From Leptolyngbya sp. 'hensonii' (GTDB lineage Bacteria > Cyanobacteriota > Cyanobacteriia > GCF-001939115): a stretch of DNA of 64,000 nucleotides. Below, piece by piece: positions 1 through 64,000 of the stretch. The notes beneath the pieces are model-generated. The model made no database searches and was not told the DNA's origin. It worked only from the letters and a program-made list of their open reading frames with translations. The position numbers and the translations under genes are program-made. Location: NCBI RefSeq assembly GCF_001939115.1, contig NZ_MQTZ01000046.1, positions 62,001-126,000 of the forward strand. The letters are read 5' to 3'. Each line of letters begins with the position of its first letter. Within the stretch, counting starts at the first letter, position 1.

Positions 1-851
1 TGGGTTGTTTCTGGGGTTCCACTGCCGATCTCGCTGTCTTGAAATTGATAGGTGATATCGCAGATCCGGAGAATGCATTTTCGCTCAGGCAGGTGCAGAT
101 CACACATCTGGACATAGTCCTGAGTTTTATCCTTATGCTGTAATTTGCGCCAGGGACCCAGGTCAATCACTTTCTCAAAAATGGGCAGGCGGCCCTGAAC
201 ACGCTGGGTGACTTCGGACCAGTCAAAAGCGATCGATCCCACTTGATCCTGCTCACTCCGGCAAATAACAACTGGTTGAGCTCCAACTGATTTAAAGTAG
301 CTGACCCGGAAGATCTGAATTTGCTTGATTTCTGCCTGAGAGGCCCAAAGGGTGGGAATGCCAACCTGTTGTAGTTCTTCCCCATAAACGCGCAGTTCCC
401 CGATCGTCCCTGTGCGATAGAGCTGCCAGGTGCGACCTGGTAGTTGTAACTTGGCCACCTGAGGGTCGATCTGCATCACCTTCGCAAAGCCTTGAGCCGC
501 CTGTACTCGGGCTGCCCCGGTAATGGGCTCCAAAATCAAAAACCCGGGCTCAGCATTGAGGGGATCGGCTGCAGCCTCTGCCAGGGCTTGTTTGCGACGA
601 TCTCGGTCCCGTTTGTCAATCCGCTCCAGGCCCTGACGAGCCTGAAGGGCCAGCTTAGGCATAGCCGTGTCGCGCAATAATTGCCGATAGATCTGGGTAG
701 CCCGATCGGGCTTACCCGTTGCCTCCTGTAAGCGGGCTGCATAAAACTGGACCCAGGGATCCTGGGGAGAGTCTTTGAGTAGAGGTTTCAGCAGGTCGGC
801 GACAGTGCGATAGTCTCGACGTTCAAAGGCGGCAGCAATATCGTCGTGCAT
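1..851 (-). CDS. TPR-like cyanobacterial protein, partial (3' end outside window)
   Basis: An uninterrupted reading frame begins at the ATG at 849-851 on the minus strand and runs off the left edge, so only the first 283 or so residues are visible. The start (MHDDIAAAFERRDYRTV) leads into helical TPR-like segments: an AAAFERRDYRTVADLLKPLL helix pair, then a DPWVQFYAARLQEATGKP pair. About residues 75-95 are a charged helix (DKRDRDRRKQALAEAAAD). The remainder is mixed alpha/beta with no motif I can name. Proteins with this N-terminus are common in cyanobacteria and carry only the label tetratricopeptide repeat protein. Function is unknown; the codon pattern and length make it a real gene. Confidence 0.75.
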   Translation of the reverse strand, partial: MHDDIAAAFERRDYRTVADLLKPLLKDSPQDPWVQFYAARLQEATGKPDRATQIYRQLLRDTAMPKLALQARQGLERIDKRDRDRRKQALAEAAADPLNAEPGFLILEPITGAARVQAAQGFAKVMQIDPQVAKLQLPGRTWQLYRTGTIGELRVYGEELQQVGIPTLWASQAEIKQIQIFRVSYFKSVGAQPVVICRSEQDQVGSIAFDWSEVTQRVQGRLPIFEKVIDLGPWRKLQHKDKTQDYVQMCDLHLPERKCILRICDITYQFQDSEIGSGTPETT

Positions 852-927
852 AGGGCAAAGGGTTAATCCTGATCTTCTCAAGTTTCAATCAGCGACCGGC
901 TAGAGACAAGTGGGAGATCCCTTATTT

Positions 928-1066
928 AGGAACGAGAATTAAATAAAGTGTCAAACTCCTGATTGCCCTCACCCCCCTGCCCCCTCTCCCAAATTTGGGA
1001 GAGGGGGAGGGGTTGGGGGTTGGGGGTGAGGGCTGAAGAAATCCAGGTTATTTAATTCCCGTTCCT
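928..1066. repeat. 139-bp palindromic element, copy 1
   Basis: The two ends are near-perfect inverted repeats: AGGAACGAGAATTAAATAA at 928-946 against the complement of 1048-1066 (18 of 19 match). Inside lies a GC-rich palindrome at 965-1033, with arms GCCCTCACCCCC and GGGGGTGAGGGC. A second copy with the same ends and core lies at 14204-14340. No target duplication is visible. It carries no gene. It overlaps the 3' end of rsmE and supplies that gene's last codons and stop. Confidence 0.85.
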
Positions 1067-1796
1067 CAGGATCTGACTCTGATTCTAATCTGGCTGCCAA
1101 AATTGCAAGGGCCGCTAAGGGAGCTGTAACAGCTCGCAAAATGCGTCGGCCCAGGGAAACTGGCTGATAATTGGCCGCGATCGCCTGCGCCACCTCCCTT
1201 TCTGTCCACCCTCCTTCAGGCCCGGTTGCAACAAAAATTGACGATCCCATCTGGGAAGATTGGAGAGATTTCCACAGGTAGGGAATTTTTCCTCGGGCAA
1301 CACAGAAGTACGCCTGATCCCTGGAGGTTCGATGCCCCAGTTCCTGGAGATGGTGGGTCAATGGAATGGGATCTTGCACGATCGGCACAACCTGACGCTC
1401 AGCCTGTTCTGCCGCCTCCTGGGCAATCCGCCGCCACCGATCGACTTTCTGGGCACTGGGCTGCAACAGGGTGCGATCGCTCAACACCGGTATAATCTGG
1501 GCAACCCCCAGTTCCGTGGCCTGTCGCACGACCTCATCAAAGCCGCTGCCTTTGGGCAAAGCACTGACCAGGGTCACCGCAACCAATAATTCATGCTGCA
1601 CAGGGACAATTTCCAGCACCCGGGCCTGCAATTCTCCAGATTGCAACTCCGCTAACCACCATTGTTGAGCAGTGACCGCAATGAAATGTTCTCCTGCCCG
1701 CAACCGCAGCACCCGGCTGAGGTAGTGCTGCTGATCGGCGGTCAAGAGAACATAGGGTGGGTTAAATTGCTCTGGGGCAATGATCAGGCGCTGCAA
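969..1796 (-). CDS. rsmE: 16S rRNA (uracil-1498-N3)-methyltransferase RsmE
   Basis: RsmE methylates U1498 (E. coli numbering) of 16S rRNA in the 30S subunit using S-adenosylmethionine. The sequence has the N-terminal PUA-like part (QHYLSRVLRLRAGEH, about residues 23-38) and the SPOUT knot with the SAM-site motifs VATGPEGGWTEREV and LGRRILRAVTAPLAALA; the usual ETA triplet is VTA here. The start appears to be TTG at 1794-1796, 19 bp after the stop of the barrel gene, suggesting co-transcription. The family core ends near ILAARLESES; the final 35 or so residues (proline-rich) are translated from the palindromic element at 928-1066 and are probably not part of the fold. Confidence 0.9.
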   Translation of the reverse strand: MQRLIIAPEQFNPPYVLLTADQQHYLSRVLRLRAGEHFIAVTAQQWWLAELQSGELQARVLEIVPVQHELLVAVTLVSALPKGSGFDEVVRQATELGVAQIIPVLSDRTLLQPSAQKVDRWRRIAQEAAEQAERQVVPIVQDPIPLTHHLQELGHRTSRDQAYFCVARGKIPYLWKSLQSSQMGSSIFVATGPEGGWTEREVAQAIAANYQPVSLGRRILRAVTAPLAALAILAARLESESDPEERELNNLDFFSPHPQPPTPPPLPNLGEGAGG

Positions 1797-1815
1797 AAGG
1801 GTTTAATCCGTAGGA

Positions 1816-2346
1816 CTAGAATCGATAGCCTAACCCAAGCTGGACACTCAATGCATTAGCAGAGCTGTTCTGGTAAGCATTGATACCATATTTGACATCT
1901 CCGTAGGTCACCACATTCTTGGCGATTTCCGATTCTGCGCCCAGGGTCAGGACGACAGAATCCCGGTTGCCCAGGGGTGTGGTTGAGGTCTGATTCTGAA
2001 CAAACGAGTATCCGACCCCAGTGTAGATGTTGGTGTTTTGGGCCACCGGTAAATCATAGGTCACAGTCGGGATGACGGCACTGTTTTTATCCGTGAACAG
2101 AACTGTTCCCCGCAGGGAAACCGGCACCTGGGGTGCCGCAATCCGTCCCTGAATATTACCGCCAAAAATGGCAGAATCATTACCCTGCCCCCCATTGGTC
2201 AGTCCAAAGGAAGGCCCCACACCGATGTAGCTACCCTCCAGACCTTGAGGCTGGGCTGCAGCGGGTTTCATGGATAAGAACATGGGCGCGATCGCCAGCA
2301 TGGAAAATACAGAAACCGTAGCGAAAAACTTCAGAGAACCTTTCAT
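1816..2346 (-). CDS. secreted beta-barrel-like outer membrane protein
   Basis: A 176-residue protein with a clear signal peptide (MKGSLKFFATVSVFSMLAIAPM, cleavage probably after AAA at about residues 29-31). The mature part is rich in Gly, Ser, Thr and Asn with alternating hydrophobic residues (YIGVGPSFGLTNGG, YTGVGYSFVQNQ, VVLTLGAESEI) and ends in aromatic-plus-Phe (LGLGYRF), the usual C-terminal signature of a beta-barrel strand. This is consistent with a small eight-stranded outer membrane barrel of the OmpA/OmpW type. No catalytic motif. Upstream of rsmE in the same direction with a 19-bp gap. Exact function unknown. Confidence 0.75.
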   Translation of the reverse strand: MKGSLKFFATVSVFSMLAIAPMFLSMKPAAAQPQGLEGSYIGVGPSFGLTNGGQGNDSAIFGGNIQGRIAAPQVPVSLRGTVLFTDKNSAVIPTVTYDLPVAQNTNIYTGVGYSFVQNQTSTTPLGNRDSVVLTLGAESEIAKNVVTYGDVKYGINAYQNSSANALSVQLGLGYRF

Positions 2347-2637
2347 TGTTCTTTCCTCACCTAGTCGATCAAATCACTTGTTGTGGTCTAGTTCCAGGTT
2401 GATCAATCAGCTTCAACGTCTAATTAATCCAGTTGATTACTATCAATTAACCTGTTACAAGTGATTGGACGGAGCGGGTTCCACAGAAGTTCTCAGAAGT
2501 GGGCTCTCTCTAAAGTGGCACAAGCAAATTAAAAATTAAAGATTGAAAATTACCCTGGAACATGCCAGATGCTATTCTATTTTCTCTAGAGCTTTTTTCA
2601 GCCTGGGATTGCTACAAAATTGCCTAATCGACTGCAA

Positions 2638-4806
2638 TTATGCTGCGTTTTGGTGGGTTGGAATTTCAATGAAAAACTGAGTTCCTGCGTTGGGGGTTGA
2701 ATCGCACCATAGCTTACCACCATGCTTCTCTGTCACAATCTGATAGCTGATGGAGAGGCCCATGCCCGTGCCTTTACCAATAGGTTTGGTCGTAAAAAAT
2801 GGGTCGAAGATTTTACTTTTCTGTGCTTCGGTAATGCCAGGACCATTATCACAAAGCTGAATCAGCACCTGAGTAGCACCGACCATTTCCGTTCGAATGG
2901 TTATTACCGGGGTGAAATCAGCCTGCCTGGAAATCACGTCTTCCAGCGCATCGATGCCATTACTTAAGATATTCATGAATACCTGGTTTAGCTGCCCAGC
3001 GTAACATTCAACCAGGGGTAATTCCCCATAAGCTTTGATAATTTCAACTTTGGGCTGGTCTGGTTTTGCTTTCAACCGGTGTTGCAAAATCATCAGCGTA
3101 CTATCCAGGCACTCATGCAAGTCCACTGCTTTCATTTCCGCTTCATCCATGCGAGAGAAAGTCCGCAGGGACGCAACAATCTTCTGAATTCGCTCCGCCC
3201 CAACGCGCATGGAGTTGAGGAGCTTTGGCAGGTCCGCCATCAGGAAATCCAGATCGATCGCATCGGCTTCTGCCTGAATTTCTGGGGCCGGATTCGGATA
3301 GGACACTTGATAAAGCTGTAGCAGTCCGAGTAAGTCTTGGGTGTAATCATTGGCATGTTTCAGGTTGCCATAGATGAAGTTAACCGGGTTATTAATTTCA
3401 TGGGCGACCCCAGCCACTAACTGCCCTAAGCCAGACATTTTCTCGCTCTGGACCAGTTGCATTTGCGTCTGTTGCAGTTCATGGAGAGTTTGTACCAGTT
3501 CCTGGGCTTGTTGCCGGAGTTGGCCTTCCGATCGCTTTAAAGCTGTTTCTGTTTCCTTCCGATCGGTGATATTGAAGGTGGTCCCCACCACCCGGTAGAT
3601 CCAACCCTGATCATTCTTGAGGGGATTCAGGGTTGTGATGAACCAGGTCCTCCGTCCCTGAAAGGTGAGGCACTCCTCATAGGAAATCGTTTCGCCTAAT
3701 TGTAAACAATCCATGTATTTCTGGCGGATCTGAGATCCTTCAACGGGGCCAAAAATATCTTCTGGAGACTTGCCGATCGCCTCTACCGAAAGGATATTCA
3801 AGACTTCTTCGGTAAATCGGTTCCATCCTGCATAACGAAAGTCCCCATCTTCGAGCACATCGATGACAAAAATCTGATGCTCACTGCCTTCGTAGATGCT
3901 GCGCAAAAATAGTTCCTGCTCTTGCAATTGCGCTTTGGCCTGCTTGCGCTCTTGAATTTCCTGCTCCAGAAGGGAGATAGCTTTTCTGAGTTGAGCTGTG
4001 CGTTCCTCTACCTTATATTCCAGGTCCTCATTCAGTTGCTGCAGCGCCATTTCAATCTGTTTGCGATCGCTCACATCCCGCACGATCATCAAGATTTCAT
4101 TCTCACCGCTAGGAACCATGCGCACTTCTTCGTAAACCAGCCTCCCCTCAACGACCAGTTGTTGTTCATAAACCTGCAGGCTTCTCGTCGCCAGGGTGAT
4201 CTGAACATGGCGCAGCATTTCGTCAGCAATGGGTTCAGGCAACACGTCATGGAGGCATTTCCCAGTTGACGCCTGAATTGCAGAGGGTTTGAATGCACCA
4301 TCCAGGGACAAATCGAGGTAAGTTCCATCCGATCGCAGCCGGATCAACAGGTCAGGAATGGCCTCAACTAAAGCACGGCTTGTGGCTTCCCGCTGGCGCA
4401 GGGCTGCTTCAGCCTCCTGGTAATGGCGTTCACTCTCCTCATTTCGAGTTAGACAGCGGATAGAGCCAACAAGAAAGAGATCCTCCAGGTCCCCCCTGAG
4501 CAAGTGACGGTGGATGACAACCGGTAATGGTTCTCCCCGAGGGGTGGTCAACAGTTCCTCTGTCTCGATCGGCAGGCCGGTTGCAAACACCAATTCATCC
4601 CGTTCCCAATTCAGGGGAATCTCTATCAAATCCTCTCGCTGACAGCTCAAGAGATGGCATAAAGCATCGTTGACAAAGACCCAATGATGCTGACGGTCTT
4701 TGACAAAAACTGGTTGGGTCAGGCCATTCAGCAGATTCCACAAAAATGGTTGGGAAAGGAATGCCGGGGAAGGAAGGTTTAAGGTTTGAGACTGGGGGTT
4801 GATCAT
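2638..4806 (-). CDS. PAS-PAS-PAS sensor histidine kinase
   Basis: A 722-residue soluble-looking kinase with no signal peptide or membrane helix. Order: PAS at about 25-115, PAS at 140-250, a coiled coil at 250-300, PAS at 300-425, a second coil at 425-455, HisKA with phospho-acceptor His469 in LVAGVAHEINNPVNF, and HATPase with N box NGIDAL, G1 box DNGPGI and G2 box GKGTGMGLSIS. The H-box and the HEINNPVNFIYGNL context are typical of cyanobacterial cytosolic kinases. No receiver or regulator gene is adjacent, so it is an orphan kinase whose ligand and partner cannot be inferred. Confidence 0.9.
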   Translation of the reverse strand: MINPQSQTLNLPSPAFLSQPFLWNLLNGLTQPVFVKDRQHHWVFVNDALCHLLSCQREDLIEIPLNWERDELVFATGLPIETEELLTTPRGEPLPVVIHRHLLRGDLEDLFLVGSIRCLTRNEESERHYQEAEAALRQREATSRALVEAIPDLLIRLRSDGTYLDLSLDGAFKPSAIQASTGKCLHDVLPEPIADEMLRHVQITLATRSLQVYEQQLVVEGRLVYEEVRMVPSGENEILMIVRDVSDRKQIEMALQQLNEDLEYKVEERTAQLRKAISLLEQEIQERKQAKAQLQEQELFLRSIYEGSEHQIFVIDVLEDGDFRYAGWNRFTEEVLNILSVEAIGKSPEDIFGPVEGSQIRQKYMDCLQLGETISYEECLTFQGRRTWFITTLNPLKNDQGWIYRVVGTTFNITDRKETETALKRSEGQLRQQAQELVQTLHELQQTQMQLVQSEKMSGLGQLVAGVAHEINNPVNFIYGNLKHANDYTQDLLGLLQLYQVSYPNPAPEIQAEADAIDLDFLMADLPKLLNSMRVGAERIQKIVASLRTFSRMDEAEMKAVDLHECLDSTLMILQHRLKAKPDQPKVEIIKAYGELPLVECYAGQLNQVFMNILSNGIDALEDVISRQADFTPVITIRTEMVGATQVLIQLCDNGPGITEAQKSKIFDPFFTTKPIGKGTGMGLSISYQIVTEKHGGKLWCDSTPNAGTQFFIEIPTHQNAA

Positions 4807-4961
4807 AGAGCAGCTCTTCTCTCAGCAACATGGATCAGCAAAGATCCCGCTCACAACTCTGTAGCACCCCTAGTCTTCCCAGAATTTTCCTCTAAAGAAA
4901 CCTCATCAATCTAAAGTCAGAAAATGGTGATTTTTTAGGCTGACCCCCAATTCCCTGGATC

Positions 4962-5714
4962 TTAGAACAGGAAAGGTACCAGGTACTGGGCCAGGGGAGC
5001 CAGGATATTCATCAGGCCACCCCCTTCCGGCGGGGGATCATTTTTCCCGGTGACGGTATTGACAAAGTTTATAGCCACTTTATAGCCCACGTCATCTCCC
5101 TGGGATTGATACAGTTGAGCGGCCAGGTAAGCGTCCTCTACGGCTCCCCGTCTGTCGTTCAAACGCAGGCGAGACCCTGCTCGTCCTAAATAAGCCGAGG
5201 CAAAATTCTTGTCCAGACTAATTGCCCGATTGAAGCTGTCGATCGCCAGGGATGGATCGCCTTTCAGATAGTCTTCCATCGCCCACTGATAATAGCTTTG
5301 AGCGTTTCCAGGTAGTCCTTCTGTTTTTCTGACATTGGCATTGACCAGAATCGTCTGTTCCAGGTTGGCCCCCACCAGATAGGCATCTCGCAGATCGGCA
5401 CCTGTCAGGTCTGCTCCTTTCAGATTTGCCCCACTCAAGTTCACGCCTACCAGGTTAGCCCCCCGTAAATCAGCGCCACTGAGGTCAGCGCCACTGAGGT
5501 CAGCCCGACTTAAGTTGGCCTGCATCAAGTTGGCTCCCCGTAAATTAACCTGCAACAATTTGGCATAAACCAGACCAGCCCGGCTTAAATCGCACTTGGG
5601 ACATTGGCGGGTGGAGAGCAACTGTTGTAAGTGATTAGGATTCTCAGCTCTCACAGGATTTTGCAACCAGAAAAAAGATAATAGTCCTAAACCAATCAGA
5701 GTCTTCAACATCAT
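4962..5714 (-). CDS. secreted pentapeptide-repeat/TPR protein
   Basis: A 250-residue protein. A signal peptide ([25 protein letters not shown]) is followed by a CPKCDL motif at about 38-43, then about 15 consecutive A(D/N)LXX pentapeptides (residues 45-130) forming a right-handed quadrilateral helix, then two TPR-like units (about 140-215: [26 protein letters not shown] and [21 protein letters not shown]). The CPKC/DLSXAXL start is a recurrent cap in cyanobacterial lumenal or periplasmic pentapeptide proteins. It is probably a scaffold or lumenal protein; no enzymatic residues are visible. Confidence 0.85.
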
Positions 5715-5856
5715 GGCTACCCTCCTACCCAGGCAAGTTAGTACAAATTGGATTCACGATCGTGACCGACGCTTTTTGCTTGGACGTTGGATGTAACGCC
5801 ACTAGCGCATTCTGAGTCGATATAAACCCCTGCATTCAAGCACAAATCTTGGAAAA

Positions 5857-6189
5857 ATGTCCACTTATGACAGGATTTATGATATTGTGCGCCAGATTCC
5901 TCCGGGTCAGGTGGCAACCTATGGCCAGATTGCGGAACTGGCCAATTTGTTTGGCAAAGCTCGTCTGGTCGGCTATGCCCTGTATCAGGTGGCCCCAGAA
6001 GACACCGATATCCCCTGGCATCGGGTGATCAACGCCAAGGGAGAGATTTCTCAGTCGCCGCACCGCAACGGCAGTGATGCCTGGCAGCGATCGCTCCTGG
6101 AGCAGGAGGGAGTTCAGTTTGGCCCCGATCACAAAATCAACCTGCGAGACTATCGCTGGCAACCCGATCGGTCTGTTATGGATGCTTGA
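5857..6189 (+). CDS. alkyltransferase-like protein (ATL, MGMT family)
   Basis: A 110-residue homologue of the C-terminal DNA-binding domain of O6-alkylguanine-DNA alkyltransferase. It has the helix-turn-helix with PPGQVATYGQIAELA, the YALYQVA loop and the active-site segment. The reactive Cys of PCHRV is replaced by Trp (PWHRVINAKGEIS), the hallmark of ATL proteins, which bind O6-alkylguanine and hand the lesion to nucleotide excision repair rather than reversing it. Its 3' end overlaps the convergent SRPBCC gene by 14 bp. An ATG at 5857 gives the full domain. Confidence 0.9.
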   Translation: MSTYDRIYDIVRQIPPGQVATYGQIAELANLFGKARLVGYALYQVAPEDTDIPWHRVINAKGEISQSPHRNGSDAWQRSLLEQEGVQFGPDHKINLRDYRWQPDRSVMDA

Positions 6190-6625
6190 TTGACTCTGCC
6201 ACTTGCTTAAGGCGTTGCAATTGAGCCTGCATATCCGCCCTTGTCCAGCTTGCGGCAAACTGATTGAAGCCAAAACGGACCAGGGGATTGGGAATCTCAA
6301 ATTCAAAGCAGTTGACCAGGAGAGTGCCCTCGGTGTTAGGGCGGCATTCCCAGCGATCGCGGCCATGGAAAAACCCTTCAAACCCCCACACGACCACCCC
6401 CGGTTCCCGTTCCACCACCACACTCTTCAGGGTGGGGCGGAGCAGGGGGATCTGGATGATGAAGCGACTCTCCCCTCCGATATCGGTGTTCCAATCCCCC
6501 ACAGGCTCGCAGCGCAGGGCCGGATTTAACCAACGGTGCATGAAGGTAAGATCAGTGATGCACCGTTCCACGATCGTGGCGTTGGCCTGAATTTGGATCG
6601 ATTGCTCAAAAACCTGGGCTGTCAC
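6176..6625 (-). CDS. SRPBCC-family (START-like) protein
   Basis: A 149-residue single-domain protein with the SRPBCC/polyketide cyclase-like layout: an N-terminal strand (FEQSIQIQANATIVERCITD), a helix with HRWLNPALRC, antiparallel strands (GGESRFIIQIPLLRPTLKSVVVEREPG) and a long C-terminal helix (RADMQAQLQRLKQVAESI). The start is GTG at 6623-6625, 3 bp after the hemB stop, so it is almost certainly co-transcribed with hemB. Ligand unknown; a lipid, pigment or tetrapyrrole is possible only by context. Its 3' end overlaps the ATL gene on the other strand. Confidence 0.75.
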   Translation of the reverse strand: MTAQVFEQSIQIQANATIVERCITDLTFMHRWLNPALRCEPVGDWNTDIGGESRFIIQIPLLRPTLKSVVVEREPGVVVWGFEGFFHGRDRWECRPNTEGTLLVNCFEFEIPNPLVRFGFNQFAASWTRADMQAQLQRLKQVAESIKHP

Positions 6626-6628
6626 GAA

Positions 6629-7612
6629 TCAGACTCCCAGCCAGCGGGCAACGTCCTTGGCGTGATAGGTCAAAATCAGATCGGTGCCAGCCCGCTTGAG
6701 GCTGGTCAGGGTTTCCAGAACAACCCGTTGTTCATCAATCCAACCATTCAGGGCGGCTGCCTTCACCATGGCATACTCCCCAGAGACGTTGTAGGCGGCG
6801 AGGGGTAGATTCGTGGCTTCCTTGATCCGGTAGATGATGTCCATGTAGGCAAGGGCCGGTTTGACCATCAGCATATCAGCTCCTTCGGCCACATCCAGGG
6901 CAATTTCTTTCAGGGCTTCACGGGCGTTGCCGGGGTCCATTTGATAGGTGCGGCGATCGCCAAACTGAGGCGCGGAATCGGCAGCATCCCGGAAGGGACC
7001 ATAATAGGCGGAGGCATACTTGGCGGCGTAGGACAGAATCGGAATGTCTTGATGCCCTGCTTCATCTAACCCGGCTCGGATCGCCTGAACGAACCCATCC
7101 ATCATGCCTGATGGGGCAATAATATCGGCACCGGCCTGGACCTGGGAAACAGCAGTCTTCTTCAACAACTCCAGGGTGGGATCATTGAGCACTCGCCCGG
7201 TCAGATCCCCAACCTGCAGGTAACCGCAGTGGCCATGGGAGGTGTACTCACAGAGGCAGGTGTCGGCAATGATGACCAGATCTGGAACAGCCTCTTTAAC
7301 AGCGGTGGCGGCCAGTTGGACAATGCCATGATCGTGCCATGCACCCGTGGCGTCCATGTCTTTGGTTTCCGGAATGCCAAACAGGATAATAGCCGGAATG
7401 CCTAGGTCGTAAACCTCTTTGGCTTCTTCCACAATTTTATCCACCGAAAGTTGGTAGACTCCCGGCATCGATTTAACTTCCTGGGCAAAACCCTCGCCGG
7501 GTACAGCAAACAGAGGATAAATCAGATCACTCAGGTTTAGAACCGTTTCACTGACCATCCGGCGGATTTGGGGATGTTGGCGCAGGCGGCGAGGACGATG
7601 GATTGGAAACAT
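6629..7612 (-). CDS. hemB: porphobilinogen synthase (delta-aminolevulinate dehydratase)
   Basis: HemB condenses two 5-aminolevulinate molecules to porphobilinogen in the common path to chlorophyll, haem, bilins and cobalamin. The 327-residue length is typical. Visible are the metal-site cysteines in [14 protein letters not shown], the first Schiff-base lysine in [17 protein letters not shown], the allosteric/aspartate region QMDPGN, and the second catalytic lysine in [12 protein letters not shown]. It starts at the ATG at 7610-7612 and is followed after 3 bp by the SRPBCC gene. Confidence 0.97.
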
Positions 7613-7704
7613 AGCGCTTTACAAAAACTTTTCATTCAGGATTCAGTTTATCGCTCTGGGCGTACCGGACGAGCGATCGTGAGGTAACGTTCTGTAACAC
7701 AACA

Positions 7705-7733
7705 ATCAAGCCACTGACAGGCAGTGGCTTGAT
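7705..7733 (-). terminator. 12-bp stem hairpin after rpmA
   Basis: ATCAAGCCACTG (7705-7716) pairs perfectly with CAGTGGCTTGAT (7722-7733) around a 5-nt loop. It lies 100 bp past the rpmA stop and before hemB, both on the minus strand. There is only a weak T-rich stretch downstream (TGTTGTGTT), so it may be an intrinsic terminator or an RNA-stabilising stem. Confidence 0.55.
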
Positions 7734-7834
7734 CACAATTCCATGGGCGGATATTTAGTTCCAGATCCTGACTGACAACCTCGAAAAACAGGCGGGAACC
7801 TTATAGGGAAAGTCCCTGCGGTTCCGGATCAGTT

Positions 7835-8128
7835 CTAAGCAGAAGCAGTAGCCAGTTCTGCTGCAGGTGCAGCAGTTGGAGGATAGACACTCACTTTCTT
7901 GCCATTCTTGCCTCTGCGTTCAAAGGTAACCACCCCATCAACCAGGGCAAACAGGGTATCGTCACTTCCGCGACCCACATTATTGCCGGGATGGAACTTG
8001 GTGCCCCGCTGCCGCACCAGGATATTACCTGCCTTGACCACCTGACCCCCGAAACGCTTTACCCCCAGGCGTTGAGCGTTGGAGTCGCGACCGTTTCTTG
8101 TACTCCCTGTCCCTTTCTTATGAGCCAT
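7835..8128 (-). CDS. rpmA: 50S ribosomal protein L27
   Basis: A 97-residue L27. The N-terminus [20 protein letters not shown], the GVKRFGGQ and [11 protein letters not shown] blocks and the [10 protein letters not shown] segment are diagnostic. L27 sits at the peptidyl-transferase centre with its N-terminal tail near the A and P sites. The start at 8126-8128 is preceded by a good purine-rich site (AGAGAGG). It follows rplU by 61 bp; rplU-rpmA is a common bacterial operon. The C-terminus carries a short Ala/Pro-rich tail. Confidence 0.97.
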
Positions 8129-8189
8129 GTTGTGCCTCTCTTGCGTCTACCTATTTATTACTTATCGGCTTTGGGCTGGCTGAAACGGC

Positions 8190-8591
8190 CTATGCCTCTG
8201 TAGCTTCGTCTGATTCGACAACGACTTCTGCTTTGACTCCGGGTGCAGACTGCTCTGTGCCCGCCAGCGTCACCCCATTCAACGTAATAGAATCAATCAT
8301 CAGCCGAGTCAGTTCCTGACGATGGCCCTGCTTCTTACGAGTTTTCTTTTTGGGCTTCATTTTGTAGACAATGATCTTGCGGCCTCGCAGATGACGCAAG
8401 ATAGTCCCCTCAACCGTAGCCCCCTCAACTAGAGGTTGGCCGATCGTGACCTGCCCGTCATTCTGAACCAGCAACACTTTGCTGATCGTATAGGTGGATT
8501 CTGGATCACTGGCAAGGCGGTCTACATCGTAGAAACGACCAGGTTCTACCCGGAGTTGTTTCCCACCTGTTTCAATAATTGCGTAGGTCAT
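8190..8591 (-). CDS. rplU: 50S ribosomal protein L21
   Basis: A 133-residue L21. [24 protein letters not shown] at the start and [16 protein letters not shown] toward the end (the signature RNA-binding stretch) identify it. The usual length is about 103 residues, so the last 25-30 residues ([27 protein letters not shown]) are an acidic extension of the sort seen in cyanobacterial and plastid L21. First gene of the rplU-rpmA unit. Confidence 0.96.
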
Positions 8592-9035
8592 ACTGTCTCC
8601 TAAAAACTGCCGTACAGGTGCTCTGGCTCACTAAAAATTACAGATTCTGAGGGAAACCTGTGATCTTAAACAGCTTTCACCAGTGAACTTGCATACCTGG
8701 TCCGAGCAAATGAATGCGCGATCTACTATTTTTCTACCAGGGTCCTCAGGTTGTCAAGTCAGCATTTCTTATTTTTGGGGGAAACTGGTTAAGCTGCCTA
8801 TATCAGTGGGTCGGGAGGCTTGAGCTTTGCCCAACTTCGCGGGGGGATGGGATAGGAGCCGTTCCTGGAATGATCTTGAGACTGGGAATGTGGCCTGCCG
8901 CACAGTTTTTTGAAAAAAATGTGAAATAAGTAAATCCACGGATAGATGCATTGCAGATTCTGGGGGTATTTGAATATTCTGTAAAGAGGGGTGTGGATTC
9001 GATAAAGCTTTTATTTAGTTTCACGATTTAATCAG
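8592..9035. other. non-coding divergent region, rplU to BON-like gene
   Basis: A 444-bp stretch between two divergent genes. On the minus strand a TTGACA (complement of 8752-8757) lies about 160 bp ahead of rplU with a weak TAGAAA 15 bp further on, a possible rplU promoter with a long 5' leader. The right part (8890-9030) is AT-rich and probably holds the promoter of the plus-strand gene. I see no RNA gene or repeat. Confidence 0.4.
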
Positions 9036-9047
9036 GTGGTCAGCTCC

Positions 9048-9410
9048 ATGGAATTTGTGCATCAACCCGTTCAATGGGAGAGTTTCCCAAAAGTTGGAAC
9101 TCCGTTAACTGGTGTCTTACCAGAGCAACCAATATGGACGCCTCTGTTTACTGCCATTCCGCCTGAGCGGGTGGGATTAAATGGGGAATATGATTATGAA
9201 GGTCTGGCCAAGAGGGTTGCGGCTCAACTTCACCAATCTCTCAAGGCTGAGGATATCTGTGATTTACAAGTGTTACAGCGGGGCAAGGTAGTCATTCTGA
9301 AAGGGATTGTTCCCAATGAGATCGTACTGCAGCAGGTGATCGAGGTCGCCAGCCAGGTGAGCGGAGCCACTGCCGTAGAGATTGGTCGGGTCGCCTTCCC
9401 AAATGCCTAA
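9048..9410 (+). CDS. small BON-domain-like protein
   Basis: A 120-residue protein starting at the ATG at 9048, preceded by AGGTGG as a plausible ribosome-binding site; a GTG at 9036 in frame would add four residues. Residues 1-45 are proline-rich and irregular (PEQPIWTPLFTAIPPERVG). Residues 50-118 have the alpha-beta pattern of a BON domain: a helix (YDYEGLAKRVAAQLHQSL), strands ICDLQVLQRGKVVILKGIV, a helix (NEIVLQQVIEVASQV), and a final strand TAVEIGRVAF. BON domains bind phospholipid or other surfaces. No signal peptide. Function unknown. Confidence 0.7.
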   Translation: MEFVHQPVQWESFPKVGTPLTGVLPEQPIWTPLFTAIPPERVGLNGEYDYEGLAKRVAAQLHQSLKAEDICDLQVLQRGKVVILKGIVPNEIVLQQVIEVASQVSGATAVEIGRVAFPNA

Positions 9411-9422
9411 CCCCTGGGACAG

Positions 9423-9444
9423 CTTTCCCCGGCTTCAGGGAAAG
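9423..9444 (+). terminator. possible terminator hairpin after BON-like gene
   Basis: CTTTCCC (9423-9429) pairs with GGGAAAG (9438-9444), 13 bp after the stop codon. No clean T tract follows, so the call is weak. Confidence 0.35.
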
Positions 9445-9551
9445 TGGAGCTGATTCATTCTGTTCTACAAGTTAATGAAGATTGCTCAGGCTGATCTGGG
9501 TTCGTGATGGCCCCTCGCTATACTGGCTATTAGGGATATGCGGTGGCCTGA

Positions 9552-11387
9552 ATGGATAATCTGTTCAAAGGTTTCGAGCAATTGCTGGAAATCGCCAAGG
9601 CTTTGGAAGAGAAAGCGGAAAAAGGCGAACTCAAAACTGATGTTCACATTAATTCCCGGAGCTTTAGCAGTATTCCTCAGCAAGGAAATATACCAGGTGG
9701 CATAGGGAGCAGCCGAATACAGTCCCCCCCATCTGGACCTGAAGGCAAAACTGATCCCGATCCAGCGGTGATCATCACTCCCTCTCCGGCTGAGGGCAAT
9801 CCAGAGGCCCAATCCTTGCGAGATGTGGGAGGGTTGGGTGAGGTTCTGAAAGAGTTGCGAGAGCTGGTCGAAATTCCGCTCAAGCGCCCAGATTTACTGA
9901 AACGGCTAGGTCTGGAGCCCACGAAGGGTGTTTTGTTGGTGGGGCCACCTGGAACAGGAAAAACCCTGACAGCCCGTGCCCTGGCTGAGGAGTTGGGAGC
10001 AAACTACATCGCGATCGTTGGCCCAGAAGTGATGGGCAAGTACTATGGCGAAGCGGAGGCCCGCTTACGCGGTGTGTTTGAAAAAGCAGCAAAATCAGCT
10101 CCCTGCCTGATCTTTATTGATGAAATTGACAGCCTGGCCCCCGATCGCAGCAAGGTGGAGGGAGAGGTTGAAAAACGCCTGGTAGCCCAACTGTTGGGCC
10201 TGATGGATGGGTTTGCCAGAGTTGATGGAGTGATTGTGCTGGCGGCGACCAACCGCCCCGATCACCTCGACCCAGCCCTGCGCCGTCCGGGGCGGTTTGA
10301 CCGGGAAGTGCAGTTTCGGGTTCCCGATCGGGAGGGGCGTCTGGAGATCCTCAAGATTCTGACCCGGGCCATGCCCCTGGAAGCCTCCGTTGATCTGGGG
10401 ATCATTGCCGATCTGGGGGTGGGGTTGGTGGGGGCTGATCTGAAATCGGTCTGCCAGAAAGCTGCCTATTCTGCCCTGCGTCGCCAGGTGCCTTCCCTGA
10501 GCGATCCCATTCCCGAAACCATGACCATCCACCAGCAGGATTTTCTCCAGGCAATCAAAGCCGTGAAGCCTGCTGTGTTGCGATCGGTGGAAATCGAAAC
10601 TCCAACCGTGGCCTGGGGCGAAATTGGCGGATTGGAGGAGATTAAGCGCATCCTGCAGGAATCGGTTGAAGGGGCATTGCTCTATCCCGAACTATATCAG
10701 CGCACGGGGGCTCAAGCGCCCCGTGGCATTCTCCTCTGGGGACCAGCCGGGACAGGAAAAACCCTGCTGGCCAAGGCTGTGGCTTCCCAGGCCAGGGCCA
10801 ACTTCATTGCCGTCAATGGTCCAGAACTGATGAGCCGATGGGTGGGAGCAGCAGAACAGGCTGTGCGGGACCTGTTTACGAAAGCCCGTCAGGCTGCGCC
10901 CTGCGTCGTCTTTGTTGACGAAATCGATACCCTGGCCCCGGCTCGGGGTAAGTTCAGTGGGGAGTCGGGGGTCAGCGATCGAGTCGTGGGGCAATTGTTG
11001 ACCGAACTGGACGGGATGCAGGGATGCCCCAATGTGCTGCTGGTGGGGGCAACCAACCGTCCTGAAGCCCTGGATCCGGCTTTGCTGAGGGCTGGACGAT
11101 TGGATTTACAATTGAAGGTCGATCTGCCCGATCGGGCAGGGCGTTTGGCAATTCTCCAGGTTCACAACCAGGATCGTCCCCTGGCCGGGGTCAGCCTGGA
11201 AGATTGGGCCACGACCACGGATGGGTGGAACGGAGCGGACCTGGCCCTGTTGAGCAATCAGGCTGCCCTGGAAGCTATCCGCCGCTATCGGGCCACTGGG
11301 CAAACGGATCCCCATCAGATCCAGATCACCGCTGCAGATTTCGCAACGGCTCACCAGACCCTGACCAGCCAGTTTCGATCGGCCTGA
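9552..11387 (+). CDS. double AAA+ ATPase, Cdc48/VCP-like
   Basis: A 611-residue protein with two AAA modules. After a 90-residue N-terminal part (amphipathic helix at 1-28, then a Pro/Ser-rich linker rather than the folded N-domain of true Cdc48), D1 has DVGGL at 91-95, Walker A GPPGTGKT at 131-138, Walker B IFIDEID at 187-193 and the second region of homology ATNRPDHLDPALRRPGRFDRE. D2 has WGEIGGLEEIK, Walker A GPAGTGKT near 397, Walker B VFVDEID near 455 and ATNRPEALDPALLRAGRLD. All catalytic residues appear intact in both rings. Likely an unfoldase or remodeller; the substrate is unknown. It is convergent with cbiD. Confidence 0.88.
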   Translation: MDNLFKGFEQLLEIAKALEEKAEKGELKTDVHINSRSFSSIPQQGNIPGGIGSSRIQSPPSGPEGKTDPDPAVIITPSPAEGNPEAQSLRDVGGLGEVLKELRELVEIPLKRPDLLKRLGLEPTKGVLLVGPPGTGKTLTARALAEELGANYIAIVGPEVMGKYYGEAEARLRGVFEKAAKSAPCLIFIDEIDSLAPDRSKVEGEVEKRLVAQLLGLMDGFARVDGVIVLAATNRPDHLDPALRRPGRFDREVQFRVPDREGRLEILKILTRAMPLEASVDLGIIADLGVGLVGADLKSVCQKAAYSALRRQVPSLSDPIPETMTIHQQDFLQAIKAVKPAVLRSVEIETPTVAWGEIGGLEEIKRILQESVEGALLYPELYQRTGAQAPRGILLWGPAGTGKTLLAKAVASQARANFIAVNGPELMSRWVGAAEQAVRDLFTKARQAAPCVVFVDEIDTLAPARGKFSGESGVSDRVVGQLLTELDGMQGCPNVLLVGATNRPEALDPALLRAGRLDLQLKVDLPDRAGRLAILQVHNQDRPLAGVSLEDWATTTDGWNGADLALLSNQAALEAIRRYRATGQTDPHQIQITAADFATAHQTLTSQFRSA

Positions 11388-11393
11388 GCATTC

Positions 11394-11425
11394 GACCAGC
11401 CTTGAATCTCCCCTCAGGGCTGGTC
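11394..11425. terminator. bidirectional terminator-like hairpin between AAA gene and cbiD
   Basis: GACCAGCC (11394-11401) pairs with GGCTGGTC (11418-11425). The hairpin sits in the 26-bp gap between two convergent genes and overlaps the last codons of cbiD. No strong T tract on either side. Confidence 0.45.
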
Positions 11426-12544
11426 ATTGGGAGCCTGGGACAAGGTGGCCCCATGGCGAACGATAATCTCCCCTCGCCGATCGAAGAGAATCACCCCCAC
11501 GCTCAGGGCGGTATCGGCATACTTTTTGACATAGGCTTCCGATCGCTGCTGAATTTTTGCTGCCATATGTTGGAAAACCGGTTTGGCCAGATGGAGTTGG
11601 ACCAGGTGTTGATAGGCTGCATCCGCCGTTTCCGCCTGCAAAACCTGCTGTACAGCAACTAAATCGCCACCCATCTGAGCCACCGCCGCAGCGATCGTCT
11701 CCAGCCTGCCATCGGCCAGATGGCTGGAGGTATTGAAGATGCCGCTAGCCAGTTTAATGAGCTTACCCTGATATCCGAGTAGGAGTACTGACCTTGCTCC
11801 CCGCAGGCCCGCCTCCACCAGAAGTGCCCCCAGCCAATTGCTCGTTTGCACGATCGTGGATTCTGGAATTCTGAGTCGCTGGGCCACCTGCAGACCATTC
11901 TGACCAATGCAGAACACCAGGTTAGGGGATTGTTTCACCTTTGCCTGCAAATCGATGCGGAATTCTTCCAACTGGTCAGCCGCTGACAGGGGTTGGGAAA
12001 TACCACTGGTGCCGAGCAGGGCCAGACCTTCCAGAATGCCAAAAGCCTCGTTGGAGGTGCGCCGGGCCAGTTGTCGCCCTTGGGGCAAGATGATTCGCAC
12101 CGTGACGCTGCGATCGGCAGGAATCAGGGGCAAAAGGTTTGCCTCAAAAAGCTGACGGGCAAAACTGTAAATCGCGGCTTCTCCTGTAGGCAGTTTCCCC
12201 AAGCCTTCGCCCCCTTCCAGAATCAGGGGCTGACCCTGCCATGCAGCCAGCTTGACCCAGGCCCAGATCAGCATATTGCGAGTCAGGTCCAGGTTATCGC
12301 CGGGATCGCTGAGGGTCATTCCCAGAGCACTGTCGGACTCCAGAGTAGCCAGTTGCTGAATCGGAATCTCGGCGGACTCAGTCGGGAGATCGATCAGCAC
12401 CGATGCCAACGATTCCTGCGGGGTTTGCAAATGGAGCAGGGCAGCTTTAGCAGCGGCCACGGCGAAAACGGGTAAGGTATAACCAGAACGAACCATAGGG
12501 AACAATGAGTATTCATGATCTTCAATCATGCTATAAATACCCAT
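11414..12544 (-). CDS. cbiD: cobalt-precorrin-5B (C1)-methyltransferase CbiD
   Basis: CbiD methylates C1 of the corrin ring in the anaerobic cobalamin path. The family pattern is visible: RSGYTLPVFAVAAAKAALLHL near the start (corresponding to the RTGYTTGTCAAAAAKAA region), LTRNMLIWAW, GGEGLGKLPTGEAAI, GTSGISQPLS, then SNWLGALLVEAG, GYQGKLIKLASGIFNTSSHLADGR near the C-terminus. Possible starts are at 12544, 12529 (MIEDHE) and 12496 (MVRSG); I keep the longest because no ribosome site decides it. A second cobalamin gene, cobH, lies at 40.2 kb, so the pathway is dispersed. Confidence 0.88.
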   Translation of the reverse strand: MGIYSMIEDHEYSLFPMVRSGYTLPVFAVAAAKAALLHLQTPQESLASVLIDLPTESAEIPIQQLATLESDSALGMTLSDPGDNLDLTRNMLIWAWVKLAAWQGQPLILEGGEGLGKLPTGEAAIYSFARQLFEANLLPLIPADRSVTVRIILPQGRQLARRTSNEAFGILEGLALLGTSGISQPLSAADQLEEFRIDLQAKVKQSPNLVFCIGQNGLQVAQRLRIPESTIVQTSNWLGALLVEAGLRGARSVLLLGYQGKLIKLASGIFNTSSHLADGRLETIAAAVAQMGGDLVAVQQVLQAETADAAYQHLVQLHLAKPVFQHMAAKIQQRSEAYVKKYADTALSVGVILFDRRGEIIVRHGATLSQAPNDQP

Positions 12545-12696
12545 TTAATTTTTGGATGCGTTAAGAACTGGTGCCCTGGCCGGGAATCTGGAATTTCTTA
12601 GACCTTGATCCGAGAAAAATCACAGGGTTTTATGTTGCTAATTGCCCATCTTCTTTAAGATATTTAAATATTATTGGTGCTTGAGTAATGTAACCT

Positions 12697-14205
12697 ATGC
12701 CGACGAATCTCTGGCCAGACGATGATTCTTACAATCAGTGTGATTCTGTTAGCTCCCTGTTGTCAGACCTCTCTGAGATGGAAGAGGAGCCGGATAATCC
12801 CTTCGAGCGAGGGCAGGAAGGCCGCAGACGTAAAGCAGCGGTAGTCCTGACGGTTATTTGGACGGGCACGATCGTGCTACACCTGGTTTCCTGGGGCACT
12901 TGGTTTGTGTTGGGCTTGACGACCCTGATGAGCCTGCATGCCCTGCGGGTGATCCTGGCCCGCCCCCTAGTTCCTTCCCAGCCTCTGGCCGACGATGATG
13001 ATCCGGATCAGTTTCCCTATGTCTCTCTGCTGGTGGCAGCAAAGAATGAAGAAGCGGTGATTGGCAATCTGGTCAGAATGCTCTGTAACCTGGATTACCC
13101 GGCCTGCCGTTATGACCTCTGGGTGATTAATGACAACAGCACGGACAGAACCCCTATCCTCTTGGATCAACTGGCGCAGGAGTACGATCGTCTCCATGTC
13201 ATCCACCGATCGGCCAACGCCACGGGGGGCAAATCGGGAGCGCTGAATCAGGTTTGGCCAATGACCCGGGCGGATATTATTGCGGTGTTTGATGCGGATG
13301 CCCGTGTCTCCAGGGATATGCTGCGCCATGTGGTGCCCCTGTTCCAGCGATCGGAAGTGGGCGCAGTTCAAGTGCGTAAGGCGATTCTGCAGGCTGACCC
13401 AGAATCCGGTACCGGACTCTCAGGTAATTTCTGGATTCAGGGGCAGATGGCCGAGATGGCGATGGATACCTACTATCAGCAGCAACGGATTGCGATCGGA
13501 GGGATTGGAGAACTCCGGGGTAATGGTCAGTTCGTGCGTCGGCAGGCCCTGCAAGACTGTGGGGGCTGGAACGAGCAAACTATTACCGATGACCTGGATT
13601 TGACCCTGAGATTGCATCTGAACCAATGGGATATTGATTGTCTGGCGGTGCCAGCCGTCCAGGAAGAGGGAGTGACCACGGTCCTGTCTCTCTGGCATCA
13701 ACGGAATCGTTGGGCAGAAGGGGGCTACCAGCGTTATCTGGATTACTGGCGTTTGATTCTGACGAATCGGATGGGATTCCGCAAAACCTATGATTTGGCG
13801 ATGTTCTGGCTGATTCAGTATGGGTTACCCACTGCCGCCATCCCGGATGTCTTGATGGGCCTGCTCCGCAATCGTCTGCCGATCCTGAGTCCGATTACGA
13901 CTTTGAGTTTGAGCCTGTCGCTGATGTGGACGTTCATGGGGCTGAGACGGGTGCAGCGGTTGGAGAATCGGCTTCGCAAAGAGCGCGGCCAGACCCCCCG
14001 ATGCATGTCTTTCCCCATGCTAATGATGACCCTGCTGCAGGCTTTGCGCGGAACCTTCTACATGCTCCACTGGGTACCGGTGATGACCAGTACGACTGCC
14101 CGAATGGCCGTCCGACCGAAGCGGCTGAAGTGGGTCAAGACGATCCACCATGGAACAGGGGATGTCTGGGTGGATCTGGCGGAGGAAACGGAAAAAACAG
14201 CTTAG
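12697..14205 (+). CDS. mgdA: family 2 membrane glycosyltransferase, probable monoglucosyldiacylglycerol synthase
   Basis: A 502-residue processive-type GT2 enzyme. An acidic N-terminal tail is followed by two membrane helices (about 48-88: AAVVLTVIWTGTIVLHLVSW and FVLGLTTLMSLHALRVILA), then the cytosolic GT2 domain with VAAKNEEAVI, DDD-type site FDADARV, acceptor site TDDLDLTLRL and QXXRW as WHQRNRWAEGG, then C-terminal membrane helices. The layout matches cyanobacterial Sll1377-type MgdA, which makes glucosyldiacylglycerol, the precursor of MGDG. The specific substrate is inferred from resemblance; another GT2 specificity is possible. The stop codon lies at the left edge of a palindromic element. 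Confidence 0.82.
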   Translation: MPTNLWPDDDSYNQCDSVSSLLSDLSEMEEEPDNPFERGQEGRRRKAAVVLTVIWTGTIVLHLVSWGTWFVLGLTTLMSLHALRVILARPLVPSQPLADDDDPDQFPYVSLLVAAKNEEAVIGNLVRMLCNLDYPACRYDLWVINDNSTDRTPILLDQLAQEYDRLHVIHRSANATGGKSGALNQVWPMTRADIIAVFDADARVSRDMLRHVVPLFQRSEVGAVQVRKAILQADPESGTGLSGNFWIQGQMAEMAMDTYYQQQRIAIGGIGELRGNGQFVRRQALQDCGGWNEQTITDDLDLTLRLHLNQWDIDCLAVPAVQEEGVTTVLSLWHQRNRWAEGGYQRYLDYWRLILTNRMGFRKTYDLAMFWLIQYGLPTAAIPDVLMGLLRNRLPILSPITTLSLSLSLMWTFMGLRRVQRLENRLRKERGQTPRCMSFPMLMMTLLQALRGTFYMLHWVPVMTSTTARMAVRPKRLKWVKTIHHGTGDVWVDLAEETEKTA

Positions 14206-14340
14206 GAATGAGAATTAAATAACACCGATAAACTTCTGCTTGCCCTCACCCCCCTGCCCCCTCTCCCGGCGGGAGAGGGGGAGGGGTTGGGGGTTGGGGG
14301 TGAGGGCTGAAAATCTCGGAGTTATTAAATCCACGATCCT
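14204..14340. repeat. 137-bp palindromic element, copy 2
   Basis: The ends are inverted repeats: AGGAATGAGAATTAAATAA at 14204-14222 and the complementary TTATTAAATCCACGATCCT at 14322-14340. The GC-rich palindromic core at 14242-14307 matches copy 1 (928-1066) closely. The element begins inside the stop codon of the glycosyltransferase gene. Confidence 0.85.
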
Positions 14341-14366
14341 TAATGGTCATTGGTCATCGGATTGAT

Positions 14367-14382
14367 CCCCTCCTGGGAGGGG
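14367..14382. repeat. CCCCTCCTGGGAGGGG palindrome, copy
   Basis: A short GC-rich inverted repeat (7-bp arms) followed by GTGGCCCGCAGGGATGGGG. Related sequences are at 27961-27984 and inside 56411-56505, so it belongs to a second small palindrome family scattered in this genome. Confidence 0.65.
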
Positions 14383-14471
14383 TGGCCCGCAGGGATGGGG
14401 TGGGTTTGGATGGGTCATCGGTGAGCTGGGACATGGTGTTTTGGAGCAGGGCAAGTTAGGGAGCGATCGTC

Positions 14472-14900
14472 ATGATTGCGGTACCGGAAAAACTGCTAAC
14501 GTTTGAGGAGTTCTTGGACTGGCTACCAGAGAACGATAGGCGGTATGAACTGATTGAAGGGGTCATTGTTGAAATGAAACCCACTGGCTCTCATGCAAGG
14601 GTGGCTAGCCTAATTGGGGCCAAGCTGTTTGAGCAGATGATAAAGATGCAGAAGCCCTGGTTTATTCCCATGCCTGCTGCCTTTGTCAAGCCTGATGCTA
14701 ATCGGGCGGGATACCAACCAGACGTTCTCATCCTGGATGATGAAACGGTCAAGAATGCCCCCTTGTGGGCTGATAGTTCAACAATTTGCCGAGGGGAATC
14801 AGCAAAGCTGGTGGTAGAAGTCAGGTGTTCAGTGCCGGAGGTGATACCTAACCCATCATCTTTTCCAGGGCAGTCTGGAGATCCTGGGTCAGGTCACTGA
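14472..14900 (+). pseudogene. Uma2-family (DUF820) protein, 3'-truncated
   Basis: Residues 1-117 match the start of Uma2/DUF820 proteins, a PD-(D/E)XK-fold family very abundant in cyanobacteria: LTFEEFLDWLPENDRRYELIEGVIVEMKPTGSHARV, then YQPDVLILDDETV and KLVVEV. The family continues after LVVEV with a lysine helix and the strand IPEYWIVD for another 60-70 residues; here homology stops at about 14825 and the frame runs into antisense of the acyltransferase gene. The conserved Asp (QPDVLIL) and Glu (VVEV) remain, but the fold is incomplete. A good ribosome site (GGGAG) and start survive. It lies right after two palindromic repeats. Confidence 0.8.
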
Positions 14901-16302
14901 CGGCCTGTTTGGCGGCTCTGCGGCTGCTCTGATAAGTTTCCCAGCGATCGGAAACAGAAATGGGCTGGCCCACGGTGATGTGGGCGGATTGTTTCCCCAA
15001 GCGAGGCCGTTTGAAGGGACTTTCCCCTTTAATCCGGGCGATCATGTCCCAGATCAGCAGGGTGGTTTCGGCAAAGCGCTCGGCAGTCGGCTTTTCCAGG
15101 ACATAGCGACCGGTGACGGCAACAAAGCTCTCCACCAGGCGCATGTGCCACATTCTGAGGTTGGCTTCCTCTGCGATGCGATCGGCCAGTCCCCGCTCCA
15201 GGGGCGACAGGGCTTCAATGTGCTTGATATCCTCCCGGAAAATGCGGTCCCAACCGGCCTGCTCTAAGCGACGACAGCGATCGATCATGCTGCCTTTAGG
15301 CTGGATCTCGAAATACTCCTCGGCGACTCTCAGGGCCGTATTCAGCAGGGCCTGCAGGCGGGCTGTAAACTCCCTCGGATCGGTGCCTTCTCCTTCTGGT
15401 GCATTGCCTGGATCGATGGGGGTCGCGGTTCCCCGATAAAACTGGGCATAATGCTGCTCCATCACCGTGAGCAGATGTTCTCCCAGAAGATACAGGCGGG
15501 CGTAGAGTCTGGCGATCGAGGGCTGATCGGCAGAGGATGCCTCTCGCATCAGCTTGCGGGTGGTGACACTGAGTTCCGGTGGTGGATTGTCTGGCTGCAT
15601 TCGGGCCAGACCGGTGTCGGCTTCTAGCTGAGCCAGCAATTTTTCGACCGGTTGCCAGGGGGACTCCACATAGCGGTACTGAATCCAGATCGGCACAATC
15701 AACACCGCTTCAGTGCGTCCGGCCTGGTGCAGGTCCTCGGCACACCAGAACCCCATCTGGGCAATTCCCGGCTCCAGGGGACTCATGATTTCGTTGTGGC
15801 CGTTGGTGGCTCCTTCGGGGGCAGCGGCGATCGGGAGTTTGCCATTGGCAAAGATATGGCGCACCGATCTCAACCCAGCCCGGTCAATCTTACCTCGGTG
15901 GATGGGGGTGCCCCCCAGGCGGGAATAGAGCCAACCCGCTGCTGAACCGGCCCAGAGGGGAATACCCCGATCGTACATAAAGTGGGCATGGACCGGCTGA
16001 CGCAGACGTACTCCCTGGCGGCGAGCTACCTGGGGCACATGCTGCCAGAGCAGGGAAGCCAGACAGAGGGGGTCATCCGTACTGGGATGGCGGAAGGCCA
16101 GCATAAAGCGGGTTTTCCCACTCTGAAACTGACGGTACAGATCAACCAGAATCTCTACCTGGTCTGCTTCGACGTGGGAAATGCCAGCACCAAAATTCAT
16201 CCAAAACGGGAGCAAAGAACGGGCGACGGTATGAACTGCCGGATTAAAAGCTGGTGGAATAAATTCCAGAGGGGGCTGGACCTGGTTGATGGTGTAAGAC
16301 AA
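14848..16302 (-). CDS. 1-acyl-sn-glycerol-3-phosphate acyltransferase-like protein
   Basis: A 484-residue protein with a PlsC-type acyltransferase domain in the first half: the HX4D motif RHPSTDDPLCLA at about 71-82, a second block GGTPIHRGKIDRAG and the PEG block AAPEGATNG. The second half is helical (RKLMREASS, LARLYLLGEHLLTVMEQHY, RLQALLNTALRVAEEYFEIQ). It is much longer than ordinary PlsC (about 240 residues), as in a cyanobacterial subfamily. It probably acylates lysophosphatidate or another lyso-lipid at the membrane. TTG at 16300-16302 is the apparent start, preceded by GGGAG. Being near the glycolipid synthase gene suggests membrane-lipid synthesis. Confidence 0.8.
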   Translation of the reverse strand: MSYTINQVQPPLEFIPPAFNPAVHTVARSLLPFWMNFGAGISHVEADQVEILVDLYRQFQSGKTRFMLAFRHPSTDDPLCLASLLWQHVPQVARRQGVRLRQPVHAHFMYDRGIPLWAGSAAGWLYSRLGGTPIHRGKIDRAGLRSVRHIFANGKLPIAAAPEGATNGHNEIMSPLEPGIAQMGFWCAEDLHQAGRTEAVLIVPIWIQYRYVESPWQPVEKLLAQLEADTGLARMQPDNPPPELSVTTRKLMREASSADQPSIARLYARLYLLGEHLLTVMEQHYAQFYRGTATPIDPGNAPEGEGTDPREFTARLQALLNTALRVAEEYFEIQPKGSMIDRCRRLEQAGWDRIFREDIKHIEALSPLERGLADRIAEEANLRMWHMRLVESFVAVTGRYVLEKPTAERFAETTLLIWDMIARIKGESPFKRPRLGKQSAHITVGQPISVSDRWETYQSSRRAAKQAVSDLTQDLQTALEKMMG

Positions 16303-16376
16303 GGTGAATCACTCCCAACAGAAATGGGCTTTTCCTTGTAGAATAACTTGGCGATCGCAGTTCGGTATCAGAAACC

Positions 16377-17249
16377 ATGGCTCAAGCAAAAATTGGCATT
16401 ATTGGTGGCAGTGGTCTGTACAGGATGGATGCCCTGAAAGACGTGCAGGAAGTTCAGGTGGAGACTCCCTTTGGCTCCCCTTCGGATGCTCTGATTGTTG
16501 GCACACTGGAAGGAACTCCTGTGGCTTTTCTGGCTCGACATGGGCGCAATCATCACCTGCTGCCCTCAGAACTGCCATTCCGGGCCAATATTTACGCCAT
16601 GAAGAGCCTGGGGGTGGAATACCTGATCTCGGCTTCTGCGGTGGGTTCCCTGAAGGCAGAAGTTAAGCCGCTGGACATGGTGGTGCCGGATCAGTTTATC
16701 GATCGTACCAAGGGCCGGATTTCTACCTTTTTTGGGGATGGGATTGTGGCTCACATCGCCTTTGGCGATCCGATCTGCCCACATCTGGCTTCTGTCCTGG
16801 GTGATGCGGTGGCGACCCTGAACCTGCCGGAAGTCTCCCTGCATCGGGGCGGCACTTATGTCTGCATGGAAGGACCGGCCTTTTCGACCAAAGCTGAATC
16901 CAACCTGTACCGGAGTTGGGGGGCTGACATCATTGGTATGACCAATTTACCGGAGGCTAAACTGGCGCGGGAAGCCGAGATCGCCTATGCGACTCTGGCC
17001 CTGGTTACAGACTATGACTGCTGGCACCCGGACCACGATAGCGTCACGGTGGAAATGATCATCTCCAATCTGCACCGCAATGCGGCAAATGCCCAGCAGA
17101 TTATTCAGGAAACAGTGCGCCGCCTCAGTCAGAATCCACCTGCTTCAGAGGCCCACTCGGCCCTGAAGTACGCGATTCTCACCCCCCTGGATAAGGTATT
17201 GCCTGCCACTAAGGAGAAACTTGGCTTGCTGTTGAAGAAGTACCTGTAA
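16377..17249 (+). CDS. mtnP: S-methyl-5'-thioadenosine phosphorylase
   Basis: MtnP cleaves methylthioadenosine to adenine and methylthioribose-1-phosphate in methionine salvage. Visible are the phosphate site GGSGLY at 10-15, [21 protein letters not shown], the purine-site region [16 protein letters not shown], and [27 protein letters not shown], all in family order. The 290-residue length is normal. The ATG at 16377 follows the divergent acyltransferase by 74 bp. A MITE lies just after the gene. Confidence 0.95.
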
Positions 17250-17307
17250 TCTGCAGGGCATTCTTCCTGGTACGGAGAGCAGAGTTAAAGGGTCGCAGTG
17301 AATGCTC

Positions 17308-17480
17308 TAACCTTTGGCTTTGCTGAATGCAAATATGAATTACCCTCATCCCCGACCCTTCTCCCGCAGGAGAAGGGAGCTAAAACTCTTGTTCCCTCTC
17401 CTTTGGGAGAGGGCTAGGGTGAGGGCTGCATAAGGCTCAAGCACGAAAATCATCCTTCTATTCAGCAACGCCTAACCTTT
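17308..17480. mobile_element. 157-bp MITE with 8-bp target duplication
   Basis: The element proper is 17316-17472. Its ends are inverted repeats: GGCTTTGCTGAAT at the left and the complement GGCGTTGCTGAAT at the right (12 of 13 match). It is flanked by a perfect 8-bp direct repeat TAACCTTT (17308-17315 and 17473-17480), as left by transposition. The interior has GC-rich palindromic arms (CCCTCATCCCC ... CTAGGGTGAGGG) and no reading frame. It is non-autonomous; the transposase must be elsewhere. It separates the convergent mtnP and TPR genes and may act as a hairpin for both. Confidence 0.88.
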
Positions 17481-17482
17481 CT

Positions 17483-18682
17483 TTAAGCCAATTGGGCAAA
17501 TTCAGGCATATCGCGCCAGGGATCGAACACCCCATCAGTCTTGAGCATCTCCCGACCTCGATCGGGGTTGATCTGGAGAGCCTGCTGCAGCGCCTGGAAC
17601 ATGGCCTCTGGTTCTTCCTGCAGGGCATGGCAGCGGGCTTTGCCAAACCAGGCCAGGTAGAAATCTGGCTTGAGCTGGAGGGCTTGATCGTGGGCATTGA
17701 TGGCGGCCTCGTACTGCTGCAACTTCGTCAGGCTTACCCCCAGACTGAACCAGATCTCTGAGGAGTCGGGCCGCAACTGCACCGCCCGATCGTAGGACTG
17801 GATGGCCTCTTCATGGCGTTGCAATTTGGCTAAAGCCGCTCCTTTGCTGAACCAGGCCCGGGCATTATCCGGCTCAATTTGAATCGCTTTTTCGTGGGAG
17901 GTCAGGGCTTCTTCAAACCGATTCTCAAAGTAAAAGGCCCGACCCTGTTCTACATAATCTGTCGCCGTCAAGAACACCTGAGGGTTAACGGATTTGAGCC
18001 GCTCTAGCTGGCTGGTCAGTTCCTGGATCTTCTGTTGCAGGTCTGGCGCGATCGTGTCCCGCACAGGCGAGGGAGTGATCTCGGCCAGTTTGCGAATGAT
18101 CTGGTCCTTTTCTTGTTGGGCATCTGTATAAAGTCGCTGCAACTGGGAAAGCTGAGCCACAAACTCAGCCTTGAGCTGCTCGACTTCCCGGCTGAAGGTC
18201 TTCGCCTGTTTCTTTAACTCTGCCGCAACCTCTTCCTCCAGGCGCTTTTCCACCTCTACCTGCAATTGCTTGTTGGTTTCGGCCACAATCTGGCTGATAA
18301 CACTGCGGCGGAGAAACCAGATGCCCATCGTGGCCAGAATTGGAAATGAGGTCAACAGGGCAATCAAAACATTCAGCAGGGCAGTGGTATGGCTAAAGGC
18401 CCGGTCTACCTCAATTTGAATCTGTTCCCGAATGGCAATGCTTTTTTCCAGATCTTCCTCGACTAACCGCTGGAGTTGCTTATCTTCCTGGAGTTGTTGC
18501 AGTTTCTCCAGAAAAAAATTGCCCCCGGACGGTGTGGCCCTGACCTCACTGGGGGTGACCGGTGGGGGAGAGGTGGTCTGGGCTGTAGCCCCAGATGGGA
18601 AGCCAAGCAGTATCCCCAGGACGATCGCCAGAACCAGACCGTGACCAAGCAAGTCCCTGAGCCAACCCTGTTGGTGTTTCAT
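17483..18682 (-). CDS. membrane-anchored coiled-coil TPR protein
   Basis: A 399-residue protein. An N-terminal signal or anchor (GLVLAIVLGILLGFPSGATA, about 14-34) leads to a Pro/Thr stretch, a short helix, a second membrane segment (VLIALLTSFPILATMGIWFL, about 98-118), a long coiled coil (about 125-215: QLQVEVEKRLEEEVAAELKK and on), then at least three TPR units (about 245-380) with the YVEQGRAFYFENRFEEALTSHEKAI, AWFSKGAALAKLQ and IWFSLGVSLTKLQ patterns. A scaffold in the cell envelope is likely. The stop codon is 2 bp from the duplicated target site of the MITE. Confidence 0.8.
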   Translation of the reverse strand: MKHQQGWLRDLLGHGLVLAIVLGILLGFPSGATAQTTSPPPVTPSEVRATPSGGNFFLEKLQQLQEDKQLQRLVEEDLEKSIAIREQIQIEVDRAFSHTTALLNVLIALLTSFPILATMGIWFLRRSVISQIVAETNKQLQVEVEKRLEEEVAAELKKQAKTFSREVEQLKAEFVAQLSQLQRLYTDAQQEKDQIIRKLAEITPSPVRDTIAPDLQQKIQELTSQLERLKSVNPQVFLTATDYVEQGRAFYFENRFEEALTSHEKAIQIEPDNARAWFSKGAALAKLQRHEEAIQSYDRAVQLRPDSSEIWFSLGVSLTKLQQYEAAINAHDQALQLKPDFYLAWFGKARCHALQEEPEAMFQALQQALQINPDRGREMLKTDGVFDPWRDMPEFAQLA

Positions 18683-18863
18683 CCGTGCTCCTCAACCCTA
18701 CACAAGCTTCAGCAGAGGAAACCTCCCGGAACAACCCCAAACTAGGTATAGGGTATATAGGGCCTATACATGGAAGTCTGCAAGGTCTTCCCAAGTGGAA
18801 GCAGTCCTAGATTGACTGTAATAGAGGACGGTAAAAAATACCACGCGACGCCAGGCCTGATGA

Positions 18864-19970
18864 TCAGTACACCTGGCCTGCAGGTCGTTTGAAGGTCAGG
18901 TGAGATCGGGCTCGTCCAGTACGGGTGTTAACCCAGGCCAGCCCTTCATCGGTCCCAACCCAGAACTTCCCTCCCGTATCGGGCGAGAGGCTCAGAATTC
19001 GGCTAGAGGGCAGATCCGTGACCTGGCTGACGATCGCTCCATTGTAATGATTCAACAGAAATAGCCCATTGCTGGTCCCCACCCAGAGCCGATCGCCCGC
19101 ATCGAACCGAATGGCTGTAACGTTGCGTCCCTTCATCTGGGTGACTGAGCGGACCACGGTCCCGGTTTTGGGATTGACCTCCAGCAGATTATTGGGGGTG
19201 CCGACCCAGAGGGAACCCCGTCGATCCACTGCCAGGGCCTGAACGGTGATGCCAGGGACATTGGTGATCTTGCGCATGACCAGGGCACTGGCCGTATTAA
19301 TCTGCACCAACCCTTCCAGAGTCCCAACCCACAGGTTGCCCAGGGCATCCAGGGTCAGCACATCAGCACTGACGCCGGGAAGATTCTCAAAAGTTGTCAT
19401 AATCAGGCCCTGGTCTGGACTGATCAGAGTCAATCCCCGATCGCTCCCCACCCACAGGTAGCCCCGTCGGTCTACCAGCAGGGAAAGGATGTGATTGGAG
19501 GGAAGACTGAAGTTTTGTGTCGTGACCTCGTTGCTGCGGGGGTCAACGCGGGCCAGTCCTTCGTAGGTCCCCACCCAGAGGCGGTGGGAGCGGTCCATGG
19601 CCAAGGCCCCGATCGTGGGATTGGGGAGATTCACCCGGGTCAGAATTTGTCCGGTGGTGGCATTAATCTCGGCCAGTCCCTGCCAGGAGCCGACCCACAG
19701 GGTGCCGGTGCGATCGGCCTGGAGCGCACTAACCCGGTAGTCCTCCGTGGGTTTGCGCTCTCCCGGTTGGGAAGGTTTAGCTGGCAGGGTGGGAGGATAA
19801 ATGGGCGTGTCGGGCTTGCGAGTTGGGGTCTCCTGGGCGAGAGCAGGGTTGCCAGCGAAATTGAGCCAATGTTCAGGCATGACAACGACCCCTGAACTCA
19901 CCACCATGGCAACGACACCCACCTGGGTTAAAAATGGTAATCGTGTCCGTGTCCGGATAGTCCTCCCCAT
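18864..19970 (-). CDS. secreted seven-bladed beta-propeller protein
   Basis: A 368-residue protein with an N-terminal hydrophobic signal or anchor (VGVVAMVVSSGVVVM, about 17-31) and a Pro-rich linker. From about residue 78 it has seven repeats of about 40 residues, each with an LWVGTXXGL-like core (LWVGSWQGL, LWVGTYEGL, LWVGSDRGL, LWVGTLEGL, LWVGTPNNL, LWVGTSNGL, FWVGTDEGL). These match the ligand-binding propeller repeats at the periplasmic end of hybrid two-component regulators, but here no kinase or transmembrane signalling domain follows. A periplasmic sensor or binding protein is plausible; ligand unknown. Confidence 0.82.
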   Translation of the reverse strand: MGRTIRTRTRLPFLTQVGVVAMVVSSGVVVMPEHWLNFAGNPALAQETPTRKPDTPIYPPTLPAKPSQPGERKPTEDYRVSALQADRTGTLWVGSWQGLAEINATTGQILTRVNLPNPTIGALAMDRSHRLWVGTYEGLARVDPRSNEVTTQNFSLPSNHILSLLVDRRGYLWVGSDRGLTLISPDQGLIMTTFENLPGVSADVLTLDALGNLWVGTLEGLVQINTASALVMRKITNVPGITVQALAVDRRGSLWVGTPNNLLEVNPKTGTVVRSVTQMKGRNVTAIRFDAGDRLWVGTSNGLFLLNHYNGAIVSQVTDLPSSRILSLSPDTGGKFWVGTDEGLAWVNTRTGRARSHLTFKRPAGQVY

Positions 19971-20364
19971 AGGGCTTCCCTAATCTCCTCACAGAATTGC
20001 ATCCCAGAGTCTAACCTCTCTGAAGCAAATTGGCGGAAATCTTTGCTGCCTGTAAATAATCTGGGTTTTTCTTAGATCTCTGACTTCTTTGAGAAGTTGG
20101 AGATCTAAAGCATTTAATTTATCTACATGAATAAGTGATTAATTGCTCTATTGGATGTGAATTAAAATAAGTGAACCTTATAGTTGGCTGAAGAATATTT
20201 AAAGTTCTACTTATCGGTTTTCCTGATATGCTTTGTAGCAAGTTGATTGTAAGGCGCAAGGCCGATTGTAGTGTGCCTTCTGGCAACTTTCAGACTCAAT
20301 CATAGGAGTGATCAATTCCTGAGTCTGCAATTAAACAAATTGAATGATTTCTAGGAAGGGAAAG
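19971..20364 (+). promoter_or_regulatory. rbcL upstream and leader region
   Basis: A 394-bp AT-rich region ahead of the RuBisCO operon. Near the gene a hairpin forms between CAGACTCA (20291-20298) and TGAGTCTG (20320-20327), lying 38 bp ahead of the start, in what should be the mRNA leader. The ribosome site AGGAAGGG (20353-20360) precedes the ATG at 20365. I could not assign the -10 and -35 boxes. Confidence 0.55.
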
Positions 20365-21792
20365 ATGTCTTACGCTCAAACAAAAACCTCCGGCAAGGGT
20401 TATAAGGCCGGGGTTCAGGACTACAGGTTAACGTACTACACTCCAGACTATACTCCCAAGGATACAGATGTTCTGGCAGCTTTCCGGGTCACGCCTCAGC
20501 CCGGGGTGCCTTTTGAGGAAGCCGCTGCTGCTGTAGCCGCTGAATCCTCAACCGGAACCTGGACGACTGTGTGGACGGACCTGTTGACCGACCTCGATCG
20601 TTACAAAGGTCGGTGCTATGACATCGAACCCGTTCCCGGTGAAGACAACCAGTTCATTGCTTACATTGCTTACCCCCTCGACCTGTTCGAGGAAGGGTCT
20701 GTGACTAACCTTCTGACCTCTCTGGTTGGTAACGTGTTTGGTTTCAAAGCTCTGAAAGCACTCCGCCTGGAAGACCTGCGGATTCCCGTTGCTTACCTGA
20801 AGACCTTCCAGGGGCCTCCCCACGGGATCCAGGTAGAGCGGGACAAGATTAACAAGTATGGCCGCCCTCTGCTGGGTTGCACCATCAAACCCAAACTGGG
20901 TCTGTCTGCCAAGAACTATGGTCGCGCTGTTTACGAATGTCTGCGGGGCGGTCTAGACTTCACCAAGGACGACGAAAACATCAACTCCCAGCCCTTCCAG
21001 CGCTGGCGCGATCGGTTCCTGTTTGTAGCCGATGCCATTAAGAAGTCCCAGGCTGAAACCGGTGAAATCAAGGGTCACTACCTGAACGTCACCGCCCCCA
21101 CCTGCGAAGAAATGCTGAAGCGGGCTGAGTTCGCGAAAGAACTGGAAATGCCCATCATCATGCATGACTTCTTGACCGCTGGTTTTACGGCTAACACCTC
21201 TCTGGCTCACTGGTGCCGGGATAACGGTCTGCTGCTTCACATCCACCGGGCCATGCACGCCGTGATTGACCGTCAGAAGAACCACGGGATTCACTTCCGC
21301 GTTTTGGCTAAGTGTCTGCGGATGTCTGGAGGTGATCACATCCACACCGGTACAGTTGTGGGCAAGCTGGAAGGGGACAAGGCCATTACCCTCGGTTTCG
21401 TCGATCTGCTGCGGGAGAACTACGTTGAGCAAGACAAGACCAAAGGAATCTACTTCACTCAGGACTGGGCTTCCATGCCTGGTGTGATGGCGGTTGCTTC
21501 CGGTGGTATCCACGTTTGGCATATGCCCGCACTCGTGGAAATCTTTGGGGATGATTCCGTGCTGCAGTTTGGTGGAGGTACCCTGGGTCACCCTTGGGGT
21601 AACGCCCCAGGGGCAACGGCTAACCGGGTGGCTCTGGAAGCTTGCGTCCAGGCCCGGAACGAAGGTCGCGACCTGATGCGTGAAGGCGGCGACATCATCC
21701 GTGAAGCTTGCAAGTGGAGCCCTGAGCTGGCTGTTGCTTGTGAACTCTGGAAGGAAATCAAGTTCGAGTTTGAAGCGGTTGATACCGTCTGA
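20365..21792 (+). CDS. rbcL: RuBisCO large subunit, form IB
   Basis: RbcL carboxylates or oxygenates ribulose-1,5-bisphosphate. The start at 20365 ([17 protein letters not shown]) gives 475 residues, the family length, and has a strong upstream ribosome site; the frame's earlier ATG at 20344 lies before that site and is unlikely. Catalytic parts are intact: the TIKPKLGLS loop, carbamylated Lys201 in [17 protein letters not shown], the HIHRAMHAV His region, the [10 protein letters not shown] loop 6 with its lysine, and [27 protein letters not shown]. First gene of rbcL-rbcX-rbcS. The protein should be housed in the carboxysome encoded at 34-39 kb. Confidence 0.98.
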
Positions 21793-21811
21793 TGAAAGGG
21801 TGAAGGATGAC

Positions 21812-21846
21812 GAATGAAGGATGGGGTTATAATTCATCCTTCATTC
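21812..21846 (+). promoter_or_regulatory. rbcL-rbcX intergenic hairpin
   Basis: GAATGAAGGATG (21812-21823) pairs perfectly with CATCCTTCATTC (21835-21846) around an 11-nt loop. It stands 20 bp after rbcL and 36 bp before rbcX. No T tract follows, so it is more likely a stabilising or processing stem that keeps rbcL mRNA in excess than a full terminator. Confidence 0.6.
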
Positions 21847-21882
21847 CCTCCTCATTCCTCTTTTCAGGAAGGCTGGTGTCAA

Positions 21883-22314
21883 ATGGACTTGAAACAGATT
21901 GCGAAGGACACAGCCAAAACGCTGATCAGCTATCTGACTTATCAGGCTGTTCGGATGGTTCTTGCCCAGTTGTATGAAACCAATCCTCCCTTGAGTCTCT
22001 GGTTTAGCCGGTTTTCCTCAAAGGATAGGATTCAGGATGGCGACGCTTATCTTGAGGCTCTTTTGCAAGAGAATCAAGAGCTGGCCTTCCGAATCATGAC
22101 GGTGAGAGAACATCTGGCCCAGGAAGTAGTGGATTTTTTGCCAGAGATGGTCTGTACGGGGATTCAGCAATCCAATATGGAACATCGCAGGCAGCACCTG
22201 GAAAGAATTACACAGCTCGAACTCCCTGACATGTCTCCGGATGGTCCGGCCATCCCTGAACATTCAACCCGGGATTCTGCGGATAGTTCAGATCAGCCCT
22301 CTGATGAGCCTTAA
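21883..22314 (+). CDS. rbcX: RuBisCO assembly chaperone RbcX
   Basis: RbcX is a homodimeric helical chaperone that clasps the C-terminal tail of RbcL and promotes assembly of the L8 core. The canonical start MDLKQIAKDTAKTLISYLTYQAVR is at 21883, preceded by AGGAAGG, giving 143 residues. The family positions are present: the YLTYQAVRMVLAQLYETNPP cleft and LWFSRFSS, then a long helix (DAYLEALLQENQELAFRIMTVREHLAQEVVDFLPEM). The C-terminal 30 residues are a polar tail (SRDSADSSDQPSDEP-like). The frame's upstream 23 codons overlap the intergenic hairpin and are not part of the protein. Confidence 0.95.
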   Translation: MDLKQIAKDTAKTLISYLTYQAVRMVLAQLYETNPPLSLWFSRFSSKDRIQDGDAYLEALLQENQELAFRIMTVREHLAQEVVDFLPEMVCTGIQQSNMEHRRQHLERITQLELPDMSPDGPAIPEHSTRDSADSSDQPSDEP

Positions 22315-22408
22315 GTGACTGGCGATGCATGATTCAGTTTTGTGGCTGAGGACGATCGCTGGAAGACTGATTCCAACTTGTAGTGTTTAGAACCATACAA
22401 AGACGACC

Positions 22409-22744
22409 ATGAAGACTTTACCGAAAGAGCGCCGTTACGAAACCCTCTCCTACCTGCCCCCTCTGACTGATGCTCAGATTGTCCGGCAGATCCAGTACAT
22501 TCTCAGCCAGGGTTATATTCCTGCAGTTGAGTTCAATGAAAACTCTGAACCAACGGTTTACTACTGGACTTTGTGGAAGCTGCCCCTGTTCAGCGCTTCT
22601 TCTCCCCAGGAAGTACTCAACGAAGTTCAGGCTTGCCGCTCTGAGTACTCCAACTGTTTCATCCGCGTTGTGGGTTTTGACAACGTGAAGCAGTGTCAGG
22701 TACTGAGCTTTATCGTGCACAAGCCCGGTAACTTCCGGTATTAG
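22409..22744 (+). CDS. rbcS: RuBisCO small subunit
   Basis: A 111-residue RbcS. The N-terminal [14 protein letters not shown], the [27 protein letters not shown] core, [20 protein letters not shown] and the C-terminal [14 protein letters not shown] are typical of cyanobacterial form IB. It caps the L8 core to give the L8S8 enzyme. Third gene of the operon, 94 bp after rbcX, followed by a strong terminator. Confidence 0.98.
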
Positions 22745-22797
22745 AAACCTGTTTGAACAGGGTGAGTCTGCTTACCCTGTCCGTCTGTGAGCCATCC

Positions 22798-22828
22798 AGG
22801 GGCGAGGTTACCTCGTCCCTGTTTTTTT
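22798..22828 (+). terminator. rbcLXS intrinsic terminator
   Basis: AGGGGCGAGG (22798-22807) pairs with CCTCGTCCCT (22811-22820) in a tight stem and is followed by GTTTTTTT (22821-22828), the classical intrinsic terminator pattern. A second weaker hairpin (22758-22779) lies between it and the rbcS stop. Confidence 0.9.
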
Positions 22829-22845
22829 CTCCTTGTTGCTTTTAA

Positions 22846-23946
22846 CTAAAGTTTGGTCAGGTGCAGCGGGGACTCGGAGGAAAAGCGCCGATCGCTGAGA
22901 AGACTCTCGGGCAGAGACACCTGGCTGGACACCGGTAGAGTATTCCGGTTGTCGGTATCCTGAAGCATAGTTTCACCTGGATTGGTAGGCTGGCTCGAAG
23001 TCGTGATTTCCGCTCCCGTCGCTTCCAGCAGCAGATCATCTGAGATTTCAGTCGATGTGGCACTAATCATGATCGTCGGCATATTTTTAGGATCGACGAT
23101 AGGAATCTGCCGGGGGTCAATCTGCTGGGCATCCTCGATAGCTGGCGGGGTAGTCATCCTGGCCGGTCTTGGCTCCGCAGCAGGCAAGGTCGATGGGGTG
23201 GTGGAGTCCATTCTGTCTGCCGACCCTCTGATCGGCAGTGGGGAAGATTCTCGCACAACCTCGGTTGCAGACCTGGTAGGGCTGGCAGAGGTTTGGGTCG
23301 GTTCAGCATCCTTTGTTTCAGCCGGAGCCACGGGCGAGAGAACCGCCGCACTTTTTTCTGCTGGAGACAATGGCGACAAGGCAGGGGAATTTTCTGCCCG
23401 CTCAGAAACCGTCATTGCTGCTGGGGTAGCCGTAACGATCGGAATCGGTTCCGCGATCGGCTTTTGTTTGATCTGACTCAATAAAATCTGTCCCTTAGAG
23501 GGAGCCAGGGGCAGGGGCAAGGACTCCGATGGAACGGGCTGTGACCTGATCGGAACTGCGGCGGCAGAGGGCACAGAACTGGGTCGGGTAAATTCCTTCT
23601 CCACATAAGCCAGAAGTCGATCGGCTCTGGAATCTGCCCTTGGAGGCTGGGCTGTCAGGGCAGTCTCCAACGGCCCGACAGGAGTTGCCTGGGCAATCTC
23701 TCTCTGAGTCGGTATAAAATCAGGGGCTGAGTCTGTCTCAGGAGAAACTATGGAGGCCGGGGCTTCCGTCCCTGAAGGCAGAGAATCTGGCTCCAAAGTC
23801 TCGCTCCCTGGGGGTACAGCTTGGTCAAGACTCCGATCGACGGTCTGAGAGGCCGCCGGGGCCGCCAGGATTCCAGTCAGCGTCAGGCCAGCAGAACAGA
23901 AAGCTGTCGCCTGTAACCCTCTTAAGAGAAGCGTTGTCCGATTCAT
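22846..23946 (-). CDS. secreted low-complexity Pro/Ser/Ala-rich protein
   Basis: A 366-residue protein with a signal peptide (MNRTTLLLRGLQATAFCSAG to about AASQ at 34). The rest is disordered in appearance, rich in Pro, Ser, Ala, Glu and Thr, with no domain I can recognise. Two more regular stretches exist: about 104-122 (ADRLLAYVEKEFTRPSS) and about 290-315 (PKNMPTIMISATSTEISDDLLLE). The codon usage is like its neighbours and the frame is long, so it is probably a real, fast-evolving exported protein. It is convergent with rbcS. Function unknown. Confidence 0.65.
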   Translation of the reverse strand: MNRTTLLLRGLQATAFCSAGLTLTGILAAPAASQTVDRSLDQAVPPGSETLEPDSLPSGTEAPASIVSPETDSAPDFIPTQREIAQATPVGPLETALTAQPPRADSRADRLLAYVEKEFTRPSSVPSAAAVPIRSQPVPSESLPLPLAPSKGQILLSQIKQKPIAEPIPIVTATPAAMTVSERAENSPALSPLSPAEKSAAVLSPVAPAETKDAEPTQTSASPTRSATEVVRESSPLPIRGSADRMDSTTPSTLPAAEPRPARMTTPPAIEDAQQIDPRQIPIVDPKNMPTIMISATSTEISDDLLLEATGAEITTSSQPTNPGETMLQDTDNRNTLPVSSQVSLPESLLSDRRFSSESPLHLTKL

Positions 23947-24134
23947 GATGAATCCTCCCTGCTTATCGCTTATCCCTATTCAAGGTGCGATCAATCTGTT
24001 CAGGAGGGTTTAACAGGAGTTTGCACAGCAAAGCAGTCGGGAGCCAGAATAACTTTCGACTTCTGACCTCCGACTTCCCATCGTTCAGTCCTATGGCTAC
24101 TGTAAAATCGAGAAACAGATTCCCCCATGGCACC

Positions 24135-25439
24135 ATGACCGCTTCTCAGACTGCTGTTCCTCCCCTGATTGAGATCGCCCGTCAGACCCGGCAGGCCGCC
24201 CGTCATCTGGCTGTTCTACCCACTGAAGCCAGAAACCGGGCGATCGAGGGCATCGCTGAGGCTCTGGAGGCAGCAACTCCAGACATCCTGGCCGCCAATG
24301 CCGCAGATTGTCAGGCCGCCCAGGCAGAAGGCATCAATCCAGCCCTGTATGCCCGGCTGAAGCTGGATGAAAACAAACTGCGGGCCGCGATCGCGGGGGT
24401 GCGGGATGTGGGTCGGCTAGCTGATCCGATCGGGGCAGTGCAAATTCAGCGAGAACTCGACATAGGGTTGATTTTAAAGCGCATCACCTGCCCGCTGGGG
24501 GTGCTGGGAATTATTTTTGAAGCCCGCCCTGATGCGGTCATCCAGATCTCCTCTCTGGCCATTAAATCGGGGAATGCTGTGATCTTAAAAGGGGGGCGGG
24601 AAGCCCTGCGTTCCTGCGAAACCCTGGTCCAGACAATTCATCAGGGTCTGGACCAAGCAGGGATTGATCCGGCAGTGGTGCAGTTATTGACCACCCGGGA
24701 GGAAACCCTGGCCCTGCTCAAGCTGGATCACTATGTCGATCTGATCATTCCTCGCGGCTCTAACAGTTTTGTCCGCTTTGTCCAGGACAATACCCGGATT
24801 CCCGTCCTGGGCCACGCCGATGGACTCTGCCATCTCTATGTGGATGCCGCTGCCAATCTGGATCAGGCGGTGGCGATCGCTGTGGATGCCAAAACCCAGT
24901 ATCCGGCAGCCTGCAATGCGATCGAAACCCTACTGGTGCATCGCGCCATTGCGCCCACGTTTTTGCCCCAGGTGGCCACGGCCCTGCAGGCTCAAAATGT
25001 AACCCTGCGGGGGGACGATCTCACCTGCCGAATCCTAAATATTGCCGCAGCCACCGAGACAGATTGGGCAACGGAATACAGCGATCTCCTGCTCTCGATC
25101 AAGGTGGTTGAGTCCCTAGAGGCTGCGATCGACCATATCCACACCTATGGCTCCCGGCATACAGAGGCGATCGTGACCGAGGACGTTGCGACCGCAGCAA
25201 CTTTCCTGGCCCAGGTGGATGCGGCGGGCGTCTATCACAACTGCTCCACCCGATTCGCCGATGGGTTCCGCTACGGCTTTGGGGCAGAAGTAGGGATTAG
25301 TACACAGAAAATGCCCCCTCGCGGACCCGTAGGATTGGAGGGACTGGTGACCTATAAATATCAGCTTGTGGGGCAGGGCCAGATTGCCGCCACCTATACT
25401 GGTCCTGAGGCCAAACCCTTCACCCATCGAGATCTGTGA
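24135..25439 (+). CDS. proA: gamma-glutamyl phosphate reductase
   Basis: ProA reduces gamma-glutamyl phosphate to glutamate-5-semialdehyde with NADPH, the second step of proline synthesis. I take the ATG at 24135 ([11 protein letters not shown]), giving 434 residues, close to family length; an upstream frame to 23985 overlaps the divergent promoter. Visible are [45 protein letters not shown], the catalytic cysteine in [16 protein letters not shown], and the C-terminal [25 protein letters not shown]. It overlaps folB by one base. Confidence 0.95.
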
Positions 25440-25807
25440 TGGATTGCATTCGTCTGACCGGCATTCGTTGCTACGGGTACAGCGGTGCCCTGCCAGAAGA
25501 ACAAGTTTTGGGCCAGTGGTTTGAAGTGGATCTGGCCCTTTGGAAGGATCTAACCCAGGCTGGTCGGAGCGATCGCCTGGAACATACCCTTGACTATCGC
25601 CAGATTATTGCGATCGTGCGACACATTATCACCACTGAGAAATTTGCCCTGATTGAGCGATTAGCTACCGTCATTGTGGAACAGATTCTGGAACTGGAGT
25701 CGGTTGAACAGGTCGGTATCCGATTGACGAAAGTAGCCGCTCCCATTCCCGACTTCACGGGCCAGGTTTCGATCGAACTGACCCGTCAGCGAGGCTATCT
25801 GCCGTGA
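25439..25807 (+). CDS. folB: dihydroneopterin aldolase
   Basis: FolB cleaves 7,8-dihydroneopterin to 6-hydroxymethyl-dihydropterin and glycolaldehyde in folate synthesis. The 122-residue protein has IRLTGIRCYGYSGALPEEQVLGQWFEVDLAL (the catalytic Glu is in the PEEQ stretch), LEHTLDYRQIIAIV with the conserved Tyr, the ERLATVIVEQIL helix, and RLTKVAAPIPDFTGQVSIEL with the conserved Lys. The ATG shares a base with the proA stop (TGATG), so translation is coupled. Confidence 0.92.
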   Translation: MDCIRLTGIRCYGYSGALPEEQVLGQWFEVDLALWKDLTQAGRSDRLEHTLDYRQIIAIVRHIITTEKFALIERLATVIVEQILELESVEQVGIRLTKVAAPIPDFTGQVSIELTRQRGYLP

Positions 25808-26193
25808 AACTGGCTCTGCTCTTACTGACCAGCTTCCTGCTCACCTGTCCCCTGGCAGCCCAGGCAGAAAATTGGGTCTGGGTGGATGAATCCACTGATG
25901 GCACCCGCATCTATGTGGATCAGGACTCGATCCGGCGACAGGGCCGATTCGTCTGGTACTGGGACTTGCTGCGGCGCAAAGTACCCGATGCGGCAGGGGC
26001 CCTATCTACCCGCACCTATCGATCGGCAGAGTGTAATATCGGCACGATCCGGAACCGGAAAGTCCTGAAATACGATCGCAACCATCAACTGCTCCGTTCG
26101 CAAACCCATGGCGATCGGGGTCCCCTATTCAAGGTTGAACCCAATTCTCTGGCTTACGCTGCCCTCCAGTTCGCCTGCGATACCCAAACCTAA
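25804..26193 (+). CDS. small secreted protein, unknown function
   Basis: A 129-residue protein starting with GTG at 25804, overlapping the folB stop by 4 bp. A signal peptide (MKLALLLLTSFLLTCPLAAQAE, cleavage about 21-22) is followed by a compact beta-rich domain: ENWVWVDESTDGTRIYVDQDSIRRQGRFVWYWDLLRRK, then a CNIGTIRNRKVLKYDRN stretch and a C-terminal FACDTQT. Two cysteines could form a disulfide. It resembles small surface-adhesin E-like beta proteins in fold pattern only. Third gene of the proA-folB unit. Confidence 0.75.
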   Translation: MKLALLLLTSFLLTCPLAAQAENWVWVDESTDGTRIYVDQDSIRRQGRFVWYWDLLRRKVPDAAGALSTRTYRSAECNIGTIRNRKVLKYDRNHQLLRSQTHGDRGPLFKVEPNSLAYAALQFACDTQT

Positions 26194-26260
26194 TCGCATG
26201 AATAGACCTGACATCCACCTATTCAGCCCTCAGGGAGATAACTGGGAGCAACCCGGTTCC

Positions 26261-26926
26261 CTAATCTCGGACTACAGTACTCTTCACAGGACCATTCTCA
26301 GCTCGACGCTGCAAATCCTGACGATACAACAGCTCCAGATCATTGCCAGCCTTCCGAAAGACTTTAACCTGGGTAAACAGGAAGCCCTGAAACAAACGAT
26401 AGAAAGCAAGGCTCACGATCGCCACAATCAACCCACTGGCTGTGCTGATCAGGGCTTCCCCAATTCCAGTTGTCACCCCAGCAGTGGAAGTGGTTGCCAG
26501 ATCACCCAGCCGGATCGATTTCAGTGAGATGATCAGCCCTACCACAGTCCCCAATAGTCCCAACAGGGGAGACAGGGCTATCACAGCCTCCAGAATTTTA
26601 TCCCCCCGTTTCATGGAGGTTAATTCATCATCAGCAGCCGCTTCTAAAGCCAGCTTAAACAGCTCCGGATCTGGATTACGCAGCTTTAGAGGCGCATGAA
26701 GAAACCGACCGATCGGCTGATTGCTAGCCAAACGAGCCATATCGGTTGCTGCTTCCCAGTCTTGCTGAGCCGAATCCAGAATCCGGTTGACGATCTCCCG
26801 TTCATTCATCAGGATGCTGACCCAGAACCACAACCGTTCGATAATGGTGCTCAGAGACAGGATCGATAGCAGCAATAGGGGCCACATCGCTACCCCACCC
26901 TTGGCAAACAATTCTGTGATCGACAC
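26261..26926 (-). CDS. exbB: MotA/TolQ/ExbB proton channel family protein
   Basis: A 221-residue inner-membrane protein. Three membrane segments are visible: [21 protein letters not shown] (about 15-35), [19 protein letters not shown] (about 115-135) and [20 protein letters not shown] (about 160-180). The [16 protein letters not shown] and [17 protein letters not shown] motifs are diagnostic of ExbB/TolQ channels, which use the proton motive force to energise an outer-membrane partner via TonB or TolA. No exbD-like gene is adjacent, which is unusual. GTG start at 26924-26926. Confidence 0.9.
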
Positions 26927-27027
26927 GTTTCTCCTTTCCTCCCTACCGTCCTCACGCCAAAGCCAGCAAAATTACCTTCACCAGTCTAGGGCATTTTAAT
27001 TCTAATGGTTCAGGGGAAACAGTCTGC

Positions 27028-27852
27028 TCAAACCTTCGATCGATCGGTCAGAATCTCATACCCAGTTTCGGTAACCAGCACCGTATGCTCAAACTGCGCC
27101 GAGAGGGAATTATCCACCGTCACGATCGTCCACTGATCCGCCAGTTTGCGTGTCACTTTGGACCCTGCATTCAGAATGGGCTCGATCGCCAGGGTCATCC
27201 CCGCCTTCAACCGCACATTCGGGAGCTGGTAAGTCCGGGCATTGAAGACAGAAGGTTCTTCATGCAGATTTCGCCCCACCCCATGGCCCGTGTAATCTTC
27301 CACCACCACAAAGCCATTGGCCTCCACATAGTCCTGCACGGCTGCGGCGATGTCCATCAGGCAGTTGCCAGCCTTGACCTGATCAATCCCTTTGTAAAGG
27401 GCTGCTTCGGCAACCCGCATCAGTTTGTCAGCTTTGGGCGAAACCTTGCCAACTGCGATCGTCACGCAGGAATCTCCATGAAAGCCTTTGAAATAAGCGC
27501 CCGTATCCACTTTGAGCAGATCGCCACTACGAATCATTTTTCTGGGGCTGGGGATGCCATGCACAACTTCATTGTTGATACAGGCGCAGATCGAAGCAGG
27601 AAAGCCGTGATAGCCTTTGAAGCTGGGCGTGGCTCCCAGATCGCGAATGCGCTTTTCGGCATAGGCATCCAGATCCGCTGTGGTCATCCCAGGTTCTACC
27701 ATCTGGGTAATTTCTTTCAACACGGTCGCCACGATCGTTGCGGCCTGCCGCATAATCTCAATCTCTTGCTGAGATTTAATCTCAATGCCGCGATGGGGTC
27801 TGACTTGAGGAGATTGAATCGCTTTCGGGAGCAAATTGGAGAGGATGTTCAT
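27028..27852 (-). CDS. map: methionine aminopeptidase type I
   Basis: Map removes the initiator methionine from nascent proteins. I choose the ATG at 27850-27852 ([13 protein letters not shown]), giving 274 residues; the same frame stays open to 28137 but that part overlaps the palindrome at 27961 and the end of the DNA ligase gene. The dinuclear metal residues appear in order: His in [10 protein letters not shown], Asp in [16 protein letters not shown] (two Asp), His in YTGHGVG, Glu in LAIEPILN and Glu in VLVTETGYE. Confidence 0.94.
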
Positions 27853-27960
27853 AAGCGTTTGGGAGGTCTCCGTCCGATCGGTGCCAATGGATCTTCCATT
27901 TATTCTAATCCCATCGGGCATTGGAGGCATTGCCTGCAACACCTGTACGAGGTGTAGATC

Positions 27961-27984
27961 AAATCCCCTCCTGGGAGGGGATTT
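27961..27984. repeat. 24-bp perfect palindrome
   Basis: AAATCCCCTCC (27961-27971) and GGAGGGGATTT (27974-27984) are perfect complements around TG. It belongs to the family also seen at 14367 and in 56411-56505 and overlaps the stop codon of the DNA ligase gene. Confidence 0.75.
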
Positions 27985-29593
27985 ATTTTCTGATTTCCAG
28001 GAGCGCAAAGGCGGCCTGAAGGGTATCGGCCTCTGCGGCAGATTTATCTTTGCACCAACGCAGAATCCGAGGCTGGCGAACGGCAAGGCCAGATTTGTGA
28101 CGGTTCGATCGGGCAATTCCTTCAAAGGCAATCTCAAAGACCTGCAGGGGTTCTACGGCGCGGACAGGACCAAATTTTTCCAGTGTATGCTGGCGAATCC
28201 AGCGGTCCAGTTCTTCCAATTCCCAGGAGTTCAAACCCACATCAGTCCGGGCAAAAGGGATCAGATCGTTACCCTGCCAGAGCGCAAAGGTATACTCTGG
28301 CAGTCGGTGAGGCTGGTTCCCGCTGTTGGCCTGAGCATAGAGGAGGACTGCATCCAGGGTCAGGGGATTGACCTTATATTTCCACCACTTGCCCCGCTGC
28401 CGACCCACCCCATAGGGGCTATCCAGGGCTTTGAGCATCAGCCCTTCGGCACCCTGTTCCCGCGATCGCGATCGTAGGTCTTCCAATTCTACAAAGGTGG
28501 TAAAACTCAATGTCGGGGACAGGCTGATCCGGTCCGTCGGCAAAGCGGATAAGAGGGCTACCAGAGCCTGCCGCCGATCGGCCAGGGGCAGTTCCCGGAT
28601 GTCCTGTCCATGCTGTTCCAGCAGATCATAAGCCAGAAAATGGATGGGGGTTTCGGTGATCATCTTCCGGGTCACTTTTTTTCGACCCAGACGCTTCTGC
28701 AGGTCGTTAACGTTCATGGGACGCTGTCCATCCCAGGACACAATCTCCCCATCCAGCACCATCCCATCTGGGAGGACTGATGCTTGATCGACAAGTTCCG
28801 GGAACTGGTGGGTGATCAGCACCTCTTGCCGCGACCAAAGGAAGACCTGGCCTGCCCGCCGGATTAACTGTGCCCGAATCCCATCCCATTTCCACTCCAC
28901 CTGCCATTGGGATGGGATTTCAGCCTGAAAGAAAGCATCTGCTTCTAAAGGAAAGGCCAGAAAAAAAGGATAGGGCTGGGAGGGTACTATCTCCAGATTT
29001 TGGACCTGGATCAGGTGCTGGAAAACCTCGATCGAGGGGTCAAAGTCTTCCATGAGGCGATGGGCAACCTCTGATTCTGGCAGTCCGTACTCTGCACCCA
29101 GAGCTTGAATCACCAGTTTTTCAGCCCCCTCCACCCGCAAAGCTCCAGTCAGAATTTTATTCAGGACAAAAACCTCTGAGGGCGTCAGGGACGCCCACCA
29201 GGACAGTACTCGATCGTGGCGTTCCGTTGCTGATAGCCTGTCCTTCAGCCCAGGGATGATCCGTTCCATCCACTCAGACAGGGATGGGGTGATGGAGGGC
29301 TGCGGGGAAATCCCGCTCTCCGCTAGGAGAAGGGAAATCACCTCAACCCCATCACCCACCTGGGCCAAACAAGCCTCAAACAGCCATGGGGCTAGCTGAG
29401 ATTTTTTGAGGAAAATAGCCCTGAGTTCTTTGACAGGAACCAGCCGTTTTCGCGCTTTTCCCAAAAGCAAGGACAAAGCCCAGACTATATTGGCAGGCTC
29501 TTCCTGCCGGAAATACTGCTGCAAAGCCCTGACCTTGTTGCCGGTTGAGGTTGGAGCATCAAGCGCCTGAAAGAGGAGCGTGAATCGTTTCAT
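27983..29593 (-). CDS. ATP-dependent DNA ligase
   Basis: A 536-residue ligase starting at the ATG at 29591-29593 ([14 protein letters not shown]). Order: N-terminal DNA-binding domain (about 1-195), adenylation domain with the nucleophilic Lys235 in [10 protein letters not shown], motif III (LAYDLLE), motif IV (AEGLMLK), motif V (KWWKYK), then a C-terminal OB fold (about 430-536). It belongs to the bacterial ATP-dependent family of about 530 residues (COG1793) and is distinct from the essential NAD-dependent LigA. In many bacteria this family sits with an Lhr-type helicase and a metallo-beta-lactamase-like exonuclease; neither is here. Repair ligation is the likely role. Confidence 0.93.
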
Positions 29594-29638
29594 CGAGATA
29601 CCTGAGCCGATCGAGCCACCCTGCACCAGCGCGATCGA

Positions 29639-30769
29639 TCAGGAATTCGCAGCAGCAATGCAGGAGGTTTTCAGCCGATCCATCCAGCCTTCCAGATAGG
29701 CCCGATTCGCTTTCTGTTCCGCCGGATCCGTGGTATCCAGTGGATGGGGCATTAATCCTTTGATCGCCGCTGTGGTCACACAGAACATCGACTTTTGGAA
29801 GCTGATACAAATTTTCACCCGCAGATCGTCCTCACCCCGCAACCCCCCACGGTAAATCTCATGCAAATAGTCCGGCAAAAAGTGCCGCATATCCTGCATC
29901 AGCAAGGTTGGGGGCACGCCTGCGCCACCGATCGGCAGCGGATCGGCATATAGGGCTCCATAGGTAAACCGCTCCTGGTCAAAGGGAATCTGGTTCGCCT
30001 GGGCATTGTAGGAAACCGTCCCAAAGAATGGAGTGCCCCGGAAAAAGACCGCTTCCACATAGGGAACCGCCACATCCATCAAAAATGTCATCCCATAGGA
30101 TGCCGGGATAATGTCGTAGGACTTGCCCCCCAGGGTGACTGCATAGGTAATGGGTGTGCTAGCCGCATCCACCAGACCCTTCTGAACGTGGGCCACCACA
30201 TCTGCGATCGAGCGGATTTTGCCCGCATCATAGTCATCAGACAGGGTCAGGAAAATTACACTCATGATTCGCCAGAACTGGCCCAGGGCACTGTAGCAAA
30301 CAAGCTGGCGCACCTGCTCAGGCAGAAATTCCGGGAACAGCTTATGTAACATTTGCATCAAAGGATTGCCTTTGATTTTGGCCTGGATAGCAGCCTCAGA
30401 TTGGGTTTTGAACTCATCGGAGTCGAGGAAAGTGTCCAACCCGCCGGTGCCATGCCAGAGCATCACCCGCATACAATACTCGGCATATTCAAAGTTGATG
30501 CGATCGTGCCACCAGTGCCGCAGGAGCTTATCCAGGGTGATTTCCCCATTGAAATATTTAAAGAAGGGAAACAGGAGCAAAAACTGGTGATCCGCGACAT
30601 AAACCAGGTTTTGCCAGTAGGCATCTAGGACAATCCCATAACTTTTGAGGATGCCCACCACTTCTTTTAAATTGGTTTCTGACTCCCTTAACAACGCACC
30701 ACCAGACTCCAGGCGATGAACATATTCAGCCAGGGGATGGGTTGAGGGTGGTCGAACAGTACTAACCAT
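29639..30769 (-). CDS. cupB: CO2 hydration protein (CupB/ChpX type)
   Basis: A 376-residue protein of the CupA/CupB family, the peripheral subunit that lets specialised NDH-1 complexes hydrate CO2 to bicarbonate vectorially. The family stretch is visible (HPLAEYVHRLESGGALL, VADHQFLLLFPFFKYFNGE, LRHWWHDRINFEYAEYCM, FRGTPFFGTVSYN, and PPTLLMQDMRHFLPDYLHEIYRGG). It follows ndhD by 3 bp. CupA (inducible, NdhD3/F3) and CupB (constitutive, NdhD4/F4) cannot be separated by eye. I favour CupB from the divergent arrangement beside ccm genes and the lack of a following cupS; an alignment would decide. Confidence 0.88.
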   Translation of the reverse strand: MVSTVRPPSTHPLAEYVHRLESGGALLRESETNLKEVVGILKSYGIVLDAYWQNLVYVADHQFLLLFPFFKYFNGEITLDKLLRHWWHDRINFEYAEYCMRVMLWHGTGGLDTFLDSDEFKTQSEAAIQAKIKGNPLMQMLHKLFPEFLPEQVRQLVCYSALGQFWRIMSVIFLTLSDDYDAGKIRSIADVVAHVQKGLVDAASTPITYAVTLGGKSYDIIPASYGMTFLMDVAVPYVEAVFFRGTPFFGTVSYNAQANQIPFDQERFTYGALYADPLPIGGAGVPPTLLMQDMRHFLPDYLHEIYRGGLRGEDDLRVKICISFQKSMFCVTTAAIKGLMPHPLDTTDPAEQKANRAYLEGWMDRLKTSCIAAANS

Positions 30770-30772
30770 AAC

Positions 30773-32311
30773 TCAAGGCTCCTCGGAAGAAAATGCTTGC
30801 AAACGGATTGGGGGAGAGAGTACTGCCGGATGGGCGGAACCAACTGTGATCGCTGGAATCTGGGGGGTCAGGGCTGTTGTCGTCGTCTCGCTCCAGTGGG
30901 TCAACCAACCTGGTTGTAATCCCAGTAGGGCAACCAGCACCGTCAGAATGAAGGCCGGAACCCGATCGCCCCAGGACACCGGCGGCAAGTTCATGGCTCG
31001 GGGGGAAAGGCGACCAAAGAAAGCCCGGTTGACCAGCAATAGGAAATAAACCGCCGTCAGACCCGTTCCCACCATGCAAAGTAAAGTCTGGACGGGGAAA
31101 ATCGGAAACCCACCCCGAAAAATTAGAAACTCAGAAATAAATCCCACCATGCCGGGAATCCCTGCACTGGCCATAACCCCAACCACCATCATGCTCCCAA
31201 TTAGGGGCAGCCCTCGCTCCGGATTCAGCAGCCCCTGCAATTCATCCAGATCACGGCTACCCGCCTTCTGATAAACCACCCCAACCAGAAGGAATAGCAG
31301 GGCCGAGATCAGACCATGGCTGATCATCTGAAACACCGCTCCCATAATACTCAGGGGGGTTGCCGCAGCCACAGCCAGAAGAATATAGCCCATGTGACCG
31401 ATCGAACTATAGGCCACCATCTTTTTCATATCTTTCTGAGCAATAGCGGTCAGAGCCCCATACAGAACACTGAGCACAGCCCAGGTTGCCAACCAGGGAG
31501 CCAACACCTGCCAGGCTTCTGGAAACAACCCCAAGCCAAATCGCAAAAGACCATAGGTACCCAACTTCAGCAGCACCCCGGCCAATAAAACCGAGATCGG
31601 GGTAGAGGCTTCCACATGGGCATCGGGCAACCAGGTATGAAAGGGAACCAGCGGAATTTTGATGCCAAATCCAATCAGCAGGGCAGCCAGCAGAATCAAC
31701 TGCTGGGCCACGGGCAGGGCCTGCGCCAGCAGGGGGTCATACTTAAAGTCATAGGCCCCGCTCAACCAGGTCAACCCCAGGAAGGCCGCCAGAACCAGCA
31801 CTCCTGACAAAGCAGTGTAAAGCAGGAACTTGGTCGCCGCATAGCCTCGTCGAGCTCCGCCCCAGATGGCAATCAGCAGATAGAGGGGAATTAGTTCCAA
31901 CTCATAGAAGATAAAAAACAGGAGCAAATTCTGGGCCAGAAATGCCCCTGCTACAGCAGCATTGAGCATCAGCATCAGGCTGTAGTAGAGACGAGGGCGG
32001 TTCACTGAGCTATCGGTACTGCAGATAGCAATCAGGGTCAACAGGCTATTCAGGACCACCAGCGGCAAGGACAGCCCATCCACACTGAGCTGATAGGTCA
32101 ATCCCAGGGCATCAATCCAGGGCAACTGCTCCCCAAATTGCCAACTGATATTGCTGACATCGAACTGGATGCCGAGGGCGATCGTGATCACCAGGGTTAC
32201 CGTTGTCAAAATGGCAGCCAGAAGTCGAGATCTTTTTTCAATCAAAGTTCCAGGCCAGAAGGCAATCAGGACAGCCCCCAAAATGGGGATCCAAATCAGA
32301 CCGCTTAACAT
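30773..32311 (-). CDS. ndhD4: NAD(P)H-quinone oxidoreductase subunit 4 (NdhD4-like)
   Basis: A 512-residue multi-helix proton-pumping subunit of the antiporter type. The ATG at 32309-32311 (MLSGLIWIPILGAVLIAFWPG) has a strong site GGGGAG/AAGGA ahead of it; an in-frame TTG at 32332 would overlap that signal. Markers are YELELIPLYLLIAIWGG (with the helix Glu), PFHTWLPDAHVEASTPISVLLAGVLLKLGTYG, KDMKKMVAYSSIGHMGYILL and the broken helices typical of NdhD. Located between ndhF (14 bp upstream) and cup (3 bp downstream), so it serves the CO2-uptake NDH-1 rather than respiration. Confidence 0.9.
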   Translation of the reverse strand: MLSGLIWIPILGAVLIAFWPGTLIEKRSRLLAAILTTVTLVITIALGIQFDVSNISWQFGEQLPWIDALGLTYQLSVDGLSLPLVVLNSLLTLIAICSTDSSVNRPRLYYSLMLMLNAAVAGAFLAQNLLLFFIFYELELIPLYLLIAIWGGARRGYAATKFLLYTALSGVLVLAAFLGLTWLSGAYDFKYDPLLAQALPVAQQLILLAALLIGFGIKIPLVPFHTWLPDAHVEASTPISVLLAGVLLKLGTYGLLRFGLGLFPEAWQVLAPWLATWAVLSVLYGALTAIAQKDMKKMVAYSSIGHMGYILLAVAAATPLSIMGAVFQMISHGLISALLFLLVGVVYQKAGSRDLDELQGLLNPERGLPLIGSMMVVGVMASAGIPGMVGFISEFLIFRGGFPIFPVQTLLCMVGTGLTAVYFLLLVNRAFFGRLSPRAMNLPPVSWGDRVPAFILTVLVALLGLQPGWLTHWSETTTTALTPQIPAITVGSAHPAVLSPPIRLQAFSSEEP

Positions 32312-32325
32312 GATTTCCTTCTCCC

Positions 32326-34158
32326 CTACCAAATAAACCAGGTCATCAACATGCCCAGAAGGCCAACACCAATCAGAATCGTGAGCAGATAAGCCTGGGA
32401 TTGACCCGACGCACTGTAGCGCAGCCCCTCACCACTCAAGATCGACGCCAGCCCAACCAGATTCACCGCTCCATCCACAACATAGCGATCAAACCAGGCC
32501 GCCAAGCGAGACAGCCCGCCGACTGTGAACACCACTGTCAGGCGGTAGAACCGATCGACATAAAAATCGTAGGCCAGCAAATCCTGAAGAAAGCGGAGGG
32601 AAATCTGCATGGGTCGAGACCAGTTACGTCGCAGGCCAATAGCGCTTCCCATGCCACAACCCACCACCCCCGACAAGACCACCAGCAGCAGCGCAGGCTT
32701 ATTCAGATATTCCCAGTCAGGCAGCAGTTCCAGGCGCTGCAGCATCAGGGGAACCAGCAGGGTCACAATCGTCAGGGAGACCATCGGCACGGCCATTGGC
32801 CAGGGCACTTCTGGAGCCCGCCGCGTTTTAGGTTGGGGCTGCCCCAGAAAAGCCAGACGGAAAACTCGGGTCAGATTAATGGCAGTCAGCCCATTCACCA
32901 GCAACAACACGGCAATCAGCAGGGGTTGGTTCCAAAAATCATCAATACCCAAGCGCAGAGCCCAAAAGCCACCCAGGGGTAGAAGCCCCACCAGACCCGC
33001 AGCCCCCACGACAAAAGCAGTCGTTGTCGCAGGCATCCGGGACCACAGCCCTCCCATTTCTGTCAGGTTCTGATTATTCGTGGTGTAAATCACCCCGCCA
33101 ATGCTCATGAATAGCAGAGCCTTGGAAATCGCATGGGCAAATAGAATCATCAGGGCAAAACCGGTCCACTGGGTGCCCACTGCAATGAACACCAGCCCCA
33201 GGTAGGCACTGGTGGAATGGGAGAGGGCACGCTTGATATCAATCTGAGCAATGGCTACCAGAGAAGCACCGATCGCAGTCATCGCCCCCAAGGCAATCAG
33301 GGCGATGGAGGCTACCGGGGAGAGGATCAGAATCGGCTGCAACTTAATCAAGATGTAAGCGCCACAGGCCACCACCACAGAGTTCCGCAAAATCGAAGCT
33401 GGGTTAGGCCCCTCCATCGCCTCATCCAACCACAGGTGCAGGGGAAACTGGGCGCATTTCCCGATCGGACCAGCAATCAGGGCCAGCCCCAGCAACGTAG
33501 ACACCAGCGGTGAGAGGGTCGCGGTCTCAGTCCATTCGTACAGATCTGGAAAGTTCAGACTACCAGCCATGGTAGCCAGAGCTACCACCCCCATGAGCAA
33601 CAACACGTCTCCAACCCGTTTCGTCAGGAAGGCATCCCGGGCTGCAGTCACAACCAGGGGCTGAGCATACCAGAACCCCACCAGCAAATAGGTAGACAGG
33701 GTCAGGATTTCCAGTAAGGCATAGCTCAGAAATAGGGAGTCACTGATAGCCAGACCGCCCATCGCTCCTTCAAAAAAACCCATCAGACCGAAGAAGCGAG
33801 CCAAGGCCCAATCCTTCTCCATATATCCCAAAGCAAAGAGTTGCGCCAAAAGACTCAAACTGTTAACCAGCTCCATTGCTGCCGTACTGACAGAGGAAAT
33901 ATTCAACGCAAAAGTCAGGTCCAGATCGGCCACTTTCAACCAATGAATCAGGATCTGTTGGGCTTCCTGGTCCAGGGTAGCCCGAAACAAAATTAGCCCA
34001 TGGATCAAGGCCACAACAGTCATAAACAAGTTGAAATAGGCAGCTGGACGCGGCCCAGTCCGCCGGATCGTACCGGCGGACCAGGGCAAGGTGAGAATCG
34101 CCCCTAATAATCCATAGAAGGGAATCCACCAGCTACTTTGCAGGAGAAACTGGTTCAT
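32326..34158 (-). CDS. ndhF4: NAD(P)H-quinone oxidoreductase subunit 5 (NdhF4-like)
   Basis: A 610-residue integral membrane protein and first gene of the ndhF-ndhD-cup operon. At least 14 hydrophobic helices are visible. Antiporter-type motifs include the LPLHLWLDEAMEGPNPASILRNSVVVACGAYILI stretch, where the usual [24 protein letters not shown] is altered, and IDIKRALSHSTSAYLGLVFIAVG. These changes match the CO2-uptake NdhF3/F4 group rather than respiratory NdhF1. It is transcribed away from ccmK2 across a 513-bp gap. Assignment to F4 rests on synteny. Confidence 0.88.
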   Translation of the reverse strand: MNQFLLQSSWWIPFYGLLGAILTLPWSAGTIRRTGPRPAAYFNLFMTVVALIHGLILFRATLDQEAQQILIHWLKVADLDLTFALNISSVSTAAMELVNSLSLLAQLFALGYMEKDWALARFFGLMGFFEGAMGGLAISDSLFLSYALLEILTLSTYLLVGFWYAQPLVVTAARDAFLTKRVGDVLLLMGVVALATMAGSLNFPDLYEWTETATLSPLVSTLLGLALIAGPIGKCAQFPLHLWLDEAMEGPNPASILRNSVVVACGAYILIKLQPILILSPVASIALIALGAMTAIGASLVAIAQIDIKRALSHSTSAYLGLVFIAVGTQWTGFALMILFAHAISKALLFMSIGGVIYTTNNQNLTEMGGLWSRMPATTTAFVVGAAGLVGLLPLGGFWALRLGIDDFWNQPLLIAVLLLVNGLTAINLTRVFRLAFLGQPQPKTRRAPEVPWPMAVPMVSLTIVTLLVPLMLQRLELLPDWEYLNKPALLLVVLSGVVGCGMGSAIGLRRNWSRPMQISLRFLQDLLAYDFYVDRFYRLTVVFTVGGLSRLAAWFDRYVVDGAVNLVGLASILSGEGLRYSASGQSQAYLLTILIGVGLLGMLMTWFIW

Positions 34159-34671
34159 TGAAATAACCTATAGATAATGGTTTTAGTGATGAGCTTTAGC
34201 AAGGACTGGTGCAGGTTCAGGGTCGAACAACCGGCGCAAAGCCCCTGCAAATAAAGCAATATTAGCCTGAGTAAAAGCTTTTTATTAACTTTCGTTTAGT
34301 TTACCGCCAAAACGACTCCAGCGCTAGGCTGTTGAAGCTTTCCAGAGCGGCCAAAAGCCGTTTTAAAGCATAAAATTAATAGATAGATTCAATAAATATT
34401 TTTCATACAAAAAATGTCTTCAAATAAGTCTCAATTTGAGATATGTGAGTACTCACATCAGTAATAAATTAACTTTACTAATAAATGTCATTAAGAACAA
34501 TCATTTTGACCTATATTGTCAATTGAGAAAGACTTACCCTATTCTTTTGAATAGAATACTAAAGCTCCTGAAGCTGAGACTTGATGGGCCTTTCCGTCAA
34601 ATTTTTTTAGCGAGGATCGGTAGGGTATTTTGACTGAAAAGTATTAATTTTGTGTTTGTAGGAGATTAGCA
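34159..34671. promoter_or_regulatory. divergent ndhF4 / ccmK2 control region
   Basis: A 513-bp AT-rich region between two divergent CO2-concentrating operons. It holds a perfect 16-bp palindrome ATGTGAGTACTCACAT at 34443-34458, a smaller hairpin CTATTC/GAATAG at about 34539-34554, and a GGAG ribosome site just ahead of the ccmK2 start. The left 110 bp, read on the minus strand, is open for about 35 codons and ends in an Ala/Pro-rich sequence but has no start codon. The region should hold both promoters. Confidence 0.6.
34443..34458. promoter_or_regulatory. perfect 16-bp palindrome, candidate operator
   Basis: ATGTGAGT joined to its exact complement ACTCACAT. It contains TGTGA and TCACA half-sites 4 bp apart; known cyanobacterial cAMP-receptor sites have 6 bp between these halves, so it is not a standard SyCRP1 site. 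About 214 bp ahead of the ccmK2 start and 285 bp ahead of ndhF4. Confidence 0.55.
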
Positions 34672-34980
34672 ATGCCGATTGCAGTTGGCATGATTGAGAC
34701 TAGAGGGTTCCCTGCTGTTGTAGAAGCAGCGGATGCAATGGTGAAAGCCGCTCGGGTCACCCTGGTCGGTTATGAGAAGATCGGAAGCGGTCGGGTGACC
34801 GTTATTGTCCGGGGGGACGTTTCTGAGGTTCAAGCTTCGGTGGCCGCCGGTATTGAGTCTGTGAAGCGGGTCAACGGGGGCGAAGTTCTCTCCACCCATA
34901 TCATTGCCCGTCCTCACGAGAACCTGGAGTATGTGTTACCGATGAGTTACACCGAGGCTGTAGAACAGTTCCGGACCTAA
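34672..34980 (+). CDS. ccmK2: carboxysome shell hexamer protein CcmK2
   Basis: A 102-residue single BMC-domain protein that forms hexameric shell tiles. Canonical sequence throughout: [51 protein letters not shown] with the KIGSGR pore loop, then [19 protein letters not shown]. It is about 92 percent identical to the next gene (8 differences in 102). The short C-terminus and first position suggest CcmK2, as in the Synechocystis order K2-K1-L-M-N. Confidence 0.97.
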
Positions 34981-35004
34981 CTTTACAATTACAGACGCCC
35001 TTCA

Positions 35005-35040
35005 GACTGAGGCCCGGTGGGTTCAGTCATGGGTTCAGTC
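35005..35040 (+). promoter_or_regulatory. ccmK2-ccmK1 intergenic hairpin with tandem repeat
   Basis: GACTGA (35005-35010) can pair with TCAGTC (35023-35028), and the 11-bp GGGTTCAGTCA is repeated in tandem across about 35018-35040. It lies 25 bp after the ccmK2 stop in a 247-bp gap. This could attenuate transcription into ccmK1; that is inference. Confidence 0.35.
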
Positions 35041-35227
35041 ACTAGAATTCCACGGGACAAAATCTTTATTCCTGGTCAGATCAGCGAGAGGATAGTTCCA
35101 TTGGGGCAGCCCGATTTAGGGATCGCCTTTGAGTCAGCTAGCCGGGCCAGTTCAAGATTACCGATTTGAGTTCTAAGACCTTGTTTTCAAGTTTGAGTTA
35201 AGAACAGATAGGAAGGAGTCGATTGTT

Positions 35228-35572
35228 ATGGCGATTGCAGTAGGTATGATTGAGACCCTGGGCTTTCCCGCTGTTGTAGAAGCAGCAGATGCGATGGTGA
35301 AAGCAGCCCGGGTCACCCTGGTGGGCTACGAGAAGATCGGTAGCGGTCGCGTTACGGTAATTGTGCGGGGAGATGTTTCTGAAGTACAGGCTTCTGTCGC
35401 TGCTGGGATGGAATCGGTAAAGCGAGTGAACGGCGGTCAGGTCCTGTCCACCCACATCATTGCTCGCCCCCATGAGAACCTGGAGTATGTTCTCCCCATT
35501 CGCTACACGGAAGAAGTTGAGCAATTCCGTGAGAGTGTCAATGGCCCTCGTTCTCTCCCGGTTAGGTCCTAG
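35228..35572 (+). CDS. ccmK1: carboxysome shell hexamer protein CcmK1
   Basis: A 114-residue paralogue of CcmK2 with the same BMC core and KIGSGR pore loop. It extends 12 residues longer at the C-terminus ([17 protein letters not shown]). The site GGAAGGAG precedes its start. Both K1 and K2 form mixed hexameric sheets in beta-carboxysomes. ccmL begins 6 bp after its stop. Confidence 0.97.
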
Positions 35573-35578
35573 AAATTA

Positions 35579-35881
35579 ATGCAGATTGCCAAAGTTCGCG
35601 GCACGGTCGTCAGCACACAGAAAGACCCCAGCCTTCAAGGGACCAAATTCTTGCTTCTGCAATTTGTGGATGAAGCAGGCAATTTACGCCCTGATTATGA
35701 GGTTGCGGCTGACAGTGTGGGTGCAGGGGTAGATGAGTGGGTGCTTGTCAGTCGTGGAAGTGCTGCTCGTCAGCTCTCTGGGACTGAACGGCGTCCACTG
35801 GATGCCCTCGTTGTAGCGATTATCGACACTGTCAGTGTGGACAATGCTCTGTTGTATAGCAAACGAGAGGCCTACCGTTAG
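35579..35881 (+). CDS. ccmL: carboxysome vertex pentamer protein CcmL
   Basis: A 100-residue BMV (EutN/CcmL) protein that forms pentamers at the vertices of the icosahedral shell. [45 protein letters not shown] and [15 protein letters not shown] are family signatures. Only 6 bp separate it from ccmK1 and no clear ribosome site precedes it, so translation is probably coupled. Confidence 0.97.
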
Positions 35882-36045
35882 AGAGCTTTCTGGGGGAGCA
35901 GTTTTCTGCTCTGGAAAAGCCATCTAGCGGCAGGCCAGCTGCGGATTTGATGGCCGATCGTTCACTTAGCTATTCCGGGCTCTTTTTGCCCTGCTCCCTC
36001 AGCTTGCTGTCGCAGCAACATCGTTTTCATCAGGAGAGGTTTTTT

Positions 36046-38064
36046 ATGGTAGTCCGCAGCTCTGCGGCCCCCCCTACTCCCTGGTCTACCAGTCTGGCCC
36101 AACCAACCATTCATGAAACAGCCTATGTGCATGCCTTCTCTAACATCATTGGTGATGTCCGAATTGGCTCAAATGTTCTGATTGCACCGGGAACCTCAAT
36201 TCGAGCAGATGAGGGGAACCCATTTCATGTTGGTGCAGGAACGAACATTCAAGATGGGGTGGTAATTCACGGTCTGGAACAGGGTCGGGTATTAGGAGAC
36301 GATCAAAATCAGTACTCTGTCTGGATTGGCAGTAATACATCGATTACCCATAAGGCATTGATTCATGGCCCCGCCTACATTGGGAACGATTGCTTCATTG
36401 GTTTCCGATCGACCGTCTTCAATGCCCGCATTGGCCATGGTTGTATCGTCATGATGCACGTTCTGATCCAGGATGTGGAAATTCCGGCAGGGCGCTATGT
36501 GCCTTCCGGAGCCGTGATTACAACACAGCAACAGGCCGATCGTTTGCCAGAAGTAGATCCAGAGGATCTCAATTTTGCCCGTCATGTCGTCGGGATTAAT
36601 GAGGCTCTGCGATCCGGGTATCAATGTGCTGAGAATGTGGCCTGTATCCGATCGATTCGAGAAGAGACGGTACAAGAAACGTCTGGTTACACCCCTTATG
36701 GGTCCAGTGGAGACAGTTATAGCCCCTACAAATCAACCAATGGTTCTGGAAGTCATGATCACCAGGAGTCAACAATGCGACTGAGTACAAATATTCTGCA
36801 GCAAGTGCGCCAACTGCTGGCAGGCGGTTACCGGATTGGCACTGAACATATCGATGAGCGACGCTTCCGCACAAATTCCTGGAAGAGCTGCCAACCTTTC
36901 TCATCCACCCGTGAGGCAGAGGTCGTTTCAGCTCTTGAATCCTGCTTGCAGGAACATTCCGGTGAATATGTCCGGCTGTTCGGGATTGCCCAGGGACGAC
37001 AACGGGTGGGAGAAACGATTATTCAACGGCCTGGTGATCAGCCGATTAGCGAAAGCACGACAACCTATCGTCCCAGTAATAGCTCTAATGGGCAGGTCAC
37101 CTCTGGGGGGGGTGGGTCAGTCAGTGGGGATCTGCAACAACAGGTGCAGCAACTGCTGAATCAAGGGTACTACCTGGCGGTAGAATATGCCAACCAGCGA
37201 CAGTATCGGGCCAATGCCTGGAAGAGTGGTCCGGCCATTCATACCAGCCGGGTGGGAGAGGCAATGGGCACCCTGCAGTCTTTTCTGGCAGAGCATCGTG
37301 GTGAGTATGTGCGCCTGATTGGCGGCGATCCAAAAGCCAAACGACGGGTCTCAGAAACGTTGATCCAGACACCGGACGGCCAAGTTGCATTCAGCAGTGG
37401 TTCTAGTTCAGTCACAGGTGGCAGTGCTGCAGTCCGATCCACCGCAGGCAATGCAGTTAGCTCAGATTTACAGCAGCAAGTGCAGCAGTTACTGAATCAG
37501 GGATTCTACCTGGCAGTGGAATATGCCAACCAGCGGCAATATCGGGCCAATGCCTGGAAGAGTGGTCCATCCATCCATACCAGCCACTTAGGGGAAGCCA
37601 TGAGCACCCTGCAATCTTTCCTGACAGAGCATAGTGGCGAGTATGTGCGTCTGATTGGCGGTGATCCGAAGGCCAAACGGCGGGTCTCAGAAGTGCTGAT
37701 TCAAAGTCCGAATGGGCAACCCGTTGCTGGCAATGGTCAGACAGCCCCCGCCTACAGTACTCCTGCCCCCAGCAGCGCCCCTGCCACGTCAGGCACAAAA
37801 CTGACGAGTGAAACCTTGCAGCAAATTCGCCAACTACTGGCTCAGGGGCATCGGATTGGAACGGAATACGCCAATCCCCGCCAGTATAAAGCCAGTTCCT
37901 GGAAGAGTGGCGCAACGATTCAGGCCAATCGGGAGTCAGAGGTCATTGCCGCCCTGGAAAATTTCCTGGCTGAACATGATGGGGAATATGTGCGGTTAAT
38001 TGGAATTGAACCCAAGGCCAAACGGCGGGTTTTAGAATCCATGATCCAGCAGCCCAAGCGCTAG
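36046..38064 (+). CDS. ccmM: carboxysome core organiser and gamma-carbonic anhydrase CcmM, four SSUL repeats
   Basis: A 672-residue CcmM starting at the ATG at 36046 with AGGAGAGG 6 bp upstream; a longer in-frame start at 35947 lacks such a site. Residues 1-210 form a left-handed beta-helix gamma-carbonic anhydrase. The zinc histidines are at positions 75, 102 and 107 ([15 protein letters not shown]), and a C-terminal Cys194...Cys200 pair ([10 protein letters not shown]) matches the disulfide needed for activity in Thermosynechococcus CcmM. After a linker come four RbcS-like SSUL modules starting near 246, 361, 473 and 585. SSUL2 and 3 are about 88 percent identical. Only SSUL1 keeps a Cys pair (WKSC, LESC). 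Confidence 0.98.
36764..36777 (+). promoter_or_regulatory. internal ribosome site and start for short CcmM
   Basis: AGGAG at 36764-36768 stands 6 nt before an in-frame ATG at 36775 (Met244), right before SSUL1 ([15 protein letters not shown]). Translation from here gives 429 residues with only the four SSUL modules, corresponding to the M35 short form that in other beta-cyanobacteria links RuBisCO. The spacing is ideal. Confidence 0.75.
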
Positions 38065-38076
38065 GAAGGAACGTCC

Positions 38077-38691
38077 ATGTCACTACCGGTCCTGCATCCC
38101 CCTAACAACCTGCATTCCTATGTTCGGGGCGATGTCACCATTCATCCCAGTGCCGCGATCGCACCAGGAGTCATCCTTCAGGCAGGACCGGGATGCCGAA
38201 TTGTGATTGCCGCCGGGGTCTGCATTGGGATGGGTACCATCCTGCACGCCTATCAGGGGGTGCTGGAAATTGAAGCGGGAGTCAGCCTGGGCGCGGGGGT
38301 ATTAATGGTCGGGCAAGGCCGAATTGGGGCCAATACCTGCATCGGTTCCTCCACCACTATTTTTAATAGCTCCATCGATCGAGATCAGATTATTCCAGCA
38401 GGTTCCATTGTGGGCGATACCAGCCGTCGATTCGACGAGCTCAACGCCACAGACACGGTGATCCTGCCCGATGCTGTCATCTCTGAAGCTGCGGCACCCA
38501 TCCCCGCTCCTGTTGAATCTGCTTCCCCGGATCCCTTCCCTGCCGAGGCCATTCAGGCTACTGGTATCAATGTCTATGGCAAGGTTTACGTCAACCAATT
38601 GATGGTGAAACTGTTACCCAATCGGCAGCCCATTCAGCCTGTTCCTCCCACCGAGGAACAGGCCCTCCCCAGCGACCCCTGGGAAGAATAA
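38077..38691 (+). CDS. ccmN: carboxysome assembly protein CcmN
   Basis: A 204-residue protein. The first 130 residues are a hexapeptide-repeat beta-helix that binds CcmM (VTIHPSAAIAPGVILQAGP, SLGAGVLMVGQGRIG). A Pro/Ala-rich linker (about 140-165) leads to the encapsulation peptide VYGKVYVNQLMVKLLPN (about 167-185), an amphipathic helix that recruits CcmK2 shell. It begins 12 bp after ccmM with the site AGGAA ahead of it. Confidence 0.96.
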   Translation: MSLPVLHPPNNLHSYVRGDVTIHPSAAIAPGVILQAGPGCRIVIAAGVCIGMGTILHAYQGVLEIEAGVSLGAGVLMVGQGRIGANTCIGSSTTIFNSSIDRDQIIPAGSIVGDTSRRFDELNATDTVILPDAVISEAAAPIPAPVESASPDPFPAEAIQATGINVYGKVYVNQLMVKLLPNRQPIQPVPPTEEQALPSDPWEE

Positions 38692-38763
38692 CCAGGAATG
38701 CCTCCTGACTGATTAAGATAGAGTTACAACTCGAGTTACTATGACAGCTTCACCCTGAATGTA

Positions 38764-39501
38764 ATGGGTTTTGAAGGAGATTATACTGACCTGGCCCTGG
38801 GCCTGGTATCCGTCCAGAGCTTTCCGGCCATCGTGGGCATTGCCGATCACATGCTGAAAGAGGCAGGTGTGACCCTGGTTGGCTATGAGAAAATTGGGGG
38901 CGGCAACTGCACAGCCATTGTTCGAGGTGGAACCGCCGAAGTTCGACTGGCTGTTGCGGAAGGTGCAGAACGGGCCAAACAATTTGGGCAAGAATTTTCT
39001 TCCCTGGTCATTCCCCGGCCCATGCCCAATCTGGAAGCGGTGCTTCCGATCGGTCAGCGGCTGGCCCAACTCGCCACGGGCCGGGGCCATAGCATGCTCA
39101 GCAGTCACGCCATCGGGCTCCTGGAAACGCGGGGCTTCCCAGCGATGGTGGGGGCTGCCGATGCCATGCTTAAATCAGCCGATGTAATTCTGGCTGCCTA
39201 CGAAAAAATTGGCGCTGGGCTTTGCACTGTCATCATTCGGGGAACCGTCTCCAATGTGGCCATTGCCCTGGATGTGGGCATGCTTGAGGCCGATCGAATT
39301 GGGGAACTTCACTCGGTGATGCTTGTCCCCCGGCCCCTGGAAGACCTGGATCAGACCCTTCCCCTGGCCAGTTGCTGGATCGAAAAACCCCAACCCTTGC
39401 CAATGCTACTCTCGATTCAGGCAGAAGAACGGGAGTTAATTGAACTACCAGATGTCCTGCAGACGATTACCATTACCCGGCAGGAAGAACCGGAAAGATA
39501 A
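38764..39501 (+). CDS. ccmO: tandem-BMC shell protein CcmO
   Basis: A 245-residue protein with two BMC domains (about 10-95 and 115-205), a trimeric shell component. Domain 1 has [39 protein letters not shown]; domain 2 has AIGLLETRGFPAMVGAADAMLKSADVILAAYEKIGAGLC. CcmO is essential for closing beta-carboxysomes. In this genome it lies in the main ccm operon, 72 bp after ccmN. Confidence 0.95.
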   Translation: MGFEGDYTDLALGLVSVQSFPAIVGIADHMLKEAGVTLVGYEKIGGGNCTAIVRGGTAEVRLAVAEGAERAKQFGQEFSSLVIPRPMPNLEAVLPIGQRLAQLATGRGHSMLSSHAIGLLETRGFPAMVGAADAMLKSADVILAAYEKIGAGLCTVIIRGTVSNVAIALDVGMLEADRIGELHSVMLVPRPLEDLDQTLPLASCWIEKPQPLPMLLSIQAEERELIELPDVLQTITITRQEEPER

Positions 39502-39516
39502 CCTCACTGTGCCACC

Positions 39517-40242
39517 ATGCTGGTTTCCCTGACTCGTGAGAAGTTTGAGCAACTGATGCCCCTGACGGCAACGGCAACCCAGTACAAGTTTTGCTGGGGT
39601 AAGTTGCAGGATTTTTTGCGTCGGCTTTCAGTCTCATTTGTAGGCGGAGCGGCTGCCCTGCTCTTAAGGGCTATCCTGGGACCTGACTTTTTTGGAGTCA
39701 TTTTGCTGTTTGCCATTTGCGCTGTGCTCTACTGGCTATGGGCACCGGTTTTGTGGGCTACCCTGCGGAATCGAGAGATGCGGAAGATTCCCTACAGTGG
39801 ATTCTGGCAAGGTGAGGTGCTGGATGCCTACGTCAGTGAAGAGCTGATTGGCAAGGAAGAGACGGTGAACAAACGGGGAGAACTCGTCATTGTTGAGAAC
39901 CGGGAACGCCGCTTAAACCTGGAAGTAGGAGACGAATCTGGCTTTACTACCCAGTTACAGGTTCCACTCAAGCGGGAGCACCAGGGCATTCGGCCCGGAC
40001 TCATCGCTGCCATGGTCGTGTTGTCCTATGAACCAGACCTGGCTGATATTGTCAAAGTCAGCGACATCTACATCCCCAGTCGCAATATCTGGGTAAGTGA
40101 CTATCCCTATTTACGTCGAGATCTCTTCGTGGAAGTAGCCCGCAGATTAGGCTCCCGGAGAAATCGAGAAAAATTAGAGCGCCCTTCTCGGCGGAGTTCC
40201 CGCAAGGGCTCCCGGAAACGGCGGGTAGTCGAGGAGGATTAA
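39517..40242 (+). CDS. conserved cyanobacterial membrane protein after ccmO
   Basis: A 241-residue protein 15 bp after ccmO. Residues 38-78 form two hydrophobic helices with a tight turn (VSFVGGAAALLLRAILGP and FGVILLFAICAVLYWLWAPVLW). The remainder is cytosolic, with a beta-rich middle (GFWQGEVLDAYVSEELIG, VVLSYEPDLADIVKVSDIYIPSRNIWVSDYPYLRRDL) and a strongly basic C-terminus (RRSSRKGSRKRRVVEED). Similar proteins are sometimes labelled phosphate ABC transporter permease, but no permease motif is visible. Its place in the operon suggests possible co-expression with the carboxysome; function unknown. Confidence 0.8.
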   Translation: MLVSLTREKFEQLMPLTATATQYKFCWGKLQDFLRRLSVSFVGGAAALLLRAILGPDFFGVILLFAICAVLYWLWAPVLWATLRNREMRKIPYSGFWQGEVLDAYVSEELIGKEETVNKRGELVIVENRERRLNLEVGDESGFTTQLQVPLKREHQGIRPGLIAAMVVLSYEPDLADIVKVSDIYIPSRNIWVSDYPYLRRDLFVEVARRLGSRRNREKLERPSRRSSRKGSRKRRVVEED

Positions 40243-40246
40243 CCCC

Positions 40247-40876
40247 TCAGCCCACACCTGTGCGTTCCTGACCATAAGCCTGCCAAGCCAGATCAACCAA
40301 CCCATTGACGATCGCAGCCGCCACCACAGCGCTGCCCTTGCGCCCTTCAATTCGAATATGGGGCACCATAGAATCATTCAGCCGTCCCTTGGTCGCTTCA
40401 ATATCCACGAAGCCAGCGGGGGTCCCAATTACCAGGGCCGGACGGATTTCCTCCGCTTCAATTAATTCCACGATCGCAGTCAGAGCCGTTTGGGCCTGAC
40501 CCACCACAAAAATCCCTTCTGGGTAGCGGCGAGCCAGGGTTTCAATCCCCCAGGCAGCCCGAGTTTTCTCTCGCTGAGGCCGGGTCAGGGCATCCATACT
40601 ACAGTAAACCGGATTCGAGAACGTTCCCTGAATATTTGGCGCAATACCTACCTGCACCATCGGGACATCCACAATAATCGTTGTTCGGGCAGCCAGAGCA
40701 GCGGCTCCGGCCTGTAACGCCTGATCAGAGAACCGGATCAGGGATTTATATTCAAAATCAGCCGTCGCATAAATGACCCGTCGGACGATCTCATACTCTG
40801 CCGGTGAAAAGGTATGGTCTCCCATTTCCCGATCGATAATACCCAGACTCTGGGCATCTGTTATGTGCCATTCCAT
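40247..40876 (-). CDS. cobH: precorrin-8X methylmutase
   Basis: CobH/CbiC moves a methyl group from C11 to C12 of precorrin-8X to give hydrogenobyrinate or cobyrinate. The 209-residue protein shows EYEIVRRVIYATADFEYKSLIRFS, AAALAARTTIIVDVPMVQVGIA and the C-terminal IGTPAGFVDIEATKGRLNDSMVPHIRIEGRKGSAVVAAAIVNG. Where Pseudomonas CobH has catalytic His43 (RMVHACG), this sequence has Tyr36 (RRVIYATA). Convergent with the membrane protein gene (4-bp gap). Confidence 0.9.
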   Translation of the reverse strand: MEWHITDAQSLGIIDREMGDHTFSPAEYEIVRRVIYATADFEYKSLIRFSDQALQAGAAALAARTTIIVDVPMVQVGIAPNIQGTFSNPVYCSMDALTRPQREKTRAAWGIETLARRYPEGIFVVGQAQTALTAIVELIEAEEIRPALVIGTPAGFVDIEATKGRLNDSMVPHIRIEGRKGSAVVAAAIVNGLVDLAWQAYGQERTGVG

Positions 40877-40938
40877 AGGAAAGCGTTCAGCAATCAGCGG
40901 TCAGCTTTTAGCTTATCAGACTGCGCTGACCCAAGGGT

Positions 40939-41742
40939 CTAAGTCTCCGAGGTTGAAGACGGACTGAACATCGGTGACAAGTAAGCGACCAGGGCTCCGA
41001 TGGCAAATCCAATGAAGTTGCGGAGCAGGGGAAGGAAATCAGAAGTTCGGGTCACCACAGGACCAATCCCAAAAGCAATGAACAAAATGGCCCAGAGGGG
41101 AGAAAAAATCAGCGCCCACTGCCAGGCAAAAATCTGGCCTTCCTTACGGGGATGGGCCGCAAAGCCAAAGACGATCCCCCCCACAATTGAGGTGATCAGG
41201 GTCAGAATCCACTGTTCTCGGGGTAAACCGGGCACCACCCGGCAACCGCCCCGGCGCAGGCAGGCCTTAACTGACTCCAGGGACTGGATAATCGCTTGAT
41301 CTTCGCCGTTTTCTCGCACGAAAAACTGATTCCCAAAGCGGGTTTGCAGCTCAATCCAGAAAGTACGCGGCATCAACTCATAGAAATCATCCCCGACGCT
41401 AAAGTTGAGGATATTCCCCCCCCGCGAATCCGCCACCAGCAACAGGCTTTTATCATCCAATCCCCAAAAGTCTTTCACGGCTCGACCTGGTGTGCGATCG
41501 AACTGGGTTAAAACTCGCAATTTCCATCCCGTTTCTGCCTCAAAAGCCTGGAGGTCCTGATCCAGATTCTCTCTCTGAATACCGGTCAGGGATTTTGCCA
41601 GATCGACCACATTGGTTTTCTGGCTTGGCAATAGCTCTGGGTTGTCAAAAGCCAGGGCCATGGCAGGCACAGCCCAGATTGATACGGTCAGAACAGCCGT
41701 CAGGAGCAGATGAAAAATCTTTTGAGGAAGCAGATATCGCAT
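40939..41742 (-). CDS. TPM-domain protein, Psb32-like
   Basis: A 267-residue protein with a signal peptide (IFHLLLTAVLTVSIWAVPAMALAFD, about 8-32), then a TPM domain (about 45-170: VVDLAKSLTGIQRENLDQDLQAFEAETGWKLRVLTQ, KSLLLVADSRGGNILNFSVG), a spacer with two cysteines (CLRRGGC), and two or three C-terminal membrane helices (about 180-260). The layout matches TLP18.3/Psb32 of thylakoid lumen, which aids photosystem II repair. It probably acts there. Confidence 0.82.
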   Translation of the reverse strand: MRYLLPQKIFHLLLTAVLTVSIWAVPAMALAFDNPELLPSQKTNVVDLAKSLTGIQRENLDQDLQAFEAETGWKLRVLTQFDRTPGRAVKDFWGLDDKSLLLVADSRGGNILNFSVGDDFYELMPRTFWIELQTRFGNQFFVRENGEDQAIIQSLESVKACLRRGGCRVVPGLPREQWILTLITSIVGGIVFGFAAHPRKEGQIFAWQWALIFSPLWAILFIAFGIGPVVTRTSDFLPLLRNFIGFAIGALVAYLSPMFSPSSTSET

Positions 41743-41963
41743 GATGTCTTAACTATTGCTTTGGAATCTATTGGTTTGAAAAGCAATGCCAGGTGAAAGG
41801 CGCTGTTCATGGTGTCACAGGATGGCAGCTCCTTTACACTTGTTTACCTATTTTTAATACTACAGCAGTTTTTCAACCGGTTTAGAACCACCGCCCGAAA
41901 CCGGGACAGTAGTCATCTGAAGAAATTTAGCAGACCGCACCAGTCTTTTTGATCTCCCCTCCA

Positions 41964-44900
41964 TCAACCATTCAGTAACGCCTGAATCTTGTTCCCCAAC
42001 TGTCTTAAACTCACGGGTTTTGCCATATATTCATTCACTCCGGCAGCCAGACACTTTTCTCGATCGCTGGGCATGGCCAGGGCAGTCAGGGCAATAATGG
42101 GGATGGCCGTCAATTCCCGGTCTGCCCGGATCTGACGGGTGGCCTCCAGGCCATCCATTTCCGGCATTTGAATATCCATCAAAATAATGTCAGGCTTATG
42201 GGTTTTTGCCTGGTCGATCGCGACCTGCCCATTTTCAGCCAGTATGAGCCGATACCCCTGGCTTTTGAGATAGTCAGACATCATATCAATATTGAAAAGA
42301 TTGTCTTCCGCCAGCAACACCAGCGGGGCGGTCACCGAAACTGGGGTTCCGATCAAGTTCGGCAATTCCGTGCTGAGAGGGTCTAAATCTAGTGCCCCGG
42401 CCCTAACCTCCGAGCTACAGGGCAACGTGACGGTAAAACAACTCCCTTGCCCTACCACACTGGTGACGGAAACTCCCCCCCCATGCAGTTCCATAATCTG
42501 CTTCACTAAAGCCAGCCCCAAACCAGTTCCTGAATATTGACGGCTAAGACTGCTATCAATCTGGACAAAAGGCTGGAACAATCGACCCAGATGTTCTGAG
42601 GCAATCCCAATCCCCGTATCCTCCACAATAAAAGCCAGAAAGCCAACATTCGGAGACGCGTCTTCCAGGAAGGAGGAAAAAGGTGCAGCGATGCTTGCCG
42701 ATTTAGCCCCCCAATCGATTAGCTTGACCTTCAGCGTCACGCTACCGCCTGCTGGAGTAAATTTTACGGCATTCATCAGTAAGTTAATCAGCACCTGGCG
42801 CAGGCGGCGTTCATCCACCTCGATCAGGCTAATTCCACTTTGAATAGAGCAGTCCAGGGAGATATTCTTCTTGAGCGCTTGTTGCCGGACAAAAGCCAGG
42901 CTGGAATCACAGAGGGCCTTGACATAGACCGGTGAGAGGGTCAACTCCATCATGCCCGCTTCAATTTTGGAGAGGTCAAGAATATCGTTGATCAGCTCCA
43001 GCAGATGTCTGCCACTCTGTTCAATAGTAACGACGACCTTGCGCTGTCGATCGGTCAACACCCCATAGACTTGGTCCTGCAACCCTTCCGACATACCCAA
43101 AATGGCATTCAGGGGCGTCCGTAACTCATGGCTCATCGTCGCCAGAAACTCATCTTTGAGGCGAGTAGCCCGTTCCAACTCTTGATTCGCCCGTTCCAGG
43201 CGCTCGTTCGTCTGGCGCAACTGGGCAGCAGCCTGCCGCCGTTCCGTAATATCTTCCACCATGCCCAGGCCATAGAGCCTGCCGCCATCCCGATCGTGCA
43301 GGAGGGTCGCCGTAAAGTTAACCCAGAGCACCCTGCCATTTTTAGTCAGGTAGCGTTTCTCCAACTGGTAGCGAGAAATCTCACCCTGAATACTCTGTTG
43401 AATAAAGTAGGTGTCGATTTCCCGATCGTCCGGATGGGTAATGTCGAGATAGGAGATCTGGGCCAACTCAGCCGCCGTATAGCCCAACATCTGCTGCAAA
43501 ACCCGGTTGGTGCGGGTAAATCGATAGGTTTCGATATTGGCCAGGAGCATCCCGATCGGGGCTTCATTAAACGTCGTCCGAAACTGTTCTTCACTGTGCT
43601 GCAGCGCAACTTCCACCTGAATGCGATCGGTGATGTCGATGGCAATCCCCTGCAGCACCTGAGTTTGGCGATCCTCCAGGGTCACCAGCATGGCTTCATC
43701 CCGAACCCAAATAGTTTTTCCTGTGCCTGTAACCATTCGGTATTCAGATAGGAACGGTACAGCGGCTGAAATCGCTAGATCCAGCTCCTGCAAAACCCGT
43801 TCCCGATCCGCTGGATGGATATAGTCCGTCCACTTGCTGAAGTTTCCCGCAGACCATTCGGCGGCAGAAATCTCGAGCAAGTGCTGAATATAGGGGCTGA
43901 TATAAGCATGCTCTGGGGCAGCCCTGAGGGGAGAGATATAGACCACACCAGGAATTTGCTCAATCAGCAACCGGTACTTTGACTCAGCCTGTTTCAAGGC
44001 AGCCGTTCGCTCTTCTACCCGTCGTTCCAGCTCAGCATTGAGGGTTTGGAGGGCGCGTTCAGTCTGCTTGCGATCGGTAATATCCCGCACCATTAGCAGC
44101 ACTTCATCTGCACCAATTACCGCAATCCTGGCTTCTTCGCATCGCAGGTCCCCCTGCACTTCAATCTCATATTCATACGCCTGCACCTGGCCAGTTTCAA
44201 GGGCCTGCTGAATATAGGCCATGCGCTGTTGCGCCAGGGGAGCCGGAATCAAGTCATGGACATTACAGCCCACCAAGTCATCCACGGGTTTCAGCAAAGC
44301 GATCGCATCCTCATTGGTGACGAACAGATAGTCTCCCCGACTGTTCATGCGAACCAGCCAGTCCGGAATTGCCTCCAGAATGGCCCGATTCATCGCCTCG
44401 CTCTGGCGTAAAGCAGTGGTGCGTTCCTCCACCTTGCGCTCCAGGTTGGCATTAAGGATTTCCAGATTGCGATACAGTTCGGCCTGCTGGATGGCGATCG
44501 CCAGTTGCACCGCCAGTTGATCCAGTAAGCCCAGTTCAGATTCCTGCCATTGCCGGGGAGCATTGCACTGGTGCGAGATCAGCAATCCCCAGAGGCATAA
44601 ATTGGGGGGAGGAGGTCCAGCCAGGGAGTTCACGGAATCCATCCATGGACTCCCCAGATCCCTTGCCACCTCCCGGTTAGGCAACTCTGCTGTGGCCGCA
44701 TTTTCGAGCAAAATTGGCACCACCAGGTTCGCTTTCACCTGAAATTCCTCCAGCAGCGCCCTGTGGCAGGGGCTCAGCTCTGTACTGTAGATATCTGCTA
44801 CGGCCCAGATCCTTCCCTGCAGGTAGGCCTCACCAATGCCGGATTGAAAACAGGTGTCCTGGATCTCAGCATTCAGGCAAGCTAGCCAGGGAGGTGACAC

Positions 44901-45485
44901 AGACTCGGCCACAATCTTGCCCCCCATATTCGCCTGAAACTGGTACACCAGCACCCGATCGGTCTGTAGCAACTGACGAACTTCACCCACAGCCGTATCC
45001 AGCACTTCCTGCAATTGCAACGAGCGCCGGATTCGAAGGGCGATCGTATTGATCAAGTGTTGTTGTTCCCGCTGCTGCCGGATTTGCTCCATCAGCCCCA
45101 TCCGTTCCAGAGCACTCCGGACAGCCCGCTGCACCCCTTCACAGGTGAGATCTTTTTTCTTCAGGTAATCCTGGGCTCCACTCTTTAACACCTGAACGGC
45201 GATTGCCTCATTCCCCTGATCCGCTAGGACCAGCACCGGAACCTGGTTTTTTCCGAGCTGTAGTCTCAAACGGTAAAGAAATTCCAGCCCATCCATATCC
45301 GGCAGTTGATAGTTGAGCAGGATCAGATGGGGCAGGTTTATTTGACAGGCCTGCAACGCTCCTTCGCCTGACTCCCATTCCAGAATCTCATAAGCCTGGA
45401 GGGCATCTTGCTGTAGATATTGCCTATACAAGGCGCGATCTGCAGCAGAGGCATCTACAAGGAAAATAGGGCGAGGTGGGCGCAT
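41964..45485 (-). CDS. hybrid sensor histidine kinase with degenerate N-terminal receiver
   Basis: A 1173-residue soluble kinase. Order: receiver (about 6-125), a GAF domain (about 155-340), PAS repeats (about 365-470, 500-620 and 630-750), HisKA with His near 786 (TMSHELRTPLNAILGM), HATPase with IVEDTGIGIA and GTGLGLALVKQ, then a C-terminal receiver with Asp1104 (ILMDIQMPEMDG). The N-terminal receiver has Asn58 in the phospho-acceptor place (LILLNYQLPDMDG), so it probably cannot be phosphorylated. It lies 116 bp after the phytochrome kinase in the same direction. Confidence 0.92.
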   Translation of the reverse strand: MRPPRPIFLVDASAADRALYRQYLQQDALQAYEILEWESGEGALQACQINLPHLILLNYQLPDMDGLEFLYRLRLQLGKNQVPVLVLADQGNEAIAVQVLKSGAQDYLKKKDLTCEGVQRAVRSALERMGLMEQIRQQREQQHLINTIALRIRRSLQLQEVLDTAVGEVRQLLQTDRVLVYQFQANMGGKIVAESVSPPWLACLNAEIQDTCFQSGIGEAYLQGRIWAVADIYSTELSPCHRALLEEFQVKANLVVPILLENAATAELPNREVARDLGSPWMDSVNSLAGPPPPNLCLWGLLISHQCNAPRQWQESELGLLDQLAVQLAIAIQQAELYRNLEILNANLERKVEERTTALRQSEAMNRAILEAIPDWLVRMNSRGDYLFVTNEDAIALLKPVDDLVGCNVHDLIPAPLAQQRMAYIQQALETGQVQAYEYEIEVQGDLRCEEARIAVIGADEVLLMVRDITDRKQTERALQTLNAELERRVEERTAALKQAESKYRLLIEQIPGVVYISPLRAAPEHAYISPYIQHLLEISAAEWSAGNFSKWTDYIHPADRERVLQELDLAISAAVPFLSEYRMVTGTGKTIWVRDEAMLVTLEDRQTQVLQGIAIDITDRIQVEVALQHSEEQFRTTFNEAPIGMLLANIETYRFTRTNRVLQQMLGYTAAELAQISYLDITHPDDREIDTYFIQQSIQGEISRYQLEKRYLTKNGRVLWVNFTATLLHDRDGGRLYGLGMVEDITERRQAAAQLRQTNERLERANQELERATRLKDEFLATMSHELRTPLNAILGMSEGLQDQVYGVLTDRQRKVVVTIEQSGRHLLELINDILDLSKIEAGMMELTLSPVYVKALCDSSLAFVRQQALKKNISLDCSIQSGISLIEVDERRLRQVLINLLMNAVKFTPAGGSVTLKVKLIDWGAKSASIAAPFSSFLEDASPNVGFLAFIVEDTGIGIASEHLGRLFQPFVQIDSSLSRQYSGTGLGLALVKQIMELHGGGVSVTSVVGQGSCFTVTLPCSSEVRAGALDLDPLSTELPNLIGTPVSVTAPLVLLAEDNLFNIDMMSDYLKSQGYRLILAENGQVAIDQAKTHKPDIILMDIQMPEMDGLEATRQIRADRELTAIPIIALTALAMPSDREKCLAAGVNEYMAKPVSLRQLGNKIQALLNG

Positions 45486-45601
45486 GATACGAAATCTTTA
45501 TCCCAATTTGCGTTGTACTCCTGACAGATGGGTCCTATCCTGATGTTGCCTGTACAACCGTTGAGCAGGGCCGTATCCCCAGGGAAAATCTTCAACCTGA
45601 T

Positions 45602-47860
45602 TCAGACAGGCAACGTGAAATAGAACGTGCTTCCAGCTCCGTAGGTAGATTCAACCCAGATTTCCCCTCCATGCCGCTCAATAATTTTTTTAACGATCGT
45701 AAGTCCTACCCCCGTTCCTCCGCCATACCGACTCGGAGCATGCAGTCGTTTAAAAATTCGAAAGATCACACCCAGGTGCTTCTCCCGCATTCCGATTCCA
45801 TTATCTCGAATATAAAAGGTTCGAAGTGAAGATTGAACCGCATCCGTATCGGTGGAAGCAGGCTCTGACTGAGGCAGACAACCCACTTCAATCCATTTTT
45901 CGGGTTGGTCATTATATTTCAACCCATTCCCAATCAGATTCGTCAAAACTTCTTCCAGCAAAATCCGATCGCCTTGCACCCTGGGTAGGGGCTGGGGAAT
46001 GCGGATCTCAATCTGGGAAGATTCCTGGCCAATCCTGAGCACTTCAACCACATTTTGAACCAGTTGATTCAAATCCAGAGATGAGAAATGCAGTTCCTGC
46101 CGCCCCAACCGCGAGAAATGCAGCAGGGCATTAATTAGATTTTCCATCCGACAGGTCAGATTAACCAGGGTTTCAAGCTTAGCCACCCCCTCTATGTCCA
46201 AAACGCTGGCATAGTCTTCCAGCAGAAACGTGGCGTAATTATGAATTCCCCGCAACGGTTCCTTCAGATCATGGGAGGCAATGTAGGCAAAAGCATCCAG
46301 TTCGCTGTTACTGCGCTGCAATTCTAGATTGATAGCCGCCAGTTCATCTGCCCGACGGAGCACAATTCCCACGATCGCGCTCCGTAGTTCCATAGCCCCC
46401 TCAATCTCTCCGGGTTGCCAGGGGAGAGATTGACCCGTCACCGTTTCCTGCCACAATTCAAACGATTTACGGGGAAAGAGGGTCAGGGTCCCATCCGGTT
46501 CCCGGTGAGCCTGTTTATGGGGATTCCCAGCCCAATTGACGTGCTGCAGCAACTCTGGGCGAAACCAGAGGACGTAATTTTTCTGGATTCGGGTAATCGA
46601 TAGGGCTAGCAAGCCACTGGCCTGCTCTTTGAAGGCCATTGCTGGAGGATACAGGGCAGACAGCCCATGGGTGATGAACAAATTATGTTGAAACTGATTC
46701 GGTAACCACTCTATGAGATTCAGCAGTTCATCCTCGGCGGGGGTTTGGCCGATCGTGACCAGGTTTCGGTCCGCATAGACCGCAACGCCCTCTGCCCTCG
46801 TCAGAGAGCGCAGATTCGCCAGATTTTGGATCAATCCATCCACAAAGCTCTCGGAGCGGGCAATCTCATCAATCAAGCGGGACTGAATAGATTTCAGTCG
46901 AATTCTATCTTCCAGATTCTCCTGTTCTTCCTTCGCGATTAATTCCAAGGACATCACCCGCCCCAGAAACTCGCAAATCGTTCGGGTTTCGTAGGAGACA
47001 AAATAGGGCGTAGTGTGATGACAGGCAATCAGCCCCCACAGCTTCTGATTTTTGATCAAAGAAATAGACATGGAGGCCCGTACCCCCATATTGTGCAAAT
47101 ACTCAATGTGAATCGGAGAAACAGCCCGAAGCACACTCAGGCTTAGATCCAGGGGGGAAGATTCTTCCTGTTCCCCTTCTGCCCGTATGATCTTGACGGG
47201 GGTATAGTTCACGTCAGGGATGAGGCGGAGCCAGTTAACGCTGTAAAGATGTTTCGCCTGCTTCGGAATGTCAGAGTCCGGGTAGTGCAGCCCCAGATAG
47301 GATTCCAGGTGGTCAGGCTTATCTTCAGCCACCACAGTCCCCGATCCATCCGCCTCAAACCGATAAATCATAACCCGATCGAACCCCACGATCGCCCGAA
47401 TATCCTTCACAACCAGAGTACATAAGTCCTGCAAGCTGATAGCCTGCTGCATTCGACTCAAAACCCGGTGGGTTTGTTGATAAAAACCCAAAAAATCTTG
47501 ATCCGCTGTTGTGCACAGGGGTTCTAATTCCAGAATAATTTTGTTTGCTAAAGACCGATGCACAATCCCATTCATCAGGGAAGCCTGATCTCCCTGCCCG
47601 ATCGTTACCTTCAGGGGATTGAGATACTCAAAGTTTCCGGCCAGGCAGGCATGGATGCTCAACACAGTTGCATCTCCCAGCCAGGTAGAGAGTGGCCTGC
47701 CTAAAAGATCCTGGGATGGAATTCCCATCAAAGCAGCTCCATTATCACTCACCTGTTCCACCGTCAGGTCGGGTTCGGAGAGCACCAGCAGCAACCCATG
47801 GGGCTGAATGAACCCAGGTATGTGAATCGGTTCCCGATCGCAATTTGTTAAATCAATCAT
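45602..47860 (-). CDS. cphB: bacteriophytochrome-type sensor histidine kinase
   Basis: A 752-residue phytochrome with PAS-GAF-PHY-HisKA-HATPase order. Cys7 in LTNCDREPIHIPG is the N-terminal bilin-binding cysteine of biliverdin-type phytochromes. The GAF position used by Cph1 (Cys before His) is Ile here (SPIHIEYL), so phycocyanobilin attachment there is excluded. The PDSDIP motif, the PHY tongue PRKSFELW and the H box (ASHDLKEPLRGIHNY, His near 530) are present, as are IRDNGIG and GTGVGLTIVKK. It should sense red/far-red light. No response regulator or haem oxygenase is adjacent. Confidence 0.94.
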   Translation of the reverse strand: MIDLTNCDREPIHIPGFIQPHGLLLVLSEPDLTVEQVSDNGAALMGIPSQDLLGRPLSTWLGDATVLSIHACLAGNFEYLNPLKVTIGQGDQASLMNGIVHRSLANKIILELEPLCTTADQDFLGFYQQTHRVLSRMQQAISLQDLCTLVVKDIRAIVGFDRVMIYRFEADGSGTVVAEDKPDHLESYLGLHYPDSDIPKQAKHLYSVNWLRLIPDVNYTPVKIIRAEGEQEESSPLDLSLSVLRAVSPIHIEYLHNMGVRASMSISLIKNQKLWGLIACHHTTPYFVSYETRTICEFLGRVMSLELIAKEEQENLEDRIRLKSIQSRLIDEIARSESFVDGLIQNLANLRSLTRAEGVAVYADRNLVTIGQTPAEDELLNLIEWLPNQFQHNLFITHGLSALYPPAMAFKEQASGLLALSITRIQKNYVLWFRPELLQHVNWAGNPHKQAHREPDGTLTLFPRKSFELWQETVTGQSLPWQPGEIEGAMELRSAIVGIVLRRADELAAINLELQRSNSELDAFAYIASHDLKEPLRGIHNYATFLLEDYASVLDIEGVAKLETLVNLTCRMENLINALLHFSRLGRQELHFSSLDLNQLVQNVVEVLRIGQESSQIEIRIPQPLPRVQGDRILLEEVLTNLIGNGLKYNDQPEKWIEVGCLPQSEPASTDTDAVQSSLRTFYIRDNGIGMREKHLGVIFRIFKRLHAPSRYGGGTGVGLTIVKKIIERHGGEIWVESTYGAGSTFYFTLPV

Positions 47861-48115
47861 CTCTAAAATTAAATGGTGGGATTGATAATGATGGAAAGGT
47901 AGCCTGGAGGACTTCGTCTCTTGCCTCCCATCTGATTCAAACGGAATTTGCTCCTACCATGAATCGAAACAATGGCTCATCCAATACTGTATCCCAGAAG
48001 AATTTTCAACAAAAATTTATTCCAATCCATGGCTGGGCACAGTTAAATAAAAATGATTCTGGGAATAAGAAATAACCCCCTTGTACCCTTTTTATTCAGG
48101 CTCCCCCTCTGAATT

Positions 48116-48550
48116 ATGTCCCCCTTGCAGCAACAGCATTCTGACCTTGCAACACAGACAGAACGCCTGAATCTATTACCAGAATCCCGTGACTATGAGC
48201 TCTGGTACAGGCAGGGCGAATCATTGGCCAGTGTGGGCAACTATGAAGGGGCTCTGGTGAGTTTTGAGGCAGCCCTGAAAATCAGACCCGAGAGTGTAGC
48301 GGCCTGGAATTTTCGGGCAGCCATGTTGATTCATCTGGAACGGTACGAGGATGCGCTCAGTAGCAGCGATCGGGCACTCAATCTCCAGCATGGGAACGAA
48401 GAGGCCTGGTTATTTAGGGGGGCTGCCCTGCAACGGTTAGGGCACTATCAACAAGCCTATGCCAGCTACTATCAGGCTTTAGACAGAGGCCGACGAACTC
48501 GTACCGAATTCTCCTGGTTCAAAGGAATTAAAAGACTCTTTAAGGGATAG
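48116..48550 (+). CDS. small TPR protein
   Basis: A 144-residue protein with three TPR units (about 28-130): YELWYRQGESLASVGNYEGALVSFEAAL, AAWNFRAAMLIHLERYEDALSSSDRAL, and EAWLFRGAALQRLGHYQQAYASYYQAL. No signal peptide. The C-terminus is basic (FKGIKRLFKG). A protein-protein adaptor; partner unknown. Confidence 0.85.
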   Translation: MSPLQQQHSDLATQTERLNLLPESRDYELWYRQGESLASVGNYEGALVSFEAALKIRPESVAAWNFRAAMLIHLERYEDALSSSDRALNLQHGNEEAWLFRGAALQRLGHYQQAYASYYQALDRGRRTRTEFSWFKGIKRLFKG

Positions 48551-48620
48551 GGTCAGCAGCGTTAATCCCAGGGTAGAGCCAGTAAAATAAAGCTATCGGA
48601 TTCGAGGGCCAGTTCTCTGG

Positions 48621-50372
48621 TTGATTTTACCTATCGAGACTATCTACGGCCACCTGCAGGGCCTGAAATCCAGCCAGCTTAAACAATTACAAAAGCTTTA
48701 CCATCAGCGGCTTCCCGGCGATCGCCTCACCACGTCGGAATTTGCCCAACGGCTGGCTGCCATCAGCACTGAAATTAACCAACCTGTGTGCGTCTACATT
48801 AATCGTCGGGGGCAGCCTATCCGTGTGGGGGTAGGGACCCCCGGCCAAACTCAGATTCCGTTGCTGGAACTCCCCCGCTATGGGGTCGAGCGTCTGAGTG
48901 GCATCCGCTGTATTGCCACCCAACTCAAGGCCGATCCACCGAATCAGGCCGCTCTGACCGCAATGGCCATGCAACGACTGGACGCACTGGCGGTCCTGAT
49001 TCTCTCAGGGTCTGGGTTTGAGCGGCGGGGTGGAGGTGCGACAGGCTATGTCCGAGCAACCTATTTGGCCCATCTGATTCCCCAACCCGAAGACACCCTC
49101 CGTCCCCAGGCCAATGAAGCCGGGGAAGAGCCACCTGCCAGTTGGAGTGTGTCGCCTCCGTTGAGCCTGGAGATGCTTGCTAACCAGGATTTTGTGGATC
49201 TGGTGGAGGGGCTGGAAGAAGAGTTTCGCCGGGAATATACCGCCCGTCAGGTCGATCGCACTCAGGACCAGGTTTTGTTAGTGGGGCTGCAAACCGATAC
49301 CCTTCCGATTCAACGGTTCCAGGATGGGCTGGCAGAATTATCCCGGTTGGTGGAAACCGCCGGGGGAGAGGTGCTGCAGGTACTCTGCCAACGACGCCCC
49401 CGTCCCCATCCCCAGACCGTGGTCGGGGAAGGAAAAGTACAGGAGATTGCCCTCACGGTTCAGGCGGTCGGGGCCAGTCTGGTTGTCTTCGATCGGGATC
49501 TGTCCCCCACTCAGATTCGCAACCTGGAAATGCAGCTCGGGGTCAGGGTTATCGATCGCACAGAGGTGATCCTGGATATTTTTGCCCAGCGCGCCCAATC
49601 CAAAGCCGGGAAACTACAGGTGGAACTGGCCCAACTGGAATATATGCTGCCCCGCCTGGCCGGGCGGGGGCAGGCCATGTCCCGCTTAGGAGGCGGCATT
49701 GGCACCAGAGGTCCGGGGGAAACCAAGCTAGAGACGGAGCGGCGGAGCATTCAACGGCGAATCACCCGGCTCCAGCGGGAGGTCGATCAGTTACAGGCCC
49801 ACCGATCGCGGCTGCGCCAACAGCGGCAGCATCGGGAGATTCCCTCCGTAGCGATCGTGGGCTATACCAATGCGGGCAAATCAACCCTGCTGAATGTCCT
49901 TACGGCAGCAGAAGTATACGCCGCCGATCAACTCTTCGCCACCCTCGACCCCACTACCCGACGGTTAGTCATCACCAACCCGGAAACTCAGGAGTTAGAA
50001 ACCATTCTGCTGACCGATACCGTTGGGTTTATCCATGAGTTACCCCCAGCCTTAATTGATGCATTTCGGGCCACCCTGGAAGAGGTGACTGAAGCCGATG
50101 CCCTGGTGCATCTGGTGGATCTGTCCCATCCAGCCTGGCAGAGTCATATCCGTTCAGTAATGGCAATTTTGACCGCTATGCCGATCGTGCCTGGGCCAAT
50201 CCTGCTGGTTTTCAACAAGATCGATTGTGCCGATGGAGATGCGATCGCCCTAGCCCGGGAAGAGTTTCCAAATGGGATCTTCATCTCAGCCAGTGCTGGC
50301 CTGGGGCTAGAAACCCTAAAACAAAAACTCTGCCATCTGGCCCACTACAGCCTGGTCCATGCGGGAGGGTAA
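48621..50372 (+). CDS. hflX: ribosome-associated GTPase HflX
   Basis: A 583-residue HflX, longer than the E. coli protein (426) because of a conserved cyanobacterial N-terminal extension (about 1-190, with INRRGQPIRVGVGTPGQTQIP). It appears to start at TTG 48621. Next come the HflX domain (VGLQTDTLPIQRF, VVGEGKVQEIAL, VFDRDLSPTQIRNLE), a coiled-coil stretch (RRSIQRRITRLQREVDQL) and the GTPase with G1 GYTNAGKST, G3 DTVGFI, and G4 NKID. HflX splits stalled or hibernating ribosomes. Confidence 0.94.
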   Translation: MILPIETIYGHLQGLKSSQLKQLQKLYHQRLPGDRLTTSEFAQRLAAISTEINQPVCVYINRRGQPIRVGVGTPGQTQIPLLELPRYGVERLSGIRCIATQLKADPPNQAALTAMAMQRLDALAVLILSGSGFERRGGGATGYVRATYLAHLIPQPEDTLRPQANEAGEEPPASWSVSPPLSLEMLANQDFVDLVEGLEEEFRREYTARQVDRTQDQVLLVGLQTDTLPIQRFQDGLAELSRLVETAGGEVLQVLCQRRPRPHPQTVVGEGKVQEIALTVQAVGASLVVFDRDLSPTQIRNLEMQLGVRVIDRTEVILDIFAQRAQSKAGKLQVELAQLEYMLPRLAGRGQAMSRLGGGIGTRGPGETKLETERRSIQRRITRLQREVDQLQAHRSRLRQQRQHREIPSVAIVGYTNAGKSTLLNVLTAAEVYAADQLFATLDPTTRRLVITNPETQELETILLTDTVGFIHELPPALIDAFRATLEEVTEADALVHLVDLSHPAWQSHIRSVMAILTAMPIVPGPILLVFNKIDCADGDAIALAREEFPNGIFISASAGLGLETLKQKLCHLAHYSLVHAGG

Positions 50373-50428
50373 GGATTTGACAATCTTAGCTAAGATTTAA
50401 GAAACATTCGTTAACAGAACGGACGGCT

Positions 50429-50695
50429 ATGACTCCCCAAGTCGAAATCTATACCTGGCGTTCCTGTCCCTTTTGTGTGCGGGCAAAGGCCCTGCTCAAT
50501 CAGAAGGGCATTGCCTACACTGAGTATTCTATTGATGGAGACGAGCAGGCCCGGTCTAAAATGGCCAAACGGGCCAATGGACAACGATCGGTGCCTCAAA
50601 TTTTCATTAACAATCAGCATGTGGGGGGCTGCGATGATATCTATGCTCTGAACGTCCAAGGCAAGCTGGATATTCTGTTGCAGGCTGAGGCATAA
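50429..50695 (+). CDS. grxC: glutaredoxin 3
   Basis: An 88-residue dithiol glutaredoxin. The active site CPFC is at residues 14-17 (TWRSCPFCVRAKALL), the cis-proline in RSVPQIFINNQ, and GGCDDIYAL near the C-terminus binds glutathione. It is followed after 6 bp by gshB, so thiol reductant and its cofactor enzyme are co-transcribed. Confidence 0.96.
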   Translation: MTPQVEIYTWRSCPFCVRAKALLNQKGIAYTEYSIDGDEQARSKMAKRANGQRSVPQIFINNQHVGGCDDIYALNVQGKLDILLQAEA

Positions 50696-50701
50696 CCCGG
50701 C

Positions 50702-51664
50702 ATGAAACTGGCATTTATTATTGATCCCATTCAGGCTCTGGATCCGGGCCATGATACCAGTGTGGCCCTGATGGAAGCAGCCCAGGAACGGGGCCACGAG
50801 ATCTGGATCACCCAGGCCCACGGGCTGGGTGTGGCAGACGGCAAAGCCTGGGCTCAACTCACCCCCGTGCAACTCACTCCCGTACAACTGATCGAGGGCC
50901 GGTGGGTAGCCCCTCAGCCCTGGTATAGGCTGGGGGAACCTGTGTTCTGTCCCCTGGAATCGATGGACGGCGTTTTCATGCGCACAGACCCGCCCGTTAC
51001 CATTCCCTATCTCTATGCCACCTATATTCTGGATTATGTGGACCCGATTCAAACCCGGGTGATCAATGCACCGGCAGGGCTGCGGGCAGCCAACGAAAAA
51101 ATGTATGCCCTGCAGTTCACCGAGGCCATTCCCCGCACGATCGTCGCCCGCGATAAGCAGGTCATCCGCCACTTTGTGGAACAGGAAGGGGCAGCGGTGC
51201 TCAAGCCCCTGGGCGGGAAAGCCGGAGAGGGAATTCTTTTCCTGGATGGGAACGATCGCAACCTGAACTCCCTGGTGGAAATCAGCACCCTGCAGGGGCA
51301 GGTGCCGGTCATGGTCCAAACTTATCTGCCTGCCGCCAAAGATGGGGACAAACGGATTATTTTGCTGCATGGAGAGCCGATCGGAGCCGTGAACCGGGTT
51401 CCCACGGGTCGGGAATTTCGGGGTAACATGGCCGTCGGAGGCCGGGTTGAGGCCATCGAAATCACCGATCGGGAATTGGACATTTGCCGACAACTGGCCC
51501 CTGCCCTGAAACGGGACGGCCTGGTTTTCGTGGGAATTGATGTGATTGGGGGCTATTTGACGGAAGTCAACGTCACCAGCCCCACCGGCATCCGGGAGAT
51601 CGATCGCCTGAGCGGCACTCGCCTGGGGCATCAGGTCATGGAGTGGCTGGAAAATCAGGGTTGA
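50702..51664 (+). CDS. gshB: glutathione synthetase
   Basis: GshB joins gamma-glutamylcysteine and glycine with ATP. The 320-residue ATP-grasp enzyme shows MKLAFIIDPIQAL, the FMRTDPPVTIPYLYATYILDYV block, AAVLKPLGGKAGEGILFL (ATP-binding loop), GDKRIILLHGEPIGAVNRVP, and GIDVIGGYLTEVNVTSPTGIREIDRL with metal-binding residues. Convergent with the aminotransferase gene across a 4-bp gap. A local in-frame duplication LTPVQLTPVQLIEG is visible at about residues 57-67. Confidence 0.96.
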   Translation: MKLAFIIDPIQALDPGHDTSVALMEAAQERGHEIWITQAHGLGVADGKAWAQLTPVQLTPVQLIEGRWVAPQPWYRLGEPVFCPLESMDGVFMRTDPPVTIPYLYATYILDYVDPIQTRVINAPAGLRAANEKMYALQFTEAIPRTIVARDKQVIRHFVEQEGAAVLKPLGGKAGEGILFLDGNDRNLNSLVEISTLQGQVPVMVQTYLPAAKDGDKRIILLHGEPIGAVNRVPTGREFRGNMAVGGRVEAIEITDRELDICRQLAPALKRDGLVFVGIDVIGGYLTEVNVTSPTGIREIDRLSGTRLGHQVMEWLENQG

Positions 51665-51668
51665 AGGC

Positions 51669-52835
51669 TTAGAGGATCGTCTGCATGAACGCTGTCAGGC
51701 GATCCATCCCCCGATTAATAGTGGTCATATCCGTCGCATAGGACAGGCGGATGTGATCATCGGCTCCAAAAGCCACACCAGGAATCACAGCCACCTGTTG
51801 AGCATCCAGGAGCTTGTCGCAAAATTCCAGGGAAGTCAGCCCCGTCTTGCCAATGTTGGCAAACATATAGAAAGCGCCATCAGGCTTGGCACAGGCAATG
51901 CCAGGAATAGCATTCAGCCGCTCATACATCACCTGCCGCCGCTCGGCAAAGGCCAGCCGCATTTCTTCCACACAATCCTGGGGAGATTCCAGGGCTGCGA
52001 TCGCCCCGTACTGGGCAAAAGTACAGACGTTGGACGTACTGTGCCCTTGGATGGTCGCGGCTGCTTTGATGATCTCGACTGGTCCCGCCAGGTAACCGAT
52101 GCGCCAACCGGTCATGGAGTAAGCCTTAGCAAAGCCACTACTAATAAAGGTACGCTCATAGATCTCCGGTCCCACCGCACCAATACTCAGATGTTGAACC
52201 CCGTCGTATAAAATTTTGCTGTAGATTTCATCGGAAATCACCAGCAGATCCAATTCAATGATGACCTCAGCAATGGCTCGAATCTCCTCGGGGGTGTAGA
52301 CCATCCCCGTCGGATTGGAGGGCGAGTTGAGGATGAACAGGCGAGTCCGGGATGTGGTAGCTTGTCGAATCTGATCAGGAGTGATTTTATAGCCGGTTGA
52401 GGCATCCGTCGGCACACAAATCGGCACCCCATCCGCCAATTTCACCATTTCTGGATAACTGAGCCAGTAGGGCGCTGGAATGATCACCTCATCGCCCGAA
52501 TTCAGCAAGGCCAGCATCAGGTTGTAGAGAGAATGCTTGCCGCCATTAGTGACAATAATATTTTCAGCCCCGTAGCAAAGATTGTAATCGGTCTGCAGTA
52601 GGTGGGCAATCGCCTGTCTGAGCCTGGGTTCCCCAGCAGCCGGGCCGTAGCGAGTCTTGCCTTCGGCCAAAGCCGCCTGCGCTGCAGCCACAATATGGGC
52701 TGGGGTGGGAAAGTCTGGTTCTCCAGCACTGAAACTGCAAATATCGACCCCCTCCGCCTTCATGGCCTTAGCTTTGGTATCGATCGCAAGTGTCAATGAT
52801 GGAGTAATATAACTGACCCTGGTTGCCGGCTTCAT
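51669..52835 (-). CDS. aspC: class I pyridoxal-phosphate aminotransferase, aspartate aminotransferase type
   Basis: A 388-residue subgroup I-gamma-like aminotransferase starting at the ATG at 52833-52835 ([19 protein letters not shown]); a GTG at 52862 would add 9 residues. Visible are [27 protein letters not shown], the [11 protein letters not shown] motif with the conserved Asn, ISDEIY with Asp and Tyr, the Schiff-base lysine in [17 protein letters not shown], and the substrate Arg in DHIRLSYA. Aspartate/prephenate specificity cannot be distinguished by eye. Confidence 0.9.
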
Positions 52836-52862
52836 AGGAATTTGAGTAGTGTATTTTGTCAC

Positions 52863-53214
52863 CGATTTTCAGCCAGATGGCCAATTCACTCATCCATCCG
52901 CAGAAGACCGTAGGGGGATTTTAACTCAAAAAACAGAAGTCAATTCATCCGGATTGAATTCAGAATTCAAAATTCAAAATGTCAGGTCTTGCACATCATT
53001 TCACTCAGGAATATAACCACCCTAAATGCTAGATAAACGCCCGATCGGCAACTTCTCAAAGAAGTCACCGATCCAAGCAACCAGGCTTCTTCAGTTCAAT
53101 TAAATCACTGTAGATGCTGATATTTTTAGGAAAAAATTAATCATTTTGAGCCTTGCAAGGAAGCCTCCCAGCACAAGTTAAGATCCACTCAGGTCTCAAG
53201 ATTGAATTTTGAAC
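52863..53214. other. non-coding region with 12-bp inverted repeat
   Basis: About 350 bp, AT-rich. TTCAAAATTCAA at 52966-52977 recurs inverted at 53202-53213, just before the stop codon of the next gene, giving a 248-bp interval bounded by inverted repeats. No reading frame, tRNA or promoter can be assigned. Confidence 0.4.
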
Positions 53215-54150
53215 TTACTGATGAATCGCCCTCAACATGTGATAAGCAATTAACAATTGCGTCAGGGCGAGAGGGTAACTTTGCAGCGTTTCACCCGTTG
53301 TACCCGTGATTTTACCCAGTTCCGGATTCCCATCCTTGCTGCAAAATCCCACCAAATTAGGGGCATCATTGCAAATCACATGCTCCAACTCTCGCACCTG
53401 CTCTTTAGTCGCATGGCCATCCACTTCCAGAACATCCACCGGTTTCCCCATATCCCGATCGAGTTCCAGGCGCACAGCCGGTTCAGCAGTCGCAGTCCCC
53501 GGATTCAAAATTTCGGTAAAGTCTGGATGGGGAATCGTTGGCCTTAAAACCAGACGCACATTTAAATGGGAGTTACTCTCATCCAGCTCAGTCTCCGGTG
53601 GATAAAAGGTGACGACCAGATCAGCCCAGCGGCGCTGAGGCCGAATGAATTGCTCTGAGTCTGGCTCCCGTTTAGCCATTTCAGCCAGAACCTCGGCTTC
53701 CGTATAGCCTCGCTTCATCGTATCTCGCTTCACTTTCCACTTCGCCCGCAAAGCCTCGGGGGGAGCCAGATAAACTTTAACATCGTAGCAATCCCGGGCT
53801 CCCCGTGTGGAATACCCCAGCAGCCCTTCAACAATGACAAATTTATTGGGCTTGACATAGACAGGTGCCTCAAACGTGCCCGTTTTATGGCTGTAGACTG
53901 GCTTCAGGATAGGCTGACCTGTCCGCAACAGCGACAGATGCTGCTGCATAATATCAAGATGGTTACAATCCGGATGCAGGGCTGTAATACCCAGTTCGGC
54001 ACGCTGACGACGATCGTACCGATGATAATCATCCGTACAGATAGCAGTTACATTCTCCTCGCCAAAAACCTGAGTAATGCCTCTGGTCAGCGTGGTTTTA
54101 CCGGCTGCACTGTCACCAACAATGCCAAGGATAATGGGGCGCTGAGGCAT
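53215..54150 (-). CDS. phosphoribulokinase-like protein, second type
   Basis: A 311-residue member of the PRK/uridine kinase family. P-loop GDSAAGKT is at 12-19, followed by the CTDDYHRYDRRQRAELGITALHPDCNHLD stretch, PVYSHKTGTFEAPVYVKPNKFVIVEGLLGY (Walker B) and the RPQRRWADLVVTFYPP region. True Calvin-cycle PRK of cyanobacteria is about 332 residues with a P-loop GDSGCGKS whose Cys forms the thioredoxin-regulated disulfide; here that place is Ala16 while the partner Cys38 is kept. Hence a paralogue free of that redox switch. Substrate uncertain; the main prk should be elsewhere. Confidence 0.85.
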   Translation of the reverse strand: MPQRPIILGIVGDSAAGKTTLTRGITQVFGEENVTAICTDDYHRYDRRQRAELGITALHPDCNHLDIMQQHLSLLRTGQPILKPVYSHKTGTFEAPVYVKPNKFVIVEGLLGYSTRGARDCYDVKVYLAPPEALRAKWKVKRDTMKRGYTEAEVLAEMAKREPDSEQFIRPQRRWADLVVTFYPPETELDESNSHLNVRLVLRPTIPHPDFTEILNPGTATAEPAVRLELDRDMGKPVDVLEVDGHATKEQVRELEHVICNDAPNLVGFCSKDGNPELGKITGTTGETLQSYPLALTQLLIAYHMLRAIHQ

Positions 54151-54323
54151 GTTTCTTTACTGAGTCCAACAGTGGAAGTTTGGTGATTCTGATGATACAC
54201 CTAATAGGCACGATTCGTTCTGTCTATAAAAATGATTCGCTTAACCAATGGATCAAAAACAATTTAAATCACTTCTTGTGATATAAGCCAAGCTTTAATT
54301 ATCAGGCAACTGTCGGCCGCAAC

Positions 54324-56090
54324 TCAAAATAAAAATTTCAGGGTAAAAGTCGTCCACCCCTCACGACTCTCCACTTGCAAATCTCCCTGGAGTTGCTCTA
54401 CCAATTTTTGCACCAGAGCCAATCCCAGGCCTGTCCCCCCCTGCTTCCAGGGATCGGAGTTGGGAATCCGGTAGAACTTCTCGAAGATACGCGGCAGTTC
54501 TCCAGGCGGAATCTGGGCCTGGTTTTTCAGGGTGAACTGGAATTGGGCAGGCCAATGATCAACATTGGTTTCTGCCATATGGATCGATCGACTAACCCTG
54601 TAAATGGGCTGATTGGGTTGTTGGGCCACAATAGCCAGAATAATTTGGCCCCCCGCTGGGGTATATTTGCAGGCATTGTTCAACAACTCGACCAGAATCC
54701 GCATCAGGCTGGGACTATGGGTTTTAATCGGGGGTAACCCCTGGGCCAAGTCAATCTGTAACTGCTGCTGAAAGTTTTGTGTCCGGACAATAAAGGGTTC
54801 AATAATCGTAGACAGCCAATCTTCCAGGTGAATCACATCTTCCGACAGCGGATAGGAAGCAGCCTCCAGCCGTTGCAAATCTAACAGATCATTGATCAAA
54901 TCTGCTTCCCGGGCACACTCAGCCTGTAAAATCTCCAAGTAACGTTCTCGTCGATCTGGCGTGGGAGCCACTCGTAACATGTGAATGGCCATTTTCATAT
55001 TGGAAACAGGGGTGCGTAATTCATGGGAAACTGTGCTCAGAAAATCATCCTTGAGCCGATTCAATTTCTCTAACTCTTGCACCTGAGCCTGAGCTGCCTG
55101 ATAGAGTCTGGCCTGCCGAATCGCGATCGCACATTGGTTCGCCACCTGCTGAACCAAACGAATCTCAAATTCCTTGAAGATATAGTCTTCATGGTTAATC
55201 AGCCAGAGATCCCCCAGAACACCCTGATTATCAAAAATAGGACAGGCCAGCATCGCAACCCGCCCCCGATGGGGATTGGGTGCTATCGAGCAAAACTGGA
55301 AATAATTTCCCTGCAATAGTTGATCATAAATCTCCGGGTAATCCCCCATTTGCGCCACCCGCCCCTGGTAAGCAGGCATCGATGTCGTGTATTCGTAGCA
55401 AATCGTGGAAGCTCCCTGATCCAGGTTGTAGAGGGCTGAATTACAGCAGCCAACATTTAATCCTAGGGTTAACTCTTTGACGGCACTCTGTAAAATCTGA
55501 TTTTCATCCAGACTATCCCGCACCTTATCTGTGATGCGTTTTAGCATGGCCTCAAAATTCAGCACCTGCCGCAGTTGGCTAGTCCTCTCATGGACCTGAT
55601 GTTCCAGGTCAATATTCAGTTGCTGGACCTGGCGATATAACGCCGATTGCTGCACTGAAAGGGTCGATCGTTGATGCATGTCAGCCCCGACCTCGATGGT
55701 GATGATTAAGCCCCCGACCTGGCTTTTACCATCATGCCAGGGATAAATCTGCCATTTCACCCAATCGGGTAATCGGGTCGGTGCCAAGATCAGTTCTCCT
55801 TCTCCTGAAACAGACACCCCTGCCAGACAGCGTTCATAAATTGCCGGGTCTTCCTGATCGAGGCGAGGAAACTTATCACAATGGGATTGACCAATCAAAA
55901 GAACAGGGTCACTCAATCCACAACTCTGAAGCCATTTCTGACTGACAACGAGATAGCAAAGATTAAGATCCAGAATCGCGATCGCAGAGGGAGAATACTC
56001 CAGAAGCAAGCGCAATAATTCTTCAGGCTGCTGTTTAAACAACTCCCCAGATTTGATAAGGCCCTGATCCCCGGGCTTATGAGTGGTCAT
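54324..56090 (-). CDS. PAS-GAF sensor histidine kinase
   Basis: A 588-residue kinase: PAS (about 25-135), coiled coil (150-172), GAF (about 175-340; RITDKVRDSLDENQILQSAVKEL and CPIFDNQGVLGDLWLI), HisKA with His in STVSHELRTPVSNMKM near 368, and HATPase (about 450-588). N box LLNNACKYTPAGG and G2 GGTGLGLALVQKL look sound, but the G1 box reads KNQAQIPPGELPRIF rather than DXGXGI, a variant of the RNSGVEI class. Soluble, no membrane segment, no linked regulator. Confidence 0.9.
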   Translation of the reverse strand: MTTHKPGDQGLIKSGELFKQQPEELLRLLLEYSPSAIAILDLNLCYLVVSQKWLQSCGLSDPVLLIGQSHCDKFPRLDQEDPAIYERCLAGVSVSGEGELILAPTRLPDWVKWQIYPWHDGKSQVGGLIITIEVGADMHQRSTLSVQQSALYRQVQQLNIDLEHQVHERTSQLRQVLNFEAMLKRITDKVRDSLDENQILQSAVKELTLGLNVGCCNSALYNLDQGASTICYEYTTSMPAYQGRVAQMGDYPEIYDQLLQGNYFQFCSIAPNPHRGRVAMLACPIFDNQGVLGDLWLINHEDYIFKEFEIRLVQQVANQCAIAIRQARLYQAAQAQVQELEKLNRLKDDFLSTVSHELRTPVSNMKMAIHMLRVAPTPDRRERYLEILQAECAREADLINDLLDLQRLEAASYPLSEDVIHLEDWLSTIIEPFIVRTQNFQQQLQIDLAQGLPPIKTHSPSLMRILVELLNNACKYTPAGGQIILAIVAQQPNQPIYRVSRSIHMAETNVDHWPAQFQFTLKNQAQIPPGELPRIFEKFYRIPNSDPWKQGGTGLGLALVQKLVEQLQGDLQVESREGWTTFTLKFLF

Positions 56091-56276
56091 TTAACCGCCC
56101 TGCTACCTGCCATCTGGTCATCCACACAGAGAAGCGCCTAAATCATCAACTTCGCCAGAAGACTATCCCACTGTTCATCATAATGGACACTCAACCTGTG
56201 GGAATACAAGCTTGGCCCCTCTGAAACCTCAATGTCATGCATTCCTCTAAAAACAAAGTAGAGTTCCAGAAAAAAA

Positions 56277-56576
56277 GCATTAATACACTTCACACAATAA
56301 ATTCAGCCCTCACCTCCTGCCCCCTCATCCCCTTACCCCTTCTCCCACCAGGGCTACCGCGTATACAGATCTCTGAAAAGTTTGGCTCAAGTAAGCAGAT
56401 TCGCGTGAAATCCGCTCTCGGGAGGGGTGGCCCCCAGGGCCGGGGGTGGGTCTAGGAAGGGGAGCAGGAGCGTTGAACCCACCCCTACCCCTCCCAGGAG
56501 GGGATTATGGGTACACAGTAGCCCACCAGGGGTAAAGGGATGAGGGGGTAATACGGTGCATCAAGTATATTAATGC
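56277..56576. repeat. 300-bp composite nested palindrome
   Basis: The outer ends are inverted repeats GCATTAATACACTT (56277-56290) and the complement of AAGTATATTAATGC (56563-56576), 13 of 14 matching. Inside, a second pair of long arms (56320-56366 and 56508-56549; CCCCCTCATCCCC and its complement) is interrupted by an inner palindromic element at 56411-56505 of the CCCCTCC/GGAGGGG family. This looks like one repeat inserted in another. Confidence 0.75.
56411..56505. repeat. inner CCCCTCC/GGAGGGG palindromic element
   Basis: Arms CTCGGGAGGGGTGGCC and the complementary ACCCCTCCCAGGAGGGG lie on either side of a 40-bp centre. The same end sequence occurs at 14367-14382 and 27961-27984. Confidence 0.65.
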
Positions 56577-56772
56577 CCAAAGAACACCCCTATCTTCTTA
56601 GATAAAATTTATACCGTATTTTCAATTTCTTAAAGGATTTTTTTGATGTTCGTTTCCATTCCATCACCTGAGTTCCTGATTAAATCAGGCTCATAGCCTC
56701 AGGCATCAGAAAACAACTGAATAACTGTTTTGGCAACAATCGATACAGTAGATTAGGAGAAGCTGAAGCCTC

Positions 56773-57663
56773 CTAACATCGATAGGCTAGCGCAAAACGT
56801 TCAAAACCTGCCAGATCAGAGCAGACTCGGATCTGGCAATAGCTCCCTTGGCGATGCAGCAGGGAGGCAACCCCCTCAGCCTGCCCCGCCATCATTTCTG
56901 TTAACCAAATTCCCCCTGATCTCAAATAAATTGATCCGGACTGAATCAGGCTGCGAATACAGTCGAGGCCATCTTCCCCTCCGTCCAGAGCCAAATGGGG
57001 CTCGTGACAGGCCACTTCCGGTTGCAGTGTAGGAATCAAATGACTGGGAATATAAGGGGGGTTCGCGATCAAGCCACTCATCTGGCCCTGGTAAGGAAGC
57101 AGAGGATCGAGCCAAGACCCCTGATAAAATCTAATCCGATCTCCCAACCCCAACAAATCAGCGTTGGCCTGGGCCACAGCCAGAGCCGCATGACTCATAT
57201 CAACTGCGTGGATGATGGCCTTGGGGAAAGCGCGGGCCAGACCAAGGGCAATCGCCCCGCTGCCCGTCCCCAGATCGGCCCAATGTCCACAGGTCAGATC
57301 CGAGACTCCACTTTCCTGGGCTGCAGCGATCGCCAGATCAATGATCTGCTCAGTTTCCGGGCGGGGAATCAGGACAGCCGGAGACACCCTGAGTTCAAAG
57401 TCACGCCAGGATGTTCTGCCTGCCAGGTATTGCACTGGTACCCGCTGCTGCACCCGTTGCTGCCAGCGCTCCTCTAACTCGGCCAGGGAAATGTGTAACT
57501 CAACCTGGGGCCAATCTCTAAAAGATTCCAGGCGGAGGGATAACCGATCCAGATTAGAAAGGGACTGCAGGAGCCAATCAACCTCCATACCTGGAATCTG
57601 AAAAGCAGCGGCAGTGGCCAGAGCCTGAGCCCGCCACTGCCACAAGTCTCGACCTGAAACCAC
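56773..57663 (-). CDS. prmC: peptide chain release factor N5-glutamine methyltransferase
   Basis: PrmC methylates the GGQ glutamine of RF1 and RF2. The 296-residue protein starts with GTG at 57661-57663. It has the helical N-domain (about 1-90), then VQYLAGRTSWRDFELRVSPAVLIPRPETEQIIDLA, SAM-binding WADLGTGSGAIALGLA, and the catalytic NPPY in LIANPPYIPSHLI, ending EPHLALDGGEDGLDCI. It follows the Tic22-like gene by 11 bp. Confidence 0.95.
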   Translation of the reverse strand: MVSGRDLWQWRAQALATAAAFQIPGMEVDWLLQSLSNLDRLSLRLESFRDWPQVELHISLAELEERWQQRVQQRVPVQYLAGRTSWRDFELRVSPAVLIPRPETEQIIDLAIAAAQESGVSDLTCGHWADLGTGSGAIALGLARAFPKAIIHAVDMSHAALAVAQANADLLGLGDRIRFYQGSWLDPLLPYQGQMSGLIANPPYIPSHLIPTLQPEVACHEPHLALDGGEDGLDCIRSLIQSGSIYLRSGGIWLTEMMAGQAEGVASLLHRQGSYCQIRVCSDLAGFERFALAYRC

Positions 57664-57674
57664 AGAATCCAGAA

Positions 57675-58481
57675 CTACTTCTTGGGAGCAGATTGAGGAG
57701 CGGGAGCCTGTGGCTTGGGTGGATTCTGTCCCTGACCCTGGGCAGGTTGGAGCGCCCGAATATACTCAACCGACTCCTGAGGAGGAATCAGAACAATCTG
57801 ACCCAACTGAGGATTGTTGCTAGTCTGGAGGGTTTGAATCACACCCTCCAGATTTACCACCTGAATGTCGATCGTGGCAGCCAGATCAGGCTGTTGTTGC
57901 TTAAAGCGCTCCAACATATTTTGGAGTTCTTCCTTCTTGAAAAAGAGCGGAATCACCTGCTCATTCCCTCTCTGAATAGTCAAATAGCCCTTATCTTTCC
58001 CAGCTCGGGCCAAAAACAACGGCACCCCGTTGAACTGGGACACCTGCTGCCCCCCCTGCTGGAGAAGGGTCAGCGCTGACTTCACCTGCTGCTCCATCGG
58101 CACATACTGGAAGTCCAAGCGCTCCGGCTTGTTCTTGCTGGACTGTCCCAACTGGTAGACCTCACCCAGAGAGACAGGCACAACCTTCACATCTTTAGCC
58201 AGGGCAGGATTCTTCGTCTTCAAAGCATCCAGGAAGGCCTGTGCATCCTTCTGACTGATAAATACACCCGCAACAGGAGAACCCTGCTGTCCATTCGGGG
58301 GAGAGGCAACCAGAGGAGACCCCTGGGAGTTGGCAATAGCAAACACCGGCACTGGTCTTAGCTTCTGGACAATCTGGTCTTCTGGTAGGGCCAGCACACG
58401 CATCGCGCCAACCAGAGCGGAACTAACCAGGGTACTGCCGATAATGCTGGCGGTTACTCCCCAACGTACAAGTGCTTTCAT
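57675..58481 (-). CDS. Tic22-family protein
   Basis: A 268-residue exported protein. A signal or anchor (ITASIIGSTLVSSALVGAMRVLA-like, residues 9-31) precedes the Tic22 fold: LRPVPVFAIANSQGSPLVA, GVFISQKDAQAFLDALKTKNP, VKVVPVSLGEVYQL, GVPLFLARAGKDKGYLTIQRGNEQVIPLFFKKEELQNML. The C-terminus is Pro/Ala/Gln rich. Cyanobacterial Tic22 acts in the periplasm as a chaperone for outer-membrane proteins such as Omp85 clients. Likely operon with prmC. Confidence 0.9.
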   Translation of the reverse strand: MKALVRWGVTASIIGSTLVSSALVGAMRVLALPEDQIVQKLRPVPVFAIANSQGSPLVASPPNGQQGSPVAGVFISQKDAQAFLDALKTKNPALAKDVKVVPVSLGEVYQLGQSSKNKPERLDFQYVPMEQQVKSALTLLQQGGQQVSQFNGVPLFLARAGKDKGYLTIQRGNEQVIPLFFKKEELQNMLERFKQQQPDLAATIDIQVVNLEGVIQTLQTSNNPQLGQIVLIPPQESVEYIRALQPAQGQGQNPPKPQAPAPQSAPKK

Positions 58482-58813
58482 GACTTCTCCTGCAAACCTG
58501 CAAATAAGTGATTCACCACTCTCAACTAACGTGAGATTTTCTCTAAAAACTGCTGTGACCTGCGACTACCCGATAATTTTAAAAAACTTTACACAGGGTC
58601 TTGTATTTCCCCATCAGTGTATAGCAGAACTATCAAACTCTGCCAACCCCTATATCCAGGTATCAGTAGGAAAAACCTTGCTCAAAGCCACAAAACGGCA
58701 TTTATGGCCCGGCAATCGGTTCATTTGAAGTTCTTGAACTATTGGACTCAACTCATCAGTCATCCATATCGGGAGACCTTTAAACCAGTAGAAAAGTTCC
58801 GAGGCCATCAAGT
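58482..58813. other. non-coding gap between the AAA gene and the Tic22-like gene
   Basis: A 332-bp gap upstream of the Tic22-like gene and downstream of the AAA gene, both on the minus strand. It should carry the promoter for tic22-prmC. No repeat, RNA or conserved frame is apparent. Confidence 0.4.
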
Positions 58814-60022
58814 TTAAACGAATTTGTGGGTGAATTCATACATCAGGTCAACCCGTCCTTTACGAAGCATAGCTGGATCCAAGCGCTCTGTTGTGTTACA
58901 GGTCATCAGCACAACCAGACGCTGGTCTGCCTGAATACCAGATGCTTCGACAACACTCTGGTAAAGGGTTCCATCCAACAGACTGAGAATATGTTCAGTC
59001 TTATTACTGCGCTGGGCAATTTCAGTTGCCCGGTCTTGAGCCAAATTATCAGCCTCGTTAATGATTAAACAAATTCGTTCCAGGTAGTTAGGGGGTACAA
59101 AGTTTTCCACCGCATCATGGTCAAGAATGAAAATAACATATCGTAAGGACACCAGGATTTCTGAGGCCACCGCTTGTGTCCAGGCAGTTTTTCCGGTTCC
59201 TGGCTCCCCATGCACCAAGACAGCAAGCTGGTTCTGGCTGAGAATAGCCTGCTGTACCTGATCTGTAAAACTCTGGATATCAGTTGGAAAGGAGCGTAAG
59301 GGATAGAGACTCTGAACCTGGCCCACCCGACTTTGGTACCCACTCAACATGACTGCCAAGTTATAGGTCGCTTTATTCACAAGAGGGGCCAGTTCCTTCG
59401 CAATCAGCATGTATCTGCGCCGTCCCCAACTGCCATTCGTGATTTGCAGCCAGATGTGGTACTCCGACCAGTAAGCCAGAAGCGTCCCCAAACTTTCCAG
59501 GCGATTCCAGTCAATAAACCGCCCCACTGGATAGTAAAAGTGACGTTCGCCGAAAGTCTGCGTAATGATATCGGGACGCCCCAAGATATCCAGAACTTTG
59601 AGGACAGTAATTTCCTGCAGCCGACTCAAGACATACTCGATCGGAATATGATTCCGGCTCACTTTTTGGTTAATCGGAGTTTCTGTACTGAGGGTATCTT
59701 TATAACGGTAATCAGGACCAGGTGGGGCTGGCGTGATGTAATCCCAGTACTCATCAATTTCATAGCGAGTATTCTCTGAGAAAACATTGAGCAGGTTAGC
59801 CCACCAGGTATGGTCTCGCCGCCCCAGGGTATTAGCAAGATCACTCACCAGATCCAGAGTTTTTCGGGTCAACTCCATCGGATCGTTCAACACCAACTGG
59901 GTTAAAAATCCCAGATCCAGATCTCGACTTAAGGGACGCCAGCCAGACTTGAGCAAGCTCTGGCCCTGCGTGTTGCGATGCTCTGGAATGTCTTCGTAAT
60001 CACCAAAATATCCCGATCCCAT
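58814..60022 (-). CDS. single-domain AAA ATPase with altered Walker B
   Basis: A 402-residue protein starting at the ATG at 60020-60022 (MGSGYFGDYEDIPEHRN); an earlier start at 60067 lies in a poor context. Residues 1-225 are an unknown mostly helical domain (DLGFLTQLVLNDPMELTRKTLDLVSDLANTLGRRDHTWW). The AAA part follows: Walker A GEPGTGKT near 275, a Walker B-like IINEAD near 330 where the usual Asp-Glu is Asn-Glu, sensor MTCNTTERLDPAMLRKGRVDLMYEF at the end. The late position of the AAA core and loss of the lid helices make it unusual. Function unknown. Confidence 0.75.
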   Translation of the reverse strand: MGSGYFGDYEDIPEHRNTQGQSLLKSGWRPLSRDLDLGFLTQLVLNDPMELTRKTLDLVSDLANTLGRRDHTWWANLLNVFSENTRYEIDEYWDYITPAPPGPDYRYKDTLSTETPINQKVSRNHIPIEYVLSRLQEITVLKVLDILGRPDIITQTFGERHFYYPVGRFIDWNRLESLGTLLAYWSEYHIWLQITNGSWGRRRYMLIAKELAPLVNKATYNLAVMLSGYQSRVGQVQSLYPLRSFPTDIQSFTDQVQQAILSQNQLAVLVHGEPGTGKTAWTQAVASEILVSLRYVIFILDHDAVENFVPPNYLERICLIINEADNLAQDRATEIAQRSNKTEHILSLLDGTLYQSVVEASGIQADQRLVVLMTCNTTERLDPAMLRKGRVDLMYEFTHKFV

Positions 60023-60198
60023 ACTAAGAAGAATGACACGCCATGCATGTATTATAGTGTAATACAAATACTACAGACATTCTGTTGGATGGATGGCTGA
60101 CAAATCTCAATATCTGGCAGTTATCACTACGCAAGCGACTCCTCAAACCCTGATTAATGCCAGTCCGTGCAGACAGACCGGGTTCCCATAAGTATGGG

Positions 60199-60762
60199 TT
60201 ACACATTCACAGGCGTAAACAGCGCTGCTTCGATTCGATTCAAAGCAGCTTCAAACTCATCATTGACAATCTGGATATCGAATTCATCTGCTGCCTCGAC
60301 CTCTGCTCTAGCCCGTTGCAGTCGTTGCGCGATCGCATCCTCCGAATCCTGGGCCCGATTGCGAATCCGATACTCTAACTCACCCAGGGAAGGCGGAAGA
60401 ATAAACATCCGCAAAGCTTCAGGAAAGGTACGGCGAATCTGACGGGCTCCTTCCAGCTCGATCTCCAGAATCACCCACTTGCCCTGAGCAATCTGGTTTT
60501 CGACAGGTTCGCGAGGGGTGCCATAGCAGTTGCCAGCAAACTCCGCCCATTCCAGCAATTCATTATTGGCCACCATTCGCTCAAACTGAGTCCGCGTCAC
60601 AAAGTAGTAGTGCTGTCCATCCACCTCACTGGGACGAGGGGCGCGTGTCGTCACAGAAATGGAAAGATAGAGCTCTGGATGGCGTTTCAAGAGCGATCTC
60701 AGCAAGGTTCCCTTGCCAACACCACTAGGCCCAGTTAAAACAATTAGCCTCCCCAATCCCAT
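60199..60762 (-). CDS. gmk: guanylate kinase
   Basis: Gmk phosphorylates GMP to GDP. The 187-residue protein has the P-loop [10 protein letters not shown] at about 11-20, [21 protein letters not shown] (GMP-binding), [20 protein letters not shown], and the lid with [17 protein letters not shown]. In cyanobacteria it is typically next to the remA-like gene, as here. Confidence 0.96.
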
Positions 60763-60872
60763 CTATACTTCCTTCCTGCTAACCAGCTTTCAATTGTAAA
60801 TGTGCAATATTGGCGTCGAATCTCAGAAAAACCAGACATCCACGACTCGACTAAGATTTCGTTGAGCCATTA

Positions 60873-61139
60873 TCAGTCTTCACTTCCGGGTAGATCCTTG
60901 CTGATAATGAATCGATTGGCAACTGTTTCCGGTTGAATAGCAGAAAGAATGATGTGACCGGAATCCGCAATGATAACAGCTCGCGTGCGCCGACCATAGG
61001 TCGCATCGATCAGTTGCCCACGATCGCGGGCATCACTGATCACTCGTTTAATCGGTGCAGACTCTGGGCTAACGATCGCGACAACTCGGTTAGCCGACAC
61101 AATATTGCCAAAACCGATATTGATCAGCTTAATATCCAT
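60873..61139 (-). CDS. remA: RemA/DUF370 family regulator
   Basis: An 88-residue protein starting with [12 protein letters not shown] at the ATG at 61137-61139 (an ATG three codons earlier is less likely). The conserved core [63 protein letters not shown] is diagnostic. In Bacillus RemA is an octameric DNA-binding activator of matrix genes; in cyanobacteria the role is not settled. Upstream of gmk with a 110-bp gap. Confidence 0.92.
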
Positions 61140-61346
61140 GATGCCCAATAAGCCTGAAAGCGAGCACAGCCCGATTCAATCACTTTACCCTTAATCGTAT
61201 CTGAATCTTCTCATGGTATCTAAATCTTCCGAGTCTCGAAACAGACAGAACCAATACGCAACTTGACGGAGAAAAATCCGGCAAGCCTGTCATTCTTTAT
61301 CAAGACTCCTTTCCGACAATGGTCAGGTACTCTTTCAAGCATTGTC

Positions 61347-61898
61347 ATGAAGACAAATCACCTCAACCGGGGTTTCTCCCTCCTGGAACTGCTAATTGTG
61401 TTGTTTATCATGGGAGTCGCAGCCACAATCACAGTTCCCCCCTGGTTAGGATTCATGAATACTCAGCGTTTAAACGCCAGCCAGGACCGCATTTACTGGG
61501 CTATGCGGATAGCCCAAAGCAATGCCATGAAGGATAAAATCACCTGGCAGGTCAGTTTTCGCCAGGTTCAGGACAGACTTCAGTGGGCCATTCATCCGGC
61601 AACCTCCAGCAAGGTTTCCCTGGCTCTCCTGGAATGGCAGGAACTGTCACACATCCGCATAGATACTAGGGAAACCACCTTGGATTGCTCCAAGAAGAGT
61701 TGCCAGGGCATCGAAAATATCTGGCGGGTCCAATTTAACGACAAAGGAAATACCAACGGGCAATTAGGACGCATCACGCTGGCTTCTAAGCAAGGGGGCA
61801 GGACAAGACGTTGCATTATTGTTTCTACCCTGATCGGCAACATCCGGACCGGCAAAGACCACACTGTTCCCGACACAGAAAAACGGTATTGCTACTGA
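61347..61898 (+). CDS. type IV pilin-like protein
   Basis: A 183-residue prepilin starting at the ATG at 61347 (MKTNHLNRGFSLLELLIVLFIMG). The prepilin peptidase site is at RG|FSLLE, with the Glu at mature position 5 and a 20-residue hydrophobic N-helix. The C-terminal globular half holds four cysteines (CSKKSC, CIIV and CY at the end), a GspH/FimT-like pattern. It is probably a minor pseudopilin in type IV pilus assembly or DNA uptake. An upstream in-frame ATG at 61263 would put 28 residues before the leader and is unlikely. Confidence 0.88.
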   Translation: MKTNHLNRGFSLLELLIVLFIMGVAATITVPPWLGFMNTQRLNASQDRIYWAMRIAQSNAMKDKITWQVSFRQVQDRLQWAIHPATSSKVSLALLEWQELSHIRIDTRETTLDCSKKSCQGIENIWRVQFNDKGNTNGQLGRITLASKQGGRTRRCIIVSTLIGNIRTGKDHTVPDTEKRYCY

Positions 61899-61988
61899 AG
61901 CATCCAGCCTCCCCAGAAGCGGAGTGTAGACCGAGAAGACTGACAGAGAGCGTGTGGCAGGGTGAGGCCCAAACAATCATCCCAAAAA

Positions 61989-63185
61989 TCAGTTGACATC
62001 GCACGATGCTTCTGAACCCACCGCCTCGGCAATCGACCCCATGCCCTGCTGATCCAATTTTTGTAGGAGTCCAGCCAGGATCTGACGCACCATCCAAGGC
62101 CCCCTATAAATCCAACCCGTATAGACCTGCACTAGACTGGCTCCAGCGACAATTTTCTCCCAGGCATGCTCTGCCGTGAAGATACCGCCCACCCCCACAA
62201 TCATTAACTTTCCCCCAGTTTGCTGACGAATAAAACGAATGATCTCAGTCGATCGTTGCCGTAGGGGTGCACCACTAATCCCGCCAGACTCTTCCTGAAG
62301 GCTCTGGCCCGTTGCTGCCAGAATCTGGGTCTTCAACCCCTCCCGCCGAATGGTTGTATTCGTGGCAATCACCCCAGCCAGGCGATGGCGTTGAGCCAGA
62401 TCCACAATAGCAGCAATCTCATCCCATTCCAGGTCCGGTGCGATCTTGACCAATAACGGTTTATGTTGTGAGTTTTCCTGTTGTAACCCCAATAGGATTG
62501 GCTCCAACTGTTCTACAGCCTGGAGCGATCGCAGACCTGGGGTATTGGGAGAACTGACATTCACCACGAAATAATCCCCCCACGGTTGCAGTAAGCGAAA
62601 GCTACTCACATAATCCTGGGTTGCTTCCTCCAGGGATGTCACCTTCGACTTACCCAGATTGATTCCTACCGGAGTAGCAAATTTTCCTGTTCCGACCTGT
62701 GAATTTTCCCCAGCCTGAATCCCTGCCTCGGCGGAGTTCTGGGCATTGCATCGGACACTGAGCCTCTCTGCCATGGCCATAGCCCCCCGATTGTTGAACC
62801 CCATCCGGTTCAGGGCAGCATCATCATCGGGCAGTCGAAACAGCCGGGGTCGAGGATTACCGGGCTGGGCCTGGAACGTGACCGTACCCAGTTCAGTAAA
62901 CCCAAACCCCAGATCAGACCAGATACCAGCAGCCAGACCATCTTTGTCAAATCCAGCAGCCAGACCCACCGGATTAGGTACCGTCAACCCCCAACAGTCC
63001 TGGCTTAAGCGGGGGTGGTTCAGACACAGAAGCTGCGCCAATCGGCCCCGGAACCAGCGACTGCTGGGTTGCTCCGCCCGATCGAGACGACTCAGCACCT
63101 GCATCACCTGCTGATGCACCCACTCTGGATCCATCTGTAATCCATCAAACAGAATTGCCTGAGTACTGAACTGATAGAGATTCAA
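61989..63185 (-). CDS. pyrD: quinone-dependent dihydroorotate dehydrogenase
   Basis: Class 2 PyrD oxidises dihydroorotate to orotate in pyrimidine synthesis, passing electrons to quinone at the membrane. The 398-residue protein starts at a TTG (63183-63185) with AAGGA upstream. Visible are the N-terminal quinone helices (about 1-50), [15 protein letters not shown] (FMN), [15 protein letters not shown], the catalytic Ser in [24 protein letters not shown] (Lys), and the FMN phosphate site [17 protein letters not shown]. Slightly longer than usual (about 336-380) with a small insertion near residues 150-170. Confidence 0.95.
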
Positions 63186-64000
63186 CGGACTATCCTTACG
63201 AGTTAACTACATTGCAGGGGATACTCATCCCCTACCTGGGCACTCTAGTGTTGTAAACCCTAGTCAGTACCTATCAAAATAGGAGGCTTTCAGACCGAGG
63301 CTAACCCCTAGCTATTCCGGCATGACATCCTCCCGACGCTCACCCTAACGGTTAGAGCGCAGGACTTATAGCTCCCTGAGACCCTCATTAGTTAAATTCA
63401 ATATTTTCTGAATTTAATGTTCTCTACGGATGCATAATTCTGTAATTCTACCGAGGATAATCATTAATCGAATTTACCAATTTATAACCTATCGACTAAT
63501 CTACAGATCTGTAGGAGTGACCGTATTGGGTGCAATTCCCTGCAATTCAATTAAGGATTAGGAGCAGTGTGAAAGGATTTAGCCCCCGCCTGGAGCTATC
63601 CCAGAAAAGCCGTTACTACGCAAATACTACGCAAACGCGAAGCGTTGCGCGAGTAAAAGCCCCAAGTTCGTCTCCTACAGGGCTCTGTCACCTTCTACTG
63701 AACCAGATGGATAGCCATGTCAGTTTGTTAATTCTTTACCGAAAATTTTCTCTTGGGATTGTTTCAGTAAAGATGGAGCGATGCTGAACTGCCAATCGGG
63801 TCAATCACGGTTAGACTGTGCTTACAACTTCTCACCCGTCATTGCTTGTGCTGTTACAGCCCAGGCTGAGGGCATTGACCAGATCACCCTAGCAAACCAC
63901 CGCAATTACTTCCAATCTAGTTTCGAAACCACGCTCTGCCGAGGGCGGACATATATCGTATGGTTCAGCAAAAAGAGCCGACTGTGCATGAAAAACAACT
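63186..64000. other. non-coding right end with hairpins
   Basis: An 815-bp stretch after pyrD. It has GACATCCTCCCGACGCTC followed by TTAGAGCG (63323-63360), a pattern like that at the ends of IS200/IS605 elements, and a hairpin CGCAA(A)CGC-GAA-GCGTTGCG near 63630-63650 resembling widespread cyanobacterial short repeats. An open frame without a good ribosome site runs from the ATG at 63781 to the window edge (73 codons); I cannot support it as a gene. Confidence 0.4.

Follow-up and report, generated by a model that had tools for sequence, protein, structure and literature searches.

A probable internal translation start ahead of the first SSUL module of ccmM in Leptolyngbya sp. 'hensonii'

The ccmM gene and the domains of its product

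The window, i.e. the whole stretch of 64,000 nucleotides of Leptolyngbya sp. 'hensonii' that was analyzed, carries a beta-carboxysome cluster on its forward strand, composed of two BMC shell genes, ccmL, ccmM, ccmN and ccmO. The BMC genes beside ccmM are located at 34672 and 35228, the former being assigned by similarity to the latter, and the remaining neighbours are a EutN/CcmL gene (35579), a hexapeptide CcmN-like gene (38077) and a double-BMC CcmO-like gene (38764). The ccmM gene, whose frame extends from ATG 36046 to a stop codon at 38062-38064, is a member of a ccmKLMNO-type cluster. Genes assigned by inspection to NDH-1 subunits of the CO2-uptake type are found upstream of the cluster on the reverse strand. 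Features of ccmM are listed in Table 1.

Table 1. Features of ccmM, in window coordinates. Energies refer to predicted Shine-Dalgarno pairing.
Feature	Position	Strand	Properties	Basis
Shine-Dalgarno-like AGGAGAGG of full-length ccmM	36032..36039	+	6 nt before ATG; -7.4 kcal/mol	sequence
Full-length ccmM	36046..38064	+	672 aa, 72.9 kDa	sequence; CcmM crystal structures 3KWC and 7O4Z matched
Gamma-carbonic-anhydrase-like trimerisation domain	36046..36654	+	residues 1-203
Internal Shine-Dalgarno-like AGGAG	36764..36768	+	-6.9 kcal/mol	sequence
Short-form CcmM ORF from Met244	36775..38064	+	429 aa, 46.8 kDa, predicted pI 9.5
SSUL1	36787..37038	+	residues 248-331; Cys282-Cys300 pair	closest solved modules 6HBA, 9FWV
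SSUL2	37126..37380	+	residues 361-445; without cysteine pair
SSUL3	37462..37716	+	residues 473-557; without cysteine pair
SSUL4	37807..38061	+	residues 588-672; without cysteine pair

The N-terminal part of the protein (residues 1-207) matches 3KWC with an E value of 9e-107, indicating a gamma-carbonic-anhydrase (gamma-CA)-like left-handed beta-helix. This structure, from CcmM of Thermosynechococcus elongatus BP-1, is the closest solved gamma-CA domain, although the crystallized construct comprises the gamma-CA part only whereas the protein described here also has SSUL modules. His75, His102, His107, Cys194 and Cys200 are all present and, since the histidine ligands and Cys194/Cys200 (numbered as in the active Thermosynechococcus enzyme) are kept, the domain may be an active anhydrase. 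In contrast, the gamma-CA domain of Synechocystis has been reported to be inactive (PMC5472144). A long linker rich in Ser, Gly and Asn leads to four stretches matching the Pfam RuBisCO_small family (E 6e-64), for which the closest solved modules are 6HBA, 9FWV and 6MR1; the number of SSUL modules in CcmM proteins is known to range from three to five (PMC7059596). The two cysteines of SSUL1 are spaced by 18 residues, as in other CcmM modules, and a pair restricted to the first of four modules (C---) was found in 10 of 132 ccmM genes. The pattern of paired modules differs widely across these 132 genes (CC-, C-C, CC--, --CC, C---), and redox control may be distributed differently among lineages.

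The probable start at Met244 and its conservation

A previous reading of the sequence alone had placed an AGGAG motif 6 nt ahead of Met244 and proposed that it gives rise to a short form of 429 residues with four SSUL modules. Both points were confirmed: AGGAG at 36764-36768 is followed by the spacer TCAACA and by ATG 36775, which is in frame with ccmM and corresponds to Met244 since (36775-36046)/3 = 243, while the length of the ORF and the four Pfam stretches agree with the predicted product. An in-frame start codon and a Shine-Dalgarno (SD) sequence thus lie directly ahead of SSUL1, as expected for an M35-type start. Among the 99 internal in-frame ATGs of 13 ORFs of the window, from which codon usage and the internal-ATG null were also derived, Met244 is the only one with AGGAG at a suitable spacing. 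A crude score adding SD pairing to the cost of opening the mRNA gave 2.95 for Met244, rank 2 of 99, as compared to 6.8 for the start of ccmM itself, and Met244 performs better than 10 of the 13 gene starts. RNA folding gave no indication of a structured control element, the region around the internal start folding in an ordinary manner (z 0.69 to 0.85).

The strength of the SD sequence was not retained as a proof in its own right. When the codons for DHQEST were resampled synonymously with local codon usage, 30% of the draws contained an SD of equal strength, and two further ATGs, located inside SSUL2 and SSUL3 (GEAM motif), are preceded by SD-like sequence of -6 kcal/mol or lower. The case for an internal start therefore rests on position and conservation; AGGAG by itself carries less weight than it was given when the site was first described as clear. 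These two observations also speak for the main rival explanation, namely that AGGAG and ATG are a coding coincidence within a low-complexity linker (His-Gln-Glu-Ser-Thr-Met) and that full-length CcmM alone is made.

Conservation was analyzed in a set of 133 different ccmM genes, from which clustering at 75% identity retained 63 representatives; the family-level search recovered the genome under study only, and the comparison was thus made with more distant relatives. Of the 63 representatives, 41 have an in-frame ATG in the 16 codons ahead of SSUL1, versus 5 of 156 equivalent segments (2/63 before SSUL2, 2/62 before SSUL3 and 1/31 before SSUL4), so that the position of the start is kept in relatives beyond equivalent positions. 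An ATG combined with an SD of -4.5 kcal/mol or better was found in 13/63 cases before SSUL1 versus 0/156 (Fisher p 3.5e-8), and allowing GTG as well led to 22 SD sites before SSUL1 versus 3 before the other modules (p 6.7e-11), these p values being guides only as the representatives remain related. The contrast between SSUL1 and SSUL2-4 persisted at all clustering thresholds tried. In ten of the 63 representatives, this segment lacks both ATG and GTG. In Microcoleus/Tychonema relatives (e.g. L041, L042, L045), the best candidate before SSUL1 is a TTG with weak pairing, and no SD-matched ATG or GTG was observed there.

The nearest relatives by tree and sequence (L012, L020, L035 and L036) all keep the ATG, with little or no SD, a feature that would fit a coincidence. 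L020 retains the peptide HQESTM, but with AAGAG (-2.4 kcal/mol), pairing reaches -3.4 kcal/mol at the ATG of L012, and the ATGs of L035 and L036 show almost zero SD pairing. About 19 changes in SD presence were counted on the 63-gene tree, which was built rapidly and in which few branches are well supported. Since cyanobacterial genes often start without an SD, its absence is not a proof that the short form is absent.

In Nostocales, the segment ahead of SSUL1 suggests selection acting on the nucleotides. The site GAA AGG AGT xxx GAx GTG occurs in nearly all of 31 ccmM genes, the putative start being a GTG with AAGGAG (e.g. L059, L061, L143) and the encoded peptide Glu-Arg-Ser-Ser/Asn/Asp-Glu/Asp-Val. 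The arginine codon is AGG in 31/31 genes versus 4.5% of the other Arg codons of the same genes, and the valine codon is GTG in 31/31 versus 21% elsewhere in them; the 31 genes have a common ancestry and are not independent. These invariant codons are what selection on a ribosome-binding site and a start codon would leave, and represent a clean case inside a coding sequence. Conservation at the nucleotide level in Nostocales and the strong enrichment of start codons before SSUL1, which is not seen before SSUL2-4, both argue against a coincidence, as does the requirement of S. elongatus for both CcmM forms (Long 2010, as cited in PMC7059596 and PMC13332109), so that we regard this explanation as improbable. 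Still less probable is a short form that arises without internal initiation on the long mRNA, either through proteolytic cleavage in the linker or through a second transcript starting within ccmM: the long Ser/Gly/Asn-rich linker and the additional CcmM band of about 30 kDa, of unclear origin, seen in Fremyella besides M58 and M35 (PMC5784247) would be compatible with it, but proteolysis would need neither a start codon and SD beside SSUL1 nor the AGG/GTG codon choice, and a crude scan found no promoter-like site within ccmM. Taken together, the enrichment before SSUL1, the Nostocales codons and the pairing and opening score make internal initiation the best reading, and translation of ccmM very probably also starts at ATG 36775, yielding a four-SSUL short form.

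A single-SSUL CcmM and other carboxysome-related genes of the genome

Outside the window, the same genome encodes a second CcmM of 315 aa, made of a gamma-CA domain with its metal-ligand histidines kept and of one SSUL (L149:9072-10019, corresponding to G000:C18:53071-54018). Its neighbours are CobW/COG0523 GTPase genes, a NicO-type transporter, a cysteinyl-tRNA synthetase (CysS) and a FUR-family regulator, and the cluster, which is of a zinc-starvation type, also contains second copies of HisI and HemB. A perfect TGATAATCATTATCA palindrome, which we take to be the consensus of cyanobacterial Zur sites, lies 8 bases before the ATG of the single-SSUL gene, and two more near matches were noticed before a COG0523 gene and between hemB and the FUR gene. 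Allowing up to 3 mismatches gave five matches versus 0.7 expected. Single-SSUL CcmM proteins were found in four of about 390 genomes, the other three being L150:7077-8048 (G003), L151:6150-7067 (G021) and G316:C1:2643021-2643911. In G003, hisI is directly upstream of the gene and overlaps it; in G021, the neighbours have no zinc link. Paralogues of HisI, gamma-CA, HemB and CysRS were described in proteobacterial Zur regulons by Haas et al. 2009, who do not mention CcmM (PMC2770081). A reasonable guess would be that the single-SSUL CcmM is a carbonic anhydrase or scaffold targeted to Rubisco or the carboxysome under zinc starvation; our literature search found no paper proposing a low-zinc role for it.

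The genome also contains a 436-residue open frame with one SSUL at its end (L003, G000:C67:13059-13385), which is probably a Rubisco-activase-like ALC protein. About 1.5 kb from it lies a beta-carbonic anhydrase gene (L116), one of four in this genome.

Predicted roles of the two forms and comparison with known CcmM proteins

In characterized carboxysomes, full-length CcmM trimers join Rubisco, partner proteins and the shell, and the extra SSULs supplied by the short form cross-link Rubisco (PMC8580825, PMC13332109). By homology, both forms are expected to accumulate here with these roles. Initiation at 36046 would produce the trimeric scaffold, with its gamma-CA domain and four SSUL modules, linking Rubisco with the shell and partner proteins, while ribosomes loading on AGGAG would produce the 429-residue chain, which would be the counterpart of S. 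elongatus M35 and Synechocystis CcmM48 and would cross-link Rubisco in the condensate. With the internal start lying ahead of SSUL1, the redox-responsive module would be part of both forms, and the short form, in which SSUL1 is the only module with a cysteine pair, could retain redox control. Substantial synthesis of the short form, as first suggested from the sequence, is plausible since in SD pairing and predicted accessibility the internal site is no worse than the start of ccmM itself and since the short form outnumbers the long one in S. elongatus, with 730 versus 112 copies per carboxysome (PMC11973430).

The further proposal that the internal site tunes RuBisCO condensation could not be sustained, as one genome is insufficient for this and SD strength varies widely over the 63-gene tree. 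In S. elongatus and Synechocystis, the ratio between the two CcmM forms drops at high CO2 (PMC13332109). Across cyanobacteria, the start codon ahead of SSUL1 persists but the strength of its SD turns over quickly, which leads us to the speculative and rather doubtful idea that lineages set the short-to-long ratio, and hence the fluidity or size of the condensate, by altering a single internal ribosome-binding site along with their SSUL number. The present analysis contributes a further clear example of this well-known type of internal start and provides a comparative view, over 63 diverse genes, of its location and of the variation of its SD. It would also be of use for the transfer of ccmM to other hosts, as the short form can be lost or newly created when the gene is recoded.

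The M58/M35 pair of Synechococcus elongatus PCC 7942 shares the architecture described here, a gamma-CA-like domain followed by SSULs with an internal start just before SSUL1. As a positive control, our scan was applied to an S. elongatus-type genome with a 95% identical gamma-CA domain and identified a GTG with GAGG located 324 codons from the end. M35 presumably covers residues 216-539, i.e. 324 residues, and the scan thus appears to recover its known start. In agreement with the initial reading, the short form predicted here is larger than the three-module M35, with 429 codons as compared to 324. The two systems differ in the number of modules (three in S. elongatus, four here), in the start codon and SD (GTG and GAGG versus ATG and AGGAG) and in the cysteine pairs, which are found in SSUL1 and SSUL2 of S. 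elongatus (PMC8580825) and in SSUL1 only here.

A four-module form does not stand out as special, since four is the commonest number of SSULs in 30 sampled genomes (20/30, versus three in 9/30 and five in 1/30). The CcmM of Synechocystis likewise has a four-SSUL architecture. In Synechocystis sp. PCC 6803, CcmM73 and CcmM48 have been detected by immunoblot (PMC13332109), and their sizes, measured there, match the 72.9 and 46.8 kDa predicted here. It is established that a single transcript gives rise to both CcmM forms owing to an internal ribosome-binding site (PMC8580825, PMC5784247, PMC13249358), and the internal start at Met244 is a local instance of this well-known arrangement, very probably real but ordinary.
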